Shown here one piece after another: positions 1 through 64,000 of a stretch of DNA of 64,000 nt (positions within the stretch are counted from its first letter, which is position 1; the number at the start of each line of letters is the position of its first letter). A program made the translations under genes and the position numbers. The notes under the pieces are model-generated. The model saw only the letters and a list, made by a program, of their open reading frames with translations. It was not told the DNA's origin and did no database searches. The DNA comes from Bacteroidota bacterium (lineage in GTDB: Bacteria > Bacteroidota > Rhodothermia > Rhodothermales > JANQRZ01): assembly GCA_038746285.1 (NCBI GenBank), contig JBCDKT010000018.1, positions 1 through 64,000 on the forward strand. The letters are read 5' to 3'.

Positions 1-16
1 CCCCGGAGCCCTGGCG

Positions 17-81
17 GGGGGCGTGGTTGCGCTCTATATTGGGGCCGGCGGGCCCGGGGGGGGGCGGCGCGCCACGCCCCC
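17..81. promoter_or_regulatory. Inverted repeat upstream of proline dehydrogenase
   Basis: A perfect 10-bp inverted repeat (GGGGGCGTGG at 17-26, CCACGCCCCC at 72-81) encloses an AT-rich TATATTGG at 36-43, the only AT-rich patch in this very G/C-rich leader. It could be an operator or a hairpin around a promoter. A -33-like TTG at 28-30 is too close to the TATATTGG for a normal spacer, so the promoter reading is weak. Confidence 0.3.
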
Positions 82-118
82 ACGGGTGCCCCCCGACCCT
101 CGACCCTAGACTCCCACG

Positions 119-976
119 ATGAAACTGCCTTACGCTCTCGCCCGCCGGTTCGTCGCCGGCGAGACCCTGGACGCTGCGCTCCCCGCCGTCCGCGACCTCC
201 GCGCCGACGGCCTCCTGGTCACACTCGACCTGCTCGGCGAGGACGTGGCGGACCGCCGGAAGGCCGAGGACTACGCCCTCGAATACATCCGCATCCTCCG
301 CGTGCTCGACTCCGAGGACAGCACGCTCCCGCCCAACATCTCGATCAAGCTCTCGATGATCGGGCAGCGGATCGACCGCGACTTCTGCGTGGCGAACCTC
401 CGCCGCGTCCTCGACGAGGCCAAGCAACTCGGCGCCTTCGTCCGGCTCGACATGGAGGGTTCCGACCTCACGCCTTCCACGCTCGGCATCTTCGAAGAGG
501 TCTACCCGGACTACCCCGAGAACGTGGGCACCGTGCTCCAGGCCTACCTCCACCGCACCGAGGCCGACGTGGCCCGGATGTGCGAACTCGACGCCCGCAT
601 CCGGCTCTGCAAGGGGGCCTACAAGGAGCCACCGGGCATCGCCTACCAGGCCATGCCCGAGATCCGCGCCAATTACAAGCAGCTCGCCCGCGACCTCATC
701 ACCGGAGCCGGCTACCCCGGCATCGCCACGCACGACGACGAGCTGATCGAGGCCACCAAGACGTTCGTCCGCGCCGAGGGCATCGCGCCCGAGCGCTTCG
801 AGTTCCAGATGCTCTACGGCCTCCGCCCCGAGACGCAGCGCGACCTCGTCCGCGAGGGCTTCAACGTGCGCGTCTACGTACCCTACGGCACCGAGTGGGG
901 CCCCTACTTCACGCGCCGCCTGCGCGAGCGCAAGGAGAACGTCTGGTTCATCGCCAAGACGATGTTCCAACGCTAG
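119..976 (+). CDS. Proline dehydrogenase (monofunctional, FAD-dependent)
   Basis: This 285-aa protein fits the monofunctional bacterial proline dehydrogenases, which oxidise proline to pyrroline-5-carboxylate with FAD in a (beta/alpha)8 barrel and pass electrons to the quinone pool. Visible family motifs are SIKLSMIG near residue 75, RLCKGAYKEP near 161 and the substrate-binding C-terminal helix YVPYGTEWGPYFTRRLRE near 253-270. Length is close to the roughly 300 aa of the short PutA-type enzymes. No P5C dehydrogenase is next to it. The gene ends in TAG inside a CTAG that also holds the stop of the convergent Uma2 gene. Confidence 0.93.
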   Translation: MKLPYALARRFVAGETLDAALPAVRDLRADGLLVTLDLLGEDVADRRKAEDYALEYIRILRVLDSEDSTLPPNISIKLSMIGQRIDRDFCVANLRRVLDEAKQLGAFVRLDMEGSDLTPSTLGIFEEVYPDYPENVGTVLQAYLHRTEADVARMCELDARIRLCKGAYKEPPGIAYQAMPEIRANYKQLARDLITGAGYPGIATHDDELIEATKTFVRAEGIAPERFEFQMLYGLRPETQRDLVREGFNVRVYVPYGTEWGPYFTRRLRERKENVWFIAKTMFQR

Positions 977-1524
977 CCGAAGAGGCCGGCGACGGGCAGC
1001 GCCAGACTCGGCATCAGCGGCGTCGACAGCGTGCCGTCCATGCCTAGCTCGGCAGCGCGCTCGTAAGCCTCCGGACCAGACGGGCGGAACACCTGCACCT
1101 GGTCGACGGCGGGGTCGAGCGTCCAGTATTCGGCGACGCCGAAGCGCGCGTAGAGCGCCCGCTTGCGGACGAGGTCGGTCCGCCGCGTGCTCGGCGAGAG
1201 CACCTCGCAGACGAGGTCCGGCGCGCCCTTGCAGTTAGCCTCGTCCACGATGCGGAGGCGGTCGTCCGCGATGAAGAGCACGTCCGGCTGCACGATATCG
1301 TAGTCCGAGAGCAGCACGTCGAACGGCGCCACGAAAACCTCGCCCAGACCGTGTTCGCGGACGTGAAGCTCCAGTTCGAGTGCGAGCCGGAAGGCAACGC
1401 GCTGATGTTTGGTGAGCGGGGCGGGACTCATGACCTCCTCTCCGTCGATGATCTCGTGGCGGCGCCCGTCCGGTGGGATGAGCGCGTAGTCTTCGTAGGT
1501 GAGCCTGATCGTCTCGGTCTGCAT
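973..1524 (-). CDS. Uma2 family endonuclease-like protein (DUF820)
   Basis: The 183-aa protein has the Uma2/DUF820 layout: an N-terminal LTYEDYALIPPDGRRHEIIDGE segment, IVQPDVLFIAD in the middle (residues ~77-87), then APDLVCEVLSPSTRRTDLVRKRALYARFGVAEYW. The conserved E, PD and EvlS residues are those of the PD-(D/E)XK-like fold. The biological role of this very expanded family is mostly unknown. It lies 36 bp downstream of uvrA on the same strand and overlaps proline dehydrogenase by four bases at a shared CTAG. A second Uma2 protein lies in the trp operon (30071-30766). Confidence 0.88.
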   Translation of the reverse strand: MQTETIRLTYEDYALIPPDGRRHEIIDGEEVMSPAPLTKHQRVAFRLALELELHVREHGLGEVFVAPFDVLLSDYDIVQPDVLFIADDRLRIVDEANCKGAPDLVCEVLSPSTRRTDLVRKRALYARFGVAEYWTLDPAVDQVQVFRPSGPEAYERAAELGMDGTLSTPLMPSLALPVAGLFG

Positions 1525-1560
1525 GGTCCTCCTCGCGGCTGGCGTAGGGAGAAGATAGGG

Positions 1561-4521
1561 TCAGGCGGCGACCTCTTCTGACGGCTCTTCGTCCTCAATC
1601 ATCTCCTCAGTCTCCGGCTCGTCATCGCCGGTCAACTCGTCGAGGTCCACCGTCGCCCCGTCGCCGCTGACGGTGTCCCGGCTCCGGGCGAGTTCTTCGG
1701 CGACGAACGCCGCTGTCGGCGTGTCGGCCACGGCGAGCTGCTCGGGCGTTCCGGCGAAGAGGATCTGCCCGCCCGCCGCCCCGCCGTCGGGGCCGAGGTC
1801 GACCACATGGTCGGCGACTTTCATCACGTCCGAGTTGTGCTCGATCACGAGGACGGTGTTGCCCTTCTCGACGAGCGCCTGGAGGACGCGGAGCAGGTGG
1901 CGGATGTCCTCGAAGTGGAGGCCCGTCGTCGGCTCGTCGAGGATATAGACCGTCGAGCCGGTGCCGGGGCGCGACAGCTCCTTCGAGAGCTTGACGCGCT
2001 GCGCCTCGCCGCCGGAGAGCGTCGTCGCCTGCTGCCCGAGGCGGACGTAGCCCAGCCCGACCGCGTCGAGCGTGCGGAGCTTGCGGGCGATGCGCGGGAC
2101 GGCCTCGAAGAACTCCAGCGCCTCCGAGACGGGCATCGCCAGCACCTCGGCGATGTTCTTACCCTTGTACCGGATCTCCAGCGTCTCGGCGTTGTAGCGC
2201 CGGCCCTTGCACGTCTCGCAGGCGACGTAGACGTCCGGCAGGAAGTTCATCTCCAGCTTGACGATCCCGGCACCCTTGCACGTCTCGCACCGCCCGCCCT
2301 TGGTGTTGAACGAGAAGCGTCCCGGCTTGTAGCCCCGGATCTGCGCCTCGGGAAGTTGAGCGAAGAGGTCGCGGATGTAGGTGAACAGGCCCGTGTAGGT
2401 CGCCGGGTTCGAGCGCGGCGTCCGCCCGATCGGCGACTGGTCGATGGCGATCACCTTGTCGACGTGATCGAGGCCGCTGATCTCGTCGTAGGGCAGCGGG
2501 ACGCGCTGGGCGTTGTGGAAGTGCTGCGCGAGGACCGGGTAGAGCGTCTGGTTGACGAGGCTCGACTTGCCGGACCCCGAGACACCCGTCACGCACGTCA
2601 GCGTCCCGAGCGGGAGGCGGAAAGTGACATCCTTGAGGTTGTGCCCGCGCGCGCCTTCTAGGACGATCTCGTGCCCGTTGCCCGCACGCCGCTCGGCCGG
2701 GACGGGAATCTGCCGGTCGCCCGTCAGGTAGGCGACGGTCAGGCTGCGCTCGGCGGAGCCTTTGGCGAGGTCGCCCGGCGTGCCCGCCCCGAGGACCTCG
2801 CCGCCGTACTCGCCCGCCCCCGGCCCGAGGTCGACCACGAAGTCGGCCGCCTCGATCATCTCGCGGTCGTGCTCGACGACGAGGACGGAGTTGCCGAGGT
2901 CGCGGAGGTTGCGGAGCGAGGCGATGAGCTTGCCGTTGTCGCGCGGGTGGAGGCCAATCGACGGCTCGTCGAGGACGTAGAGCACACCCGTCAGCTGGGT
3001 GCCGATCTGGGTGGCGAGGCGGATGCGCTGGCTCTCGCCGCCGGAGAGCGTCCGCGCCGTCCGGTCGAGCGCGAGGTAGTCCAGCCCGACGTTGAGCAAA
3101 AAGTCCAGCCGCTCGGCGATCTCCTTCACGATCGGCTCGCCGATCACCGCCTGGCGGCCTTCGAGTTTGAGGTCGGCGAACCACGCGCGCAGGCTCCGCA
3201 GGTCCAGCTGCACGAGGTCGGCGATCGAGGCGTCGCCGTCGTAGGTGCCCGTGTTGCCGACGCGGTAGCTGAGCGACTCGGGCTTGAGCCGGCCCCCGCC
3301 GCACGTCCGGCACGGCCGGACCCGCATGAACGCCTCGGCCCACTTCCGCTGAGTCGAGGAGTTGGTCGTCGCGTGGGTGTGGGCGATGTGCTGGTAGACC
3401 CCGCCGAAGCGGTGCTGGTACTTGACCTCGCGGCCCTTGTACGAGTAGACGATGTCGAACTGCTCTTCCCCCGCCCCGTCGAGGATGACGGCCCGCTGCT
3501 CATCCGAGAGCCTCTTGATCGGTGTCTCGAAGTCGAAGTCGTAGGCGTCGGCGACGGCCCGCAGCTGCGAGAACACCCAGATGTCGCGCGGCGCGCCGAG
3601 TGGTGCGAGGCCGCCCTGCTGGATCGACTTCTTCGGGTTCGGGACGACGAGGTCGGGGTCGATCTCTTTGCGCACGCCGAGGCCGTTGCAGTCGGGACAC
3701 GCGCCGTAGGGCGAGTTGAAGCTGAACGTGTTCGGCGAGGGGTCGTCGTACGACAGCCCGCCCTCGGGGTCGGTGAGGTGGCGGCTCATCAGCCGGTCCT
3801 CTCCACCGGGTACGGCCGCGACGAGCGTCCCGCCGCCCATCCCGAGCGCGAGCTCGACCGCCCGCGCGATCCGGGGCCGCACGCCGTCCTTGACGACGAG
3901 CCGGTCCACGACGACCTCGATGTCGTGGATCTTGTAGCGGTCTACCTTCATCCCCTTCGTGATCTCGCGCAACTCGCCGTCGACGCGGACGCGCTCGAAG
4001 CCCTGCCCGGCGAGCTGCTCGAAGAGATCGCGGTAGTGCCCTTTCCGGCCGCGGACGACCGGCGCGAGGACGATCACCTTCGTCCCCTCGTCGAAGCCGA
4101 GGATCGCGTCGATGATCTCGTCGTCCGACTGCCGCCGCATCCGGCGGTGGGACTTGTAAGAGTACGCGTCGGAGGCGCGGGCGTAGAGCAGGCGGAGGAA
4201 GTCGTAGATCTCCGTCACCGTCCCGACCGTCGAGCGCGGGTTGCGGCTGACGGTCTTCTGCTCGATCGCGATGACGGGCGAGAGGCCGTCGATGAAGTCG
4301 ATGTCGGGCCGCTCCATGACCCCGAGGAACTGCCGGGCGTAGGCGCTCAGGCTCTCCATGTAGCGCCGCTGCCCCTCGGCGTAGATCGTGTCGAAGGCGA
4401 GGCTCGACTTGCCGCTCCCGCTCAGGCCCGTGATGACGACGAGCTCGCCGCGCGGCAGGTCGAGGTCGATGTTCTGGAGGTTGTGCTCGCGGGCACCGCG
4501 AATCGTGATCTGGTCGTCCAT
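1561..4521 (-). CDS. uvrA: Excinuclease ABC subunit A (UvrA)
   Basis: UvrA is the DNA-damage sensor of nucleotide excision repair, a dimeric ABC ATPase that loads UvrB. The 986-aa product has both ATPase halves. The first has Walker [10 protein letters not shown] near residue 32 and signature [12 protein letters not shown]. The second has GVSGSGKSS near 650 and [15 protein letters not shown]. Both zinc modules are present (CPDCNG ... CRTCGGG and CETCKGAG ... CETCKGRR). It is longer than the usual ~940 aa because of an acidic Glu/Asp-rich C-terminal tail of about 35 residues. Start ATG at 4521 gives the standard [13 protein letters not shown]-terminus. Confidence 0.98.
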
Positions 4522-4568
4522 CGGGAGGCGGGATGGGCAAAGGCGCGTGTTCGGGAACCCAAGCTGCC

Positions 4569-4647
4569 TGTCATCCCGGACTGCGATCCGGGATCTCGTG
4601 AGGGCTGCGCCGTCCTCTGGAGATCCTGAAACGAGTTCAGGATGACA
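4569..4647. repeat. REP-like double hairpin
   Basis: Two adjacent hairpins lie between TGTCATCC (4569-4576) and GGATGACA (4640-4647). The left one is ATCCCGGA/TCCGGGAT around a 6-nt loop. The right one is ATCCTGAA/TTCAGGAT around a 5-nt loop. A diverged relative lies at 20660-20724. It occupies much of the 303-bp gap between uvrA and the next gene; I see no further gene in that gap. Confidence 0.7.
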
Positions 4648-4824
4648 TTGCGTGGGGTCCCCGAACGTAGCCTGGTTCCAACCGGAGACGGTCCGCCCCG
4701 TTCCAGCCTGGGGCGGCCCGCGTGGTGAAGGTCGGGTAAGATTGCCCCCCCGGACTGACGACAGCCTGTCAGCACGAATCGAGACGCCTCATGTCGTAGC
4801 TTGTGCTGGACTAATCTCCTAGTG

Positions 4825-5079
4825 ATGCTTCCACCCAACGACACGCACCCCGACGCCGCGCGCGTGCAGTTCCAGCTTCTGCGCGAGGCGGGGACCGCGC
4901 ACCGCCTCCGCCTCACCTTCGGCCTGACCCAGGAGGCGCTCAACCTATCGACCGAGGCGCTGCAACGACGGCGTCCTGACCTGAGCGGTGACGACCGACT
5001 CCTGTATACCGTTTCTCTTCGCTACGGCGACGTCCTGGCCGAGGCCGTGCGGGCCGACCTCGACCGCCGCCGTCTGTGA
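4825..5079 (+). CDS. Small protein coupled to a nucleotidyltransferase
   Basis: This 84-aa product is unrecognised. It is predicted all-helical, with the central stretch LRLTFGLTQEALNLSTEALQ followed by a charged C-terminus. The ATG at 4825 was preferred over an upstream in-frame TTG at 4801. Its TGA overlaps the GTG of the nucleotidyltransferase-like gene (GTGA at 5076-5079), so the two are probably translationally coupled. The small-protein-plus-nucleotidyltransferase layout resembles antitoxin/toxin or MNT-type pairs, but that is only inferred from context. Confidence 0.6.
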   Translation: MLPPNDTHPDAARVQFQLLREAGTAHRLRLTFGLTQEALNLSTEALQRRRPDLSGDDRLLYTVSLRYGDVLAEAVRADLDRRRL

Positions 5080-5675
5080 GCCGTCCCGCCCCGGACTTGC
5101 TGAACGCACTACGTCCCGTCATTGCGGCCTTTGAGCGGCTTGGGGTCGCGTACTTCGTCGGCGGCTCCGTCGCAAGTTCGGCCTACGGCCTGCCGCGCAC
5201 GACGCTCGACGTGGACCTCGTGGCCGACCTGAAGACCGTGCACGTCGAGCCGTTCGTGCAGGCGCTCGAAGCGGATTACTACGTTTCGGCCTCGATGATC
5301 GGAGAAGCACTGGCGCAGCGCTCGTCGTTCAACGTGATCCACTTCGCCACGATGCTCAAACTCGACGTGTTCGTGCTCGGGGCGACCGCCTACGACCAGG
5401 AGGCCTTTCGGCGAGCCCAGGCGCTCCACGCTCCGGCGAAGGCGCTGCCCGCTGTGCTGGCTGCCGCCGAGGACGTAGTGCTCCACAAGCTGCTCTGGTA
5501 CCGGATGGGCGACGAGGTCTCGGAGCGGCAGTGGGGCGATGTGCTCGGCGTACTCAAGGTGCAAGGCGAAGCGCTCGACGCAACCTATCTGCGCCGGTGG
5601 GCAGCTTCGCTCGGCGTGTCCGATCTGCTGGCCCGAGCGCTCGGCGAGGCGGGGCTGCCGCTTCTCGACGCCTGA
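5076..5675 (+). CDS. Nucleotidyltransferase-fold protein (DUF6036/AbiEii-like)
   Basis: The 199-aa product carries a minimal nucleotidyltransferase signature: [12 protein letters not shown] near residue 26 followed by [10 protein letters not shown] near 43-52, which supplies the GGS and DxD metal-binding positions. After that come a KLDVFVLG strand and a helical C-terminal part. Such proteins are often annotated as nucleotidyl transferases of AbiEii/DUF6036 type, some of which act in toxin-antitoxin or phage-abortive systems. The substrate cannot be read from the sequence. GTG start overlaps the previous gene by four bases. Confidence 0.7.
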
Positions 5676-5762
5676 GCGTGACCGCCCCGGCACGCTATTC
5701 CCCGGCGCTTCAAGACCCGGCCGGGGCAACCGGCGTACATCCCGGCGATCTTTCCCGACCTC

Positions 5763-8078
5763 ATGCTCCGCGTCGCCGACTTCCTCCTCCGCTTCCCGCG
5801 TCTCGCCTTCGGCACGCTCGCCGTGCTCTCGGTCGCCGCGATGGCCTACCTCGCGGTCGGCGGCATCCGGTTCGACTACAACCTGGAGAACTTCCTCCCG
5901 GCCGACGACCCGAAGATCCAGGAGTACCGCGCCTTCACCGAGGTCTACGAGCCCGACGACGCCTTCATCGTGGTCGGCTTCGAGACGGAGGACGTGTTCA
6001 GCTTCGGGACGCTGACCGACCTCCGGGCGATGACGACGGCACTCGAAGCCATCGAGGGCGTGGAGGACGTGGCGTCGGCGACCTCGCTCGAAAACCTGCG
6101 CGGGACGCCGGGCGGCGTCGAGGTCGCCCCGCTTGTCGGCGAAATCGTGGACCACCCGGACTCGTTGCGGGCCGTCCGCGAGGCCGTGCTCGGGGACTCG
6201 CTCGCGGCGGGCTACGTGGTCAACGAAGCCGGGACGGCGACGGCGCTTTTCATCCGCATCGACCCGGCGCTGAACTCGTTCGCCACGCGGGGCACGATCA
6301 TCGGCGAGGCCGAGGCCGCCCTCGCGCCGCTCGCCGAGCGCTACGACTTCCGGTGGTCGGGCTACCCGTACCTCCGCAACGCCTACGTGACGCTCCTCCA
6401 GACGGAGGTCGTCCGGTCGATTGGCCTCGCGTCGCTCGTCATCATCCTCGTCCTGATCTGGATGTTCCGCAACGTGCGCGGCGTCGTGCTCCCGCTCATC
6501 GTGGTCTGGCTCGGGGTGCTGTGGACGATCACGGCGATGATGCTCTTCGGCTCGTCGATCGACGTACTGACGAGCACGCTCGCGGCACTCATCCTGGTGG
6601 TCGCGGTGGCCGACTCACTGCACCTCCTGGCGAAATACTACGACGGCCTCGGAGCCGGGCTGGACAAGCGCGAGGCGATCCGGCAGATGGCCTACCGCCT
6701 CGGCGCAGCAACGCTGCTCACGAGCGTCACGACCGCCATCGGCTTCGGCACGCTCGCCACGAGCCAGGTGGTCCCGATGAAGCGCTTCGGCGCGTTCACC
6801 GCGATTGGGGTCGTGCTGACGTTCGCGCTCTCGCTGGTGCTCATCACGACGGTCCTGCTCTGGACGAAGCCGCCGACGAAGGAGCAGATCGCCCGCCTCA
6901 GCCTGGGCGGTTTCAACCGGTTTCTGGCGTGGGTGGACGGCTTCACCGAGCGCCGGGCGAAGGCGATCCTCGTGGCGAGCGCCGTCGTGTGCGCCCTGAG
7001 CCTCCTCGGCGCGTCGCAGCTCCGGGTCAACTCGTACATCAACGACGACCTCGGCCCGCGCACGCAGGTCTACCAGGACATCCGGTTCTTCGAGGAGAAC
7101 ATCGTCTCGCCGTTCCGCTTCGAGGTCGTGCTGACGGCCGACGAGCCGGACGCGTTCAAGGACCCCGCGCTGCTGCAGACCGTCGAGGCCGTCGAGCGCT
7201 GGCTCGACGCGCAGCCGCCGGTCAAGCGGGTCGTCTCCCCGGCCGACCTCCTCAAGCAGCTCAACCGCGCCCTCCGCGCCGACTCCGCCTCGGCCTACCG
7301 CCTGCCCCGGAGTGCCGACCTCGCCGCGCAGTACTTCTTCCTCCTCGAACTGACCGACGAGGACGCCCTCCGCCGGCTCGTGGACTTCGACTACGGCGAG
7401 GTCCGCATCAGCGCGCAGATGGACGACGTCGGCTCTGCCCAGATCAAGACCTTCCAGCGCGACTTCGACGCCTTCCTCGCCGAGACGCTGCCGCCGAACG
7501 TGGAGGCGACGAAGACCGGGACGATCGCCCTCGCCGCCGGGCTGGCCGACTACCTCGTCGAGAGCCTCCTGCTCTCGCTCGGCCTCGCGTTCGTGTTCAT
7601 CTCGATCCTGATGGGAGTGCTGTTCCGCGACGCCAAGCTGGTGCTGATCTCGCTGCTCCCGAACATTGCGCCGCTCGTCGTGATCGCCGGGCTGATGGGC
7701 GTCACCGGGATCGAGATCAAGCCCGCGACGGCCGTCATCTTCTCGATTGCCTTCGGGATCGCGATCGACGACACGATCCACATGCTGGCTCGGCTCCGGC
7801 AGGAACTCGGGGCCGGCGCTCCGTTCCGCGAGGCGCTCCGCTCGACGATCCTCGGGACCGGCAAGGCGGTGATCCTGACCTCGATCATCCTCTTCGGCGG
7901 CTTCATCGTGCTCACGACGAGCGTCTTTCAGAGCACGACCTACATGGGTCTCCTCGTCTCGGCGACGGTCGCGCTCGCGGTGCTTTCGGACCTCTTCCTG
8001 CTCCCGGCGCTGCTCCACGTCGTCGCTCCGAAGGCGGCGACGGCGGACGTGGACGAGGCGGAGCAGATCGCGGCGTGA
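5763..8078 (+). CDS. MMPL/RND-superfamily exporter
   Basis: The 771-aa membrane protein has the duplicated RND architecture: one N-terminal transmembrane helix, a large extracytoplasmic loop (~residues 35-210), five clustered helices, then the same pattern again (second loop ~residues 425-600). Family motifs are [11 protein letters not shown] after TM1, [16 protein letters not shown] in the first helix cluster and [15 protein letters not shown] in the second. Related proteins export lipids or hopanoids, or act as proton-driven efflux pumps. No membrane-fusion protein or outer-membrane factor is adjacent, so an RND tripartite pump is not supported and the substrate is unknown. Confidence 0.9.
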
Positions 8079-8125
8079 CCACCGCCGGTGCAACCGCCGC
8101 CGGGCGAACGCCGTTCGCGCCTACC

Positions 8126-8500
8126 ATGAAACGCGCTCTCCGGTTCATCCTGCGCCGTGTCCGCGCACTGCCGCGCCGGGCGCTCATCGGCCTCGTGCGG
8201 TTCTACCAGCTTGCGATCTCGCCGCACTTCCCGTCGAGCTGCCGGTTCACGCCGACGTGCTCGCAGTACGCCATCCTCGCGCTGCGGCGCTACGGGGCGG
8301 TGCGCGGGTCGATCCTCGCGGCGTGGCGCATCCTCCGGTGCAACCCCTGGGGCGGGCACGGTCACGACCCGCCGCGCTGGTTCGGCGAGACGGGAGAGGA
8401 AGAGCGGATGCGGGGAAGAGGGGAAGAGGACGCAGAATCCCCAGCATCGCCTTCTCTCCCACCCTCCCTCTCTCCCACACCCCCTCTCCCCAACCCGTGA
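8126..8500 (+). CDS. yidD: Membrane protein insertion efficiency factor YidD
   Basis: The first ~85 residues are a canonical Yid[23 protein letters not shown], then [21 protein letters not shown] and GGHGHDPP. YidD is a small amphipathic protein that helps YidC/Sec insertion at the inner membrane. The reading frame continues for about 40 residues into a low-complexity tail (acidic/Arg-rich, then Ser/Pro/Leu-rich). That tail is encoded by an imperfect purine-rich/pyrimidine-rich inverted repeat (about 8390-8496), so it looks acquired. The TGA overlaps the GTG start of the MoaB-like gene (GTGA, 8497-8500). Confidence 0.93.
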
Positions 8501-9021
8501 GCTACGCCGAGCACAAGCAGAAGTCGAAAGACACGCCCGTCACCTGCGCCGTCCTCACGGTCTCCGACACGCGCACGCCCGACACCGACGCGAGCGGCGC
8601 GCTCCTCCGCAAGCGGCTCGGCGATGCCGGGCACGAGGTTACGCACTACGCCATTGTCCCCGACGACGCCGGGGCGATCCGGGCGCAGCTAGCGGCGTGG
8701 GGGGGCGAAGTCGAGGTCGTCGTCACGACGGGCGGGACGGGAATTGCACGGCGCGACACGACGGTCGAGGTCGCCGAGGCGTTGTTCGAGAAGACGATCC
8801 CCGGCTTCGGCGAGCTGTTTCGGATGCTGTCGTTTGAGGAGATCGGCGCGGGGGCGATGCTCTCGCGGGCGGCGGCCGGGGTCTACGGCGACGCACCGAC
8901 GCTGCTGTTCTGCTGCCCTGGCTCCCGGAACGCCGTCGCCCTCGCCGCCGACCGGCTGATCGTCCCCGAGCTTCGGCACCTCGTCTGGGAGATCGTGCGG
9001 CAGCAGACGTCGGGGGGCTAG
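8497..9021 (+). CDS. moaB: MoaB/Mog-domain molybdopterin biosynthesis protein
   Basis: The 174-aa product has the MoaB/MogA fold that acts in adenylylation of molybdopterin. Visible motifs are [16 protein letters not shown] (residues ~18-33), [15 protein letters not shown] for nucleotide and molybdopterin binding, and the C-terminal [15 protein letters not shown] at 8497 is the only start that leaves the domain intact without the proline-rich upstream frame, and it overlaps the yidD stop by four bases. No other molybdopterin genes are nearby. Whether it is MoaB or MogA in function cannot be decided by eye. Confidence 0.9.
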
Positions 9022-9104
9022 GGCAAAAACCCGTCGCTAGTTGCGGTTGTGTGTGTCCGGTGCCTATGGTTAGGCCACAGCACATCCACATATCATGCTC
9101 CGTC

Positions 9105-10706
9105 ATGGCTCGCTTTGCTACGCTCGCGCTCCTCCTCATCCTCTCCGCGCCCGTCCTCGCCCAGACACCTGGGAACTGCGCGCCCGGCACCGCTTCTGCC
9201 GACCTCGACATCAGCGACGTGCGCGCGACGCTGATGACCAACGGCAACTTGTTTTACGGGGAGACGGAGGACGGCTTCGTCCAAAACGCTTACGTCGTCC
9301 CGAAGGAGTCGACGGGCACCACAGCGATCTTCGCTGCCAACCTCTGGGTAGGCGGCCTGGTCGAGGACGACTTGCGCGTTGCGGCGGCGACGTTCGTGGA
9401 CTTCGAGTTCTGGCCCGGCCCGCTCGGCGACGATGCCACGCTCCCCGATCCCGACGACTGCTCGGCCTTCGACCGCATCTGGGTTGTGAGCACGCTCGAC
9501 GTAGCCGCCTACGACGACACGGGCGTCGCCACAGCCGACCTCGCCGAGTGGCCGGTCGAACTCGGGGCCGAGGTGGTAGACGGCGACGGGATCGAGGGCA
9601 ACTACGACCTCGCCGGCGGCGACCGGCCGCGCATCTACGGGAGCCAGACCGCGTTCTGGGTGATGAACGACGTCGGCAACGAGCACGTCCGCACCGGCTC
9701 CGATCCCATCGGCCTGGAGATGCAGGTCACCGCGTTCGCCGTGTCGAGCACGGACGACGCCTTCAATCAGGCGACCTTCTACCGCGTCCGACTCGTCAAC
9801 CGCAACACGCTCGCGCTCGAAGACGCCCGCTTCTCCATCTTCGCCGACACCGATCTCGGCGATACAAGCGATGAATACGAGGGGGTGGACACGACGCGGG
9901 GGCTGGGCTACTACTATAACGCGTCCGAGACCGATTCTCGTTACGGCGTCCCGCCCGCTGCTGGGTTTGACTTCCTCGGCGACGGCCTCAGCGCCACGCG
10001 CTACGCCATTAACAGTGGGTTCTCTCCCACGAACGATCCCAGGACCAAAGAGCAGATCTACAACGCGCAACTCGGCCTGTGGAACGACGGCACGCCGCAG
10101 ACTGCCCTCGGCGACGGGTACAAAACCGGTGGTCCAGAGACAGTCTGGGCCTTTGCCGGCGACCCCGTGACCGCGACGTGCTGGAGCAACACGAACAACT
10201 GCGCAGGCGAGGCCAACCTTGCGGGTAACCACCGCCTCATCCCGACCGCTCCTGCGTTCTCGCTCCAGCCCGGCGAGGCCCGCACCTTCGACGTGGCCTT
10301 CCTCTTCGCGCAGGGCTCCAGCAACCTCGACTCGGTCACCGAACTGCGCGCTGCGAGCGACCGCGTCCAAGACGCCTACGACGACGGCTCGCTCTTCGAC
10401 ACGCGCTTCCCGGTAGCAAGCGAAGACGATACCACGAGCCCCACAGCGAGCCGACTCGGCACGCTCTACCCGAACCCCTTCAGCGCCTCAGCGACGGTGC
10501 CGTTCGAACTCGGCGAGGCGGGGCCCGCTCGGCTCTCGGTCGTGGACGTGCTCGGGCGTGAGGTGGCGGTGCTGCACGAGGGCGCGCTGGCGGCGGGCGC
10601 GCACCGCGCCGTGCTCAGCGGGTCGCGCCTGGCGTCGGGGGTGTACCTCGTGGTACTGGAGGCGGGCGGGCGGCGGCAGGCGGCAGAAGTGCTCAGGATG
10701 CGATAG
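9105..10706 (+). CDS. Secreted protein with type IX-style sorting domain (paralogue 1)
   Basis: The 533-aa product begins with a signal peptide (MARFATLALLLILSAPVLAQ). A ~400-residue extracellular part of unknown function follows, with segments such as IWVGGLVEDDLR-like NLWVGGLVEDDL, DFEFWPGPLGDD and GSQTAFWVMNDVGNEH. It ends with a C-terminal sorting domain (TLYPNPF, LGREVAVLHEG, SGVYLVVLEAGG). That domain is recognised by the type IX secretion system in Bacteroidota relatives. ATG 9105 is chosen over an upstream in-frame GTG at 9051 because it starts the signal peptide. A paralogue follows after 28 bp. Confidence 0.85.
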   Translation: MARFATLALLLILSAPVLAQTPGNCAPGTASADLDISDVRATLMTNGNLFYGETEDGFVQNAYVVPKESTGTTAIFAANLWVGGLVEDDLRVAAATFVDFEFWPGPLGDDATLPDPDDCSAFDRIWVVSTLDVAAYDDTGVATADLAEWPVELGAEVVDGDGIEGNYDLAGGDRPRIYGSQTAFWVMNDVGNEHVRTGSDPIGLEMQVTAFAVSSTDDAFNQATFYRVRLVNRNTLALEDARFSIFADTDLGDTSDEYEGVDTTRGLGYYYNASETDSRYGVPPAAGFDFLGDGLSATRYAINSGFSPTNDPRTKEQIYNAQLGLWNDGTPQTALGDGYKTGGPETVWAFAGDPVTATCWSNTNNCAGEANLAGNHRLIPTAPAFSLQPGEARTFDVAFLFAQGSSNLDSVTELRAASDRVQDAYDDGSLFDTRFPVASEDDTTSPTASRLGTLYPNPFSASATVPFELGEAGPARLSVVDVLGREVAVLHEGALAAGAHRAVLSGSRLASGVYLVVLEAGGRRQAAEVLRMR

Positions 10707-10734
10707 CTTTTTCTCCTGCTCAATCCACACCGCG

Positions 10735-13479
10735 ATGCTCCGGCACCTTGTTCTCGCGCTGGCATTTCTCCTTGCCGTCCCGGCCCTTGCTCAGGTGCCG
10801 GGCACCTGCGCCCTCGGCACTGCAGAGCGAGCGCTCGACGTCAGCCGCGTCTACGCCAGGCTCTTCAACACGGGTAGTCTCTTCTTCGGCAGCTCGACCA
10901 CCAACGGCACTGGCTACATCGTCCCGATCCAGGCAGCAGCGTCTCCGGTCTTCGCCGCCGGGATCTGGGTGGGCGGCCTCGTCGGCGGCGACCTCCGCGT
11001 GGCAGGTGCGCGCTACGAAGACTTCGAGTTCTGGCCCGGACCGCTCGACGACGAAGCGACGCTCCCCGACCCCGATGACTGCTCGGCCTTCGACCGCATC
11101 TGGCTTGTCAGCGCCGGAGACCTCGCCCGCTACGAGGCCACCGGCGAGGCAACGGATGACCTCGCGGCATGGCCCGTCGGCCTGGGAGCCGAGACCGTGG
11201 ACGCGGGCGGCAACCCGGTGGTGCCGACGAGCCGGGAGCAGATCGTGGACCTCGCGGCCGGCGAGCGGCCGGTCGTCTTCGGGAGCCAGACAGCGTTCTG
11301 GGTGATGAACGACGTGGGCAACGTCCACCTGTCCTCGCAGACCGAGCCGATTGGGCTGGAGGTGCAGGCGACGGCGTTCGCCGTAGCGAGCCGGGAGGCC
11401 GTGCTGGACCGGGCGACGTTCTACCGTTACCGGCTCGTTAACCGCAACGCGCTGCCGTTTGAAGAGGCTCGCTTCGGGTTCTGGCAGGACCCCGACCTCG
11501 GCGACGCAAGCGACGACTTCGCAGGGGTGGACACAACGCGCAGCCTCGGTTTCGTCTACAACGCTGATGCGTTCGACGAACCCCCGTTTGGCTACGGTGA
11601 GCAGCCGCCCGCCTTCGGCGTAGACTTCCTGGACGGCCTCGAGGTCTTTAGCTCGTGCGGGAACGTCAGTCCGTTCGACCCGCCGCTGTCAGGATTTGGC
11701 AGTTATAACTGCCTGCGTGGTTTGTGGCGCGACGGCACGCCGATCACCGAAAACGGCACCGGCTATATGACCGACGGGCCTGTTACCACCTTTGCCTATC
11801 CCGGCGATCCGGTGACGCAGCAGTTTTGGAGCGAAGAAAACTCCGGGATTGACCGTCCGACTGGGGGCGACCGCCGCTCTATCTCGGCCTCGCCCGCCTT
11901 CACGCTCGCTCCGGGCGAAACCAGAGACTTCCACCTCGCCCTCGTCTTCGGTCAGGGCACGGACCGGCTCGACTCCGTCACCGAACTGCGCACTGCGTCC
12001 GACCTCGTCCAGGCCGCCTACAACGACGGTTCGCTCTTCGATACCGTCCTCCCCGACTCGCCCGTCGTGCTCGCGGCCCCTCGGCTCATCGGCCCGGAGG
12101 ACGGCGCGACGGTGGTGGACGTGAGCCCTCGCCTCGCATGGGGCGCCGTCGCCGGAGCCGTCTACTACCGCGTCGAGCTCAGCCGCAGTCCTGACTTCGC
12201 CGAGCGCGAGGTGATCTTCACGACCGAGCCGGGTGCCGCGGTACCGCTGAATCTGCTCTCCTTGAACGCCTTGACGGGCTACGTCTGGCGCGTGCGCGCC
12301 GGAGACGCCGCCGACGGCATCAGCCCGTTTTCCGAGACGCGCTCGTTCGAGTTCTACCGCTACCTCTTCGACGACTTCGGCCGTGGCGTTGGCATCATCG
12401 AGACGGCGAGCCCAAACACCGAGGTCTGTCCCGACGCGGACGATCCCGGCTGCGCCGCCGGCTACCCCGGCAACACCGTCTGGCTCAGTCCCAACGCGAG
12501 CGCCGACTACGTCGTCACCAATTCCGACAACGACCTCTTCGACCTCCTCCAGAACGGTGACACCATCGACGGCGACAACTTCGAGATGCGTTTCATGGAC
12601 GCCTGCGCCTCGGCAGGGGCCTGCCTCGGGATCTACGCTGGCGCAGCGCCTGCCGGCAACGACCTGATCGTGAGCGTGCCGTTCGAGCTGTGGAACACAG
12701 GGGCGAAGGAAAATGGCGAGACCCCGGTGCGCATGATCCCCATCGTCCGGCCGCTTAGGGACACGGAGCTTTCCGCCGACTGGGCCGACACGTTCCCCGG
12801 CGTCCAGGATGTCGTGGTGGACGGCGAGGAGCTAGAGCCTCCTGTGACGCACCGTGTACTTGGGATGATGCCGGACCGGGAGACCGGTTATGCGCTCTTC
12901 GAGGCCGCCGCGAATGGCTTCGGCGGGCCGGGCGCGACCTACGACCCCGAGGCCGACGGCGACACGCAGGAAGACATCTACACCGATCCCTTCACGGGAG
13001 CCACCTCGCCCTGCCGGAGCCAGAACTACTACGTCGACTTCTGCTACCGCGACGGCAACGATCGCTTCGTCGCTCCGCTCGGCGGCCTCGACGGAATACA
13101 GCTTGCCGACCTCGCGGGCGACGGCAGCACACCGCCCGCCGGCACCGTGATCCGCTTCGACGCCAACGAGCGCCTCCTCCCCGTCGACGCCGAGGACGAC
13201 GTCCCAGCGCAGCCAGCGGCCTTCGCGCTCGGCGCGGCCTACCCGAACCCGTTCCGGTCGTCGGCGACGGTGCCGTTCGAACTCGGCGAGGCAGGGCGGG
13301 TCCGGCTGGCGGTGCTCGACGTGCTCGGGCGCGAGGTGGCGGTGCTGCACGAGGGCGTGCTGGCGGCGGGCGCGCACCGCGCCACACTCGACGGGTCGCG
13401 CCTGGCGTCGGGGGTGTACCTCGTCGTGCTGGAGGCCGGCGGGCAGCGGCAAGCCACGCGGGTGCTGCTCCTGCGCTAG
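10735..13479 (+). CDS. Secreted protein with type IX-style sorting domain (paralogue 2)
   Basis: The 914-aa product is a longer tandem paralogue of the preceding protein. Signal peptide MLRHLVLALAFLLAVPALAQ is followed by the same unknown ~420-residue domain (IWVGGLVGGDLR, DFEFWPGPLDDE, GSQTAFWVMNDVGNVH). Next come a fibronectin-III-like module around residues 460-545 (RLIGPEDGATV ... YRVELSRSPDF), a further unknown region and a sorting domain nearly identical to that of paralogue 1. It ends in TAG within a CTAG shared with the convergent topoisomerase stop. Function unknown; cell-surface or secreted location inferred. Confidence 0.85.
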   Translation: MLRHLVLALAFLLAVPALAQVPGTCALGTAERALDVSRVYARLFNTGSLFFGSSTTNGTGYIVPIQAAASPVFAAGIWVGGLVGGDLRVAGARYEDFEFWPGPLDDEATLPDPDDCSAFDRIWLVSAGDLARYEATGEATDDLAAWPVGLGAETVDAGGNPVVPTSREQIVDLAAGERPVVFGSQTAFWVMNDVGNVHLSSQTEPIGLEVQATAFAVASREAVLDRATFYRYRLVNRNALPFEEARFGFWQDPDLGDASDDFAGVDTTRSLGFVYNADAFDEPPFGYGEQPPAFGVDFLDGLEVFSSCGNVSPFDPPLSGFGSYNCLRGLWRDGTPITENGTGYMTDGPVTTFAYPGDPVTQQFWSEENSGIDRPTGGDRRSISASPAFTLAPGETRDFHLALVFGQGTDRLDSVTELRTASDLVQAAYNDGSLFDTVLPDSPVVLAAPRLIGPEDGATVVDVSPRLAWGAVAGAVYYRVELSRSPDFAEREVIFTTEPGAAVPLNLLSLNALTGYVWRVRAGDAADGISPFSETRSFEFYRYLFDDFGRGVGIIETASPNTEVCPDADDPGCAAGYPGNTVWLSPNASADYVVTNSDNDLFDLLQNGDTIDGDNFEMRFMDACASAGACLGIYAGAAPAGNDLIVSVPFELWNTGAKENGETPVRMIPIVRPLRDTELSADWADTFPGVQDVVVDGEELEPPVTHRVLGMMPDRETGYALFEAAANGFGGPGATYDPEADGDTQEDIYTDPFTGATSPCRSQNYYVDFCYRDGNDRFVAPLGGLDGIQLADLAGDGSTPPAGTVIRFDANERLLPVDAEDDVPAQPAAFALGAAYPNPFRSSATVPFELGEAGRVRLAVLDVLGREVAVLHEGVLAAGAHRATLDGSRLASGVYLVVLEAGGQRQATRVLLLR

Positions 13480-14549
13480 TCGCCGAGCCGGTCGCGCAGC
13501 ACGGCGAGCACGGCGGCCTCCTCCGGCTCCAGCCCGGCGGGGGTGTTGCCCGCGTTCCGGCGCTTCATCGCAGGCAGGAGCATGCCGTCGCAGTAGGCCG
13601 CCGCGATGTCGGGGTGGACGTAGTACTTCCGGCTCACGGCGACCGTGTTGCCCAGCCCCTCAGCGACCTCCTTGACCACGTCGGCGCAGTACCGGTCGGC
13701 CGTCGCCTCGTCCTCGGCCTCGCCCCGGGCGCGGAGCGCTTTGGCGGCGAGCACCGTCCCGCCCCAGGTCCGAAAGTCCTTCGCGGTGAAGTCCTCGCCC
13801 GTCGTCTCCTTCAGCCACGCGTTCACATCGCCCGAGCCGATTGCGGCCTTGCCGCTGTCGGTATAGTACTGGAAGAGGGTGTAGCCCGGAATGTCGCGGC
13901 ATGCCTTGACGAGCCGGGCGAGGCGTTTGTCGCGGAGCGCGACCTCCTGCTCCTTGCCGCTCTTGCCGACGAACGAGAACCGCACCTCGGACCCGTCGAA
14001 GTCGACGTGGCGGTCGCGGAGCGTGGTCAGGCCGTAGGAGGCATTGGCCTCAGCGTACTCGGGGTTGCCGATGCGGATGAGGGTCTGGTCGAGGAGGCGA
14101 ACGGCAAGCGCGAGGACCTTGTCGCGGCCGAGGTCGCGCTTGCCCAGGTCGTGCTCGGCGCGGTGGCGGACGGCCGGAAGCGCCCCGCCGAACGGGATCA
14201 TGCGGTTGAACTTGACGCGGCTGCGGACCTCGGCCCAGCGGGCGTGGTAGCGGTACTGCTTGCGGCCCTGCTCGTCGCGCCCCGTCGCCTGGAGGTGGCC
14301 GCTCGGGCAGGCGCAGATCCACACGTCGCTCCACGCCGGCGGGATCACGAGGGATTCGACGCGGTCGCGGTCGGCGTCTGAGATCGCCTCGCCGTCGGGG
14401 TCGTGGTACGAGAAGCCCGTGCCCCGGCGGCGGCGCCTCAGCCCCGGCTCGCGGTCGGTGACATAGACCAACCCGGCGACCTCGGCCGTGTCGTGGGGGT
14501 CCGTCGAGAGCAGCGGCGAGCCGTTGCCGGTATCGGAGGAGCGAGCCAT
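13476..14549 (-). CDS. DNA topoisomerase IB (poxvirus-like)
   Basis: The 357-aa protein matches bacterial/poxviral type IB topoisomerases, which relax supercoils by forming a 3'-phosphotyrosyl intermediate. Visible are the N-terminal IPPAWSDVWICACPSGHLQATGRD segment, KFNRMIPFG, the active-site region VRLLDQTLIRIGNPEYA with its Arg, FVGKSGKEQ with the catalytic Lys, DFRTWGGTVLAA, and the C-terminal VSRKYYVHPDI containing the nucleophilic Tyr near residue 315. Length is typical. It converges on the secreted paralogue 2 with a shared CTAG stop. Confidence 0.93.
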   Translation of the reverse strand: MARSSDTGNGSPLLSTDPHDTAEVAGLVYVTDREPGLRRRRRGTGFSYHDPDGEAISDADRDRVESLVIPPAWSDVWICACPSGHLQATGRDEQGRKQYRYHARWAEVRSRVKFNRMIPFGGALPAVRHRAEHDLGKRDLGRDKVLALAVRLLDQTLIRIGNPEYAEANASYGLTTLRDRHVDFDGSEVRFSFVGKSGKEQEVALRDKRLARLVKACRDIPGYTLFQYYTDSGKAAIGSGDVNAWLKETTGEDFTAKDFRTWGGTVLAAKALRARGEAEDEATADRYCADVVKEVAEGLGNTVAVSRKYYVHPDIAAAYCDGMLLPAMKRRNAGNTPAGLEPEEAAVLAVLRDRLGD

Positions 14550-14686
14550 GTGGGAAAGGAGAAGGGGCCCGTTGTAGGCCGAGCGCGCGGCGGAGGTTTC
14601 GGCCCATCTTCACCGCATCACCCCGGACCTGCACCGCACGGATGCGTGTTCTTCGCTAGACTACGTCTTACACCTCCCTCGCCCGT

Positions 14687-15115
14687 ATGCCCCTGCCTCC
14701 CAAGCTCCAGACCTTCGTCGACGAACTCGGCTCGCTCGACGACAAGATGCTACGCTACACCCTCCTGCTCGACTACGCCGACGCCCTCGGCGACTACCCG
14801 GCCGAGGGCAAGGTGGACACCTACCTCGTCCCCGGCTGCGTCTCCCGCGTCTGGCTCGACGCCCGGCACCACGACGGGGTGATGCACTACCGCGCCGCCG
14901 CCGAAGGCCAGATCGCCGAGGGCATGGTGGCGATGCTCGTCAACGGGCTCCACGGCGAGACGCCCGAGGCGGTCGTCGCCGTCGACCCGTCGTTCATCCG
15001 CGAGGCGGGGCTGAGCGAGAGCCTGACGCCGGCCCGGCAGGGCGGCCTCGCCTCGATGCTGAAGCGGATGCAGCAGGCCGCCCGCCAGCACGTCGGGACA
15101 GCGGACAGAGGATAA
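14687..15115 (+). CDS. sufE: SufE family sulfur acceptor
   Basis: This 142-aa protein matches SufE, which takes persulfide sulfur from the cysteine desulfurase SufS for Fe-S cluster assembly. The acceptor cysteine is C51 in LVPGCVSRVWL. The downstream motifs EGMVAMLVNGLHGETPE and the C-terminal LTPARQGGLASMLKRMQ also match the family. No suf genes adjoin it, so its SufS partner must be elsewhere. The ATG at 14687 gives the usual N-terminus. Confidence 0.93.
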   Translation: MPLPPKLQTFVDELGSLDDKMLRYTLLLDYADALGDYPAEGKVDTYLVPGCVSRVWLDARHHDGVMHYRAAAEGQIAEGMVAMLVNGLHGETPEAVVAVDPSFIREAGLSESLTPARQGGLASMLKRMQQAARQHVGTADRG

Positions 15116-15125
15116 AGACTACGGC

Positions 15126-15171
15126 GTGGGAGGAATGGAAGGAACGGGAGGAATGGCTGAAGTGGGAGGCA
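15126..15171. repeat. Purine-rich left arm of cassette A
   Basis: This short G/A-rich stretch contains GGCGTGGGAGGAATGGA (from 15123), repeated exactly at 18088-18104, with its last 14 bases also at 32754-32767. In all three places it stands just before the same promoter-like core, so it marks a dispersed element rather than chance low complexity. Confidence 0.6.
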
Positions 15172-15178
15172 GGACGCG

Positions 15179-15211
15179 CTGGCGCGAAGCGCGACGGCCT
15201 TCGTAATTTTC
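15179..15211 (+). promoter_or_regulatory. Cassette A promoter core before cysS
   Basis: CTG at 15179-15181, exactly 22 bases, then TAATTTTC at 15204-15211. This fits a Bacteroidota-type -33/-7 promoter. The spacer contains GCGCGAAGCGCGACGG, which recurs in cassettes B, C and E. The core is followed directly by the tandem-repeat leader of cysS. Promoter activity is inferred from pattern only. Confidence 0.6.
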
Positions 15212-15224
15212 GTGTCTTTTCTTG

Positions 15225-15322
15225 ACTCTCCCCACTCTCCCCACTCTCCCCACTCTCCCCACTCTCCCCACTCTCCCCACTCTCCCCACTCTCCCCACTC
15301 TCCCCACTCTCCCCACTCTCCC
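15225..15322 (+). repeat. Tandem (ACTCTCCCC) x10.9 array abutting cysS start
   Basis: Ten perfect 9-bp units plus an 8-base partial unit run right up to the GTG of cysS. The complementary strand reads as runs of GGGG separated by 5 bases, a canonical G-quadruplex-forming pattern. The 9-bp unit keeps an open frame of His-Ser-Pro repeats into cysS from an upstream ATG (15212). Copy number is probably variable between strains. Confidence 0.9.
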
Positions 15323-16876
15323 GTGCCCACCCTCCGCCTCACCAACACCCTCACGCGGGAAACCGAAGAGGTGACGCCCGCGCAGGCGGACGCCGACGGG
15401 ACGCCGCTGCTCCGGGTCTACGGGTGCGGCCCGACAGTTTACTCGTACGCCCACATCGGCAACTTCCGCTCGTTCCTGACGACGGACCTGCTGCTGCGCA
15501 CCGCCCGCGCCCTCGGCTGGAAAACACGCTACGTCTCGAACGTCACCGACGTGGGCCACCTCACCGGCGACGACCTCGCCGACGCCGACGGCACCGACAA
15601 GATGGCGAAGGCGCTGGAGCGCGAGGGCGCGCGCTTCGCCAACATCTTCGACCTCGCCCGCCACTACACCGACGCCCTCCTCGACGACTGGCGGGCGCTG
15701 AACCTCCTGGAGCCCGACGTCCGCCCCCGCGCCACCGAGCACGTCACCGAGCAGATCGAGGCCGTCGAGCAGCTCGTCGCCGCCGGGCACGCCTACGAGA
15801 CCGACGACGGGGTCTACTTCCACGTCCCGAGCTTCCCCGACTACGGCAAGCTCTCCGGCAACCGCGACGCCGAGAGCCTCGCCACCGGTGCCGCCGCCGA
15901 GTCCCGCGAGGTCGTAACCGACGACGCCAAGCGCGACCCGCGCGACTTCGCCCTCTGGAAGAAGGACCCGGGCCACCTCATGCAGTGGTACAGCCCGTTC
16001 GCCGAGGGTGCGGCCGGAGGCCGAGGCTTTCCTGGCTGGCACATCGAGTGCTCGGTCATGGCGCGGCACTACCTCGGCGACGCCATCGACGTGCACACGG
16101 GCGGCGAGGACCTCATCTTCCCGCACCACGAGTGCGAGATCGCCCAGGCCGAGAGCCTCAGCGGCGAGCCCTTCGCCCGCGTCTGGCTCCACACCCGGTT
16201 CCTCCAGGTCGAGGGCGAGCGGATGTCGAAGTCGAGCGGCAACTTCTTCACCGTGCGCGACCTCGTCGGGGAGCGGGGCCTCGACCCGCTCGCGGTGCGC
16301 TACGCGCTCATCTCAGGGCACTACCGCAAGCCGTTCAACTTCACTGAGAAGAACCTCCAGGATGCTCAGAAGAACAGGGCGCGCTACGTAGAAGCAGCAG
16401 AGATAGTCCAAAAGGCTCTTGATGCTGAAGCTGAGAATCCAACAGAGCCACCTCCAAGCGGAACGCTACCTCTCAAGCTAGAACTTGATGTAGCATACAA
16501 CGACGCTCTAGGAGCAATGGCGGACAACCTGAATACACCTAGAGCGCTGGCTGCTGGCTTGACCGGCGTTAGTCGCATTTTAGCCTTCGCCCGAGGGTAT
16601 AAGCATTTCGGGTCGCAGGTGCAGCACGCCAAGTCGTTTCTCGATGACATCAACGCTTTGCTGGGGATCGTCTACCCCGAAGATCCAACTGATGATTTCG
16701 CAGATGAGGACCCGCTCGCGGCGCAGGTCGAAGCGCTCCTCGCCGAGCGAGCCGAGGTCCGCGCCGCCAAAGACTGGCCCCGCGCCGACGCGATCCGCGA
16801 CGAACTCGACGCGCTCGGGGTCGAGGTGATGGACTCGGCCCAGGGCACGACGTGGCGAAAGAAGGCGGGGGCGTGA
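15323..16876 (+). CDS. cysS: Cysteinyl-tRNA synthetase
   Basis: The 517-aa class I synthetase charges tRNA-Cys. Motifs include GCGPTVYSYAHIGN (HIGH-like, with the zinc-ligand Cys), GWHIECSVMA, GGEDLIFPHHECEIAQ, and KMSKS-like ERMSKSSGNFFT, followed by the helical C-terminal anticodon domain. GTG 15323 gives the normal N-terminus (VPTLRLTNTLTRE); an in-frame ATG at 15212 would add a repeat-encoded His-Ser-Pro extension. Codons between roughly 16340 and 16715 are markedly AT-richer (GTA, CTA, AGA, ATA, TTA) than the rest of the gene, which suggests a mosaic allele. Confidence 0.97.
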   Translation: MPTLRLTNTLTRETEEVTPAQADADGTPLLRVYGCGPTVYSYAHIGNFRSFLTTDLLLRTARALGWKTRYVSNVTDVGHLTGDDLADADGTDKMAKALEREGARFANIFDLARHYTDALLDDWRALNLLEPDVRPRATEHVTEQIEAVEQLVAAGHAYETDDGVYFHVPSFPDYGKLSGNRDAESLATGAAAESREVVTDDAKRDPRDFALWKKDPGHLMQWYSPFAEGAAGGRGFPGWHIECSVMARHYLGDAIDVHTGGEDLIFPHHECEIAQAESLSGEPFARVWLHTRFLQVEGERMSKSSGNFFTVRDLVGERGLDPLAVRYALISGHYRKPFNFTEKNLQDAQKNRARYVEAAEIVQKALDAEAENPTEPPPSGTLPLKLELDVAYNDALGAMADNLNTPRALAAGLTGVSRILAFARGYKHFGSQVQHAKSFLDDINALLGIVYPEDPTDDFADEDPLAAQVEALLAERAEVRAAKDWPRADAIRDELDALGVEVMDSAQGTTWRKKAGA

Positions 16877-16996
16877 TGGCTAAAGCTCCCCTGTCTTGCT
16901 CGCAAACACTCGCTCGGCCGCTGCCGACGCCGACCAGTCCTGGCCGCTGCCGCCACGCCGGGCCTCGACTCTCGAAACGCTGAAGCAATCCTCAAC

Positions 16997-17028
<32 letters not shown>

Positions 17029-17036
17029 TTTCCGTG

Positions 17037-18065
17037 ATGGCTGAGCAGTCTCGCATCCCGAACCTGAAACCTGACATCGTCCACCGGCCGCGCCGCCTGC
17101 GCCAGACGGCGGCGCTCCGCCGGATGGTGCGCGAGACACGCCTCTCGGTCGACGACCTCGTCATGCCGCTCTTCGTGGTCGAGGGCGAGGGCGTGCGCGA
17201 GGCCATCGACGCGATGCCCGGCCAGTACCGGTTCTCCGTCGACCGCCTCGCCGAGGAGGCGGCGTCGGTCCACGACCTCGGCATCCCCGCTGTCGCGCTC
17301 TTCCCCGCGATCTCCGACGACAAGAAGGACCCGGCCGGGAGTGAGGGGCTCAACCAGCAGGGCCTCTTCCCGCGCGCCATCGCCGCCGTCAAGCAGGCTG
17401 CCCCCGACCTCCTCGTGGTCTCCGACGTGGCGCTCGACCCGTACTCGTCGGACGGGCACGACGGGGTCGTCCGCGACGGGGCGATTGCGAACGACGAGAC
17501 GCTGCGGGTTCTGGCCGACATGGCGGTCGTCCAGGCCCAGGCCGGGGCCGACGTGATCGCGCCGAGCGACATGATGGACGGGCGCGTCGGGGCGATCCGC
17601 ACCGCGCTCGACGACGAGGGCTACACGGAGACGGTCATCCTCTCGTACGCGGCCAAGTACGCCTCGTCGTTCTACGGCCCGTTCCGCGCCGCCCTCGACT
17701 CGGCCCCGCGCCAGCGCGACGGCGTGCCGACCGACAAGAAGACCTACCAGATGGACCCGGCCAACGCGGCCGAGGCCCTCCGCGAAGTCGCGCTCGACGT
17801 GGGCGAGGGGGCCGACCTGGTGATGGTCAAGCCCGCGCTCGCCTACCTCGACGTGATCTGGCGCGTCCGCCAGCAGGCCGACGTACCGGTCGCGGCCTAC
17901 CACGTCTCGGGCGAGTACGCCATGCTCCACGCCGCCGCCGAGCGCGGCTGGCTCGACCTCCGCACGGCCGCCCTCGAAGCCACGACCGCCATCCGCCGCG
18001 CCGGGGCCGACCTCATCCTGACCTACTTCGCCAAAGACCTCGCGGGTTGGCTTGGTGAAAGATGA
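17037..18065 (+). CDS. hemB: Delta-aminolevulinic acid dehydratase (porphobilinogen synthase)
   Basis: The 342-aa enzyme condenses two 5-aminolevulinates to porphobilinogen in tetrapyrrole synthesis. The Schiff-base lysines are K207 (YAAKYASSFYGP) and K265 (LVMVKPALAYLD). The metal-binding loop reads SDVALDPYSSDGHDG, without the three cysteines of zinc enzymes, so it is of the cysteine-less, Mg/K-dependent type; SDGH replaces the common SHGH. ATG 17037 is used; a GTG three bases earlier is also possible. Confidence 0.96.
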   Translation: MAEQSRIPNLKPDIVHRPRRLRQTAALRRMVRETRLSVDDLVMPLFVVEGEGVREAIDAMPGQYRFSVDRLAEEAASVHDLGIPAVALFPAISDDKKDPAGSEGLNQQGLFPRAIAAVKQAAPDLLVVSDVALDPYSSDGHDGVVRDGAIANDETLRVLADMAVVQAQAGADVIAPSDMMDGRVGAIRTALDDEGYTETVILSYAAKYASSFYGPFRAALDSAPRQRDGVPTDKKTYQMDPANAAEALREVALDVGEGADLVMVKPALAYLDVIWRVRQQADVPVAAYHVSGEYAMLHAAAERGWLDLRTAALEATTAIRRAGADLILTYFAKDLAGWLGER

Positions 18066-18087
18066 TCGCCTTCGGCGCGTATTAGAT

Positions 18088-18164
18088 GGCGTGGGAGGAA
18101 TGGAGGGATGCACCTTCGGTGCGGAACGGGGAGAATGGGGAGAACGGGCGGAATGGGAAGAAGG
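18088..18164. repeat. Purine-rich left arm of cassette B
   Basis: The arm starts with the 17-mer shared with cassette A (GGCGTGGGAGGAATGGA, 18088-18104) and continues with variations on GGGGAGAATGGGGAGAA. Its GTGGGAGGA word can pair with the pyrimidine stretch TCCTCCCAC just before the next start codon, so the cassette is an imperfect inverted repeat around its promoter core. Confidence 0.55.
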
Positions 18165-18168
18165 GACG

Positions 18169-18201
18169 TTGGCGCGGAGCGCGGTGGTCCCGTTAACTTT
18201 C
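18169..18201 (+). promoter_or_regulatory. Cassette B promoter core
   Basis: TTG at 18169-18171, 22 bases, then TAACTTTC at 18194-18201. The spacer carries GCGCGGAGCGCGGTGG. It matches cassettes A and E at the same spacing and stands 39 bases before the HhH-GPD gene. Confidence 0.65.
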
Positions 18202-18239
18202 TCAGCTTTTCTTTTCACTCCTCCCACTCCTCTGACCCG

Positions 18240-18749
18240 ATGAGCGAAGCCGCAGACTATTCCTCACTCGACGGCGGCCTCGTCCGCATGCTGAACCGGC
18301 TCCAGCAGGAGGGCACGGCCACTAAAGACCCTGATGCGGACCAGCTCCTGCGGGACGACGCCAACGCCGTCCTTCTCGGCCTGCTCTTCGACCAGCGCGT
18401 CCTCGCCGAGACCGCCTTCTGCGGGCCGCTCAAGCTCAAGCAGCGCCTCGGACACCTCGACATGGCCCGCGTCGCCGCGCACGACCCCGACGGCTTCAAG
18501 GCGGTCTTCGCCGAGTCGCCCGCCGTCCACCGCTTCGTCAACAAAATGGCCGACGGGACCCAGGCCGTCGCCCAGATCCTCGCCGACGACTACGACGGCG
18601 ACGCCGCGAACCTGTGGAGCGACGGAGCCGACCTGAAGACCGTCGAGAAGCGCGTCCGGGCACTCCCGGGTTTTGGGCCGATGAAGGCGACAAAGCTGAA
18701 GTTCTGCCTCTACTACTTCCAGGACCACGACCTCGCGGCGAACGGATGA
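18240..18749 (+). CDS. HhH-GPD family base-excision-repair-like protein
   Basis: The 169-aa product matches a short HhH-GPD family seen in many actinobacteria and others. Motifs are LLGLLFDQRVLAETAFCGP, LGHLDMARVAAHDPDGF, FAESPAVHRFVNKMA and a helix-hairpin-helix VRALPGFGPMKATKLKF near residues 140-156. It is a putative DNA glycosylase, but the family's substrate is not established and the usual catalytic Asp after the hairpin is not obvious. Start ATG follows cassette B. Its stop overlaps the next start (ATGA, 18746-18749). Confidence 0.8.
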   Translation: MSEAADYSSLDGGLVRMLNRLQQEGTATKDPDADQLLRDDANAVLLGLLFDQRVLAETAFCGPLKLKQRLGHLDMARVAAHDPDGFKAVFAESPAVHRFVNKMADGTQAVAQILADDYDGDAANLWSDGADLKTVEKRVRALPGFGPMKATKLKFCLYYFQDHDLAANG

Positions 18750-19252
18750 TGCGGTGCGCGCTTCTCCTACTCGCCGTCCTCGCCGCTGACGCGGCCGTGG
18801 CTCAGGCGCTTCCGCCGACGCGCGGCGAGACCGTCCGCCTCGTCGTGCGCGACCGGGCGCTGCGCCACAACACGACCGTGGTGGGCACCTTCAATGGACT
18901 GGGCCCAGACTCCCTGTACCTCACGGACCAGGCCTATGCACGCTCGCTCGTGCGGCGCGTCGAGGTCGGGCGCAAGAAGCAGGGGTACGCCGTCACGGGG
19001 GCGGGCATCGGGCTCGGGCTTGGCGGCCTCACGGGTGCCCTGATCGGTGCCGTCGAAGACCAGGAGGACTTTCCGGCGCAGGGCGAGACTCGCGCGACGT
19101 TGCAAAAAGGCCTCTTCGGCGTCATCATCGGCGGGACAGTGGGAGCCATTATCGGCTCGTTCATCTACCGCACGAAATGGGAATGGGTGCAGCTCGACGG
19201 GCCCGGCTCGGCCCGCGCGGTGCGCGTCTCCTACACCCTCCCGCTCCGCTAG
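18746..19252 (+). CDS. Secreted or membrane protein with glycine-zipper segments
   Basis: The 168-aa product has a signal peptide (MMRCALLLLAVLAADAAVAQA). A small beta-rich domain with GTFNGLGPDSLYLT follows, then two glycine-rich hydrophobic segments (TGAGIGLGLGGLTGALIGA and LFGVIIGGTVGAIIGSFI), likely membrane-inserting hairpins of glycine-zipper type. Function unknown; envelope location inferred. It is coupled to the HhH-GPD gene by an ATGA overlap and ends in a CTAG shared with the convergent C39-like gene. Confidence 0.65.
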   Translation: MMRCALLLLAVLAADAAVAQALPPTRGETVRLVVRDRALRHNTTVVGTFNGLGPDSLYLTDQAYARSLVRRVEVGRKKQGYAVTGAGIGLGLGGLTGALIGAVEDQEDFPAQGETRATLQKGLFGVIIGGTVGAIIGSFIYRTKWEWVQLDGPGSARAVRVSYTLPLR

Positions 19253-20043
19253 GCGACCGGCACGCGGAACACCATGCTGAGGCGGCCAGGGCGCGTGCTG
19301 ACGTGATAGCCGCCCCGGGCGGTCGGGCCGACGGGCAGGTCGGTGGTGAGGCTGGTCTCCGCTCCGCTCAGCGCAATCGCGATGGTGCGTTCCTTGCCGG
19401 GGGCGTTGGGGTCGTAGACGAAGAGCGTGTCCTGGTCACTGCCGCCGGCGTAGCCGAAGGCGAGGACTTGGTGCTGGCTGAACGGGTCGGGCGCGTCGCC
19501 TGCGAGGCCGAGCACGACGGGCCGGCCCGCGTCGATCTGCCGGCGGATGCCGTCCCACTCGCGGCGGAGGTCGGCGGAGGGCGTGGGGCGGCCGAGGCGG
19601 GCGGCGAGCCAGTGGCGCGCGAACGCCGGGCCCGAGGCGCGGAGCGTGCGCGCCTGCCGCCGCCAGAGGAGCGGCCGGACGTGCTCCTGCTTCAACTCGG
19701 CCGTCGGCAACCCACCCCGGTGCGGCCAGCGCTCAGCCGCCGCGAGCGCCATCCCGCCGCAGAGCCCGAACGACGCCCACTGCCGTGCCGCCGCCCGCAC
19801 GAGCCCGGTTCCGAGTCCAGCCCGGCCGAGCCCCAGCCCGAGCGCGCCGCCCGCGGCGAACCCGCGCGTGCCCCCGGTGAGCGCCGCGCCCGCGGCGGGG
19901 AGGAGCGCGGCCCCGGCCGTGCTGAGCGGCCGGACCATCCGGTCGAGGAAGTCGAGGTCAGCCTCGGTCCAGCGGAAACTGTTGGCGAAGGCAAAGCCGT
20001 CGCGGGCAGGGTCGAAGTCGAGACGCGTCTGGGAGGGCGGCAT
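19249..20043 (-). CDS. Papain-fold/C39-like putative cysteine peptidase
   Basis: The 264-aa protein has a glycine/alanine-rich hydrophobic region at residues 40-85. A Cys nucleophile candidate follows at C95 in SFGLCGGMALAA, with a His in PFSQHQVLAFGY and an Asp/Asn in LFVYDPNAPG, the order expected for C39-type papain-like peptidases. No signal peptide is visible with the ATG at 20043; longer in-frame starts give an Arg/Ser-rich unlikely N-terminus. Substrate unknown. It diverges from the CYTH gene across 61 bp. Confidence 0.6.
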   Translation of the reverse strand: MPPSQTRLDFDPARDGFAFANSFRWTEADLDFLDRMVRPLSTAGAALLPAAGAALTGGTRGFAAGGALGLGLGRAGLGTGLVRAAARQWASFGLCGGMALAAAERWPHRGGLPTAELKQEHVRPLLWRRQARTLRASGPAFARHWLAARLGRPTPSADLRREWDGIRRQIDAGRPVVLGLAGDAPDPFSQHQVLAFGYAGGSDQDTLFVYDPNAPGKERTIAIALSGAETSLTTDLPVGPTARGGYHVSTRPGRLSMVFRVPVA

Positions 20044-20104
20044 GAGTGGCGAGGCAAGCAGCGGAGCGCCTATACTCCCGGCCCCTCTACTTTCTCCCGC
20101 TCCA

Positions 20105-20632
20105 GTGCAGCACCTGACCATCGAGTTCAAGGCCCGCTGCGACGCGCTCGAACGGGCGCGCGCCGTGCTCCGCGACCTGGGCGCAGTCGGCCGGACAGAC
20201 CGGCAGATCGACACCTACTTCCGTGTCCCACACGGGCGGCTGAAGCTGCGCGAGGGCACCGTCGAGCACAACCTCATCCACTACCACCGCCCGGACCATA
20301 CCGGCCCGAAGCGCTCCGAGGTGACGCTCTACCCAACCGGCCCCGACGCCTCGTCGCTCAAGGCGGCCCTCACCGCGGCGCTCGGAGTGCTCGTCGTCGT
20401 GGACAAGACGCGGGAGATCTACTTCGCCGGCAATGTCAAAATCCACCTAGACCGGGTGAAGAGGCTGGGCACGTTTGTGGAAGTCGAAGCGATTGCCGAT
20501 ACCGACCACGCCACGGAAGCCGTCCTGCGCGCGCAGTGCGAGCGCTTCCTCGATGCCTTTGGGGTCGAGGAGGCTGACCTCGTCGCCGGGTCGTACAGCG
20601 ACCTTTTGCTGGACGCCGACGCTCAGAACTAG
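20105..20632 (+). CDS. CYTH-domain protein (class IV adenylate cyclase-like)
   Basis: The 175-aa product shows the CYTH triphosphate-tunnel pattern. HLTIEFKARC at the N-terminus is the ExExK-like signature, then come DTYFRVPHGRLKLRE, a KIHLDRVKRLGTFVEVEA strand pair and a C-terminal helix. CyaB-type class IV cyclases and thiamine-triphosphatases or polyphosphatases share this fold, so substrate is uncertain. GTG at 20105 is chosen because it places the signature at the N-terminus; the frame upstream is non-coding in character. Confidence 0.82.
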   Translation: MQHLTIEFKARCDALERARAVLRDLGAVGRTDRQIDTYFRVPHGRLKLREGTVEHNLIHYHRPDHTGPKRSEVTLYPTGPDASSLKAALTAALGVLVVVDKTREIYFAGNVKIHLDRVKRLGTFVEVEAIADTDHATEAVLRAQCERFLDAFGVEEADLVAGSYSDLLLDADAQN

Positions 20633-20659
20633 GGCTTTGCCCGACGACTTTCCTTGCTG

Positions 20660-20724
20660 TCATCCTGGACTCGGTTCAGGATCTCGTGACCACACTCTAG
20701 ATCCCAGATCGGGGTTCGGGATGA
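20660..20724. repeat. REP-like repeat, second copy
   Basis: TCATCCTGGACTCGGTTCAG... followed by a second half ending GGGATGA resembles the double hairpin at 4569-4647, including the GATCTCGTGA segment between the halves. It is a diverged member of the same dispersed family, downstream of the CYTH gene. Confidence 0.65.
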
Positions 20725-20787
20725 CCAAGTCGGAGAGGTTGCGAGTTTTAGCTTGCCGAAGAACTAGCCTCACGCTGCTGCGCTGCC

Positions 20788-20795
20788 TACCTTTG
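20788..20795 (+). promoter_or_regulatory. -7 element TACCTTTG before L,D-transpeptidase
   Basis: A perfect TAnnTTTG lies 32 bases before the ATG at 20827. No TTG is found at the expected -33 distance, so this is a partial promoter match. Confidence 0.4.
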
Positions 20796-20826
20796 CTTCG
20801 TTCGCCTGTCGTTCTTGCCTGATCCT

Positions 20827-22410
20827 ATGCGTGCCCTCTCCTGCTCCCTCCTGCTGCTCGCGCTCGCCCCGGCGCTGTCCGCCGCGCCCGACCCGTCGGC
20901 GGCCTCCGACGTGCTCCGCGCCCGCCTCGAAGCGGCCGACCGCCCGACGGTCCTCGTCGGCGGCGAGCCGCTCGCGGTCCACCCCGACCTGTTCCGGTTC
21001 TACGCCGGGCGCGACTACGCCGTCGCCTGGGACGAGCACGCAGGCGACCTCTTGCCGCTCATCGAGGCCAGCGCCGGAGACGGCCTCGACCCCGGCGCCT
21101 ACCACCGCCGCCGGATCGAGGCGATGCAGGAGGCCGGCAACGCTTCGCCGGACGTCCAGGCCGACCGCGACCTGCTGCTGACCGACGCCTTCCTGAGGCT
21201 CGGCGAGCACCTGCTGCGTGGGCGCGTGGACCCGACAACAATCTACGAGAAATGGTACCCCGCCCGGCGCGTGCGCGACCTCGCCGCGACGCTGGAAACG
21301 GCGCTCGCTTCCGGCGACCTGGGCGGAGCGCTGGACGGCCTGCGCCCGCAGCACGCGGCCTACGACCGGCTCCGCGACGCCCTCGCCCGCACCCGCGCTG
21401 CCGCCGGCACCGACCTCCCGATCATCCTCCCGGCACGCACGCTCGAGGTCGGGCACGAGAGCATGCGCGTGCCGCTCGTCCGGCAGCGCCTCGCGCTCTT
21501 CGGAGAGGCCGTGCCCGAGGCCCCGGACAGCCTGCGCCTCGTCTACACCGACGCGCTCTCCGAGGTCGTCCGCCGCTTCCAGGCGCGGCACGGGCTGGAG
21601 GCGAGCGGCACCCTCGACCAGCCGACCCGGCACGCGCTCAACCGCTCCTCCGACGACTGGGCCGAAGCGCTCATCCTGAACCTGGAGCGCTGGCGCTGGC
21701 TCCCGGACAGCCTCGGCACGCGGCACGTCTTCGTCAATCTCCCCGCGTTCCGGCTCCAGGTGGTCGACGACGAAGAGACGACGCTGGCGATGGACGTGGT
21801 CGTCGGCAAGACGAGCTGGTACACGCCGGTCCTCACCGACACGATGGAGGCCGTCATCTTCCACCCGACGTGGGGCGTGCCCGGCTCCATCGCCCGGGCC
21901 GAGACGCTCCCGCGCGCCCGCAGCCGGGGCAGCGAGTACCTGTCGAGCCGGGGCTACAACGTCTACCACCGCGGTGCCCGGGTCGACCCGGCGACGGTGA
22001 ACTGGGACGAGGCCGGGTCGCACGAGTACTACTTCATCCAGTCGCCCGGCCCGGCCAACCCGCTCGGGACCGTCAAGTTTGCCTTCCCGAACCAGCGCGA
22101 CATCTACATCCACGACACCAACCAGAAGCGCCTCTTCGCGCGTGCCAAGCGGGCCTACTCGCACGGCTGCATCCGCGCCGCCGAGCCCCGCGACCTCGCC
22201 GCGCACCTCCTCGTCCAGCAGGGCTGGAGCGACGCGGACGTAGACGGGGCCTTCGCCCGGCGCAGCACGCAGAACGTGGCGCTCCGCGAGCCCCTCCTCG
22301 TCCACCTCGTCTACTTCACGGCCCACGCGGGCGAGGGCGGGCTGGCGTTCTACGACGACGTCTACGGCCACGACGCGGTCCTAGCCTCGGCGCTCGGCCT
22401 CGGCGAGTAG
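20827..22410 (+). CDS. L,D-transpeptidase with peptidoglycan-binding domain
   Basis: The 527-aa product has a signal peptide (MRALSCSLLLLALAPALSAA), a helical N-terminal region, a peptidoglycan-binding-1 domain near residues 240-270 (VVRRFQARHGLEASGTLDQPT) and a YkuD catalytic domain. The nucleophile is C448 in YSHGCIRAAEP, with the HPTWGVP and FPNQRDIYIHDT motifs upstream. This is the LdtD/YcbB-type organisation that makes 3-3 cross-links in the periplasm or attaches proteins to peptidoglycan. Confidence 0.94.
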   Translation: MRALSCSLLLLALAPALSAAPDPSAASDVLRARLEAADRPTVLVGGEPLAVHPDLFRFYAGRDYAVAWDEHAGDLLPLIEASAGDGLDPGAYHRRRIEAMQEAGNASPDVQADRDLLLTDAFLRLGEHLLRGRVDPTTIYEKWYPARRVRDLAATLETALASGDLGGALDGLRPQHAAYDRLRDALARTRAAAGTDLPIILPARTLEVGHESMRVPLVRQRLALFGEAVPEAPDSLRLVYTDALSEVVRRFQARHGLEASGTLDQPTRHALNRSSDDWAEALILNLERWRWLPDSLGTRHVFVNLPAFRLQVVDDEETTLAMDVVVGKTSWYTPVLTDTMEAVIFHPTWGVPGSIARAETLPRARSRGSEYLSSRGYNVYHRGARVDPATVNWDEAGSHEYYFIQSPGPANPLGTVKFAFPNQRDIYIHDTNQKRLFARAKRAYSHGCIRAAEPRDLAAHLLVQQGWSDADVDGAFARRSTQNVALREPLLVHLVYFTAHAGEGGLAFYDDVYGHDAVLASALGLGE

Positions 22411-22536
22411 GCCGTTGGCCCGCGCCCGTAACCTTTGGCCTTGTGGCGTCCGGGTGGCCTGCCGATTAAACAATGCAGAGCGGCAGGCGTACGTTCTGCC
22501 TCCGCCCCGTTTTCCACGTCCACCGACCCCGACCCC

Positions 22537-23463
22537 ATGAAGCGCCTGCTTGTGCTCCCTCTCCTCTCGTTCGTCCTCTTCACCGGCCCAGCCTGCGGGC
22601 AGTCCGCAACAGCGGACGAGGACCGGAAGTCCCAGGTCCTGACCAACCTCCGCTTCGAGTTTCCCCAGCTCGACCAGTACCAGGTCGAGATGGGCGACTT
22701 CGCGCCGAGCGGCGTGGACGGGCTGATGGAGGGCTCGTTCGTCGTCAACGGGCAGCAGACGCAGCGCTTCCTCATCAGCGACGACAACACGAAGCTCTAC
22801 CTCATCGCCGCCGACCCGGTGGACGTGAGCCGGGACGAGGCCGCGCTTGCTGAGGCGCTCGCCGAGCGCGAGGCCGAGGCCCGGCAGGAGAACGAAGCGC
22901 GGGCGGCCCAACTCGACGCAGCGATTGCCGGGCTTCCGGTGCGCGGCAATCCCGACGCGCCGGTGACGGTCATCGAGTTCTCGGACTTCCAGTGCCCCTA
23001 CTGCTCGCGCGCCGCGACCACGATGGAGGAGCTGATCGAGAAGCGGGGCGACGAGGTCAAGTTCGTCTACATGCAGTACCCGCTCCCGAACCACCCGTGG
23101 GCGCGCCCCGCGTCGATCGCCGCGCTCTGCGCCGCGCAGCAGGACGACGAGGCCTTCTGGATGCTCCACGACGGCTACTTCGCCAACCAGCGCTCGCTCA
23201 ACACGGGCAACGTCCTCGCCGAGAGCCAGCGCTACATCGCCGGGGCCGACCTCGACGCCGACGCGTGGCTCGCCTGCGCCGACGGCACGGACGAGAGCGC
23301 GAACGAGGGGGCCGTCGCCGCACTCGACGCATCGATGCAGCTCGCCCAGGAACTGGGCGTCAGTGGCACGCCGGGCTTCTTCGTCAACGGCGAGTTCCTC
23401 AACGGGGCCAAGCCGCTCGCCGAGTTCGAGGCCATCATCGACCAGATCACGTCTGATTCGTAG
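22537..23463 (+). CDS. DsbA-family thioredoxin-fold protein
   Basis: The 308-aa exported protein begins with a signal sequence ending near FTGPACGQS, where the Cys may be lipidated though the lipobox is imperfect. A ~110-residue N-terminal part follows, then an Ala/Glu-rich linker helix (residues ~90-130) and a DsbA-like domain with CPYC at 153-156 (FSDFQCPYCSRAA), the cis-Pro region SGTPGFFVNGEFL and an inserted helical lid. It probably oxidises or isomerises disulfides in the periplasm, like other DSBA/Com1-type proteins. The start is set by the signal peptide. Confidence 0.85.
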   Translation: MKRLLVLPLLSFVLFTGPACGQSATADEDRKSQVLTNLRFEFPQLDQYQVEMGDFAPSGVDGLMEGSFVVNGQQTQRFLISDDNTKLYLIAADPVDVSRDEAALAEALAEREAEARQENEARAAQLDAAIAGLPVRGNPDAPVTVIEFSDFQCPYCSRAATTMEELIEKRGDEVKFVYMQYPLPNHPWARPASIAALCAAQQDDEAFWMLHDGYFANQRSLNTGNVLAESQRYIAGADLDADAWLACADGTDESANEGAVAALDASMQLAQELGVSGTPGFFVNGEFLNGAKPLAEFEAIIDQITSDS

Positions 23464-23556
23464 GCTGCTCCCTGCTTTCGGCTTTCAGCAGTCCGCTAGC
23501 CGTTCTTCGCACCAGGCCAACAGCCGAAAGCCAGCAGCCGATAGCCTACTAGCCGA
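23461..23556. repeat. Word-like inverted repeat before 23566 gene
   Basis: Arms built from TAGGCT, TCGGCTTTC and GGCTGCT-type words pair with GCCGAAAGCC and AGCCTA on the other side (TAGGCT 23461-23466 with AGCCTA 23543-23548). The architecture matches the hairpins in the ribosomal operon but with different words. It fills the gap between the DsbA-like gene and the next gene. Confidence 0.6.
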
Positions 23557-23565
23557 ACGCTGACC

Positions 23566-24189
23566 ATGTACAACGTCCTCAAGCCCATCCTGAACCGGGG
23601 CGGCGCGGGCTACTCGATGACCCGCGCCGAGTCCGCCGCTGCGCTGAACCCGCTCGTCGACCAGCACGGCCAGCTCATCCTGGCCTACAGTGCGGCGCTC
23701 CGCCACCTGGCCGACCGCGACCTCGCTGCGACGCTGAACGAGGGCATGAACCGCCTGCGCACGGAGCTCTTCAAGCTCAAGGAGACCGTCCTCTCCTTCG
23801 CCGGCGTCCCGCCCAACGGGGTCCGCCTCAACGCCGACGTCCACCTCGGCGATACCGACGCAGAGATCGTCCACCGCCTCGACGACCTCGAGCGGGCGTA
23901 CCGCGACGCGCTCCGCGAAGCCCTCGACCTGCCGCACCACCAGCTTCGGACAACGGCCGTGCTGGAAAACCACCTCAAGAGCAGCGAGGTCCGCGTCGGT
24001 GTGCTCCATCCGTTCGTGACCCGGATGCGTCGCCCGTCGTCGGATCGCCCGTCGCAGAGCCGGCCGGCGGTGGACGTGCCGGTGGACCGGGAGACCAGCG
24101 TCCCGGCCGACCTCGACCCCGACACGCTGAGTGCGGACATGCACGAGCAACCGGTGATTGAGGTCGAGGACGTGGAGGACAAGGCGTAG
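23566..24189 (+). CDS. Helical protein of unknown function
   Basis: The 207-aa protein is not recognised. Residues ~25-135 look like a four-helix bundle (LILAYSAALRHLADRDLAAT, MNRLRTELFKLKETVLSF, IVHRLDDLERAYRDALREAL), reminiscent of ferritin-like or DUF2383-type bundles, though no iron-ligand set is evident. The last ~60 residues are a disordered, Pro/Asp/Glu-rich tail. No signal peptide. It lies before the trpS leader with its own spacing and seems independent of it. Confidence 0.6.
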   Translation: MYNVLKPILNRGGAGYSMTRAESAAALNPLVDQHGQLILAYSAALRHLADRDLAATLNEGMNRLRTELFKLKETVLSFAGVPPNGVRLNADVHLGDTDAEIVHRLDDLERAYRDALREALDLPHHQLRTTAVLENHLKSSEVRVGVLHPFVTRMRRPSSDRPSQSRPAVDVPVDRETSVPADLDPDTLSADMHEQPVIEVEDVEDKA

Positions 24190-24292
24190 GCCGCGCACGC
24201 GCGAAGCCGTCGGCGTCCGCCTCGTCGCAGAAGAAGGCCGTACTGGGTAGCGGATTCGCTTGTTATTCGAGGCCGCGCCCGAAAAGAGGCGG

Positions 24293-24323
24293 TTGCTTCC
24301 CCGCCCAGATCGGCGTATCCTTG
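24293..24323 (+). promoter_or_regulatory. Putative promoter of the trpS leader
   Basis: TTG at 24293-24295, a 20-base spacer, and TATCCTTG at 24316-24323 fit a Bacteroidota -33/-7 promoter. Transcription would then begin around 24329-24331, only a few bases before the leader-peptide ATG at 24332. The leader may therefore be translated from a leaderless or nearly leaderless end. Confidence 0.45.
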
Positions 24324-24331
24324 CTGCCGTG

Positions 24332-24418
24332 ATGCACACACCCGCCCCTACTGCCCACGTTAGCCGGCTCTGGTGGACCTCCCCCCAGACAGTGGGCCGC
24401 TCGTGCGCTGACGCGTAG
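24332..24418 (+). CDS. Trp-codon leader peptide of the trpS attenuator
   Basis: A 28-codon reading frame (MHTPAPTAHVSRLWWTSPQ..., stop TAG at 24416-24418) has two adjacent TGG codons at 24371-24376 (W14, W15). It lies between a promoter-like site and an intrinsic terminator, 100 bp before trpS. The WW pair falls between RNA segment 1 (GCCCAC, 24353-24358) and segment 2 (CAGTGGGC, 24390-24397), exactly where a stalled ribosome would choose between hairpins. This is the layout of trpL-type leader peptides. The frame is too short for normal gene finding. Confidence 0.8.
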   Translation: MHTPAPTAHVSRLWWTSPQTVGRSCADA

Positions 24419-24471
24419 CCTCCGAGCCACCGAATTGCCGCCCGCTGTTCACCCGAGCAGCGGGCTTTTTT
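24353..24471 (+). terminator. Ribosome-mediated attenuator with intrinsic terminator upstream of trpS
   Basis: Three exclusive pairings are visible. 1:2 is GCCCAC (24353-24358) with GTGGGC (24392-24397), 6 bp. 2:3 is CAGTGGGC (24390-24397) with GCCCGCTG (24440-24447), 8 bp with one G-U. 3:4 is GCCCGCTG (24440-24447) with CAGCGGGC (24458-24465), 8 bp perfect, followed by six T (24466-24471). Stalling at the Trp codons would cover segment 1 and favour 2:3, the antiterminator. Free translation allows 1:2 and 3:4, the terminator. Confidence 0.82.
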
Positions 24472-24518
24472 ATGGCCTCGCTACCTTGCAGCTTCTCGCC
24501 ATTCTTTTCCAACCAGCA

Positions 24519-25538
24519 ATGACCTCGACCGACCCCACCGCGACCGTCGTCTCCGGCATCCAGCCGTCGGGGACGCTCCACATCGGCAACTACTTCGGCG
24601 CGCTCCGGCAGCACCTCCGCCTGCATACGCAGCAGGAGGCGTTCTACTTCATCGTCAACTACCACGCGCTCACGACGGTCCGCGACGCCGAGGCCCTGGA
24701 GCGCTACAGCCTCGACGTGGCGCTCGACTACCTCGCGCTCGGCTTCGATCCCGAAGAGGCCCTGCTCTTTCTCCAGAGCGACGTGCCCGCCGTGACCGAA
24801 CTCGCGTGGATTCTTCTCTGCCTCACGCCGGTCAGCCACCTCGAAAAAGGCGTGTCGTACAAGGACAAGGTCGCGCAAGGCATTCCGGCCAACGCTGGGC
24901 TGCTCACCTACCCGATCCTCCAAGCTGCCGACATTCTGATCTACCGCAAGAGAGGCGCAGGCCTGCTCGTGCCGGTCGGGAAGGATCAAAAGCAGCACAT
25001 CGAGATGACCCGCGACGTGGCGGCCCGGTTCAACCAGGCGTTCTGCCCCGAGGACGAGCCGCTCTTCCCGCTCCCCGAGCCACTGATCCTGGACGATGTC
25101 GCCGTCGTACCCGGCGTGGACGGGCGCAAGATGTCGAAGTCGTACGACAACACGATCGGCATCTTCGAAGCGGGCAAGCCGCTCAAGAAAACCGTCATGG
25201 GCATCGTCACCGATTCGACGCCACTGGAAGAGCCGAAGGACCCGGAGGCCGACAACGTCTTCGCCCTCATCAAGCTCTTCGCGGACGACGCCAAGCGCGA
25301 GGAGATCGCAGCCGCGTACCGCGCCGGGGGCTACGGCTACGGTCACGCCAAGAAAGAACTGCTCGGCCTCGTCACGGACTACTTCGCCGAGGCCCGCGAG
25401 CGCCGCAAGGACCTCGCCGAGCGGCCCGACTACGTCCGCGACGTGCTCCGCGACGGCGCCGCCCGCGCCAACGTCCGCGTCGATGAGGTGATGGCGGTCG
25501 TGCGCGCCCGAACCGGGCTGGTTTCGACTGCCCGATGA
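24519..25538 (+). CDS. trpS: Tryptophanyl-tRNA synthetase
   Basis: The 339-aa class I synthetase has GIQPSGTLHIGNYFGAL (HIGH motif), the Trp-binding segment FLQSDVPAVTELAW, PILQAADILIYR and GRKMSKSYDNT (KMSKS). ATG 24519 gives the standard start; in-frame codons upstream run through the terminator. The gene is preceded by the Trp leader peptide and attenuator, which should raise its expression when charged tRNA-Trp is scarce, and is followed 141 bp later by trpG. An insertion-like variant residue (LVPVGKDQKQHIEMTRD) is normal for the family. Confidence 0.97.
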   Translation: MTSTDPTATVVSGIQPSGTLHIGNYFGALRQHLRLHTQQEAFYFIVNYHALTTVRDAEALERYSLDVALDYLALGFDPEEALLFLQSDVPAVTELAWILLCLTPVSHLEKGVSYKDKVAQGIPANAGLLTYPILQAADILIYRKRGAGLLVPVGKDQKQHIEMTRDVAARFNQAFCPEDEPLFPLPEPLILDDVAVVPGVDGRKMSKSYDNTIGIFEAGKPLKKTVMGIVTDSTPLEEPKDPEADNVFALIKLFADDAKREEIAAAYRAGGYGYGHAKKELLGLVTDYFAEARERRKDLAERPDYVRDVLRDGAARANVRVDEVMAVVRARTGLVSTAR

Positions 25539-25566
25539 CCGCGCCGCGCGAGGCGTTCCTCGGCCA

Positions 25567-25587
25567 GGGCGTAGCAGCGCTACCCCC
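25567..25587. repeat. GGGCGTAGC palindrome, second copy
   Basis: GGGCGTAGC (25567-25575) and GCTACCCCC (25579-25587) form the same palindrome as at 16999-17019 with one mismatch, both preceded by CCA and followed by CTAC. It sits in the trpS-trpG gap just before cassette C. Confidence 0.6.
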
Positions 25588-25594
25588 TACGAGG

Positions 25595-25627
25595 TCGGCA
25601 CGAAGCGCGACAATCTCGGTAATTTGC
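25595..25627 (+). promoter_or_regulatory. Cassette C promoter core before trpG
   Basis: TAATTTGC at 25620-25627 is preceded at the 22-base spacing by TCG instead of YTG. The spacer retains CGAAGCGCGACAATCTCGG, aligned with cassettes A and E. It may be an internal promoter of the trp operon or a degenerate copy. Confidence 0.45.
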
Positions 25628-25637
25628 TCAGCTTTTT

Positions 25638-25677
25638 CTGTCCTCTGTCCTCTGTCCTCTGTCCTCTGTCCTCTGTC
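25638..25677 (+). repeat. Tandem (CTGTCCT) x5.7 array abutting trpG start
   Basis: Five perfect 7-bp CTGTCCT units and a partial unit end two bases before the trpG GTG. The same word occurs in the lipoprotein signal peptide at 33275-33302 and, inverted, at 33618-33645. Confidence 0.9.
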
Positions 25678-25679
25678 TC

Positions 25680-26264
25680 GTGATCCTCGTCATCGACAAC
25701 TACGACTCGTTTACGTACAACCTCGTTCACCTCGTCCAGAGGCACACGGACGCGGTCGACGTCGTACGCAACGATGCGATCTCGCTCGGTGAGATAGAAG
25801 CGCTCGCGCCGGACGGGATTCTGCTCTCGCCCGGCCCCGGGCGTCCGGCCGACGCGGGCATCTCCGAGGCCGTCCTCCGCACGTTTGGGGAGCGCATTCC
25901 GATCCTCGGCGTCTGCCTCGGGCACCAGGCCATCGGCGAGGTCTTCGGCGGGCGCGTCGTCCACGCGCCGACGCTGATGCACGGGAAGACGAGCACGGTT
26001 CGCCACGACGGGCGCACGCTGTTCGAAGACGTGCCGCAGGACTTCGTCGCCACCCGGTACCACTCGCTCGCGGTCCAGCGCGAGACGCTGCCGGACGTGC
26101 TGGAGGTCTCGGCCGAGACCTCGGACGGGGTCATCATGGGCCTCCGCCACCGCAGATTCCCCATCGAAGGCATCCAGTTTCACCCGGAGAGCGTGCTGAC
26201 CGTCGAGGGGCCGGCGCTCATCGCGGGCTGGCTCCGACGCCTCTCAATCTCAACTACCATCTGA
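25680..26264 (+). CDS. trpG: Anthranilate synthase glutamine amidotransferase component
   Basis: The 194-aa class I amidotransferase supplies ammonia for anthranilate synthesis (TrpG) or aminodeoxychorismate (PabA). The catalytic Cys is in LGVCLGHQAIGE, with His/Glu in GIQFHPESV; NYDSFTYNL and LLSPGPGRP are standard. Position at the head of trpD-C-F-B-A supports TrpG. GTG at 25680 abuts the CTGTCCT array. No trpE is found in the window, so its synthase partner is encoded elsewhere. Confidence 0.95.
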   Translation: MILVIDNYDSFTYNLVHLVQRHTDAVDVVRNDAISLGEIEALAPDGILLSPGPGRPADAGISEAVLRTFGERIPILGVCLGHQAIGEVFGGRVVHAPTLMHGKTSTVRHDGRTLFEDVPQDFVATRYHSLAVQRETLPDVLEVSAETSDGVIMGLRHRRFPIEGIQFHPESVLTVEGPALIAGWLRRLSISTTI

Positions 26265-26275
26265 CCCCCACCATT

Positions 26276-27310
26276 TTGCGCTCCTACCTCCAGATCATCG
26301 CCGACAGCGAGACGCTCGACCAAGACCAAGCCGAGGCCGTGATGGGCCTTCTTCTCCGGGGTGAGGCCACGCCCGAGGAGATCGCCGCGCTTCTGCTCGG
26401 CCTCCGCAGCCGAGGCGAGACGCTTGACGAGTTGACCGGCTTCACGAAAGTCATGCGTGAGTATGCCGTGCCGGTCGAAGCGCCGGACGGAGCCATCGAC
26501 CTGTGCGGGACGGGCGGCGACCACGCCGGCTCGTTCAACATCTCGACCGCCGCGTCGTTCGTCGCCGCCGGCGCGGGCGTGATCGTCGCCAAGCACGGCA
26601 ACCGGGCGGTCTCATCGAACGCGGGGTCGGCCGACGTGCTCGCCGCGCTCGGCGTGGACACGTCCCTCGGAGCCGAGGGCGTCGAGGCATGCCTGCGCGA
26701 GGCCGGGATTGCGTTCCTCTTCGCCCCGCTCTTTCATCCGGCGCTGAAGCACGTCATGCCGGTCCGCCGGGCGCTCGGCGTGCGGACGTTCTTCAACATC
26801 CTCGGCCCGCTCTGCAACCCGGCGGGCGTCAAGCGCCAGCTCGTCGGCGCCTTCAGCGAAGAGACGGCCAAGCAGATGGCAGAAATCCTCGTCCGCCTCG
26901 GGAGCGAGCACGTCGTCTGCATCTACGCCCACGACGGCCTCGACGAACTCAGCACCTCCAGCCCGACGACCGTCTACCAGACCGGCAGCCGGCTCGACCC
27001 GTTCGGCGCGCAGACGCTGCTCCAGCAGGTCGTCACGCCGGAGCACTACGGGCTGGCTCGCGTCCGCGCCTCGGAGTTGGACGGCGGGACGGCCGAGGAA
27101 AATGCCGAGATCGTCCGCGCGATTTTGCGGGGCGAGGCCGGGCCGCCGCGCGACATCGTGCTGCTGAACGCCGCCTACGCGCTCCTCGCCAGCGGCCGGT
27201 TCGACGGCCTCGCCGCGTGCCTCGACGCCGCCCGCGCGAGCATCGATTCCGGCTCCGCCCTCGCCAAGCTCGACGCGCTCGTCGAAGCCTCTTACTCATT
27301 TGCTGATTGA
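26276..27310 (+). CDS. trpD: Anthranilate phosphoribosyltransferase
   Basis: The 344-aa enzyme transfers phosphoribose from PRPP to anthranilate. The PRPP-binding loop is LCGTGGDHAGSFNISTAASF near residues 80-100, followed by KHGNRAVSSNAGSADVL and FNILGPLCNPA. TTG 26276 gives the standard LRSYLQIIADSE N-terminus and is only 11 bp after trpG, so the two are co-transcribed. Its TGA lies inside the left arm of a 19-bp hairpin. Confidence 0.97.
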   Translation: MRSYLQIIADSETLDQDQAEAVMGLLLRGEATPEEIAALLLGLRSRGETLDELTGFTKVMREYAVPVEAPDGAIDLCGTGGDHAGSFNISTAASFVAAGAGVIVAKHGNRAVSSNAGSADVLAALGVDTSLGAEGVEACLREAGIAFLFAPLFHPALKHVMPVRRALGVRTFFNILGPLCNPAGVKRQLVGAFSEETAKQMAEILVRLGSEHVVCIYAHDGLDELSTSSPTTVYQTGSRLDPFGAQTLLQQVVTPEHYGLARVRASELDGGTAEENAEIVRAILRGEAGPPRDIVLLNAAYALLASGRFDGLAACLDAARASIDSGSALAKLDALVEASYSFAD

Positions 27311-27360
27311 GTGACTGGCTGATGGGGTGATTGAACATCCAATCAGCCAGTCACTCAATC
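27305..27360. repeat. Perfect 19-bp inverted repeat between trpD and trpC
   Basis: GATTGAGTGACTGGCTGAT (27305-27323) is exactly complementary to 27342-27360 across an 18-nt loop, with another GATCACTCAAT-like copy just after. There is no T-run, so simple termination is unlikely. It could adjust mRNA stability or the ratio of trpD and trpC products. It resembles the other word-like inverted repeats of this window. Confidence 0.85.
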
Positions 27361-27373
27361 GCCCGATCACTCA

Positions 27374-28180
27374 ATGAACACCCTCGACCGTATCCTCGAC
27401 GACACCCGCGCCCTCGTTGCCCGTCGGAAGACCGAGGCATCCGTCGCCGACCTCGAAGCGCGCCCTGCGTTCTCGGCCCCGACGCGGCCCTTCGCCGGGG
27501 CGCTGCGCCGGGACGACCTCGCCGTCATCGCCGAGATCAAAAAGGCATCGCCCTCGCAGGGCGTGATCAGGCCCGACTTCGACCCGGTCGAGATCGCGGG
27601 GCAGTACGAGCGAGGCGGGGCCGCCGCGCTCTCGGTCCTCACCGAGCCGCTGTACTTCCAGGGATCGCTCGACATCCTCGCCGCCGTCCGCGCCGCCACC
27701 GACCTGCCGATTCTGCGGAAGGACTTTGTCGTCGACGAATACCAGCTTGTCGAGGCCCGCGCCTACGGCGCCGACGCCGTGCTCCTGATCGCCGCCGCGC
27801 TCGACCCGGCCGCGCTGCACGACCTCCACGACGCCGCCACCGACCTCGGCCTGGCCTGCCTCGTGGAACTGCACGCCGAGGCCGAGCTAGAAGCCCTCGA
27901 CCTCGCCCGCGTCCAGGTTCTCGGTGTCAACAACCGCGACCTGCGGACGTTCGAGGTCGACATCGAGCGTGCCCCGCGCGTCCTCGCCGGCGTGCCGGAG
28001 CGCATCGCCCGCGTCGCTGAGAGCGGCCTCAAGACCGCCGCCGACCTCGCGCTGCTTCGCCGTCGCGGGATCGACGCCGTCCTTATCGGCGAGACGTTCA
28101 TGCGTGCTCCTGACCCGGGTGCGGCGCTCGCTGGTCTCCGCCGCGACACCGCCCGCCTCCTTGCCACTCAATCCGTATGA
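27374..28180 (+). CDS. trpC: Indole-3-glycerol phosphate synthase
   Basis: The 268-aa TIM-barrel enzyme closes the indole ring of CdRP. Visible motifs are IAEIKKASPSQGVIRPDFDP (catalytic Lys and phosphate region), LTEPLYFQGSLD, ILRKDFVVDEYQ, LVELHAEAE, GVNNRDLRTF and VAESGLKTAADL. It overlaps trpF by ATGA (28177-28180), indicating translational coupling. Confidence 0.97.
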   Translation: MNTLDRILDDTRALVARRKTEASVADLEARPAFSAPTRPFAGALRRDDLAVIAEIKKASPSQGVIRPDFDPVEIAGQYERGGAAALSVLTEPLYFQGSLDILAAVRAATDLPILRKDFVVDEYQLVEARAYGADAVLLIAAALDPAALHDLHDAATDLGLACLVELHAEAELEALDLARVQVLGVNNRDLRTFEVDIERAPRVLAGVPERIARVAESGLKTAADLALLRRRGIDAVLIGETFMRAPDPGAALAGLRRDTARLLATQSV

Positions 28181-28821
28181 CCCGAACGAAAATCAAAATC
28201 TGCGGCCTCACCCAGCTTGCCGACGCCCGCTACTGCGCCGGGGCTGGGGCTGACTACCTCGGCTTCATCCAGTACGAGGACAGCCCGCGCTACGTCGCGC
28301 CGAAGGTAGCGAAGGAGATCATCGACTGGCTGGACGGGATCGAGGCCGTCGGCGTGTTCGTGAACGAGGACGCGGAGGCGGTCAACGCCCGCTGCGCCGA
28401 GGTCGGGTTCGGGCTGGCGCAGCTCCACGGGCACGAGCCGCCGGAGGTCGTCGCTGCCGTCGAGGTGCCGACCATCAAGTCGTTCCGGGTGCAGCACGAC
28501 GCGTCGAGTGAGCAGCTGCGAGCGCTGATGCTGCCCTACCAGGGTGTGGCCGACTTCTTCCTACTCGACACCCACAAGACGAGCCTCTGGGGCGGCACCG
28601 GCGAGAGCTTCAACTGGCGCCTCGCCCGCGACCTCGCCGCCGAGTTTCCCCTCTTCCTCGCCGGCGGCATCAACGCCGAGAACGTGCAGGAGGCCATCGA
28701 CACGATGCAGCCCTACGCCGTCGACCTCTCCTCGTCGGTCGAGTCCGAGCCGGGCATCAAGGACTTCGACAAACTCTACGACTTCTTCGAGGCATACCGC
28801 GACGCGGTGGAGGTGGACTGA
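28177..28821 (+). CDS. trpF: Phosphoribosylanthranilate isomerase
   Basis: The 214-aa enzyme isomerises PRA to CdRP. The N-terminal [16 protein letters not shown] with the catalytic Cys, [24 protein letters not shown] and [15 protein letters not shown] are family features, as is the [14 protein letters not shown] phosphate site. Start and stop overlap trpC and trpB (ATGA at 28177 and TGATG at 28819-28823), so it is tightly embedded in the operon. Confidence 0.96.
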
Positions 28822-30035
28822 TGGAGACCGCGACGCAGGCCTATACCGCCCCCGACGCGCGAGGCCGCTTCGGCGACTACGGCGGGGCGTTCGTTCCCGA
28901 AATCCTCGTCCCGGTTCTGGAGGAGCTGAAGACGGCCTACGCCGAGGCGAAAGACGACCCCGCGTTCCAGCGCGAGGTCGACAGCCTGCTGCGCGACTAC
29001 GTCGGGCGGCCCACGCCGCTCTCCTTCGCCGACCGGCTGACCGAACGCCTCAGTGGGCAGCGTGGCGGGCCGAGGATTTACCTCAAGCGCGAGGACCTCT
29101 GCCACACCGGGGCGCACAAGATCAACAACACGATCGGGCAGGTGCTCCTCGCCCGGCGGATGGGCAAGCGGCGGATCATCGCTGAGACCGGGGCGGGCCA
29201 GCACGGCGTCGCCACGGCGACGGTCTGCGCCAAGTTCGGGCTCGACTGCATCGTGTTCATGGGGGCCGAAGACATCGAGCGGCAGCGCCTCAACGTGGAG
29301 CGGATGCGGCTGCTCGGGGCCGAGGTGCGCCCGGCGACGAGCGGGAGCCGCACGCTGAAGGACGCCACCAACGAGGCGATCCGCGACTGGGTCTCGCACC
29401 CGGGCGACACGTTCTATATCATCGGCTCGGTCGTCGGCCCGCACCCGTACCCGATGCTGGTGCGCGACTTCCACCGCGTAATCGGGGAAGAGACGCGGCG
29501 CCAACTCCGCGAAGTCGAGGGCCGCGAGACGCCCGACGCGGTCGTGGCGTGCGTCGGCGGCGGCTCGAACGCGATGGGCATCTTCTACCCGTTTCTGGAT
29601 GACGAGACCGACCTCTACGGCATCGAGGCGGCGGGCGAAGGCCTGGACGGCCGCCACGCGGCCACGCTCTCGCTCGGCACGCCGGGCGTGCTGCACGGGG
29701 CGATGAGCTACCTCCTGCAGGACGACGCGGGGCAGGTGGAGGTCGCCCACTCGGTCTCGGCGGGGTTGGACTACCCGGGCGTCGGGCCGGAGCACAGCCA
29801 CCTCAAGGACACGGGCCGCGTGATCTACCGCGCCGTGACCGATGCCGAGGCGCTGGAGGGGGTCCGGCTGCTGTCGCGGACCGAGGGCATCATCCCCGCG
29901 CTCGAAACCGCCCACGCCGTCGCCGCCCTGCCCGCGATCTGCGCCGAGATGGACGAAAATCAGATCGTCGTCATCAACGTCTCCGGGCGCGGCGACAAAG
30001 ACATGGCAACGATCTCCGCGCGCCTTCCTGCGTAA
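28821..30035 (+). CDS. trpB: Tryptophan synthase beta chain
   Basis: The 404-aa PLP enzyme joins indole and serine. It has the N-terminal [13 protein letters not shown], the PLP lysine in [32 protein letters not shown] for the cofactor phosphate and the C-terminal [10 protein letters not shown]. It is a TrpB1-type, TrpA-dependent sequence. A Uma2 gene separates it from trpA, an unusual break in the trpBA pair. Confidence 0.98.
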
Positions 30036-30070
30036 GACCTGGACTTTTGACTGAGAGACTGAGGTCCCCG

Positions 30071-30766
30071 ATGCCTGCCCTCACCGACACCCTGCCCTAC
30101 ACCCTCCGGCGCTTCTCAGCGGAGGAGGTCGACCGATTGCGGCAGGCCGGCATCCTGCCCGACGGCGGCTACCGGCTCGACGACGGCGTGCCGGTGATGG
30201 CAGGCACCGACCGCGCGTGGCACTTCACGGTCGAGGACTACTACCGGATGGTCGAGGCCGGCGTCCTGCGCCCGGACGAGCGCACCGAACTCTTCGAAGG
30301 CCACATTCTGCATATGTCTCCACCAAGCAGCTTCCATTCTAGCACCGTCAGCCGTATCGCTCGCCTGCTGACGCTCCTCGCAGGGGAGCGCGCCATCGTC
30401 CGAACCCAAGACCCGATCCAACTCGGCGACACGCACCCGGAGCCGGACGTGGCGCTGCTGCGCCCGCGCGAGGACTTCTACGCCCGCGCCCACCCGCACC
30501 CGCTGGACGTGCTGCTCGCGGTCGAGGTGTCGATGAGCACGCTCGCGTTCGACCAGGGGCCGAAGCTGGCGAAGTACGCCGAGTACGGGATCCCCGAGGT
30601 GTGGATCGTCGCGCCCGAGGAGGGGTGGGTCGAGGTGTGCCGGAGGCCGGACGTGGACCGCTACGTCACCGTCACGCGGCACGCGCACGGCGAAGCGCTC
30701 GCGGTCGAAGCCCTCCCCGGTCTCGCCTTCACCGTCGCCGACGTGCTCGGCCCGGCGCGCTCATGA
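30071..30766 (+). CDS. Uma2 family endonuclease-like protein within the trp operon
   Basis: The 231-aa product has a ~55-residue N-terminal extension ([21 protein letters not shown]) and then a Uma2/DUF820 domain: [57 protein letters not shown] and [11 protein letters not shown]. It lies 35 bp after trpB, and its stop overlaps the trpA start (ATGA, 30763-30766), so it is part of the operon's translation chain. A role in Trp synthesis is not known for this family; insertion of a mobile-prone gene is the simplest view. Confidence 0.85.
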
Positions 30767-31590
30767 CCGGCCGGCTCCGAACGACCCTCGCCGCCTGCCG
30801 GAAGCGTGGCGACAAGGCGATGGGCCTCTTCCTCACGAACGGCTTCCCGCACCCCGACGCGACGCTCCCGATCCTCCGCGCTGCGGACGCCGCCGGGGCC
30901 GACTTCATCGAACTCGGCATGCCGTTCTCCGACCCCCTCGCCGAGGGCCTGCCGATCCAGCACGCCTCGGAGCGGGCGCTCCGGCATGGGGTCACGATGG
31001 CCGATGCGTTTCGCACCGCCGAGCGGTTCCGGGCTGAGAGTGAGACGCCGCTGCTCATGATGGGCTACGTCAACCCCGTCCTCCGCTACGGCGTCGGCAC
31101 CTTCTGCCGCGACGCGGCGGCGGCGGGCGTAGACGGCCTTATCCTCCCCGACCTCCCGCCCGAAGAGGCCGGCCTGGTCGAGCGCGAGGCGGGCGCGGCG
31201 GGACTCGGCCTTACGCTCCTCGTCGCTCCGAACACCTCGGACGAGCGCGTCCGGCAGGTCGACGCGCAGGCGACGGCGTTCGTCTACGCGGTCTCGGTGG
31301 CTGGACTGACCGGGAGCGACCTGGACGGACTCGGTGGAATCTCTGCGTATCTGCGCCGCGTGCGGGGCCTCGTCCACAACAATCCGCTGCTCGTCGGGTT
31401 CGGGATACGGACCCACGCCGACGCTCTCGCGCTCAGCGAGCACACCGACGGCTTCATCGTTGGCACCGCCCTCATCCGGCTCGCCGAGGCGCTGTGGGAC
31501 GACGCCTCGCTCACCGACGCCGAGCGCCTCGCCCGCGTCCGCCGCTTCGCCCGCGAACTGAAACACGGAACGACTCCGCTTTCGGCATGA
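30763..31590 (+). CDS. trpA: Tryptophan synthase alpha chain
   Basis: The 275-aa TIM-barrel subunit cleaves indole-3-glycerol phosphate. The catalytic Glu is in [15 protein letters not shown] and the Asp in [11 protein letters not shown]; the phosphate loop [13 protein letters not shown] and VGTALI are present. ATG at 30763 overlaps the Uma2 stop, and its own TGA overlaps the next ATG (31587-31590). Confidence 0.97.
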
Positions 31591-32729
31591 CATCTCTTCT
31601 CCGATTCGCAGCCGCGTTCGCCCTTCTCGTGACGGCGGGATGCGGCACCGTCACCGAGTACAAGCCCCCCGCCGTCGGCAAGAAGGGCGAGATCATGGTG
31701 GTGACCGACTCGGCGACGTGGAACGGGCCGGTCGGCGAGGCGCTGCGCGCGACGGTCGGGCGCAGCCTGCGGACGTTCCCGCAGCCGACCCCCGCCTTCA
31801 CGCTACGCCACGAGTCCCTGAGCGAGTTCTCGCTCGACGGGCTGCGCCGCCAGCACAGCGTCATCTTCGCCGCCCCCTACACCGGCACCTCCGAGACCGC
31901 CCGCTTCATTCGCGCCCGGCTCGACTCGGCGGGCGTGCAGGCGCTCGAACGTGGCGGGCGGGGCCTCATCACCCGGCCCGACCTCTGGATGCGCGACCAA
32001 CTCATCGCCTACGCCACGGCTCCCACCGACTCGGCCCTCGTCCAGCAGCTCCGCGCCGGGGGCGACGACCTCCGCACGGCCTTCAACCGCCTCGCCCGCA
32101 CGCGCACGACCGAGGACATGTTCGACAAAGCGCGGCAGACCGAGATCGAGGCCGACCTCCTCGACCGGCACGGCTTCGCCGTCGGCATCCAGCACGACTA
32201 CGTCCGCGCCGTCGACACGACGTTCGTCAACGATCAGGGCACGCGGGGGACGTTCGTCCGCTACCGCCGCTTCGCCGGGCAGGACTCGTGGCGCGACTTC
32301 TTCGTCTACTACGAGGAAGACCCGCGCCTGACGCGGCTCGCGCCCGAGGCGGTCCGCGCCCTCCGCAACGACCTCACCCAGCGGTTCATCCGAGGCACCT
32401 TCGCCGACAGCTACATCGCCATCGAAGACCGAGACCCGGTCGGGCGGCCGGTCGAGGCCGACACCGTGGACCTCGGCGGGCGCTTCGCGATCGAGACGCG
32501 CGGGACGTGGCGGCTGACCGGCGACATCATGGGCGGGCCGTTCGTGAGCTACGCCTTTTTCGACGAGGACACGGGCCGGTTCTACCTCATCGACGGGATG
32601 ATCTTCGGCCCGCGCTACTCGGCCGCCGAGAAGCGCGAGTTCCTCCGCCAGATGGAAGCCATCGCTTACACCTTCCGCACCGACGGCGGGGGCGTCGAGG
32701 TCCTCGCCGACAGTGGGGACGAGGGGTGA
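31587..32729 (+). CDS. DUF4837 family lipoprotein
   Basis: The 380-aa product starts with a lipoprotein signal ([16 protein letters not shown], lipid Cys at 19) and has the DUF4837 N-terminus ([23 protein letters not shown]). Later segments such as [23 protein letters not shown] and [23 protein letters not shown] match this Bacteroidota-associated family of unknown function. It is coupled to trpA by an ATGA overlap, so it is co-translated with the end of the trp operon although no metabolic link is evident. Confidence 0.85.
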
Positions 32730-32753
32730 CGAGGCGAGGCAGGAGTGGGAAGA

Positions 32754-32786
32754 GTGGGAGGAATGGACAGCGGACGGTGAGGGGCG
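32754..32786. repeat. Purine-rich left arm of cassette D
   Basis: It begins with GTGGGAGGAATGGA (32754-32767), the 14-mer shared with cassettes A and B, and continues GGACAGCGGACGGTGAGG. GGACAGCG and GACGGTG pair with words in the CGCTGTCCACCGTCTCACC stretch after the core. Confidence 0.55.
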
Positions 32787-32819
32787 CTGGCATAGGGCAC
32801 AGCGGCCTCGGTACCTTGT
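32787..32819 (+). promoter_or_regulatory. Cassette D promoter core
   Basis: CTG at 32787-32789, 22 bases, then TACCTTGT at 32812-32819. The GCGC dyad in the spacer is degenerate (GGCATAGGGCACAGCGG), but the GGCCTCGG end and spacing match the other cassettes. It precedes the AtuA-like gene by 64 bases. Confidence 0.5.
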
Positions 32820-32883
32820 TTGACCTCTCTGACTACACCGCTTCGCTGTCCACCGTCTCACCGCACAAACCGTCCCCGAGTCC

Positions 32884-33210
32884 TTGAAAACGAACCTTCT
32901 CCAGATCGCCCACGCCCGCAGCGGCGACAAAGGCGACGCGGTCAACGTCGGCCTCATCGCCCGCAACCCGAAGCACTACGATTTCCTACGCGAGACCGTC
33001 ACCGCCGAGCGCGTCAAGGTTCACTTCGGCCCGATGTGCAAGGGCGAGGTCGAGCGCTTCGAACTCCCCAACCTCGGCGCGCTGAACTTCCTGCTGCACG
33101 AGGCCCTCGGCGGCGGCGGCACCGTCTCGCTCAAGCTCGACGCGCAGGGCAAGACTTACGCCGCCCGCCTCCTGCGGATGGAAGTGGACGTGCCGGACGA
33201 GCTGCGCTAG
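32884..33210 (+). CDS. AtuA-like ferredoxin-fold domain protein
   Basis: The 108-aa product matches the C-terminal domain of the AtuA/DUF1446 family: LLQIAHARSGDKGDAVNVGLIAR at the start, then KVHFGPMCKGEVERFELPNLGALNFLLHEALGGGG. In acyclic terpene utilisation proteins it follows a larger domain; here it is free-standing. The large partner is not in the window. Start TTG at 32884 is the only one that fits, directly after the pyrimidine arm of cassette D. Confidence 0.85.
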   Translation: MKTNLLQIAHARSGDKGDAVNVGLIARNPKHYDFLRETVTAERVKVHFGPMCKGEVERFELPNLGALNFLLHEALGGGGTVSLKLDAQGKTYAARLLRMEVDVPDELR

Positions 33211-33212
33211 GT

Positions 33213-33596
33213 ATGGAAGAGCAGACGTGCGAACGAGCGGAAGCGTCGCTGGCCCCGCCGCAGCGATGCCGTCCGTCCTCTGTCCTCTGTCTTCTGTCCT
33301 CCGCTCTCTTCCTCACTGCCTGCGGAGCCGAGCAGCCGACCGCCCCCAGCCTTTCGGACAGCCTGATGGTCGACGTGCTCGTCGAGGTCCACCTCGCCGA
33401 CGCGCGCGCCGCCCACACGGGTGAGTCGCGGGACAGCCTCCGCGCGGCCGCCCTCGCACCCTTCGGCCTGGACACCCTAGCCTTCCGGCAGGCGCTCGAC
33501 TACTACGCCCAGCACCCGGGCCTCTACGCTCCGGTCTACACTCGTGCCCTCGACCAGGTGATCCGCGAGCGACGCCTGGAGGAGGAGGAGCCGTGA
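33213..33596 (+). CDS. DUF4296-like lipoprotein
   Basis: The 127-aa product has a hydrophobic segment SSVLCLLSSALFLTAC ending in a lipobox (C37) and a short helical domain beginning LSDSLMVDVLVEVHLADA, like DUF4296 proteins of Bacteroidota (function unknown). The signal segment is encoded by four 7-bp GTCCTCT-type repeats (33275-33302), the same word as the array before trpG. The n-region before it is unusually long and polar, so the true start may be internal; ATG 33213 follows the AtuA-like stop by 2 bp. Confidence 0.65.
   Translation: MEEQTCERAEASLAPPQRCRPSSVLCLLSSALFLTACGAEQPTAPSLSDSLMVDVLVEVHLADARAAHTGESRDSLRAAALAPFGLDTLAFRQALDYYAQHPGLYAPVYTRALDQVIRERRLEEEEP
33275..33302 (+). repeat. 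GTCCTCT x4 array encoding a signal peptide
   Basis: Four 7-bp units (two perfect GTCCTCT, then GTCTTCT and GTCCTCC) lie inside the lipoprotein gene and encode its Ser/Val/Leu/Cys hydrophobic core. Inverted copies of the word occur after the gene at 33618-33645. Confidence 0.8.
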
Positions 33597-33645
33597 GACG
33601 GTGGACGGTGAGACGGTGGACAGAGGACGGTGGGACAGAGGACGG

Positions 33646-33678
33646 TTGGCGCGGAGCGCGACGGTCTCGGTAGTTTTA
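33646..33678 (+). promoter_or_regulatory. Cassette E promoter core before pepT
   Basis: TTG at 33646-33648, a 22-base spacer with GCGCGGAGCGCGACGG, and TAGTTTTA at 33671-33678. The left arm (33597-33645) is made of GAGACGGTGGACGGT and GGACAGAGGACGG words. Confidence 0.65.
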
Positions 33679-33690
33679 ACGGCTTTACTT

Positions 33691-33776
33691 CGCCCATCCG
33701 CCCATCCGCCCATCCGCCCATCCGCCCATCCGCCCATCCGCCCATCCGCCCATCCGCCCATTCGCCCATCCGCCCG
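33691..33776 (+). repeat. Tandem (CGCCCATC) x10 array abutting pepT start
   Basis: Ten 8-bp units, one variant (CGCCCATT at 33755-33762), plus a partial unit run to the pepT ATG. The unit length is not a multiple of three, so copy-number change would alter only the untranslated leader. Confidence 0.9.
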
Positions 33777-35051
33777 ATGCCCCCGATTCCTGCCGACACA
33801 GTCGCTGACCTCCCCGCTGTCGCGCGGCGGTTCGTCCGGTACGTGCAGATCGATACGCAGTCGGACCCGGACTCCGCGTCGGTGCCCTCGACGGAGAAGC
33901 AGCTTGTGCTGAGCCGCCTGCTCCTCAGCGAACTACGCGGCTTGGGCGTGGAGGCCACCGTCGACGAGGCGGGCTACGTGTACGCCACGCTGCCCTCTAC
34001 GCTGCCGCCGGGCCACACCGTGCCGGTCCTCGGCCTCGTCGCCCACGTCGACACCTCGCCCGACGAGCCAGGCGGCGGCGTTCGCCCCCTCCTTCACCGG
34101 AACTACCAGGGCGAGGTCATCGCGCTTCCCGGCGACCCGTCGGTCACGCTCGACCCGGCGCGGCAGTCGGCGCTCCGCGCGCACCTCGGCCACGACCTTA
34201 TCACGAGCGACGGCACGACCCTCCTCGGCTCCGACGACAAGGCGGGCGTCGCCGTCCTGATGCAGCTCGCCGAAGACCTCGCCGGCAGCACAGCTCCTCG
34301 GCCTGAGGTCCGCCTCCTCTTCACCGTGGATGAAGAAATCGGGCGCGGTGTGGACCACCTGGACCGGGCGCGCTTCGGAGCGGACGTCGCCTACACGATC
34401 GACGGAGGACCGGTCGGCGAGCTGTCTTCCGAGACCTTCAACGCCGCCGAGGCCACGGTCACGGTCGAGGGGGTGACGGTCCACCCGGGCTATGCGAAGG
34501 GCGTGATGGCGAACGCGGTCCGCGTCCTCGCCGAGTTCATCGCCGCCCTGCCTGCGAACGAGACGCCAAGCATGACGGAGGAGCGGCAAGGCTATTTCTA
34601 CCCATACGCCGTCACGCAGGGCGAGACGGGCCGGGCCAGCGTCCGCATCCTGCTGCGCGACTTTGAGGACGACGGCCTCGCCCGGCGCAAGACGTTCCTG
34701 CGGAGCCTCGCCGAAGAACTCGGGGAGCGGCACCCCCGCGCCCATATCAGCGTCGAGGTTCGGGACTCCTACCGCAACATGCTCCGCTACATCGAAGAAA
34801 CAGACCCGCGCACCGTCTCGTTTGCCGACGCGGCCGCTCGCGCGGTGGGCCTCACCCCCCGCTGGCACCTCGTGCGCGGCGGCACCGACGGGGCGCGCCT
34901 CTCCGAGATAGGCATCCCGACGCCCAACGTCTTCACGGGCGGCTACGACTTCCACAGCCGCTTCGAGTGGAACACCGTCCAGAACCTGAACACCACCCTG
35001 AGCTACGTCAACGCCCTCGTGGAGCACTGGGGCCAGCACGGAGGCACCTGA
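33777..35051 (+). CDS. pepT: Peptidase T (tripeptide aminopeptidase)
   Basis: The 424-aa M20B metallopeptidase removes N-terminal residues from tripeptides in the cytoplasm. Zinc and catalytic motifs are LGLVAHVDTSPDEP, LLGSDDKAGVAVLM, LFTVDEEIGRGVDHLD and the C-terminal FTGGYDFHSRFEW. ATG 33777 follows the CGCCCATC array directly and gives the usual N-terminus (VARRFVRYVQIDTQSDP). Upstream in-frame codons are repeat-derived. Confidence 0.95.
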   Translation: MPPIPADTVADLPAVARRFVRYVQIDTQSDPDSASVPSTEKQLVLSRLLLSELRGLGVEATVDEAGYVYATLPSTLPPGHTVPVLGLVAHVDTSPDEPGGGVRPLLHRNYQGEVIALPGDPSVTLDPARQSALRAHLGHDLITSDGTTLLGSDDKAGVAVLMQLAEDLAGSTAPRPEVRLLFTVDEEIGRGVDHLDRARFGADVAYTIDGGPVGELSSETFNAAEATVTVEGVTVHPGYAKGVMANAVRVLAEFIAALPANETPSMTEERQGYFYPYAVTQGETGRASVRILLRDFEDDGLARRKTFLRSLAEELGERHPRAHISVEVRDSYRNMLRYIEETDPRTVSFADAAARAVGLTPRWHLVRGGTDGARLSEIGIPTPNVFTGGYDFHSRFEWNTVQNLNTTLSYVNALVEHWGQHGGT

Positions 35052-35054
35052 CCG

Positions 35055-35219
35055 ATGCGCACCCCCTCTTCCCGGCAGCGACGCTCCCGCCTCTTCGTGG
35101 TTGGCTTCGTCGTCGTCCTCATCACCCTGTCGGTGCTAGCCACCGTCCTGATCCAGGCCGGGCGGGAAGACGCCAGGTTCCAGGACCAACTCGAGCAACT
35201 GCGCGAGGAAGGCCGGTAG
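35055..35219 (+). CDS. Small single-pass membrane protein
   Basis: A 54-codon frame starts 3 bp after pepT. It encodes a basic N-terminus (RTPSSRQRRSR), one hydrophobic helix (LFVVGFVVVLITLSVLATVLI) and an acidic, coiled-coil-like tail (FQDQLEQLREEG), giving an N-in/C-out topology. It is unrecognised and short, but composition and close spacing to pepT support a real gene. A perfect CCCCGCATGCGGGG palindrome (35234-35247) follows. Confidence 0.55.
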   Translation: MRTPSSRQRRSRLFVVGFVVVLITLSVLATVLIQAGREDARFQDQLEQLREEGR

Positions 35220-35233
35220 GACGCCGCGTCTGC

Positions 35234-35247
35234 CCCCGCATGCGGGG
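35234..35247. terminator. Palindrome between convergent genes
   Basis: CCCCGCATGCGGGG is a perfect 14-base palindrome in the 32-bp gap between the small membrane protein and the convergent LytTR gene. It lacks a T-tract, so it is only a candidate bidirectional terminator. Confidence 0.3.
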
Positions 35248-35251
35248 TCCG

Positions 35252-35977
35252 CTACAGCGTGCGCAGGCGGCTCATCAGGTCCTGCCGGTAGGTGCTGCTG
35301 ACCGACAGTTCGGTCCCGCCCACCACGACCGCCGACTCCGAGGCGTCCTCGATCTGGTCCAGGCGGACAATCGTCGAGCGGTGGATCCGAGCGAAGGTGT
35401 CGGGCAAGCGTTCGGCCAGGGCCTTCATCGTGGTGTGGACCGTGACCGGCTGCTCGGGTCCGTGGAGCACGACGTAGTCTTTCTGCGCCTCTATCCAGGC
35501 CACCTCCTGGAGGTTCACGCGTACGAAGCGCCCCTCGCTCCGCACGAAGACGTGACCGTCGGGCAGTGCGTCTTGTGGTGTCTCGGACGCTGTCCTTCCT
35601 TCCTGCCTGGCTGCGGCCAGCAGCCGGGCGCGCTCCACCGAGCGGACGAAGCGCGCGTAGTCTACGGGCTTCACGATATAGTCCGCCACGGCGAGGTCGA
35701 AGGCGTCCCGCGCGTACTCCTCCTTGCCGCTGACGATCACGACCTGCACGTCCTCCCCGAGCGACCGGGCAAGCTCCAGGCCGTTTAGCTCGGGCATCTC
35801 GACGTCGAAGAACGCGAGGTCCACGGGGCGTGCGGCTTCGCGTGCTCGGGTGATCAGGTCGGCAGCGTCGAGTGCGCTGTCACAGGACCCGACGAGGTCC
35901 AGGGTGTCGTAGCGTGACACGTAGCGTTCGAGGACGGTGCGCGCGAGCGCGTCGTCGTCCACGATCAGGCATCGCAT
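35252..35977 (-). CDS. LytTR-family response regulator
   Basis: The 241-aa regulator has an N-terminal receiver domain (CLIVDDDALART, phosphoacceptor Asp in LAFFDVEMPELNG, Lys in DYIVKPVDY) and a C-terminal LytTR DNA-binding domain (HVFVRSEGRFVRVNLQEVAWIEAQKDYVVL, IHRSTIVRLDQI). ATG 35977 is used, since the codons before it are not typical. It follows a hybrid kinase on the same strand (127 bp gap), a likely partner. Confidence 0.93.
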   Translation of the reverse strand: MRCLIVDDDALARTVLERYVSRYDTLDLVGSCDSALDAADLITRAREAARPVDLAFFDVEMPELNGLELARSLGEDVQVVIVSGKEEYARDAFDLAVADYIVKPVDYARFVRSVERARLLAAARQEGRTASETPQDALPDGHVFVRSEGRFVRVNLQEVAWIEAQKDYVVLHGPEQPVTVHTTMKALAERLPDTFARIHRSTIVRLDQIEDASESAVVVGGTELSVSSTYRQDLMSRLRTL

Positions 35978-36035
35978 GGAGATGGAGGGGCTCAGTAGTG
36001 GACCCATAAGTTACTAATACGGAAAGACCAACGGC

Positions 36036-36043
36036 CAAACGTA
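36036..36043 (-). promoter_or_regulatory. -7 element TACGTTTG of the LytTR gene
   Basis: On the minus strand TACGTTTG is a perfect TAnnTTTG, about 60 bases before the LytTR start, in an AT-richer 127-bp gap after the kinase gene. No TTG is seen at the -33 distance. It suggests the regulator can be transcribed apart from the kinase. Confidence 0.4.
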
Positions 36044-36104
36044 AGATGCCTATGAATATGCTACGCCGTACCCAGCAGATTATGCAACGCGCCGGCAGGA
36101 GCTA

Positions 36105-38153
36105 CTACGCGTGCTCTGTCGCTTCCTGCTGAGATAGCTTTTTGAGGTCATTCTCGACGGCTTGGCACAGCGCAGCGGCTCGCCTCGCCTCCGGCACGGC
36201 ATCCTCGGGACGAGCGCCGCGCGCGCGACGCTCCACTTCGGCCAGCGACGCGGCCAGGCGCTCGGCTCCGACGTAAGCTGCCTGCGATTTCGCTTGGTGG
36301 GCGAGGGTCCACACCTCTTCCCATGCTCCCGCCTCGGCGGCCTCGGCGAGCATCCCAACCTTGCTGGGGACTTCTCGGTAGAACAAGGCCATCAGTTCTC
36401 TGACAAACGAGGGGTCGCCAAGCGCGTACCGCTCCAGCGCCGCCCGGTTGACGGGCTGGCGGTCGGCCTCCTCGATGCGTCCGGTCAGAAACGCGATGCG
36501 GTGGCTCAGATAAACCGGGTCAAACGGCTTGAGGATGAACTCGTCGAAGCCGGCGGCGAGCACCTCGTCTCGCTGCTGGGCCAGCACCGAGGCCGTCAGC
36601 GCCAGGATAGGCAGGCGCTCGCGCGGTAGACCCAGCGTGTCGCGGATGGTGCGCGTAGCGGTAATGCCGTCCATCTCCGGCATCTGGAGGTCCATCAGCA
36701 CCAAGTCGAACTTCTCAGGGTACGACACCACCTGCTCGATAGCCTCCCGCCCGTTCTCGACGACCGTGACGGCGACGCCCCAGCGCTCCAGCATCCGCGT
36801 GGCGACAAACTGGTTCGCGGCGATGTCTTCGGCCAGGAGAACGTGCAGGCCGCGCAGGTCGGCGTAGCCTTCCGGCTTTGGCTCCGGCGCGCGGGCCGCG
36901 CTCGGGGCAAAGGGCAGCGAGACGGCGAACCGCGAACCGCTTCCCTCCTCGCTCGCCACCGAGACCGTCCCCTGTTGCCCTTCGACCAGCTCCTTCACAA
37001 TCGCGAGGCCCAGGCCACTTCCGCCCTCGTTGCGAGCATCGTCGCTGCGGGCCTGGGTGAACGACTCGAAGATGCGTTCGTGCTGGTCCGGCGATATCCC
37101 GATGCCCGTGTCAACCACCTCGAACTGGAGCACGATGCTGCCGTCGGTGCCGCCCGCCACTGGCATCACATGCACGGTGACGCCGCCCTCGTGCGTGAAC
37201 TTCACGGCGTTCGAGACGAGGTTGATGAGGATCTGGCGCAGGCGGTGCGGGTCCCCGATGAGTTCGTCGGGCACGGCCGGGTCGAGAGCAAGGTGGAGTT
37301 CGATGCCTTTAGCCTCGGCGCGGGGCCGGAGCACGAGCACGAGGTCGTGGAGCAGGTCGGCCGGCTGGAATGGGATCGCCTCGAAGGTGAGCTTTTCGGC
37401 TCCGAGGCGGGCAAAGTCGAGGACGTCGTTCACCAGGCTCAGCAGGGCGTCGGCGGCGGCGGCGATGCCCTGGACATATTCGGTCTGCTCCTCGGCCAGC
37501 GCGGTCTCGCCGAGGAGGTGCGAGAGACCGAGCACCGCGTTGAGCGGCGTGCGGATTTCGTGGCTCATCGTGGCCAGGAACCGCTCTTTGGCCTGCACGG
37601 ACGAGTCTGCCCGGCTCTTCGCTTCGCGCAGTTGGGCCTCCAGTTCTTTCTGCTCACGGCTGTCGCGCGAGACCGCCTGCATCATGTGGTGCGTCGCCGC
37701 AAGCTGCTCCATCACGGGCCGCAGCGCCTCGACCTCCTCCGCGCCGAGGGAAATGCCCTCCGACGCGTGAAGCGCCATCAGGCCGTCCTGACCCACCCTG
37801 CACGCCGCCGCGACGCCGCTTGCCGCGTCCGCCAGGCCCTCGAAGCGTGCGTCGGGCAGGGGCGCGAGGAATACCTCGCCGCGCTCGGTCGCTCGGGCGA
37901 GCGGGTGGTCGGGGCTTAGCTGCGGTGCCGAGCCGAAAGCTCCCGACCCGCACACCGGCTGAAACACGCCCACCGCCCGGAACCACAGGCCACCGTCGAC
38001 CCCGGCCCGCTCGCGGAGCGTGTCGATAAACACTCTGCATTCAGCGGACGGGTCGAGCGTTTTGTTGGCGGCGAGCGCCAACTCCAGCAGGAAGGCAGGG
38101 TCGTCAAGGCGGACCTGAGGCGACGCGGCGGCGGGCGGCGGGCGGTACGGCAT
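36105..38153 (-). CDS. Soluble hybrid histidine kinase (GAF-like/HisKA/HATPase/REC/HPt)
   Basis: The 682-aa protein has no transmembrane segment. Order: GAF-like sensor (~20-180), short coiled coil, HisKA with ATMSHEIRTPLNAVLGLSHLL, HATPase with NLVSNAVKF, DTGIGIS and GGSGLGLAIV, receiver (VLLAEDIAANQ ... LVLMDLQMPEMDG ... LTAS ... KPFD) and HPt (WTLAHQAKSQAAYVG). This is a complete internal phosphorelay, probably sensing an intracellular or small-molecule cue. The downstream LytTR regulator is a possible output. ATG 38153 chosen; an in-frame start 14 codons upstream also exists. Confidence 0.93.
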   Translation of the reverse strand: MPYRPPPAAASPQVRLDDPAFLLELALAANKTLDPSAECRVFIDTLRERAGVDGGLWFRAVGVFQPVCGSGAFGSAPQLSPDHPLARATERGEVFLAPLPDARFEGLADAASGVAAACRVGQDGLMALHASEGISLGAEEVEALRPVMEQLAATHHMMQAVSRDSREQKELEAQLREAKSRADSSVQAKERFLATMSHEIRTPLNAVLGLSHLLGETALAEEQTEYVQGIAAAADALLSLVNDVLDFARLGAEKLTFEAIPFQPADLLHDLVLVLRPRAEAKGIELHLALDPAVPDELIGDPHRLRQILINLVSNAVKFTHEGGVTVHVMPVAGGTDGSIVLQFEVVDTGIGISPDQHERIFESFTQARSDDARNEGGSGLGLAIVKELVEGQQGTVSVASEEGSGSRFAVSLPFAPSAARAPEPKPEGYADLRGLHVLLAEDIAANQFVATRMLERWGVAVTVVENGREAIEQVVSYPEKFDLVLMDLQMPEMDGITATRTIRDTLGLPRERLPILALTASVLAQQRDEVLAAGFDEFILKPFDPVYLSHRIAFLTGRIEEADRQPVNRAALERYALGDPSFVRELMALFYREVPSKVGMLAEAAEAGAWEEVWTLAHQAKSQAAYVGAERLAASLAEVERRARGARPEDAVPEARRAAALCQAVENDLKKLSQQEATEHA

Positions 38154-38283
38154 GCAGGGAGTCTGAGGCTGCGCTGATGCAGGAGAGGCGGCCAAGCGTG
38201 CGATGTCCGGTCCTACGACAGACTTAGGCTTATGGGTCCGGGCCAGGTATGCATGGCAGGTATCAGCGCTATCGGGGGTCGGC

Positions 38284-41200
38284 TTAACGCACCAGCGTCA
38301 TTCGCTGGGAGAAGACGTGGCCGGGAAGTACCAAGCGGTAGACATACACGCCGGCGCTGAGGTGCCGCCCGTCGAACCGCACGGCGTGGTACCCGGCCTC
38401 GTGCTCGCCGGAGGCCAGCACCGCCACGCGCCGCCCGAGCATGTCATACACCGTGAGCCGCGCCTGCTGCGCCTCGGGCAGTTCGAAGGCCAGGGTCACG
38501 GTCTCCGCGAAGGGGTTGGGGTAGGCCGACGCCAGGCTGGGCTCCGCCGGCAGCAGCCCGTCGCCCGCACTCCCCTTGCCGAAAACGACGTCCGAGACGT
38601 CGAGCGCGAACGGAGCCTCGGTGCTCCCGTTGCCCCAAACGAAGAACGACAGCACGACCGCGTCCTCGCCCGCGAACCCGTCGCTGCCGCCCGTCCGGCG
38701 GAGGTCGGCGAACGGAATGCGGATGCGGCGCTGCCCCGCTGTCAGCGAGAAGCTGCTGCTGAAGTGGTCGGAGGTCCGAATGCTTGCCTTTTCGAGTAGC
38801 ATCCGCACGTCGCCCTGGCCCGAGGCCGTGAACTCAACCCACTCGTAGTCGGACAGGTCGACGGGGCCGCCGCCGGGCCGGAGGTAGCGGAAGAGCGTCG
38901 CCCAGGTCTCGACGGTACCCGCCAGGCGGGCCGGCCGCTCGACGCGGCGCACGACGGCACCGGCCGTGCCGCGCGTGTCGGGCCGCACCTCGAACGTCTC
39001 GACTGTCGCTCCGGCGGGGTCGGCCGCCCAGCCCCACGCGCCGTCGGCGAGGTAGAGCAAGTCGGCCCCGGCTGCGTCGGCCTCGACGAAGAACGCCACG
39101 TCGAAGACCGGGCCGGTTTCGAACGTAGCCGTCACGACGCTCCCGTCGCTCTCTGCTAGCTCGATCCTCTCCTCGAAGCCGGTCCGCTCGCCGCCCTCGA
39201 CCCGGGCGAGGGTCCCGCCGACGAGCCGGACGTGCTCCGCCGCCGCTCCGTTGTTGAGTTCGATGTCCAGGCGGCCGTTGGCGTACTCCGCCCGGCGCAC
39301 GAACACGCTCGGCAGCGTCGGGGCGTTCGCCTCGGTGTTGCGGTAGACGACCGCGCCGCCGAGCCCGCTGAGGACGCGCTCGACGAGGTCCACGGTGTAG
39401 TCCCGCGAGACGCTCCACGCCTGGACGTTGACGACGTCCTCGCCCGTGCCCTCGGGCGCGTAGTCCGTCAGGAGGAACCGGCTGTCCACGGTGTAGCCCG
39501 CGCCGGTGGGGTAGGCTACGAAGCTGACGGCGTAGTCCACCGAGCCGTTCGGGTAGCGGAGCTGCGCCAGCACGAAGGGGTGCCCGAGGATGTCGACGTG
39601 CTCGATGCCTTCGAGGACCGCCCCGCGCAGGCGGTCGCAGACGACCTTCGTGTGCTCGTAAATCTCACCGGGGGCCGTAGTCGTCGCGAAGAGCACAGCG
39701 GTGCGGCGGTTGTCGGCCGCACGGTGGTAGTCCGCCGCGAGCACAGCGCGGGCGTTCGTGACGGGGAGTAGGTCGCCCGGCGAGACCTCGAAGGGGATGC
39801 TCCCGGCCGGCCCCTCAGCGGGGAAGATCGACTGGAGGTCGGTGGAGCGCTGGGCCGTGCCGGCGGGCGCGAGGCGCGGCGGGGCGAGCGACTCGCCCCG
39901 CTCCAGCGTCGCGGCGTCGCTCACGCGGCGGCCGTAGAGCACGTTCGCCAGCGTCTGCGCCATCGTGCCGTTGGACTCCAACCCGCCCTCGCCGCCGGAG
40001 GACGACCCGCCGGTCGTGGCCGTCGCCGAGGCGTAGTCGTCCTCGGCCGTGGCTCCGTTGTACGGCGTCGAGTCCGCGTCGACCTGGTCGACCGCCGCGA
40101 CTTCGGCGAGCCCGGTGAACGCGACTTGGTCGACGAGCAGCCGGACGGTGACGGCGAGCTTGATCGACGCGCCCGGAGGCAACATCGGGACCTCCCAGAG
40201 CGTGCCGCTGTAGGTCCCCGTTTCCGGTACCGCGGAGACGATCTCGACCGTATCGGCGCGGGCGAGGACGGGGTGCGAGACCTGGATGCCCGTGGCATCG
40301 ACGAGGCCTTCGTTCGTGAGAACTAGCGTGAACGTGACGGCATCGCCCCGGCTTGGGCTCGGCTCGTCAACCGTCATCGAGAGCGCGAGGTCGGTCGAGG
40401 TGGTCGTCCCGAAGTCGTTGCTGACGCTCGCGTTGCCGAAGCCAGCGAACAAGACAGGGTAGCTCGTGACGGTCGTCATCGCCTCGGAGCCACGCTGCCC
40501 GAGGCTGTACGCGACCACGAACGCGCCCTCGGCCGCGACGGTGAAGCCGTAGCTCCCGTCCGCAGCCGTGGTCGTCGTGGCGAGGCGGACGTCGGTGGTG
40601 GCGTCGGCCGTCCCGCTGCCGTCCACGTCGCGCCATAGCACGACCGGCAGGCCGGAGACCGCCGTGTCTCCGTCGTCATACACCCCGTTCGCGTTGGGGT
40701 CGAAAAAGGTGGTGCCGGAGACGGTGTTGACGCCGTCGGTGAGGCAGGCGACGGCCTCAAAGTCCGTCCCGCCGCTCAGGCCGGCGACGCGGCTGGCCGA
40801 GCCGGTCGCAGGATCGATGGTGAAGAAGGCGTTCCGGTCGCTGCCAGTGCTGCCGGTCGTGCCGTAGAGCGTGCCGGTAGCGTCAAAGCTGAGACCTTCC
40901 ATGTCGCGCACGCCGAGTGCGCCGAGGTCGGTCACCGCGCCGGTCGCCGGGTCGATCTCGACGAGGCGGTCCGCCCCGCCGCCGTTGGCGACGCCGAAAA
41001 TCCGGCCGTCGAGCGGGCTGACGGCGAGGTCGTCGATGTCGTTGCGTCGGGGTGAGGCCGAGCGCGTGCCGACCGCGACGTAGTCCGCGCCGGCACCAAA
41101 CGCGTCAGCGACCACCTTGCCGGTGGCCGGGTCGATCTCGAGGAGCAGGTCCTCCTGCGACCCATCCCGGCGGTGCACGCCGAGGAGGCGGCCCGTGAAC

Positions 41201-42444
41201 GGATCGAAGGCCAGCCCATCGACCTCGTCGAAGGTGATCGTACCCGCTGCGCCGTCGCCGCTGCCGAAGGTCGGAGCTCCGGGGTTGACGAGCACGAAGG
41301 TCCCCGTCGTCCGGTCGATCACGCCGAGGCGGTCGCCGTCGGCGGCGTAGAGCATGCCGCCGGGCTGCATCGCGATTCCCTCGATGTCCTGCCCCCCTGT
41401 CCCCGACCCGATCACCGACGACGCGCCCGTCGCCCGGTCGATCCCGACGAGTTGGTCCTCGCTCCCGCCCTCGTCGGCGACGGTGAAGCAGTCGGGGGCA
41501 AAGACGATGTTCGTGGCGACGAAGAACTGCCCGCCGCCGACGAGGTCGGCCCCGCCGTCCTCAGTCTTGGGGAACGAGGCGTAGTCTACGAGGTCGGCCG
41601 AGGGCGGGGTATCCTCGCCGAACAGGGAGTAGCCGTAGATCGTCTGCCCGGCAGCGACGCCGAGGTCCGCGAGGCTGACGAAGACGCCCTTGACGTCCTG
41701 CGCGCCACTCTGGCCCGTCGGTTCGAGCGCGGTCTCCCCGTCCTCCTGCTCGAACGACACCGGCGAGAAGGCCGGGCTAACAGCCGTGTTATTGTTCGTG
41801 ACGAGGACGAGGGGCCCGTAGCCGTCCGGGGCGCCGCTGCGGTCGAGCGCGGTGATGGCGGCGATTCCGAACGCATTGCCCCCGCTCCGCTCGAAGACGG
41901 GGAAGCCGGCCCCGGCGAGCGCCGCGCTGCTCGTCGACAGGCCGGTAGCGAAGAGGAAGTCGACGCGCTCGACGTTGCTGCTGATCGAGGCTCCGCGCGC
42001 GTTGTCGAAGGTGTTGTTCGAGCCCCGGTTGATGACACGGCTCCCGAGCGCGCCCGCCTCATCGTAGACGCGGCTGGCCGCGACGTCCGCCACCGAGCCG
42101 TCGTAGGTCCCGAAGTACCACACCGTTTGCTTCTCGCCGAACGGCGTCCCAGTCGGCCCGCCCGAGGCTGGATCGTACCGGCGCACGACGACGGCGTCGG
42201 CCTCGGCGTCGAACGCGTAGGTCGTCCCGCCGATCTCGAACGTGTCGAGGATGAAGTCTTCGGCCACCGGCGCGCCGTGGTTGACGGTCTTGCCGCCCAC
42301 CGTGTAGCTCTCTGGCGCGAACGCCTGGGAGACCGTCGTGATGGCCTCGATGGGCGTCTGCGCGGCGAGCGGGTGCGCCGAGAGGACGAGGAGCGCCGCA
42401 AGCGCTGCGTGCGCGAAACGTAGCCGTGCGTAAAGAGCCGTCAT
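38284..42444 (-). CDS. Giant secreted protein with SdrD-B/DUF11 modules and type IX-style sorting domain
   Basis: The 1386-aa product starts with a signal peptide (ALAALLVLSAHPLAAQ). A ~550-residue region follows with DxATG-type repeats (ATGASSVIG, ATGKVVADA, ATGAVTDLG, ATGSASRVAGL), which look like a beta-propeller. Then come an SdrD-B-like module (FFDPNANGVYDDGDTAVSGLPV), a DUF11-like module (DLALSMTVDEPSPSRGDAVTFTL), unknown beta domains and a C-terminal sorting domain (AYPNPF, MLGRRVAVLASGEHEAG, GVYVYRLVLPG). It probably sits on the cell surface. It lies 28 bp after the exopolysaccharide-like cluster on the same strand. Confidence 0.83.
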   Translation of the reverse strand: MTALYARLRFAHAALAALLVLSAHPLAAQTPIEAITTVSQAFAPESYTVGGKTVNHGAPVAEDFILDTFEIGGTTYAFDAEADAVVVRRYDPASGGPTGTPFGEKQTVWYFGTYDGSVADVAASRVYDEAGALGSRVINRGSNNTFDNARGASISSNVERVDFLFATGLSTSSAALAGAGFPVFERSGGNAFGIAAITALDRSGAPDGYGPLVLVTNNNTAVSPAFSPVSFEQEDGETALEPTGQSGAQDVKGVFVSLADLGVAAGQTIYGYSLFGEDTPPSADLVDYASFPKTEDGGADLVGGGQFFVATNIVFAPDCFTVADEGGSEDQLVGIDRATGASSVIGSGTGGQDIEGIAMQPGGMLYAADGDRLGVIDRTTGTFVLVNPGAPTFGSGDGAAGTITFDEVDGLAFDPFTGRLLGVHRRDGSQEDLLLEIDPATGKVVADAFGAGADYVAVGTRSASPRRNDIDDLAVSPLDGRIFGVANGGGADRLVEIDPATGAVTDLGALGVRDMEGLSFDATGTLYGTTGSTGSDRNAFFTIDPATGSASRVAGLSGGTDFEAVACLTDGVNTVSGTTFFDPNANGVYDDGDTAVSGLPVVLWRDVDGSGTADATTDVRLATTTTAADGSYGFTVAAEGAFVVAYSLGQRGSEAMTTVTSYPVLFAGFGNASVSNDFGTTTSTDLALSMTVDEPSPSRGDAVTFTLVLTNEGLVDATGIQVSHPVLARADTVEIVSAVPETGTYSGTLWEVPMLPPGASIKLAVTVRLLVDQVAFTGLAEVAAVDQVDADSTPYNGATAEDDYASATATTGGSSSGGEGGLESNGTMAQTLANVLYGRRVSDAATLERGESLAPPRLAPAGTAQRSTDLQSIFPAEGPAGSIPFEVSPGDLLPVTNARAVLAADYHRAADNRRTAVLFATTTAPGEIYEHTKVVCDRLRGAVLEGIEHVDILGHPFVLAQLRYPNGSVDYAVSFVAYPTGAGYTVDSRFLLTDYAPEGTGEDVVNVQAWSVSRDYTVDLVERVLSGLGGAVVYRNTEANAPTLPSVFVRRAEYANGRLDIELNNGAAAEHVRLVGGTLARVEGGERTGFEERIELAESDGSVVTATFETGPVFDVAFFVEADAAGADLLYLADGAWGWAADPAGATVETFEVRPDTRGTAGAVVRRVERPARLAGTVETWATLFRYLRPGGGPVDLSDYEWVEFTASGQGDVRMLLEKASIRTSDHFSSSFSLTAGQRRIRIPFADLRRTGGSDGFAGEDAVVLSFFVWGNGSTEAPFALDVSDVVFGKGSAGDGLLPAEPSLASAYPNPFAETVTLAFELPEAQQARLTVYDMLGRRVAVLASGEHEAGYHAVRFDGRHLSAGVYVYRLVLPGHVFSQRMTLVR

Positions 42445-42472
42445 GGTGAGTGCAACTGAGTAGGTTGAGAGG

Positions 42473-43315
42473 TCAGGCAGGCAGCGCCGAGGCCGAAGGT
42501 GCTTCGGCGGGGACGCCGAGGGCGACGAGTTCTCCGTCCCAACTCATCCCCCACGCGTAGAGCGCGACGAGGGTGAGGACGTGGACCGGAATGCCGAAGA
42601 GGATATAGAGAAGCGGCATGAACAGCATCGTTACCTGTTCAAGGACGAGGCCGTGCAGTACGTACTGAAGCGGTATGAGGACAGCGATGTAGGCCTGCAT
42701 AATCACTGCGAGGGCGAGCTTTTTCGGCCAGGCCACGTCCTGCACATGCCAGATGAAGCCGAGCACGACCGGCGTCACGGTGGCGATCACGAGGCCTGTC
42801 GCCGTCATCGTCTGGAGGTAGTCGGCCAGGGTGTAGGGAAAGGGTTCGGTGCGGAGGGCGAAGGCGACGAGGGCGCTCGTTTGGATCAGCAGAAGTGCGC
42901 GCAGCGCGTAGATGCCCGGCGTCATCCGGTCCGGGATGAGGAAGGAGAGCGCGAACAGCAGCGCCGTCACGAGCGCCGTCACCGCCCACAACCACACGCC
43001 GGGAGGCCCGGTCTCCAGCACCAGGTGCGGCACGCCGACGGCCAAGCCCCCCCACCCTTCGTAGATCGTCATCACGACACGGTTGCCTCCGCCGATGGTT
43101 GCCAGCCCGTGTCCCCACGCGCGCCCGAGCCACGGGAGACCGGCGACCCACGCGCCGGTCGTGACGAGGGTGAGCAGCACAGCCTCTGCGAAACGGCGGG
43201 CGGGGTTGGGCACGCGGGCGAAGGCGCGGTGCTCGTGCAGAAACGTCGTCGCTCCGCCCCGGTAGGCAGGGCGGTTTCCCGGCGTGCGCTGGCTGTGTCG
43301 AGTGGGCAACGGCAT
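42473..43315 (-). CDS. Polytopic membrane protein of exopolysaccharide-like cluster
   Basis: The 280-aa product has about six or seven hydrophobic helices, for example AVLLTLVTTGAWVAGLPWLG, WLWAVTALVTALLFALSFLI and VTMLFMPLLYILFGIPVHVL. It is not recognised. ATG 43315 lies 2 bp after the stop of the YaiO-like gene, so the two are co-transcribed. Upstream in-frame codons overlap the barrel gene in another frame and were excluded. Context suggests a role in polymer synthesis or export, but that is inference. Confidence 0.65.
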   Translation of the reverse strand: MPLPTRHSQRTPGNRPAYRGGATTFLHEHRAFARVPNPARRFAEAVLLTLVTTGAWVAGLPWLGRAWGHGLATIGGGNRVVMTIYEGWGGLAVGVPHLVLETGPPGVWLWAVTALVTALLFALSFLIPDRMTPGIYALRALLLIQTSALVAFALRTEPFPYTLADYLQTMTATGLVIATVTPVVLGFIWHVQDVAWPKKLALAVIMQAYIAVLIPLQYVLHGLVLEQVTMLFMPLLYILFGIPVHVLTLVALYAWGMSWDGELVALGVPAEAPSASALPA

Positions 43316-43317
43316 CC

Positions 43318-44091
43318 TCAGAACCGCCGGAGCACACCGAGGCTGAGCCCGGCGCGGTCGTAGAACGGGTTGTGGTAGAGCGTGGCGCGCGCAGTGAGGT
43401 GCCAGCGCCCGCGGACCGGCTCGGTCCATGTCATGCCCAGCTCCCAACTTCGAAAGGCCACCTCGACGGCGAGCGGTTCGACGCGCAGGTAGGCTTCGCG
43501 CCCCAGGCCGATCCGGCCCGAGATACTCCGCGCGTCGGGCCGGCTGTAGGTGAGCGCGGCGTGGACGTAGGTCCCGCGCGCGTCGCCCGGCGAGCTGATG
43601 GTGTACCGGTTGCCGAGCTGCACCACGAGCGGCCCGGTGTAGTAGGCCGCCTCGGCGCGGAGGATGACGTCGTGGTTCACGTCGCGGGCGTCGTGGTAGC
43701 CGATCCCGAGGGTCGTGACGATCTGCTGGCGGGAGCCCCACTTGCGTCCGAGTTCGGCGCTGGCGCGCAGCCGGGCGTGGTACGCCCCGGCCGTGCTCGA
43801 GCCGGCGGAGGCGCTGGCGACCCATGTGCGCCCGAGAAGGCGGGCGTGGTCCACTCCAAAAACCACGCCCCCCTCCCCGAAACGCTCCTGAGCGCTCCAC
43901 TGAAGCCGCCATGTTCCGCCGCCTCCGCTCAGGATAGTGTGGCTGCTCACGCCGCGCGTGTCGGCGAAACCGCCCGACACGGACTCGTACTCCGTTGCCG
44001 CCTCCACAGAGACCACCTGCACCGCCGGCTGGGCAGACGCCGCTGCCGCTGCGGAGGCAACAAAAAACGGTATGAGACAGCGGGCACGCAT
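43318..44091 (-). CDS. YaiO-type outer-membrane beta-barrel protein
   Basis: The 257-aa product has a signal peptide (MRARCLIPFFVASAAAAASAQ) and alternating beta-strands typical of the YaiO family, with GGFADTRGVSSHTI, LGIGYHDARDVNHDVILRAEA and NRYTISSPGDARGTYVHAALTY, ending in an aromatic F. YaiO proteins often accompany glycosyltransferases and are thought to act in surface polysaccharide export. It lies 8 bp downstream of wecB and 2 bp upstream of the membrane-protein gene. Confidence 0.8.
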   Translation of the reverse strand: MRARCLIPFFVASAAAAASAQPAVQVVSVEAATEYESVSGGFADTRGVSSHTILSGGGGTWRLQWSAQERFGEGGVVFGVDHARLLGRTWVASASAGSSTAGAYHARLRASAELGRKWGSRQQIVTTLGIGYHDARDVNHDVILRAEAAYYTGPLVVQLGNRYTISSPGDARGTYVHAALTYSRPDARSISGRIGLGREAYLRVEPLAVEVAFRSWELGMTWTEPVRGRWHLTARATLYHNPFYDRAGLSLGVLRRF

Positions 44092-44099
44092 CGCGCGGC

Positions 44100-45386
44100 C
44101 TAGGCCGCCGTGGGGACCGTGTGCATCGGCTGCAGCGAAGGCACGTCCGGCGCGCTGACTTCGGTCGGCCGTTGGTCCAGGGGGCCGACGACGCTGACGC
44201 CGGGCATCCCGCTGGGGGCCATCGGCTGGCGGGCGAGGTCGCGCTCCAGAATCGCGGCGATGCGCGGTGCCGTCTTGCCATCGCCGTACGGGTTCTCGAG
44301 GCACTGCATCCGGCCGTAGAACGCCTCGTCGGTGATGAGTTCGTTGACCCAGGCTTCCAGGGCGTAGCGCTCCGTGCCGACGAGCGCCCCGCCACCGGCC
44401 TCGATCAGTTCGGGCCGCTCGGTGGTCTTGCGCAGAACGAGGACCGGCCGGTCGAGCGCGGCAGCCTCCTCCTGGATGCCGCCAGAGTCCGTCATGACGA
44501 GCCACGACTTGCGCAGCGCCCAGAGCATCTGAGGGTACGACAGCGGCTTGCTGAGCCGGATGCGGTCGGCCGTCTGCATGCCGCCCATCTGGAGGCCGAA
44601 GGCGACGGCCGAGCGCACGGCCGGGTTCGGGTGGAGCGGCCACAGGAACCGGATGCCCGGGTGCCGCGCCGCGAGCGCGCCGACGGCCGCGGCGACCTCG
44701 CTGATCGGACGGCCCCAGTTCTCGCGCCGGTGCGCCGTCACGAGCACGAGGCGGCCCCGGCTGGCCCACTCGGCCATGTCGTCGTCGAAGAGCGCGTCGG
44801 AGTCCTCGTGCTGCTCAGGAACGTCGAGGATCGCCTCCAGCCCGCGCTGCGCGGCGTCGACGATCGTGTTGCCGACGAGGTGGACGTGCTTCGGGACGCA
44901 GCCTTCACGCATCAGATTCCCGACGGCGCGGGAGGTCGGGGCGAAGTGCCACCGGGCGAGGCGCGCGACGATCTCGCGGTTCTTCTCCTCCGGGAACGGG
45001 TCGCGGCCGTTGTGCGAGCGCAGCCCGGCCTCGACGTGGCCGACCGGGATGCCCGCGTAGAACGCCGCCAGGGCCGCGGCGAGCGTCGAGGACGTGTCGC
45101 CGTGCACCAGCATGGCAACGGCCTCAGACTCGACCATGACCTCGTCGAGCGTGTCGAGCAGGCGGGCAGAGAGGTGGCCGAGCGTCGGGCGCTCCCGCGC
45201 CAGGTCGAGCGCCAGGTCGGGCGTCATCTCGAAGAAGTCGTAGAGCGGCCAGGCCATGTCGCTGTGCTGACCGGTGTGGAGCACGACGGGGCGAAGCGAG
45301 CTGGCCTTGAGCGCGTGGTACACGGGGGCCATCTTGATGATCTCTGGGCGAGTGCCCATGCAGAGCAGTACGGTGTTGGCAGGCAT
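44100..45386 (-). CDS. wecB: UDP-N-acetylglucosamine 2-epimerase (non-hydrolysing)
   Basis: The 428-aa enzyme interconverts UDP-GlcNAc and UDP-ManNAc. Family motifs are CMGTRPEIIKMAPV at the N-terminus, HTGQHSDMAW, GDTSSTLAAALAAFYAGIPVGHVEAGLRS, VTAHRRENWG and MTDSGGIQEEAAAL. ATG 45386 starts the Rossmann strand; an in-frame ATG at 45467 would add 27 basic residues. It likely feeds the neighbouring glycosyltransferase with UDP-ManNAc or draws on UDP-GlcNAc. A 65-residue disordered C-terminal tail is unusual. Confidence 0.95.
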   Translation of the reverse strand: MPANTVLLCMGTRPEIIKMAPVYHALKASSLRPVVLHTGQHSDMAWPLYDFFEMTPDLALDLARERPTLGHLSARLLDTLDEVMVESEAVAMLVHGDTSSTLAAALAAFYAGIPVGHVEAGLRSHNGRDPFPEEKNREIVARLARWHFAPTSRAVGNLMREGCVPKHVHLVGNTIVDAAQRGLEAILDVPEQHEDSDALFDDDMAEWASRGRLVLVTAHRRENWGRPISEVAAAVGALAARHPGIRFLWPLHPNPAVRSAVAFGLQMGGMQTADRIRLSKPLSYPQMLWALRKSWLVMTDSGGIQEEAAALDRPVLVLRKTTERPELIEAGGGALVGTERYALEAWVNELITDEAFYGRMQCLENPYGDGKTAPRIAAILERDLARQPMAPSGMPGVSVVGPLDQRPTEVSAPDVPSLQPMHTVPTAA

Positions 45387-45486
45387 GGAAGGGAGTGTTG
45401 GTAGAGGTCCGCGTTTCGCGCTCCGTGTGCACGCGCCGTGCCCCGCCGACCCGCCGGGACGTTCCATAAACCACCCCTATTCAGTC

Positions 45487-45516
45487 TTTTCGACGAAATG
45501 CAATCTTGTTTCGACG
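45487..45516. promoter_or_regulatory. 21-bp-spaced direct repeats upstream of wecB
   Basis: TTTCGACGA occurs at 45487-45495 and 45508-45516, two helical turns apart, in the most AT-rich part of the 298-bp wecB upstream gap; ATGCAAT and ATGACAAT follow each copy. Such spacing suggests a regulator binding on one face of the DNA. I see no gene in the rest of this gap (45387-45684). Confidence 0.45.
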
Positions 45517-45684
45517 AATGACAATTTCTGCTCGATGGAATAAGTAGAGCCTCCGGCGTAGGCGTCGCACCCTGTGCCCTCCCAGGCCCTCTTTGCATCC
45601 TAGCGTGCCCTGCGGCACAACCTTTCTACCGGCGAGGTTACCAGACGGAACGAGCGGGGCACCGCGCGGGGCATAGGCCTCCGA

Positions 45685-46431
45685 CTAAACGTGCCGTCTC
45701 TGGGCCGCCGTCACACGTCCGGCTTCGAGCGCCCAGACGGTGCCGTGGACGCACGATCCGGCCGAGGCGTACACCCGACGCCCGGTCGCTGTCGTTCCGG
45801 TCTCCGGCGTGCCGACGACGCTGCCCTGGGCGAGCACCAGGTCCCCGTCGGCCGCCGCCACGCCCGCGATCCGGCTCCCGGCTCCGACGTACAGGTCGCG
45901 CTTGCTGAACAGGCTGCCCTGCACCTCTACCTCGGGCCCGAGGTTCATCGGCCCGTGGCTCTTGGCGCTGCCTCGCAGCACGGCGGCGGCTTCCAGCCGC
46001 AGCGCGCCCGTGACCACGAGGTCGGCCTCGACGAGCGTGCGCGCCGGCACCGTGAGGTCGCCGCGCACCAGGAACCGGCCGGCGGCCTCGTCCGCGTGCG
46101 GCGGCGGCTCGAAGGGGAGACGCGCCGCCGCGACTGCCTCCCCGCCTGCTACCGCCTCGCCGAACCGGACGGCCGGCGCGCACAGCCGCTCGAACGAGCA
46201 GCCGACGCCGATCCGCAGCACGCGTCCCGCCGACGCCGTACCGGTGACCGCCTCTCCAGCCGGCACGGTCACTTCGTCCTCGGCGACGTCCTCGCGCAAG
46301 CGGAGGTCTTCCCGGTAGCGGTTCGAGAGCGCAAGCGGAGCCGCGTCTCGGCGGCGGTACACTTCCAGCACGGCGGGCACGAAGGGGAGTGCGATCCAGA
46401 CCAGCACCGCGATGACGACGAGCCACAGCAT
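45685..46431 (-). CDS. Membrane-anchored polymer-forming (bactofilin-like) protein
   Basis: The 248-aa product has one N-terminal transmembrane helix (MLWLVVIAVLVWIALPFVPAV). A short charged linker leads to a C-terminal region of hydrophobic beta-helix repeats (GDLTVPARTLVEADLVVTG, LRLEAAAVLRGSAKSHG, GSLFSKRDLYVGAGSRIAGV), similar to bactofilin/polymer-forming domains. It lies 3 bp after the glycosyltransferase, implying co-transcription and joint function at the membrane. The exact family is not identified. Confidence 0.65.
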   Translation of the reverse strand: MLWLVVIAVLVWIALPFVPAVLEVYRRRDAAPLALSNRYREDLRLREDVAEDEVTVPAGEAVTGTASAGRVLRIGVGCSFERLCAPAVRFGEAVAGGEAVAAARLPFEPPPHADEAAGRFLVRGDLTVPARTLVEADLVVTGALRLEAAAVLRGSAKSHGPMNLGPEVEVQGSLFSKRDLYVGAGSRIAGVAAADGDLVLAQGSVVGTPETGTTATGRRVYASAGSCVHGTVWALEAGRVTAAQRRHV

Positions 46432-46434
46432 CGG

Positions 46435-47946
46435 TCATCCGCTGCCCGGGAGGTCGGGCGTGTCCGAACGGAAGCGTTTGGTCTTGTCCCACACGAGCCG
46501 GCGCTTGCCGGGCCTGATCTGGTCAACGGTCTCTTCGATGACGGCGCGGGAGGTGGCGACGAGGCTGACGAGGAAGCCGAGGAGGTTGAGCGGAAGCAGC
46601 CGGATGCGCTGCCGCCCCCCGTCGAGCCGCGCCCCGGAGGCAATCTCGAAGAAGGCGGCGAAGTTGCCGAGCGTGTTGTACGAGGCGACGGCCAGCAAGG
46701 CGATGACACCGTTGAGCGGGTGGAGGCCAAGATAGAACAGCGTCACCGCCAGCAGCCACCCGAGGAGCAGCACCGGCCCCATCGCGTAGACGCCCAGCAG
46801 GAGCAACCCATCCAGGCGGCCCCGCAGGCCCAGGTGGGCGCTGCCGAGGACGGTCCCGGCGTAGCGGATCGCCGCGTCGGTGTGACCGCGCGCCCAGCGC
46901 CGGATCTGCTTCGTCCGCACCGACCACGTCTCGGGCGACTCCTCGTAGCACTCGGCGCGGTTGACGTAAGCCACTTTCCACCCGGCCGCGAGCACCTTGC
47001 AGGTGATGTCGGTGTCCTCGGTGAGCGTGTCGTCGCGCCAGCCGCCGACGGCGTCGACCACGCTGCGGCGGACGCCGCCGCAGGTGCCGCCGTACTGCGG
47101 CACGAGGCCGAGGTTCATCCGCGCCTGCTGGTCGACCTGGTAGCCGCCGGTCCGCTCCAGGTCCAGCAGCCGCGTCATCAGGTTGGCGTCGGTGTTGACC
47201 GGCACGACGCGGCCCATCACCGCCCCGATCTCAGGGTCGAAGAACGGTGCGACGAGCGTCTTGATGAGGTCGCGGCCGGGGAGGTAGTCCGCGTCGAAGA
47301 TCAGCACGATGTCGGTGTCGACGAGGCCGTAGGCATCGTTGAGCGCGGCCGCTTTACCGGGTTTCCCACCGGTCCGGTGGAAGGGCCTGATCCGCCCCGG
47401 GTGCTCGGCCACGCATGCGTCGATCACGGCGCGCGTCCGGTCCTGCGAGCGGTCGTTGACCGGGATGACTGTGATCCGGTCGGCGGGGTAGTCCACCTTG
47501 AGCAGGTTGCCGATGCTGTCGGCGATCACGGCCTCCTCGTTGTGAGCGGGAATGAGCACCGTCACGGCCGGCCAGGCGAGTGTGTCGAGCGCGGCGTAGG
47601 GATGACGCTGCCGCCCGAACATCCGGTTGAAGGTGAAGGCGTAGTGGCGGAGCGTGTAGAGGAGAATGAGGAAGATGACGCCGTAGAGGGTGTAGATAAG
47701 TGCCCGAACCCACCCGCTCTCCGCTCGCACCGCCGGCACGTCCGCTGCCTGAGTGACCTCCCACGGCCCAGCCCACGCCTCGGCCACCGAGCCGGAACCG
47801 GAGGGATCGGCCAGTGCTGTGGCCGAGAGGACCACCACCAGGACGCCCAGCGCAGTTGCAGACTGCGCCGTGCGAGCCGGTTGGCCGAGGCGGAAAGGAA
47901 GCAAAGCAAGAGGTAGAGTGAGCGGCGACGCCGGGCGCTCCGGCAC
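46435..47946 (-). CDS. Family 2 processive-type glycosyltransferase
   Basis: The 503-aa membrane enzyme has an N-terminal signal/TM segment, a second TM (LIYTLYGVIFLILLYTL), a GT2 domain and C-terminal TM helices. Catalytic motifs are LIPAHNEEAVI, VNDRSQDRTR, IVLIFDADYLPG (DxD), LTEDTDIT and QIRRWARGH (QxxRW). This matches cellulose/poly-GlcNAc synthase-like enzymes that build and extrude polysaccharide. It heads a minus-strand cluster with a polymer-forming protein, wecB, a YaiO barrel and a membrane protein. Confidence 0.9.
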   Translation of the reverse strand: MPERPASPLTLPLALLPFRLGQPARTAQSATALGVLVVVLSATALADPSGSGSVAEAWAGPWEVTQAADVPAVRAESGWVRALIYTLYGVIFLILLYTLRHYAFTFNRMFGRQRHPYAALDTLAWPAVTVLIPAHNEEAVIADSIGNLLKVDYPADRITVIPVNDRSQDRTRAVIDACVAEHPGRIRPFHRTGGKPGKAAALNDAYGLVDTDIVLIFDADYLPGRDLIKTLVAPFFDPEIGAVMGRVVPVNTDANLMTRLLDLERTGGYQVDQQARMNLGLVPQYGGTCGGVRRSVVDAVGGWRDDTLTEDTDITCKVLAAGWKVAYVNRAECYEESPETWSVRTKQIRRWARGHTDAAIRYAGTVLGSAHLGLRGRLDGLLLLGVYAMGPVLLLGWLLAVTLFYLGLHPLNGVIALLAVASYNTLGNFAAFFEIASGARLDGGRQRIRLLPLNLLGFLVSLVATSRAVIEETVDQIRPGKRRLVWDKTKRFRSDTPDLPGSG

Positions 47947-48127
47947 CCTTCAATCTTCCTGCCATCCTCCTGTATGGTCGCAGGCTGCGAGCGGCGACGG
48001 GGGCCCAGAGCCGAGCCGGAGGCGCAGGCAGCCGGGCAAATACCCTGAACCGGGGATTGCGGCAGGGCGCGTTGCAGGCGGTACTTAGGAGTCCTTCCCG
48101 ATCCCTACGATCTGACCCCTTCACGCT

Positions 48128-51091
48128 ATGCGTTTCTCTGCGATCCTACTCACGTTCTTCCTGCTGGGCACTTCGGTAGCCTACGCCCAGACCACCTGGA
48201 CCGGTGCCGCCGGCACCGCCGCTTGGTGCGACGCTGCCAACTGGGATGCCGGCGTCCCGACAGCCTCGACCAACGCCTTCGTGCGCGGCGGCGCAGTCGT
48301 CTACCCCCTCGTGGACGGCACCGAACCGTGCACCGTCACCGCCCTCAACCTCGACGTCAACGACAACAGCAGCGGCGGTCGTGTAACAGTGAGCGGGGGT
48401 ATCCTCGACGTAGTCTCGACTCTCGAGACGCGGAACAGCGGCGGCAACACCGGCCTCAGGCTGACAGGCGGCATCGTGACGGCAGCCCCGCTCACACTCA
48501 GCGGCGATCACGCCGGGCGCTTCACCGGGGGCGAGCTTCAGCTATCTGGGTTCCGGTCGCGCATTTCGGGCGTCTTCCGACCGGCCGGCACCCTCGTCCG
48601 CATCACTAGCGCCCACCGAGTCATCGTCGACGACCCAGGGATCACGCCGGGGCGCAGCTTCTTCGAGAACGTCGTCGTCGAGGCTGGGGCTAGCCTCACC
48701 ATGCGCTCGATCAGCGCGCTGCCGGGCAACGCCTGGTTCACCGGCTCGCTCTCGGGGGCCGGCGGGGCCAGCGGCTTCCAGCTCTACTTCACCACACAGC
48801 TTCCGACCCTGACGGGCAGCTATTCCACCACCGGAGCGACCTATTTCTACGGCACCCGCACGATCGGCACCAGCGAGAGCTACACTTTCCCGGGCGGCAA
48901 CCTCGAGATCGGCAACACGTCGTCCAGCGATGGCCTCGGTGGGCGCATCCGCGTCGCCGGCGGCGGCACACTCACCGTGCCGGGCAGCCTCACGACCTAT
49001 ACCAATGCCGAGGGCCAGGGCCTGGTCATAGCCGGCGGCGAGGTCGAGACCCGGGCGCTTGTGCTCAACGGGGACGCCTCGGCCAACTACGTCGGCGGTG
49101 AACTCCGGCTGACCGGCGGGCTCACGTCGCGCGTATCGGGCGTCTTCCGGCCGTCGGGCACGCTCGTCCGCGTCGTCGGCACCTCCCAGGTCATCGTCGA
49201 CGATCCGGGCATCACGCCGGGGCGCAGCTTCTTCGAGAACGTCGTCGTCGAGGCTGGGGCTAGCCTCACCATGCGCTCGATCAGCGCGCTGCCGGGCAAC
49301 GCCTGGTTCACCGGCTCGCTCTCGGGAGCTGGCGGGGCCAGCGGCTTCCAGCTCTACTTTACCACGCAGTTGCCGGCGCTCACCGGTTCGTACTCAACCA
49401 CCGGGGCCACCTACTTCCTCGGGACCCGCGTACTCGGGCCGGGGCAGAGCTACGCTCTGCCCAGCGGCGACCTCGAAATCAGCGACGGCGGCCAGATCCT
49501 CGTCGGAGGGGGCACCCTCACCGTGCCAGGCCGGCTCACGACCGAAAGCACAAGCCCGTCGTCGGGGCTGGGCATCGGGGCTGGCCTCGTCGCGGTCAAC
49601 ACCGTCTCGACGGTGGGCGACCACACCGGGCGCTTCATCGGCGGCGAGTTGCAGATCTCCGGCAGCGGCTCGCGCTTCGCCGGCATCTTCCGCCCCTCGG
49701 GTACGCTCGTCCGCTACCTGACCGGGGCTGGCAGGTCGCTCCAGACGATCATGGACAACGCCGGCACCGGGCCGGGTCAGAACTACTTCCGCGACCTCCT
49801 TATCGAGGGTACCGGCACGCTGAGCATGCGCTCGGTCAGCGCCACGGCCGGCAACGTCGCCGTCATCGGCAGGCTCACGATGGCGTCGAGCCGGCTGGCG
49901 GCCTTCCAGCTCTTCGGGACCCCGTTCCTCGCCTCGCCGCGCTCGCCCGACGGCGATGCGGGGCTGCTCATCCAGTTCCCAGTCACGGTCTCGGGCGTCA
50001 ACGTCGACGGGCTGGTGGTCGACTCCAACGGTCGCCTCATCGTCGAGAGCAGCGGCTGCCTCCGGCTCGACAACACGGACTTCCCCCGGTTCTCCGCGAC
50101 CGAGCCGCGCCTGACGGTCCGCCACCCCGGCGGGGACATCGAGTTCAACAACCTGACGTTTTCTACGCCCCCGAGCAACCTCCACCTCGCTGCCGAGGAC
50201 ACGGCACCGGGCAACCTGTCTCCCCTCCGCCTCTTCATCGTCGCCCCGGACCCGGCGACGGCGACGGAGGGCACCAACTACACGCAGGCCGGCGGAGCCG
50301 ACGTGCGGTGGGACGCCCCACCGCTCGGTCGCCTTCCGGTGACACTGGCCCTCGAACCGGCGGCGGCCCCTCCGGTCGTGATCCCGTCCGGCGGCGGCCC
50401 GCTCGCCTACGAGGCCATGCTGACCAACACCTCGGCCGAGGCGCAGACGTTCGAGGCGCGGATCGTCGCTCTGCTCCCCGGCGGCGCTCCGTTCGGGCCG
50501 CTCCAGGGCCCGCTCACGCTCCGCATACCGGCAGGCCAGACGATTGGACCGATCCCGTTTACCGAGACCGTTCCGGGGCTCGCACCGGCCGGAGCCTACG
50601 AGGTCGTGCTCGAAGGGACGGCGCTGTGCCCCGAGGCCAGCCCGCTCCCCGACGCGTTCACTTTCGAGAAAGAGGCGGGCGACGGCAGCCTGGCGCGGCC
50701 GGTCTCGCTCGGCCAACTCTTCGGTGCGTGGACAGACGGCGAGAACGAGGGCGTATCGGTGGCAGGCGTGCGCCGGGCGGAGTCTGCCTCCGACGTGGTG
50801 AGCGCTGAAGCCGGGGGTTCGCTTCCCGAGGTCTTCGCCCTCCACGCGGCCTATCCCAACCCGTCGCGTGGCGCGGTCTCGCTCGGCCTGGGCGTACCCG
50901 CTACACGCGAGGTCCGGGTCGAGGTCTTCGACACGCTCGGGCGCCGCGTGGCACTGCTTCACGACGGGCCGCTCGCCGCCGGGGAGCACACGCTCCGCCT
51001 CCGGGGCGAAGCGCTCCCGGCGGGCGTCTACGTCGTCCGCGCCGCCGACGGCGCGGCGGCGCTCACGCAGCGCATCACCCTGCTACGCTAG
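48128..51091 (+). CDS. Repeat-rich secreted protein with type IX-style sorting domain
   Basis: The 987-aa product has a signal peptide (MRFSAILLTFFLLGTSVAYAQ), a long beta-helix-like region with three ~185-residue repeats (each with FxxxxVEAGASLTMRSIS-type and FQLYFTTQLP-type strands) and a C-terminal sorting domain (AYPNPSRG, DTLGRRVALLHDGPLAAGEH, GVYVVRAADG). The first two repeats share 116 identical bases. It is probably a surface adhesin-like protein; function unknown. The start is set by the signal peptide. Confidence 0.82.
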   Translation: MRFSAILLTFFLLGTSVAYAQTTWTGAAGTAAWCDAANWDAGVPTASTNAFVRGGAVVYPLVDGTEPCTVTALNLDVNDNSSGGRVTVSGGILDVVSTLETRNSGGNTGLRLTGGIVTAAPLTLSGDHAGRFTGGELQLSGFRSRISGVFRPAGTLVRITSAHRVIVDDPGITPGRSFFENVVVEAGASLTMRSISALPGNAWFTGSLSGAGGASGFQLYFTTQLPTLTGSYSTTGATYFYGTRTIGTSESYTFPGGNLEIGNTSSSDGLGGRIRVAGGGTLTVPGSLTTYTNAEGQGLVIAGGEVETRALVLNGDASANYVGGELRLTGGLTSRVSGVFRPSGTLVRVVGTSQVIVDDPGITPGRSFFENVVVEAGASLTMRSISALPGNAWFTGSLSGAGGASGFQLYFTTQLPALTGSYSTTGATYFLGTRVLGPGQSYALPSGDLEISDGGQILVGGGTLTVPGRLTTESTSPSSGLGIGAGLVAVNTVSTVGDHTGRFIGGELQISGSGSRFAGIFRPSGTLVRYLTGAGRSLQTIMDNAGTGPGQNYFRDLLIEGTGTLSMRSVSATAGNVAVIGRLTMASSRLAAFQLFGTPFLASPRSPDGDAGLLIQFPVTVSGVNVDGLVVDSNGRLIVESSGCLRLDNTDFPRFSATEPRLTVRHPGGDIEFNNLTFSTPPSNLHLAAEDTAPGNLSPLRLFIVAPDPATATEGTNYTQAGGADVRWDAPPLGRLPVTLALEPAAAPPVVIPSGGGPLAYEAMLTNTSAEAQTFEARIVALLPGGAPFGPLQGPLTLRIPAGQTIGPIPFTETVPGLAPAGAYEVVLEGTALCPEASPLPDAFTFEKEAGDGSLARPVSLGQLFGAWTDGENEGVSVAGVRRAESASDVVSAEAGGSLPEVFALHAAYPNPSRGAVSLGLGVPATREVRVEVFDTLGRRVALLHDGPLAAGEHTLRLRGEALPAGVYVVRAADGAAALTQRITLLR
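48641..49326 (+). repeat. Internal identical DNA repeat pair in secreted protein gene
   Basis: Bases 48641-48756 and 49211-49326 are identical over 116 bases, 570 bp apart (190 codons), while the sequence on either side is diverged. A third, more diverged copy starts near 49750. Confidence 0.9.
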
Positions 51092-51112
51092 CCCGACCCG
51101 AGGTGGGCCGCG

Positions 51113-51146
51113 GAGGGGTCAGGACGAGGATGGGTCCTGGCCCCTC
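51113..51146 (+). terminator. Candidate terminator hairpin after secreted protein gene
   Basis: GAGGGGTCAGGAC (51113-51125) pairs over 13 bp (one G-U) with GTCCTGGCCCCTC (51134-51146). No clear T-tract follows. A smaller CTACCCG/CGGGTAG hairpin lies near 51172-51189. The rest of this 244-bp gap shows no gene. Confidence 0.45.
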
Positions 51147-51335
51147 TGTCCGTTTCACCTCAGCCCGCGTCTACCCGTTTCCGGGTAGGCCTCCGGCTCT
51201 GCACGCCTGCATTTCCCCTTTCCCGGCGATTGTGAGCGGCCTACTTGTCGGGCGATACTGGGCCCGTCCTTACGAAACCTCGTCTGGAGCGGTCCCGACG
51301 CGACCTCCGGCGGCGCTCCTCAACCCGAACCCGAT

Positions 51336-52178
51336 ATGCTATCCACGACCTTCCGCATCCTGACCCTCTGCCTGGTGCTGCCGCTGCTCGCCGCGTGCGA
51401 CTCCGGCGACCCTGACGACGGGCCGCAGTCCGTCGACCCCGGCAACGCGAGCGCCGTCAGTTCCCTCCTCAACCTCGTGGGCGGCGAGCGCGCCGAGGGC
51501 AGCCCGCCGGCCCCGTCCAGCGCCGACGAAGCCCCCGACGTGAGCGCCGGGGCCAGCGCCGTGTCGATCCAGCCCGGCGGCCGGCTCACGCTGAACTTCG
51601 CCTACGCCGACGGCAGCGCGCTCGCAGGCTACTACCTCGCCGTCGTCGGGGCCGACGACTACTTCAACGTGCCCTTCAGCGGCGACGCCGCCGCGAGCGG
51701 CACCGCGAGCCTCGCCTTCCAGATCCCCGCGTCGCTCGGCGACGGCTCGTTCGACGTGGCCTACTGCGTCTACAACAGCGACGGCCTCGTCAGCAACATC
51801 ATCACGACGACCGTCTCGCTCAGCGGCAACGCCCCGGGCAACGTGGACGCCGGCGGCGAAGACAGCAGCGGCGGCGAGACCGACGGCGGCGAGCTGTCGT
51901 GGACCGAGAACGCCGTCTCGCTGCGCGGCAACAACGGCGCCCGCTACCGCTTCGACTGCCCAGCAAACGGCACCCTTCGCACCGTCTGGGGGACCGACCT
52001 CTACACCGACGACTCGTCGATCTGCACGGCGGCGGTCCACGCGGGCGAGATCACGCAGGCCGGAGGCAGCGTCGTCATCGAGATTCGCCCCGGGGCCGAG
52101 TCCTACACCGGCTCGGAGCGCAACGGCGTCACCTCCAGCAACTGGGGCCAGTGGTCGGGGAGCTTCCTCTTCCCGTAG
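51336..52178 (+). CDS. LCCL-domain lipoprotein
   Basis: The 280-aa product is a lipoprotein (LCLVLPLLAAC, lipid Cys 21). A Pro/Ser/Asp-rich linker leads to a beta-sandwich-like middle part (residues ~70-165). After an acidic Gly/Ser linker comes a C-terminal LCCL domain: FDCPANGTLRTVWGTDLYTD, SSICTAAVHAGEI and YTGSERNGVTSS. LCCL domains are best known from eukaryotic extracellular proteins such as cochlin and Limulus factor C, and also occur in bacteria. Function here unknown. A strong terminator follows. Confidence 0.85.
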   Translation: MLSTTFRILTLCLVLPLLAACDSGDPDDGPQSVDPGNASAVSSLLNLVGGERAEGSPPAPSSADEAPDVSAGASAVSIQPGGRLTLNFAYADGSALAGYYLAVVGADDYFNVPFSGDAAASGTASLAFQIPASLGDGSFDVAYCVYNSDGLVSNIITTTVSLSGNAPGNVDAGGEDSSGGETDGGELSWTENAVSLRGNNGARYRFDCPANGTLRTVWGTDLYTDDSSICTAAVHAGEITQAGGSVVIEIRPGAESYTGSERNGVTSSNWGQWSGSFLFP

Positions 52179-52202
52179 GCACCTCAGCCAGCGATAAGCA
52201 AG

Positions 52203-52237
52203 AAAGCCCCGACCGCCAAGCAGACGGTCGGGGCTTT
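52203..52237. terminator. Bidirectional intrinsic terminator
   Basis: AAAGCCCCGACCG (52203-52215) and CGGTCGGGGCTTT (52225-52237) form a 13-bp perfect stem with a 9-nt loop and A/T flanks. It lies between the LCCL gene and the convergent rpoC and serves both. Confidence 0.9.
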
Positions 52238-52256
52238 GCTGTGTCAAGCCGCGAGG

Positions 52257-56552
<4,296 letters not shown>

Positions 56553-56586
56553 AATGTGTATCGCGTGCTAAAAGATGATACCGGGT

Positions 56587-56614
56587 GTAGAGGCGACCGG
56601 CCGGTCGCCCCTAC
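56587..56614. repeat. GTAG...CTAC palindrome between rpoB and rpoC
   Basis: GTAGAGGCGACCGG (56587-56600) and CCGGTCGCCCCTAC (56601-56614) form a 28-base near-perfect palindrome with one mismatch, a type of dispersed repeat common in many genomes. It fills much of the 77-bp rpoB-rpoC spacer. Confidence 0.7.
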
Positions 56615-56629
56615 GGTTGGCATGAACGA

Positions 56630-60526
<3,897 letters not shown>

Positions 60527-60615
60527 CGTGTGCCCCGGTGTGTTGGTAGCTGCCGAAAAAATTGGGCCAAACGACCGAACGGGCAACGCGAGGTGCCCCT
60601 CCGGGTTCCGGCGGG

Positions 60616-60633
60616 TGCCGGCCGAAGCCGGCA
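60616..60633 (-). terminator. UUCG-loop hairpin between rplL and rpoB
   Basis: In the transcript (minus strand) TGCCGGC-TTCG-GCCGGCA is a 7-bp stem with a UUCG tetraloop, an exceptionally stable hairpin, in the 271-bp rplL-rpoB spacer. There is no T-tract in the transcript sense, so it is more likely a processing or pausing structure than a full terminator. Confidence 0.5.
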
Positions 60634-60797
60634 TTTCTAGCGCGTGCCGCTCGGTGTGCTCAAGCGGCGAAAGCCGGCTCCCGCTGCGGCCCGCTGGCGG
60701 TCGCGTTCGGGAAAGCCGGCTTCACCTCATCGCCCGGCCCTGACAGCGCGTGCGCCGAGGGCCGAGCGGCGGGTGAGTCGGTGTGGCGAGCGCCGAG

Positions 60798-61175
60798 CTA
60801 CTTGAGCTCGACTTCGGCACCGGCCCCTTCGAGCCGGCCCTTGATGTCCTCGGCTTCGGCCTTTGGTGCCGCCTCCTTGATCGGGCTGGGCGCGCCGTCG
60901 ACGAGCTCCTTGGCTTCCTTGAGGCCGAGGCCGGTGATGCCGCGGACCTCCTTGATGACGGCGATCTTGTTGCCGCCGATGCCCTTGAGGATCACGTCGA
61001 ACTCGGTCTGCTCCTCGGCGGCGGCGGCACCGTCGCCCCCGGCAGGCCCGGCGACCGCGACGGCCGCGGCGGCAGGCTTGATGCCGTACTCCTCTTCGAG
61101 GAGGGTGGCGAGTTCGTTGGCCTCTTTGATGGTCAAGTTGACCAACTGTTCTGCGATGTCCTTGATGTCTGCCAT
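60798..61175 (-). CDS. rplL: Ribosomal protein L7/L12
   Basis: The 125-aa stalk protein has the N-terminal dimerisation helix region ([20 protein letters not shown]), an Ala/Gly-rich hinge (residues ~34-54) and the C-terminal domain ([35 protein letters not shown]). It binds elongation factors on the ribosome. ATG 61175 is set by the family N-terminus. Confidence 0.98.
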
Positions 61176-61244
61176 GGTGTTGGAGTTTCCTGCGGCGGTC
61201 TGTGCCCGGGGGCTGCGCCGCTGATTAAGGGATGGTGTGAGGGT

Positions 61245-61330
61245 GTTTCTAGTTTGCCGTTTCTCGTTTCTCGTTAGCCGCGCTCGGTCGGATAGCCCAA
61301 CGAGAAACGAAAAACGAGGAACCAGAAACC
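61245..61330. repeat. Word-like inverted repeat between rplJ and rplL
   Basis: GTTTCTCGTT (61266-61275) pairs perfectly with AACGAGAAAC (61299-61308). The arms extend outward with GTTTCTAGTTT-type words against AAACGAGGAACCAGAAAC-type words. In the transcript it is a long hairpin in the rplJ-rplL spacer. Confidence 0.7.
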
Positions 61331-61338
61331 GAAGGGCG

Positions 61339-61869
61339 CTAGCCCTCTTCCTTCTCGGCGATGGTCTTGAGTGCACCGACGAGGTTCGATCCTTGCGCCT
61401 GGAGACCGCCGACGATGTTGGTCGCCGGAGCCATGAGGAGGCCGAGGATGTCGCCGATGAGCTCGTCCTTGCTCTTGAGCGCGGCGAGCTGGTCGAGCGC
61501 GTCGGAGCCAAAGAAAGCGCCGTCGACGTAGGCACCCTTCAGCTTGGGAAGCTCGGCGTCACCTTCGAGGAACTTCTTGATGACCTTGCCGGGCGTGGCC
61601 GGGTCGTTGGTGAACGCAACGGCAGTCGGGCCGCTGAGGTATTCGTAGAGGCCGGAGTAGTCGACCTCGGCGTCGTCCATCGCCCGCTTGAGGAGCGTGT
61701 TCTTGAGCACCTTATACCGGACGTCCGCCTTGAAGAACTCGCCGCGCAGGGTGTTGGCCTGCTCGACCGTGAGGCCGGCGTAGTCCGTCAGGTAGATGGT
61801 GTTTACGCTCTCGAGGTCTTCTGCAATCGCGGCGACCGCTTCGCGCTTCTGTTCTTTCGTGAGTGCCAT
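61339..61869 (-). CDS. rplJ: Ribosomal protein L10
   Basis: The 176-aa protein anchors the L7/L12 stalk to 23S rRNA. It has the N-terminal [31 protein letters not shown] and the C-terminal L7/L12-binding helix ([23 protein letters not shown]). In many bacteria L10 represses its own operon through the leader. Confidence 0.97.
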
Positions 61870-61888
61870 GGTTCGATTGGGGGTTGGG

Positions 61889-61958
61889 GATTTTAGATTT
61901 CGGATTGTCTGCTGCTCCGAGCGTTCAATCCAGAATCAGAAATCCAAAGTCTAAAATC
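61889..61958. repeat. Word-like inverted repeat between rplA and rplJ
   Basis: GATTTTAGATTTCGGATT (61889-61906) faces AATCAGAAATCCAAAGTCTAAAATC (ends 61958) as an imperfect inverted repeat. Words AGATTT and GAAATC recur within the arms. It fills most of the 87-bp spacer and touches the rplA stop. Confidence 0.7.
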
Positions 61959-62679
61959 ACCTTGCGGCGCCGACGGCGGCGTTGCGGTCGATGGGCACGG
62001 GCGGCCCCATCGTGGTCGAGAGCGTGATCGAGCGCATGTAGACGCCCTTCGCGGAGGCGGGCCGGAGCCGGAGAATCTCTTTGACGAAGGCGGCCGCGTT
62101 CTCGCTGATCTGCTCGGGCGAGAACGACGACTTGCCGATCGAAGTGTGGATGTTGCCGAACTTGTCGACGCGGAAGTCGATCCGGCCGGCCTTGACGGCC
62201 TGCACGGCCTCGGCCACGTCGTTCGTGACGGTTCCGCTCTTGGGGTTCGGCATCAGGCCGCGCGGCCCGAGGACGCGCCCGAGGCGGCCGATCTTCGGCA
62301 TCACGCTCGGGGTCGCGATCATCACGTCGAAGTCGACGAAGCCCTCGTTCTGGATTTTGTTGACGTACTCGTCGAGCCCGGCCATGTCGGCCCCGGCGTC
62401 GAGCGCTTCCTGCTCCCGGCCTTCGTCGACGAGCGCGAGCACGCGTACCGTCTTGCCGGTCCCATGCGGGAGGGCAACCGAGCCGCGCACCATCTGGTCC
62501 GCGTGGCGCGGGTCGACCCCGAGCCGCATGTCGATGTCGATCGACTCGTCGAACTTCGCCTTCGAGGTCTTCTTGATGAGGTCGGCCGCTTCGTCCATCG
62601 AGAACGATCCGCCGTTGGCCTCGCCGGCTTCGCGGATGGCCTCCTGGGCCTCGCGATAGCGCTTTCCTTTCTTAGCCAT
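61957..62679 (-). CDS. rplA: Ribosomal protein L1
   Basis: The 240-aa protein forms the L1 stalk near the E-site. Motifs include [44 protein letters not shown] and [23 protein letters not shown]. In many bacteria it also represses the L11-L1 operon by binding mRNA. ATG 62679 is chosen, since eight codons upstream are not family-like. Confidence 0.98.
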
Positions 62680-62692
62680 GTGCTTCGTTGCT

Positions 62693-62728
62693 GTGCGGTG
62701 CAAGCGCCAACCGTGGATTGGCTCCCGC
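62693..62728 (-). promoter_or_regulatory. Conserved hairpin element in rplA leader
   Basis: On the minus strand GCGGGAGCC ... TTGGCGCTTGCACCGCAC lies 13 bases before the rplA start and is repeated at 63273-63311 before rplK. GCGGGAGCC can pair with GGCGCTTGC (G-U pairs and one A-G mismatch), and the loop between differs in the two copies. Confidence 0.55.
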
Positions 62729-62738
62729 TGTGGATAAA

Positions 62739-62823
62739 GTTCCTGGTTTTTCGTTTCTGGTTCTCAGTTCGGCACACTCGCCGTTCCTGCTGAACCAGAA
62801 ACTAGAAACCGAAAGCTAGAAAC
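62739..62823. repeat. Word-like inverted repeat between rplK and rplA
   Basis: GTTTCTGGTTC (62753-62763) and GAACCAGAAAC (62792-62802) are perfect complements. Outward arms use TTCCTGGTTTTTC and AAACTAGAAACCGAAAGC words, similar to those of the rplJ-rplL repeat. Confidence 0.7.
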
Positions 62824-62827
62824 GCCG

Positions 62828-63265
62828 TCAGGCGACCGGCGCGCCGGAGACCGTGATCCCCATCGAGCGGGCGGTGCCTGCAATCATCCGGGCGGCTTGG
62901 TCGACGGTGTGGGCGTTGAGGTCTTCCATCTTCGCCTCGGCGATCTCCTTGCACTGGTCCCAGGTCACGTTTGCGACCTTCTCGCGGAGCGGGTCGCCTG
63001 CCCCCTTCGGCACGTTGGCTGCCTTCTTCAAGAGGACGGCCGCGGGCGGGCTCTTGGTGATGAAGGAGAAGCTCTTGTCGGCAAAGACCGTGATCACGAC
63101 CGGGATCACGAGCCCCATCTTCTCCTGGGTCTGCGCGTTGAACGCCTTGCAGAACTCCATGATGTTGACGCCGTGCTGGCCAAGCGCCGGGCCAATCGGC
63201 GGGGCCGGGCTGGCCTGGCCTGCCTTGATCTGCAGCTTGATGAAGCTGTCTATTTTCTTCGCCAT
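62828..63265 (-). CDS. rplK: Ribosomal protein L11
   Basis: The 145-aa protein binds the GTPase-associated centre of 23S rRNA. It has [37 protein letters not shown] and the C-terminal [28 protein letters not shown] 63265 matches the family start; six codons upstream are excluded. Confidence 0.98.
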
Positions 63266-63272
63266 AGTCGGA

Positions 63273-63311
63273 GTGCGGTGCAAGCGCCAAGGGCTGGACC
63301 TCGGCTCCCGC
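63273..63311 (-). promoter_or_regulatory. Conserved hairpin element in rplK leader
   Basis: This is the second copy of the element at 62693-62728, 7 bases before the rplK start. Flanks GTGCGGTGCAAGCGCCAA and GGCTCCCGC (plus-strand reading) are identical to the rplA copy; the loop is longer and different. Confidence 0.55.
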
Positions 63312-63399
63312 GGCTAGGTCTGAGGGTGGGAGCGAGCCGGATGATAAGGCCGCGCGCGGTGCCTGTTTCTGCTTCGCCGAGGCTTCACGGCGAGGCACG

Positions 63400-63966
63400 T
63401 CATGCTTCGTGCTCGACCTGCAGGTAGTCCAGTTCGAGCGGGGTCTTCCGGCCAAAGATCGAGACCATCACGCGGACCTTCATCTTGTCCGGGTAGATCT
63501 CCTCGACGAAGCCGGAGAAGTTGTTGAAGGGGCCGTCGACGACCTTGACGGCATCGCCTTCCTTGAACGGCATCTCGGGCTGTTCGCCCGCGGCAGCCGT
63601 CTCCTCGACGCGGCCGAGGATCCGGTTGACCTCATCGGGCCGGAGCGGGGTCGGCGTGTCGCCGGTCGAGAGGAAGCCGATGACGGATGGAAGGGCCGAG
63701 AGGATGTCGCGGAGGTAGGGGTCGAGGTAGGCTTCGACGAGGAGGTATCCGGGGAAGAAGGTCTTCTCACGCGTTCGCTTCTTGCCGCCGCGCATCTCGA
63801 AGACGGTCTCGGTCGGGATCAGCACTTCGCTCACTCGGTCCTGGAAGCCCTTGAGTTCGAGTTCGTTCTGGATGGCCTCCTTGACCTTCTTCTCGTGCCC
63901 GGAGAAGGTCCGTAGCACGTACCACTTGCGGATGCCGGTCTTCGTCTTGTTCGCCATAGCTGCCAT
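63400..63966 (-). CDS. nusG: Transcription termination/antitermination protein NusG
   Basis: The 188-aa protein has the NGN domain (IRKWYVLRTFSGHEKKVKEAI, FFPGYLLVEAYLD, VIGFLSTGD) and a C-terminal KOW domain (FKEGDAVKVVDGPFNNFSGFVEEIYPDK). It binds RNA polymerase and links it to Rho and ribosomes. Start may be 63966 or 63957 (both ATG). It heads the nusG-rplKAJL-rpoBC block visible here. Confidence 0.97.
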   Translation of the reverse strand: MAAMANKTKTGIRKWYVLRTFSGHEKKVKEAIQNELELKGFQDRVSEVLIPTETVFEMRGGKKRTREKTFFPGYLLVEAYLDPYLRDILSALPSVIGFLSTGDTPTPLRPDEVNRILGRVEETAAAGEQPEMPFKEGDAVKVVDGPFNNFSGFVEEIYPDKMKVRVMVSIFGRKTPLELDYLQVEHEA

Positions 63967-64000
63967 AGTCGCCAGTGAGAGAGGGGTCGCTGCGAGGGCC

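Follow-up and report, generated by a model that had tools for sequence, protein, structure and literature searches.

Intergenic elements that run from a purine-rich arm into a pyrimidine-rich arm (R-to-Y) have probably been captured repeatedly as the signal peptides of lipoproteins, and at the gene described here such an element separates the start codon from the codons of the mature protein. As judged from their sequences, the captured segments are predicted to act as export signals. The gene resides in a stretch of 64,000 nucleotides (the window; positions 1 to 64,000 of contig JBCDKT010000018.1, forward strand) from a genome of the Rhodothermales, denoted G000. We compared it with one congener, which belongs to the same genus (G001), and with one genome of the same family, which served as outgroup (G002).

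The gene is an ORF of 127 amino acids plus stop on the plus strand (33213–33596), and its ATG is located two bases past the TAG (33208–33210) of an AtuA-like gene. A match to DUF4296 (PF14129; 35.8 bits against a Pfam cut-off of 27, residues 47–116) identifies the ORF as a real gene, and the protein is matched in 54 of 60 genomes searched, with G000 counted among them. The lipobox ALFLTAC, followed by G, stands after a hydrophobic segment and has an in-frame start 36 codons upstream, as expected for the sequence of a bacterial lipoprotein. The signal peptide is encoded by these 36 codons (33213–33320, plus strand; MEEQTCERAEASLAPPQRCRPSSVLCLLSSALFLTA), which precede the Cys codon at 33321–33323. 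Its n-region is encoded by a purine arm (33215–33243, plus strand) that is a decayed array of 8-bp GGAAGAGC words, and its hydrophobic core by a pyrimidine arm (33275–33302, plus strand) of four GTCCTCT units. Two of the four units are exact, and the other two, GTCTTCT and GTCCTCC, follow them with one mismatch each. TRF reports 3.9 copies with 90% matches, and the in-frame translation is S-V-L-C-L-L-S-S and then LTAC, followed by G. Sequence, repeat finding and translation agree with the first-pass annotation, which had GTCCTCT units encoding the hydrophobic core before the lipobox.

The DNA of this signal is related to repeats found between genes elsewhere in the same genome. It matches 14 intergenic loci of G000, compared to a mean of 0.40 for shuffled sequences, the best match being 82% identical over 50 nt (E 6e-10). 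The purine arm is 83% identical over 29 nt to intergenic 8-bp GGAAGAGC arrays (E 4e-4) and also matches arrays with a 16-bp spacing on contigs C92 and C60, while the right part of the segment is 86% identical over 42 nt to GTCCTCT arrays (E 1.8e-9). For the bases in between (33246–33274, plus strand), the best intergenic match is no better than E 0.076. Since the outer parts match arrays of the same genome and the middle 29 bases match none, 33213–33302 consists of a purine arm and a pyrimidine arm separated by a spacer, an arrangement shared with many other intergenic spacers in G000. A decayed cassette core had been proposed at 33256–33275. A profile built from 64 cores has no match in 33213–33302 among the matches listed, which extend to about E 54, and the conserved core GCGCGAC..TCTCGGTA..TT is likewise absent from between the two arms among these matches, so that no cassette core is detectable in the spacer. 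On the core profile together with the intergenic comparison, a decayed core in 33246–33275 is rejected.

The two-unit 14-mer of the heptamer, allowing at most one mismatch, occurs six times in the window against 0.03 expected, and the exact 14-mer occurs 62 times in G000 (15 forward, 47 reverse), forming 13 arrays; the reversed 14-mer pattern has no occurrence in G000. Among the 60 genomes searched, its own included, three-unit arrays with up to two mismatches are present only in G000, plus three in G002. Six GTCCTCT arrays fall on gene-called sequence, five of them intergenic and one coding. Because the arrays lack stop codons and ORFs continue across them, a stop-to-stop test of arrays within genes is uninformative. 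The earlier observation that the same word is arrayed before trpG is borne out by 5.9 exact copies (TRF) at 25637–25677 on the plus strand; this array is the right arm of a cassette (core 25592–25645) and ends three bases before GTG 25681. Inverted copies reported to follow the DUF4296 gene are also present (33611–33630, 20 nt, 90% complementary). They are part of a purine array (GGACAGAGGACGG; 33597–33646, plus strand), which is the left arm of the next cassette, a separate element with a core of its own.

Cassettes of this type occupy many intergenic spacers of G000. Each contains a core of about 60 bp (GGCGC..GCGCGAC..TCTCGGTA..TT) between a left-hand purine array and a right-hand pyrimidine array, and the array words are 7–9 bp long and differ between copies. 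The core pattern has 70 matches in G000 (control 1) and at most 7 in any of 59 other genomes (controls up to 10); the 4 matches in G001 (control 3) are background. Apart from two partial copies in G002, cores are restricted to G000. Using nhmmer with the profile (71 rows, 7 of which were dropped by eye to leave 64 cores), we located five cores in the window, all on the plus strand (15176–15233, 18166–18223, 25592–25645, 32784–32831 and 33643–33699; E 2.5e-15 to 1.1e-6). The last of these, with an E value of 2.5e-15, lies between the DUF4296 and M20 peptidase genes, and its right array (CGCCCATC, 10.6 copies; 33691–33775, plus strand) stops two bases short of ATG 33778, the start of the M20 peptidase gene. 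Two junctions that hold a cassette in G000, 32730–32883 and 33597–33777, are short in G001, at about 58 and 5 bases, a difference that insertions would be expected to leave. The second reads TAA CGCCC ATG in G001, and because only five bases are present there, the cassette after the DUF4296 gene resembles an insertion.

Some further features of the cassettes were observed. The core columns TTGGCGC and TAnnTT are well conserved and about 19 bases apart, which gives them a promoter-like look, and most other columns are conserved too. Several cores are found no more than about 200 bases from the end of a contig (C40, C97, C20, C58 and C85 of G000), suggesting that the repeats probably break the assembly. 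At C4:42699–43670 of G000 an ORF running through a whole cassette reads PALPALPAL repeats; a start called too far upstream is the more likely explanation. A Y1_Tnp (PF01797) transposase has no match in G000 or G001 and one in G002, and a REP element mobilised by a RAYT (tyrosine REP transposase) is rejected on this result.

The R-to-Y order is strongly favoured over its opposite in the sampled sequence, with ratios of R-to-Y to Y-to-R tracts of 37:1 in G000, 13:1 in G001 and 16:4 in G002. The strict pattern R16N6Y16 finds 29 windows on each strand of G001 and none in the reversed control; it misses G000 because the words of that genome contain C or G. In the genetic code, purine-only codons specify K, R, E and G, and pyrimidine-only codons specify F, L, S and P. 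Translation of an R-to-Y tract therefore gives charged and then hydrophobic residues whatever its orientation, as the reverse complement of R-to-Y is again R-to-Y. Forty uncaptured intergenic elements were translated in six frames: 135 of the 240 frames are stop-free and 65 are charged-then-hydrophobic (two or more K/R in the first half, a hydrophobic second half), with 0 of 240 in the opposite order. After reversal of the elements the counts are 0 and 69, and shuffles give 50 and 57 of 1200. GTCCTCT arrays read VLCPLSS in all three frames. With heptamer arrays independent of frame and R-to-Y preserved on both strands, an element would tend toward a signal peptide in any frame or orientation.

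We propose that an R-to-Y element situated at an operon junction, after the start codon and ahead of the mature part, would be read in frame. A charged n-region, mainly K, R, E and G, would then come from the purine arm, and a hydrophobic core in which L, S, F, P and V are common from the pyrimidine arm; with the start codon beside the stop of the operon partner, such an in-frame element would replace the ordinary signal. Hairpin stability was also considered as a selected feature. The arms of the window copy pair in the predicted fold (z −0.73), and predicted folds of three captured elements, this one included, are not clearly better than those of shuffles (z −0.73, −1.65 and −0.77).

In G002 the DUF4296 ATG overlaps the AtuA-like stop and the signal is an ordinary one of 13 residues (MRRLALVAVLVAG, followed by Cys) without any repeat; relative to it, the window gene carries an in-frame extra segment. 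In G001 the start lies two bases after the upstream stop, a spacing identical to that in the window, and the signal (MRNKREKSQRRERLSFLSPLSLPSFLSLFLTLTG, followed by Cys) is encoded by purine and then pyrimidine tracts. This G001 signal DNA contains no clean tandem array and is itself a dispersed element, matched at nine other places in all at E 0.00104 or better, the best of them being 84% identical over 70 nt (E 1.2e-15). Among the 30 DUF4296 loci compared, a clearly repeat-derived signal is present only in the two congeners. The lipobox scan rule found no lipobox in 5 of these 30 loci, the window's own being among those failing. As a separate observation, a weaker R-to-Y tract (20 and 19 of 24) is present in the orthologue at L021 in G007, which belongs to another family of the order, and the habit may extend beyond the family studied here.

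The first-pass annotation had held that the signal would be repeat-derived only here, and this is wrong, given that the signal DNA of G001 is a dispersed element in its own words; the idea of capture is strengthened by the same result. Its broader claim, that an intergenic element was captured as coding sequence, holds as far as the intergenic matches and the repeat-free G002 orthologue are concerned, while the core and the uniqueness it assumed do not. It did not extend to the recurrence of such signals at further lipoprotein genes. The orthologue comparison it called for is split in the same manner, G002 having a short signal free of repeats and G001 a repeat-derived one in different words. 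No orthologue with the same signal peptide and no repeat in its DNA was seen among those compared.

The purine-pyrimidine signal recurs in both congeners at four further genes, which encode a conserved 360-aa lipoprotein, a DUF4249-like protein, a BamB-like protein and LptE (groups 2 to 5; DUF4296 is group 1). One copy of the G001 element reads as the signal of the group 2 lipoprotein (MRAEKQERRENRRRREPLSLLSLLSLLSLLVTG, followed by Cys), a protein matched in 60 of 60 genomes, and its G000 orthologue has an R-to-Y signal made of G000 words (GAGCGGAAGA, TCCGCTCTTCC). A scan of sample sequence identified the DUF4249-like lipoprotein in G001, which is only "like" because it scores 15.2 bits against a Pfam cut-off of 28.5, and the BamB-like lipoprotein in G002; the orthologues of both have R-to-Y signals in G000 and G001. 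An R-to-Y signal is absent from the G002 orthologues of groups 1 to 3. In G002 the n-region of the group 2 signal (L155) contains another dispersed repeat of that genome, one with a palindrome around AGACGCAGCATGCTGCGTCT (93% over 42 nt, 7 of its own intergenic loci).

A wider lipobox scan covered 860.8 kb of G000 (21%), 796.2 kb of G001 and 398.1 kb of G002 and gave 54, 69 and 28 candidates, of which 6, 7 and 1 score at least 19 of 24 for R-to-Y in both arms. Pooled, these are 14 of 151, with Y-to-R at 0 of 151; the window gene (18 and 21 of 24) falls just under the threshold. Six of the 14 were judged captured by eye, that is, with the start codon in or before the purine arm, and the remainder are ordinary short signals, have the array in the n-region only or are ambiguous (G001 C16:269991). 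The wider scan added LptE and an unrelated lipoprotein on contig C7 of G000. Two G000 lipoproteins, at C7:17183 (plus strand) and C4:119193 (minus strand), were seen to have, in one case, an R-to-Y signal and, in the other, a pyrimidine array in the n-region followed by an ordinary core. The LptE of G000 begins MQRTEDGGRRTDITRSVWRVALLPSVFCLLSSGC, with an n-region of AGGACGG words and a core of GTCTTCT words, both drawn from the word family seen in the window gene. That of G001, read from a TTG start, begins LKVRRGKRRAGRDRRERRSLLPLLSLFLLFSQTGC and is L126 among the matches of the G001 DUF4296 element. Both proteins pass the Pfam LptE cut-off.

Conservation between the congeners starts at the lipobox. 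The BLASTP alignment of the two LptE proteins begins two residues before the Cys and is 83% identical over 151 aa; in groups 1 to 5 the captured signals of G000 and G001 are 32, 42, 56, 22 and 39% identical, as against 85, 79, 64, 76 and 83% for the mature parts. Signal identity is within the shuffled range in four of the five groups. The group 3 signals, at 56%, exceed the best of 200 shuffles and so are not wholly unrelated; some kinship or convergence remains. Captured signals are 31–43 aa in length, and eight pairs of ordinary signals from G000 and G001 are 16–25 aa and 28–88% identical. In one of these ordinary pairs the mature part is just 37% identical, and it may be a paralogue.

How the two congeners came to share the habit allows two readings. 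It is possible, though we favour it less, that different elements were captured independently at the same junctions in each species: at one and the same site the congeners use different words, and core cassettes, plentiful in G000 (70), do not rise above background in G001. Five loci common to both congeners are many for separate events, and the start codon has kept its position at the DUF4296 junction. Insertion or growth of an element in the ancestor of the genus, with the words replaced later in each species, would account for the shared loci, and we infer this course, along with actual export of the proteins.

Selection might also have built these signals without any capture, a charged n-region and an L/S-rich core making DNA that is R-to-Y, so that the resemblance to arrays would be convergent. 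Hydrophobic codons are pyrimidine-rich, and several of the 14 high-scoring candidates have ordinary short signals. Such convergence appears unlikely in view of the word-level identity to arrays of the same genome, which in G000 includes, besides the 82% match over 50 nt, one of 89% over 37 nt. Matching intergenic loci at E<0.01 number 14, 11, 8 and 8 for groups 1 to 4 in G000 and 4, 4, 4 and 3 in G001, whereas shuffled means range from 0 to 0.40. Reversed, uncomplemented signals match 3, 0, 0 and 0 loci in G000, far fewer than the true ones. In G001 they still match 4, 4, 2 and 4, because the words of G001 are low in complexity, and their best matches are much weaker (for group 1, E 3e-5 against 1e-15 for the true sequence). 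Of three models compared, the order-4 model of the genome's own intergenic DNA performs best on seven of nine captured segments, the exceptions being group 3 in G000 and group 4 in G002. Compared with the 5′ ends of genes, the four G001 segments exceed all 273 genes; in G000, 3, 50, 10 and 9 of 314 genes score as high as groups 1 to 4, so that the group 2 segment is not extreme. The words are moreover species-specific, the signals are about twice the ordinary length, and LptE is built from AGGACGG and GTCTTCT words, all of which argue for capture.

The array could instead be a contingency locus in which loss or gain of a 7-bp unit shifts the frame and toggles export, given that 7 is not a multiple of 3 and that ATG 33266, by hand calculation, would come into frame with the mature part once a single unit was lost; this is very unlikely, as the G001 signal at the same gene is without a clean tandem array, and slippage should be rare with only two perfect units left. 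The suggestion that the array is an untranslated leader, with the gene starting further downstream and no signal captured, draws on right arrays of core cassettes that often end a few bases before starts (trpG, the M20 peptidase gene) and on inner alternative starts in groups 3 to 5 in some genomes, and is highly improbable, because no ATG, GTG or TTG start other than ATG 33213 lies in the 90 codons that precede the lipobox Cys (listed distances 167, 95 and 36), a start after the array would remove the hydrophobic core, and the ATG lies two bases past the upstream stop in both congeners.

Capture of R-to-Y elements can be set beside several known systems. The STRR heptamers of cyanobacteria form dispersed arrays between genes. 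The TAACTGA repeats of Beggiatoaceae are likewise reported as dispersed heptamer arrays between genes (PMC4679880). Both are described as intergenic, whereas in the present genomes varied 7–9 bp words either lie on both sides of a core or form opposed purine and pyrimidine arms, and coding copies also occur. The closest precedent is the insertion of palindromic elements in frame into genes of Rickettsia and Wolbachia (RPE/WPE). As described in two reports, these are dispersed, roughly palindromic repeats that lie in frame in coding genes with other copies outside, and RPEs are about 150 bp long and encode a conserved peptide placed in non-structured parts of globular proteins (PMC10969869, PMC2996958). 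The captured element is similar in being in frame within genes and having dispersed copies elsewhere. In contrast to the RPEs so described, the element of G000 and G001 is shorter, sits at the N-terminus and forms a predicted export signal, and both its words and its peptide vary by copy and species. It is the physical pattern rather than the peptide that is conserved, with words turning over between species; a conserved encoded peptide was not found, the congener signals being 22–56% identical. In yeast, de novo membrane peptides are reported to arise from thymine-rich non-genic DNA (PMC7005711). There too, a non-coding composition predisposes toward membrane-directed peptides; here, in contrast, the DNA comes from a defined repeat and has gone to an old conserved lipoprotein, with the purine half contributing a charged n-region.

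Searches of the open-access PMC literature, by title or start of the abstract, found no description of repeat-derived lipoprotein signal peptides, and a literature search on intergenic repeats of Rhodothermota found no paper. The origin of export signals is usually argued from experiments with random sequences. The present loci offer natural cases that can be ordered across congeners, with a short signal in the outgroup, a repeat-derived one in the genus and the donor repeats still in the genome. They point to a simple route from non-coding DNA to export signals and to a compositional rule, by which R-to-Y DNA reads as charged and then hydrophobic on both strands. Beyond this, with the chances evenly balanced, R-to-Y intergenic elements may form a standing reservoir of proto-signals, independent of frame and strand, that has supplied the signals of several conserved outer-membrane lipoproteins (LptE, BamB-like), to be rewritten as words turn over. 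If even so important a protein as LptE carries such a signal, these bacteria would have a high tolerance to the insertion of elements at operon junctions, and wholesale replacement of a signal would be possible.
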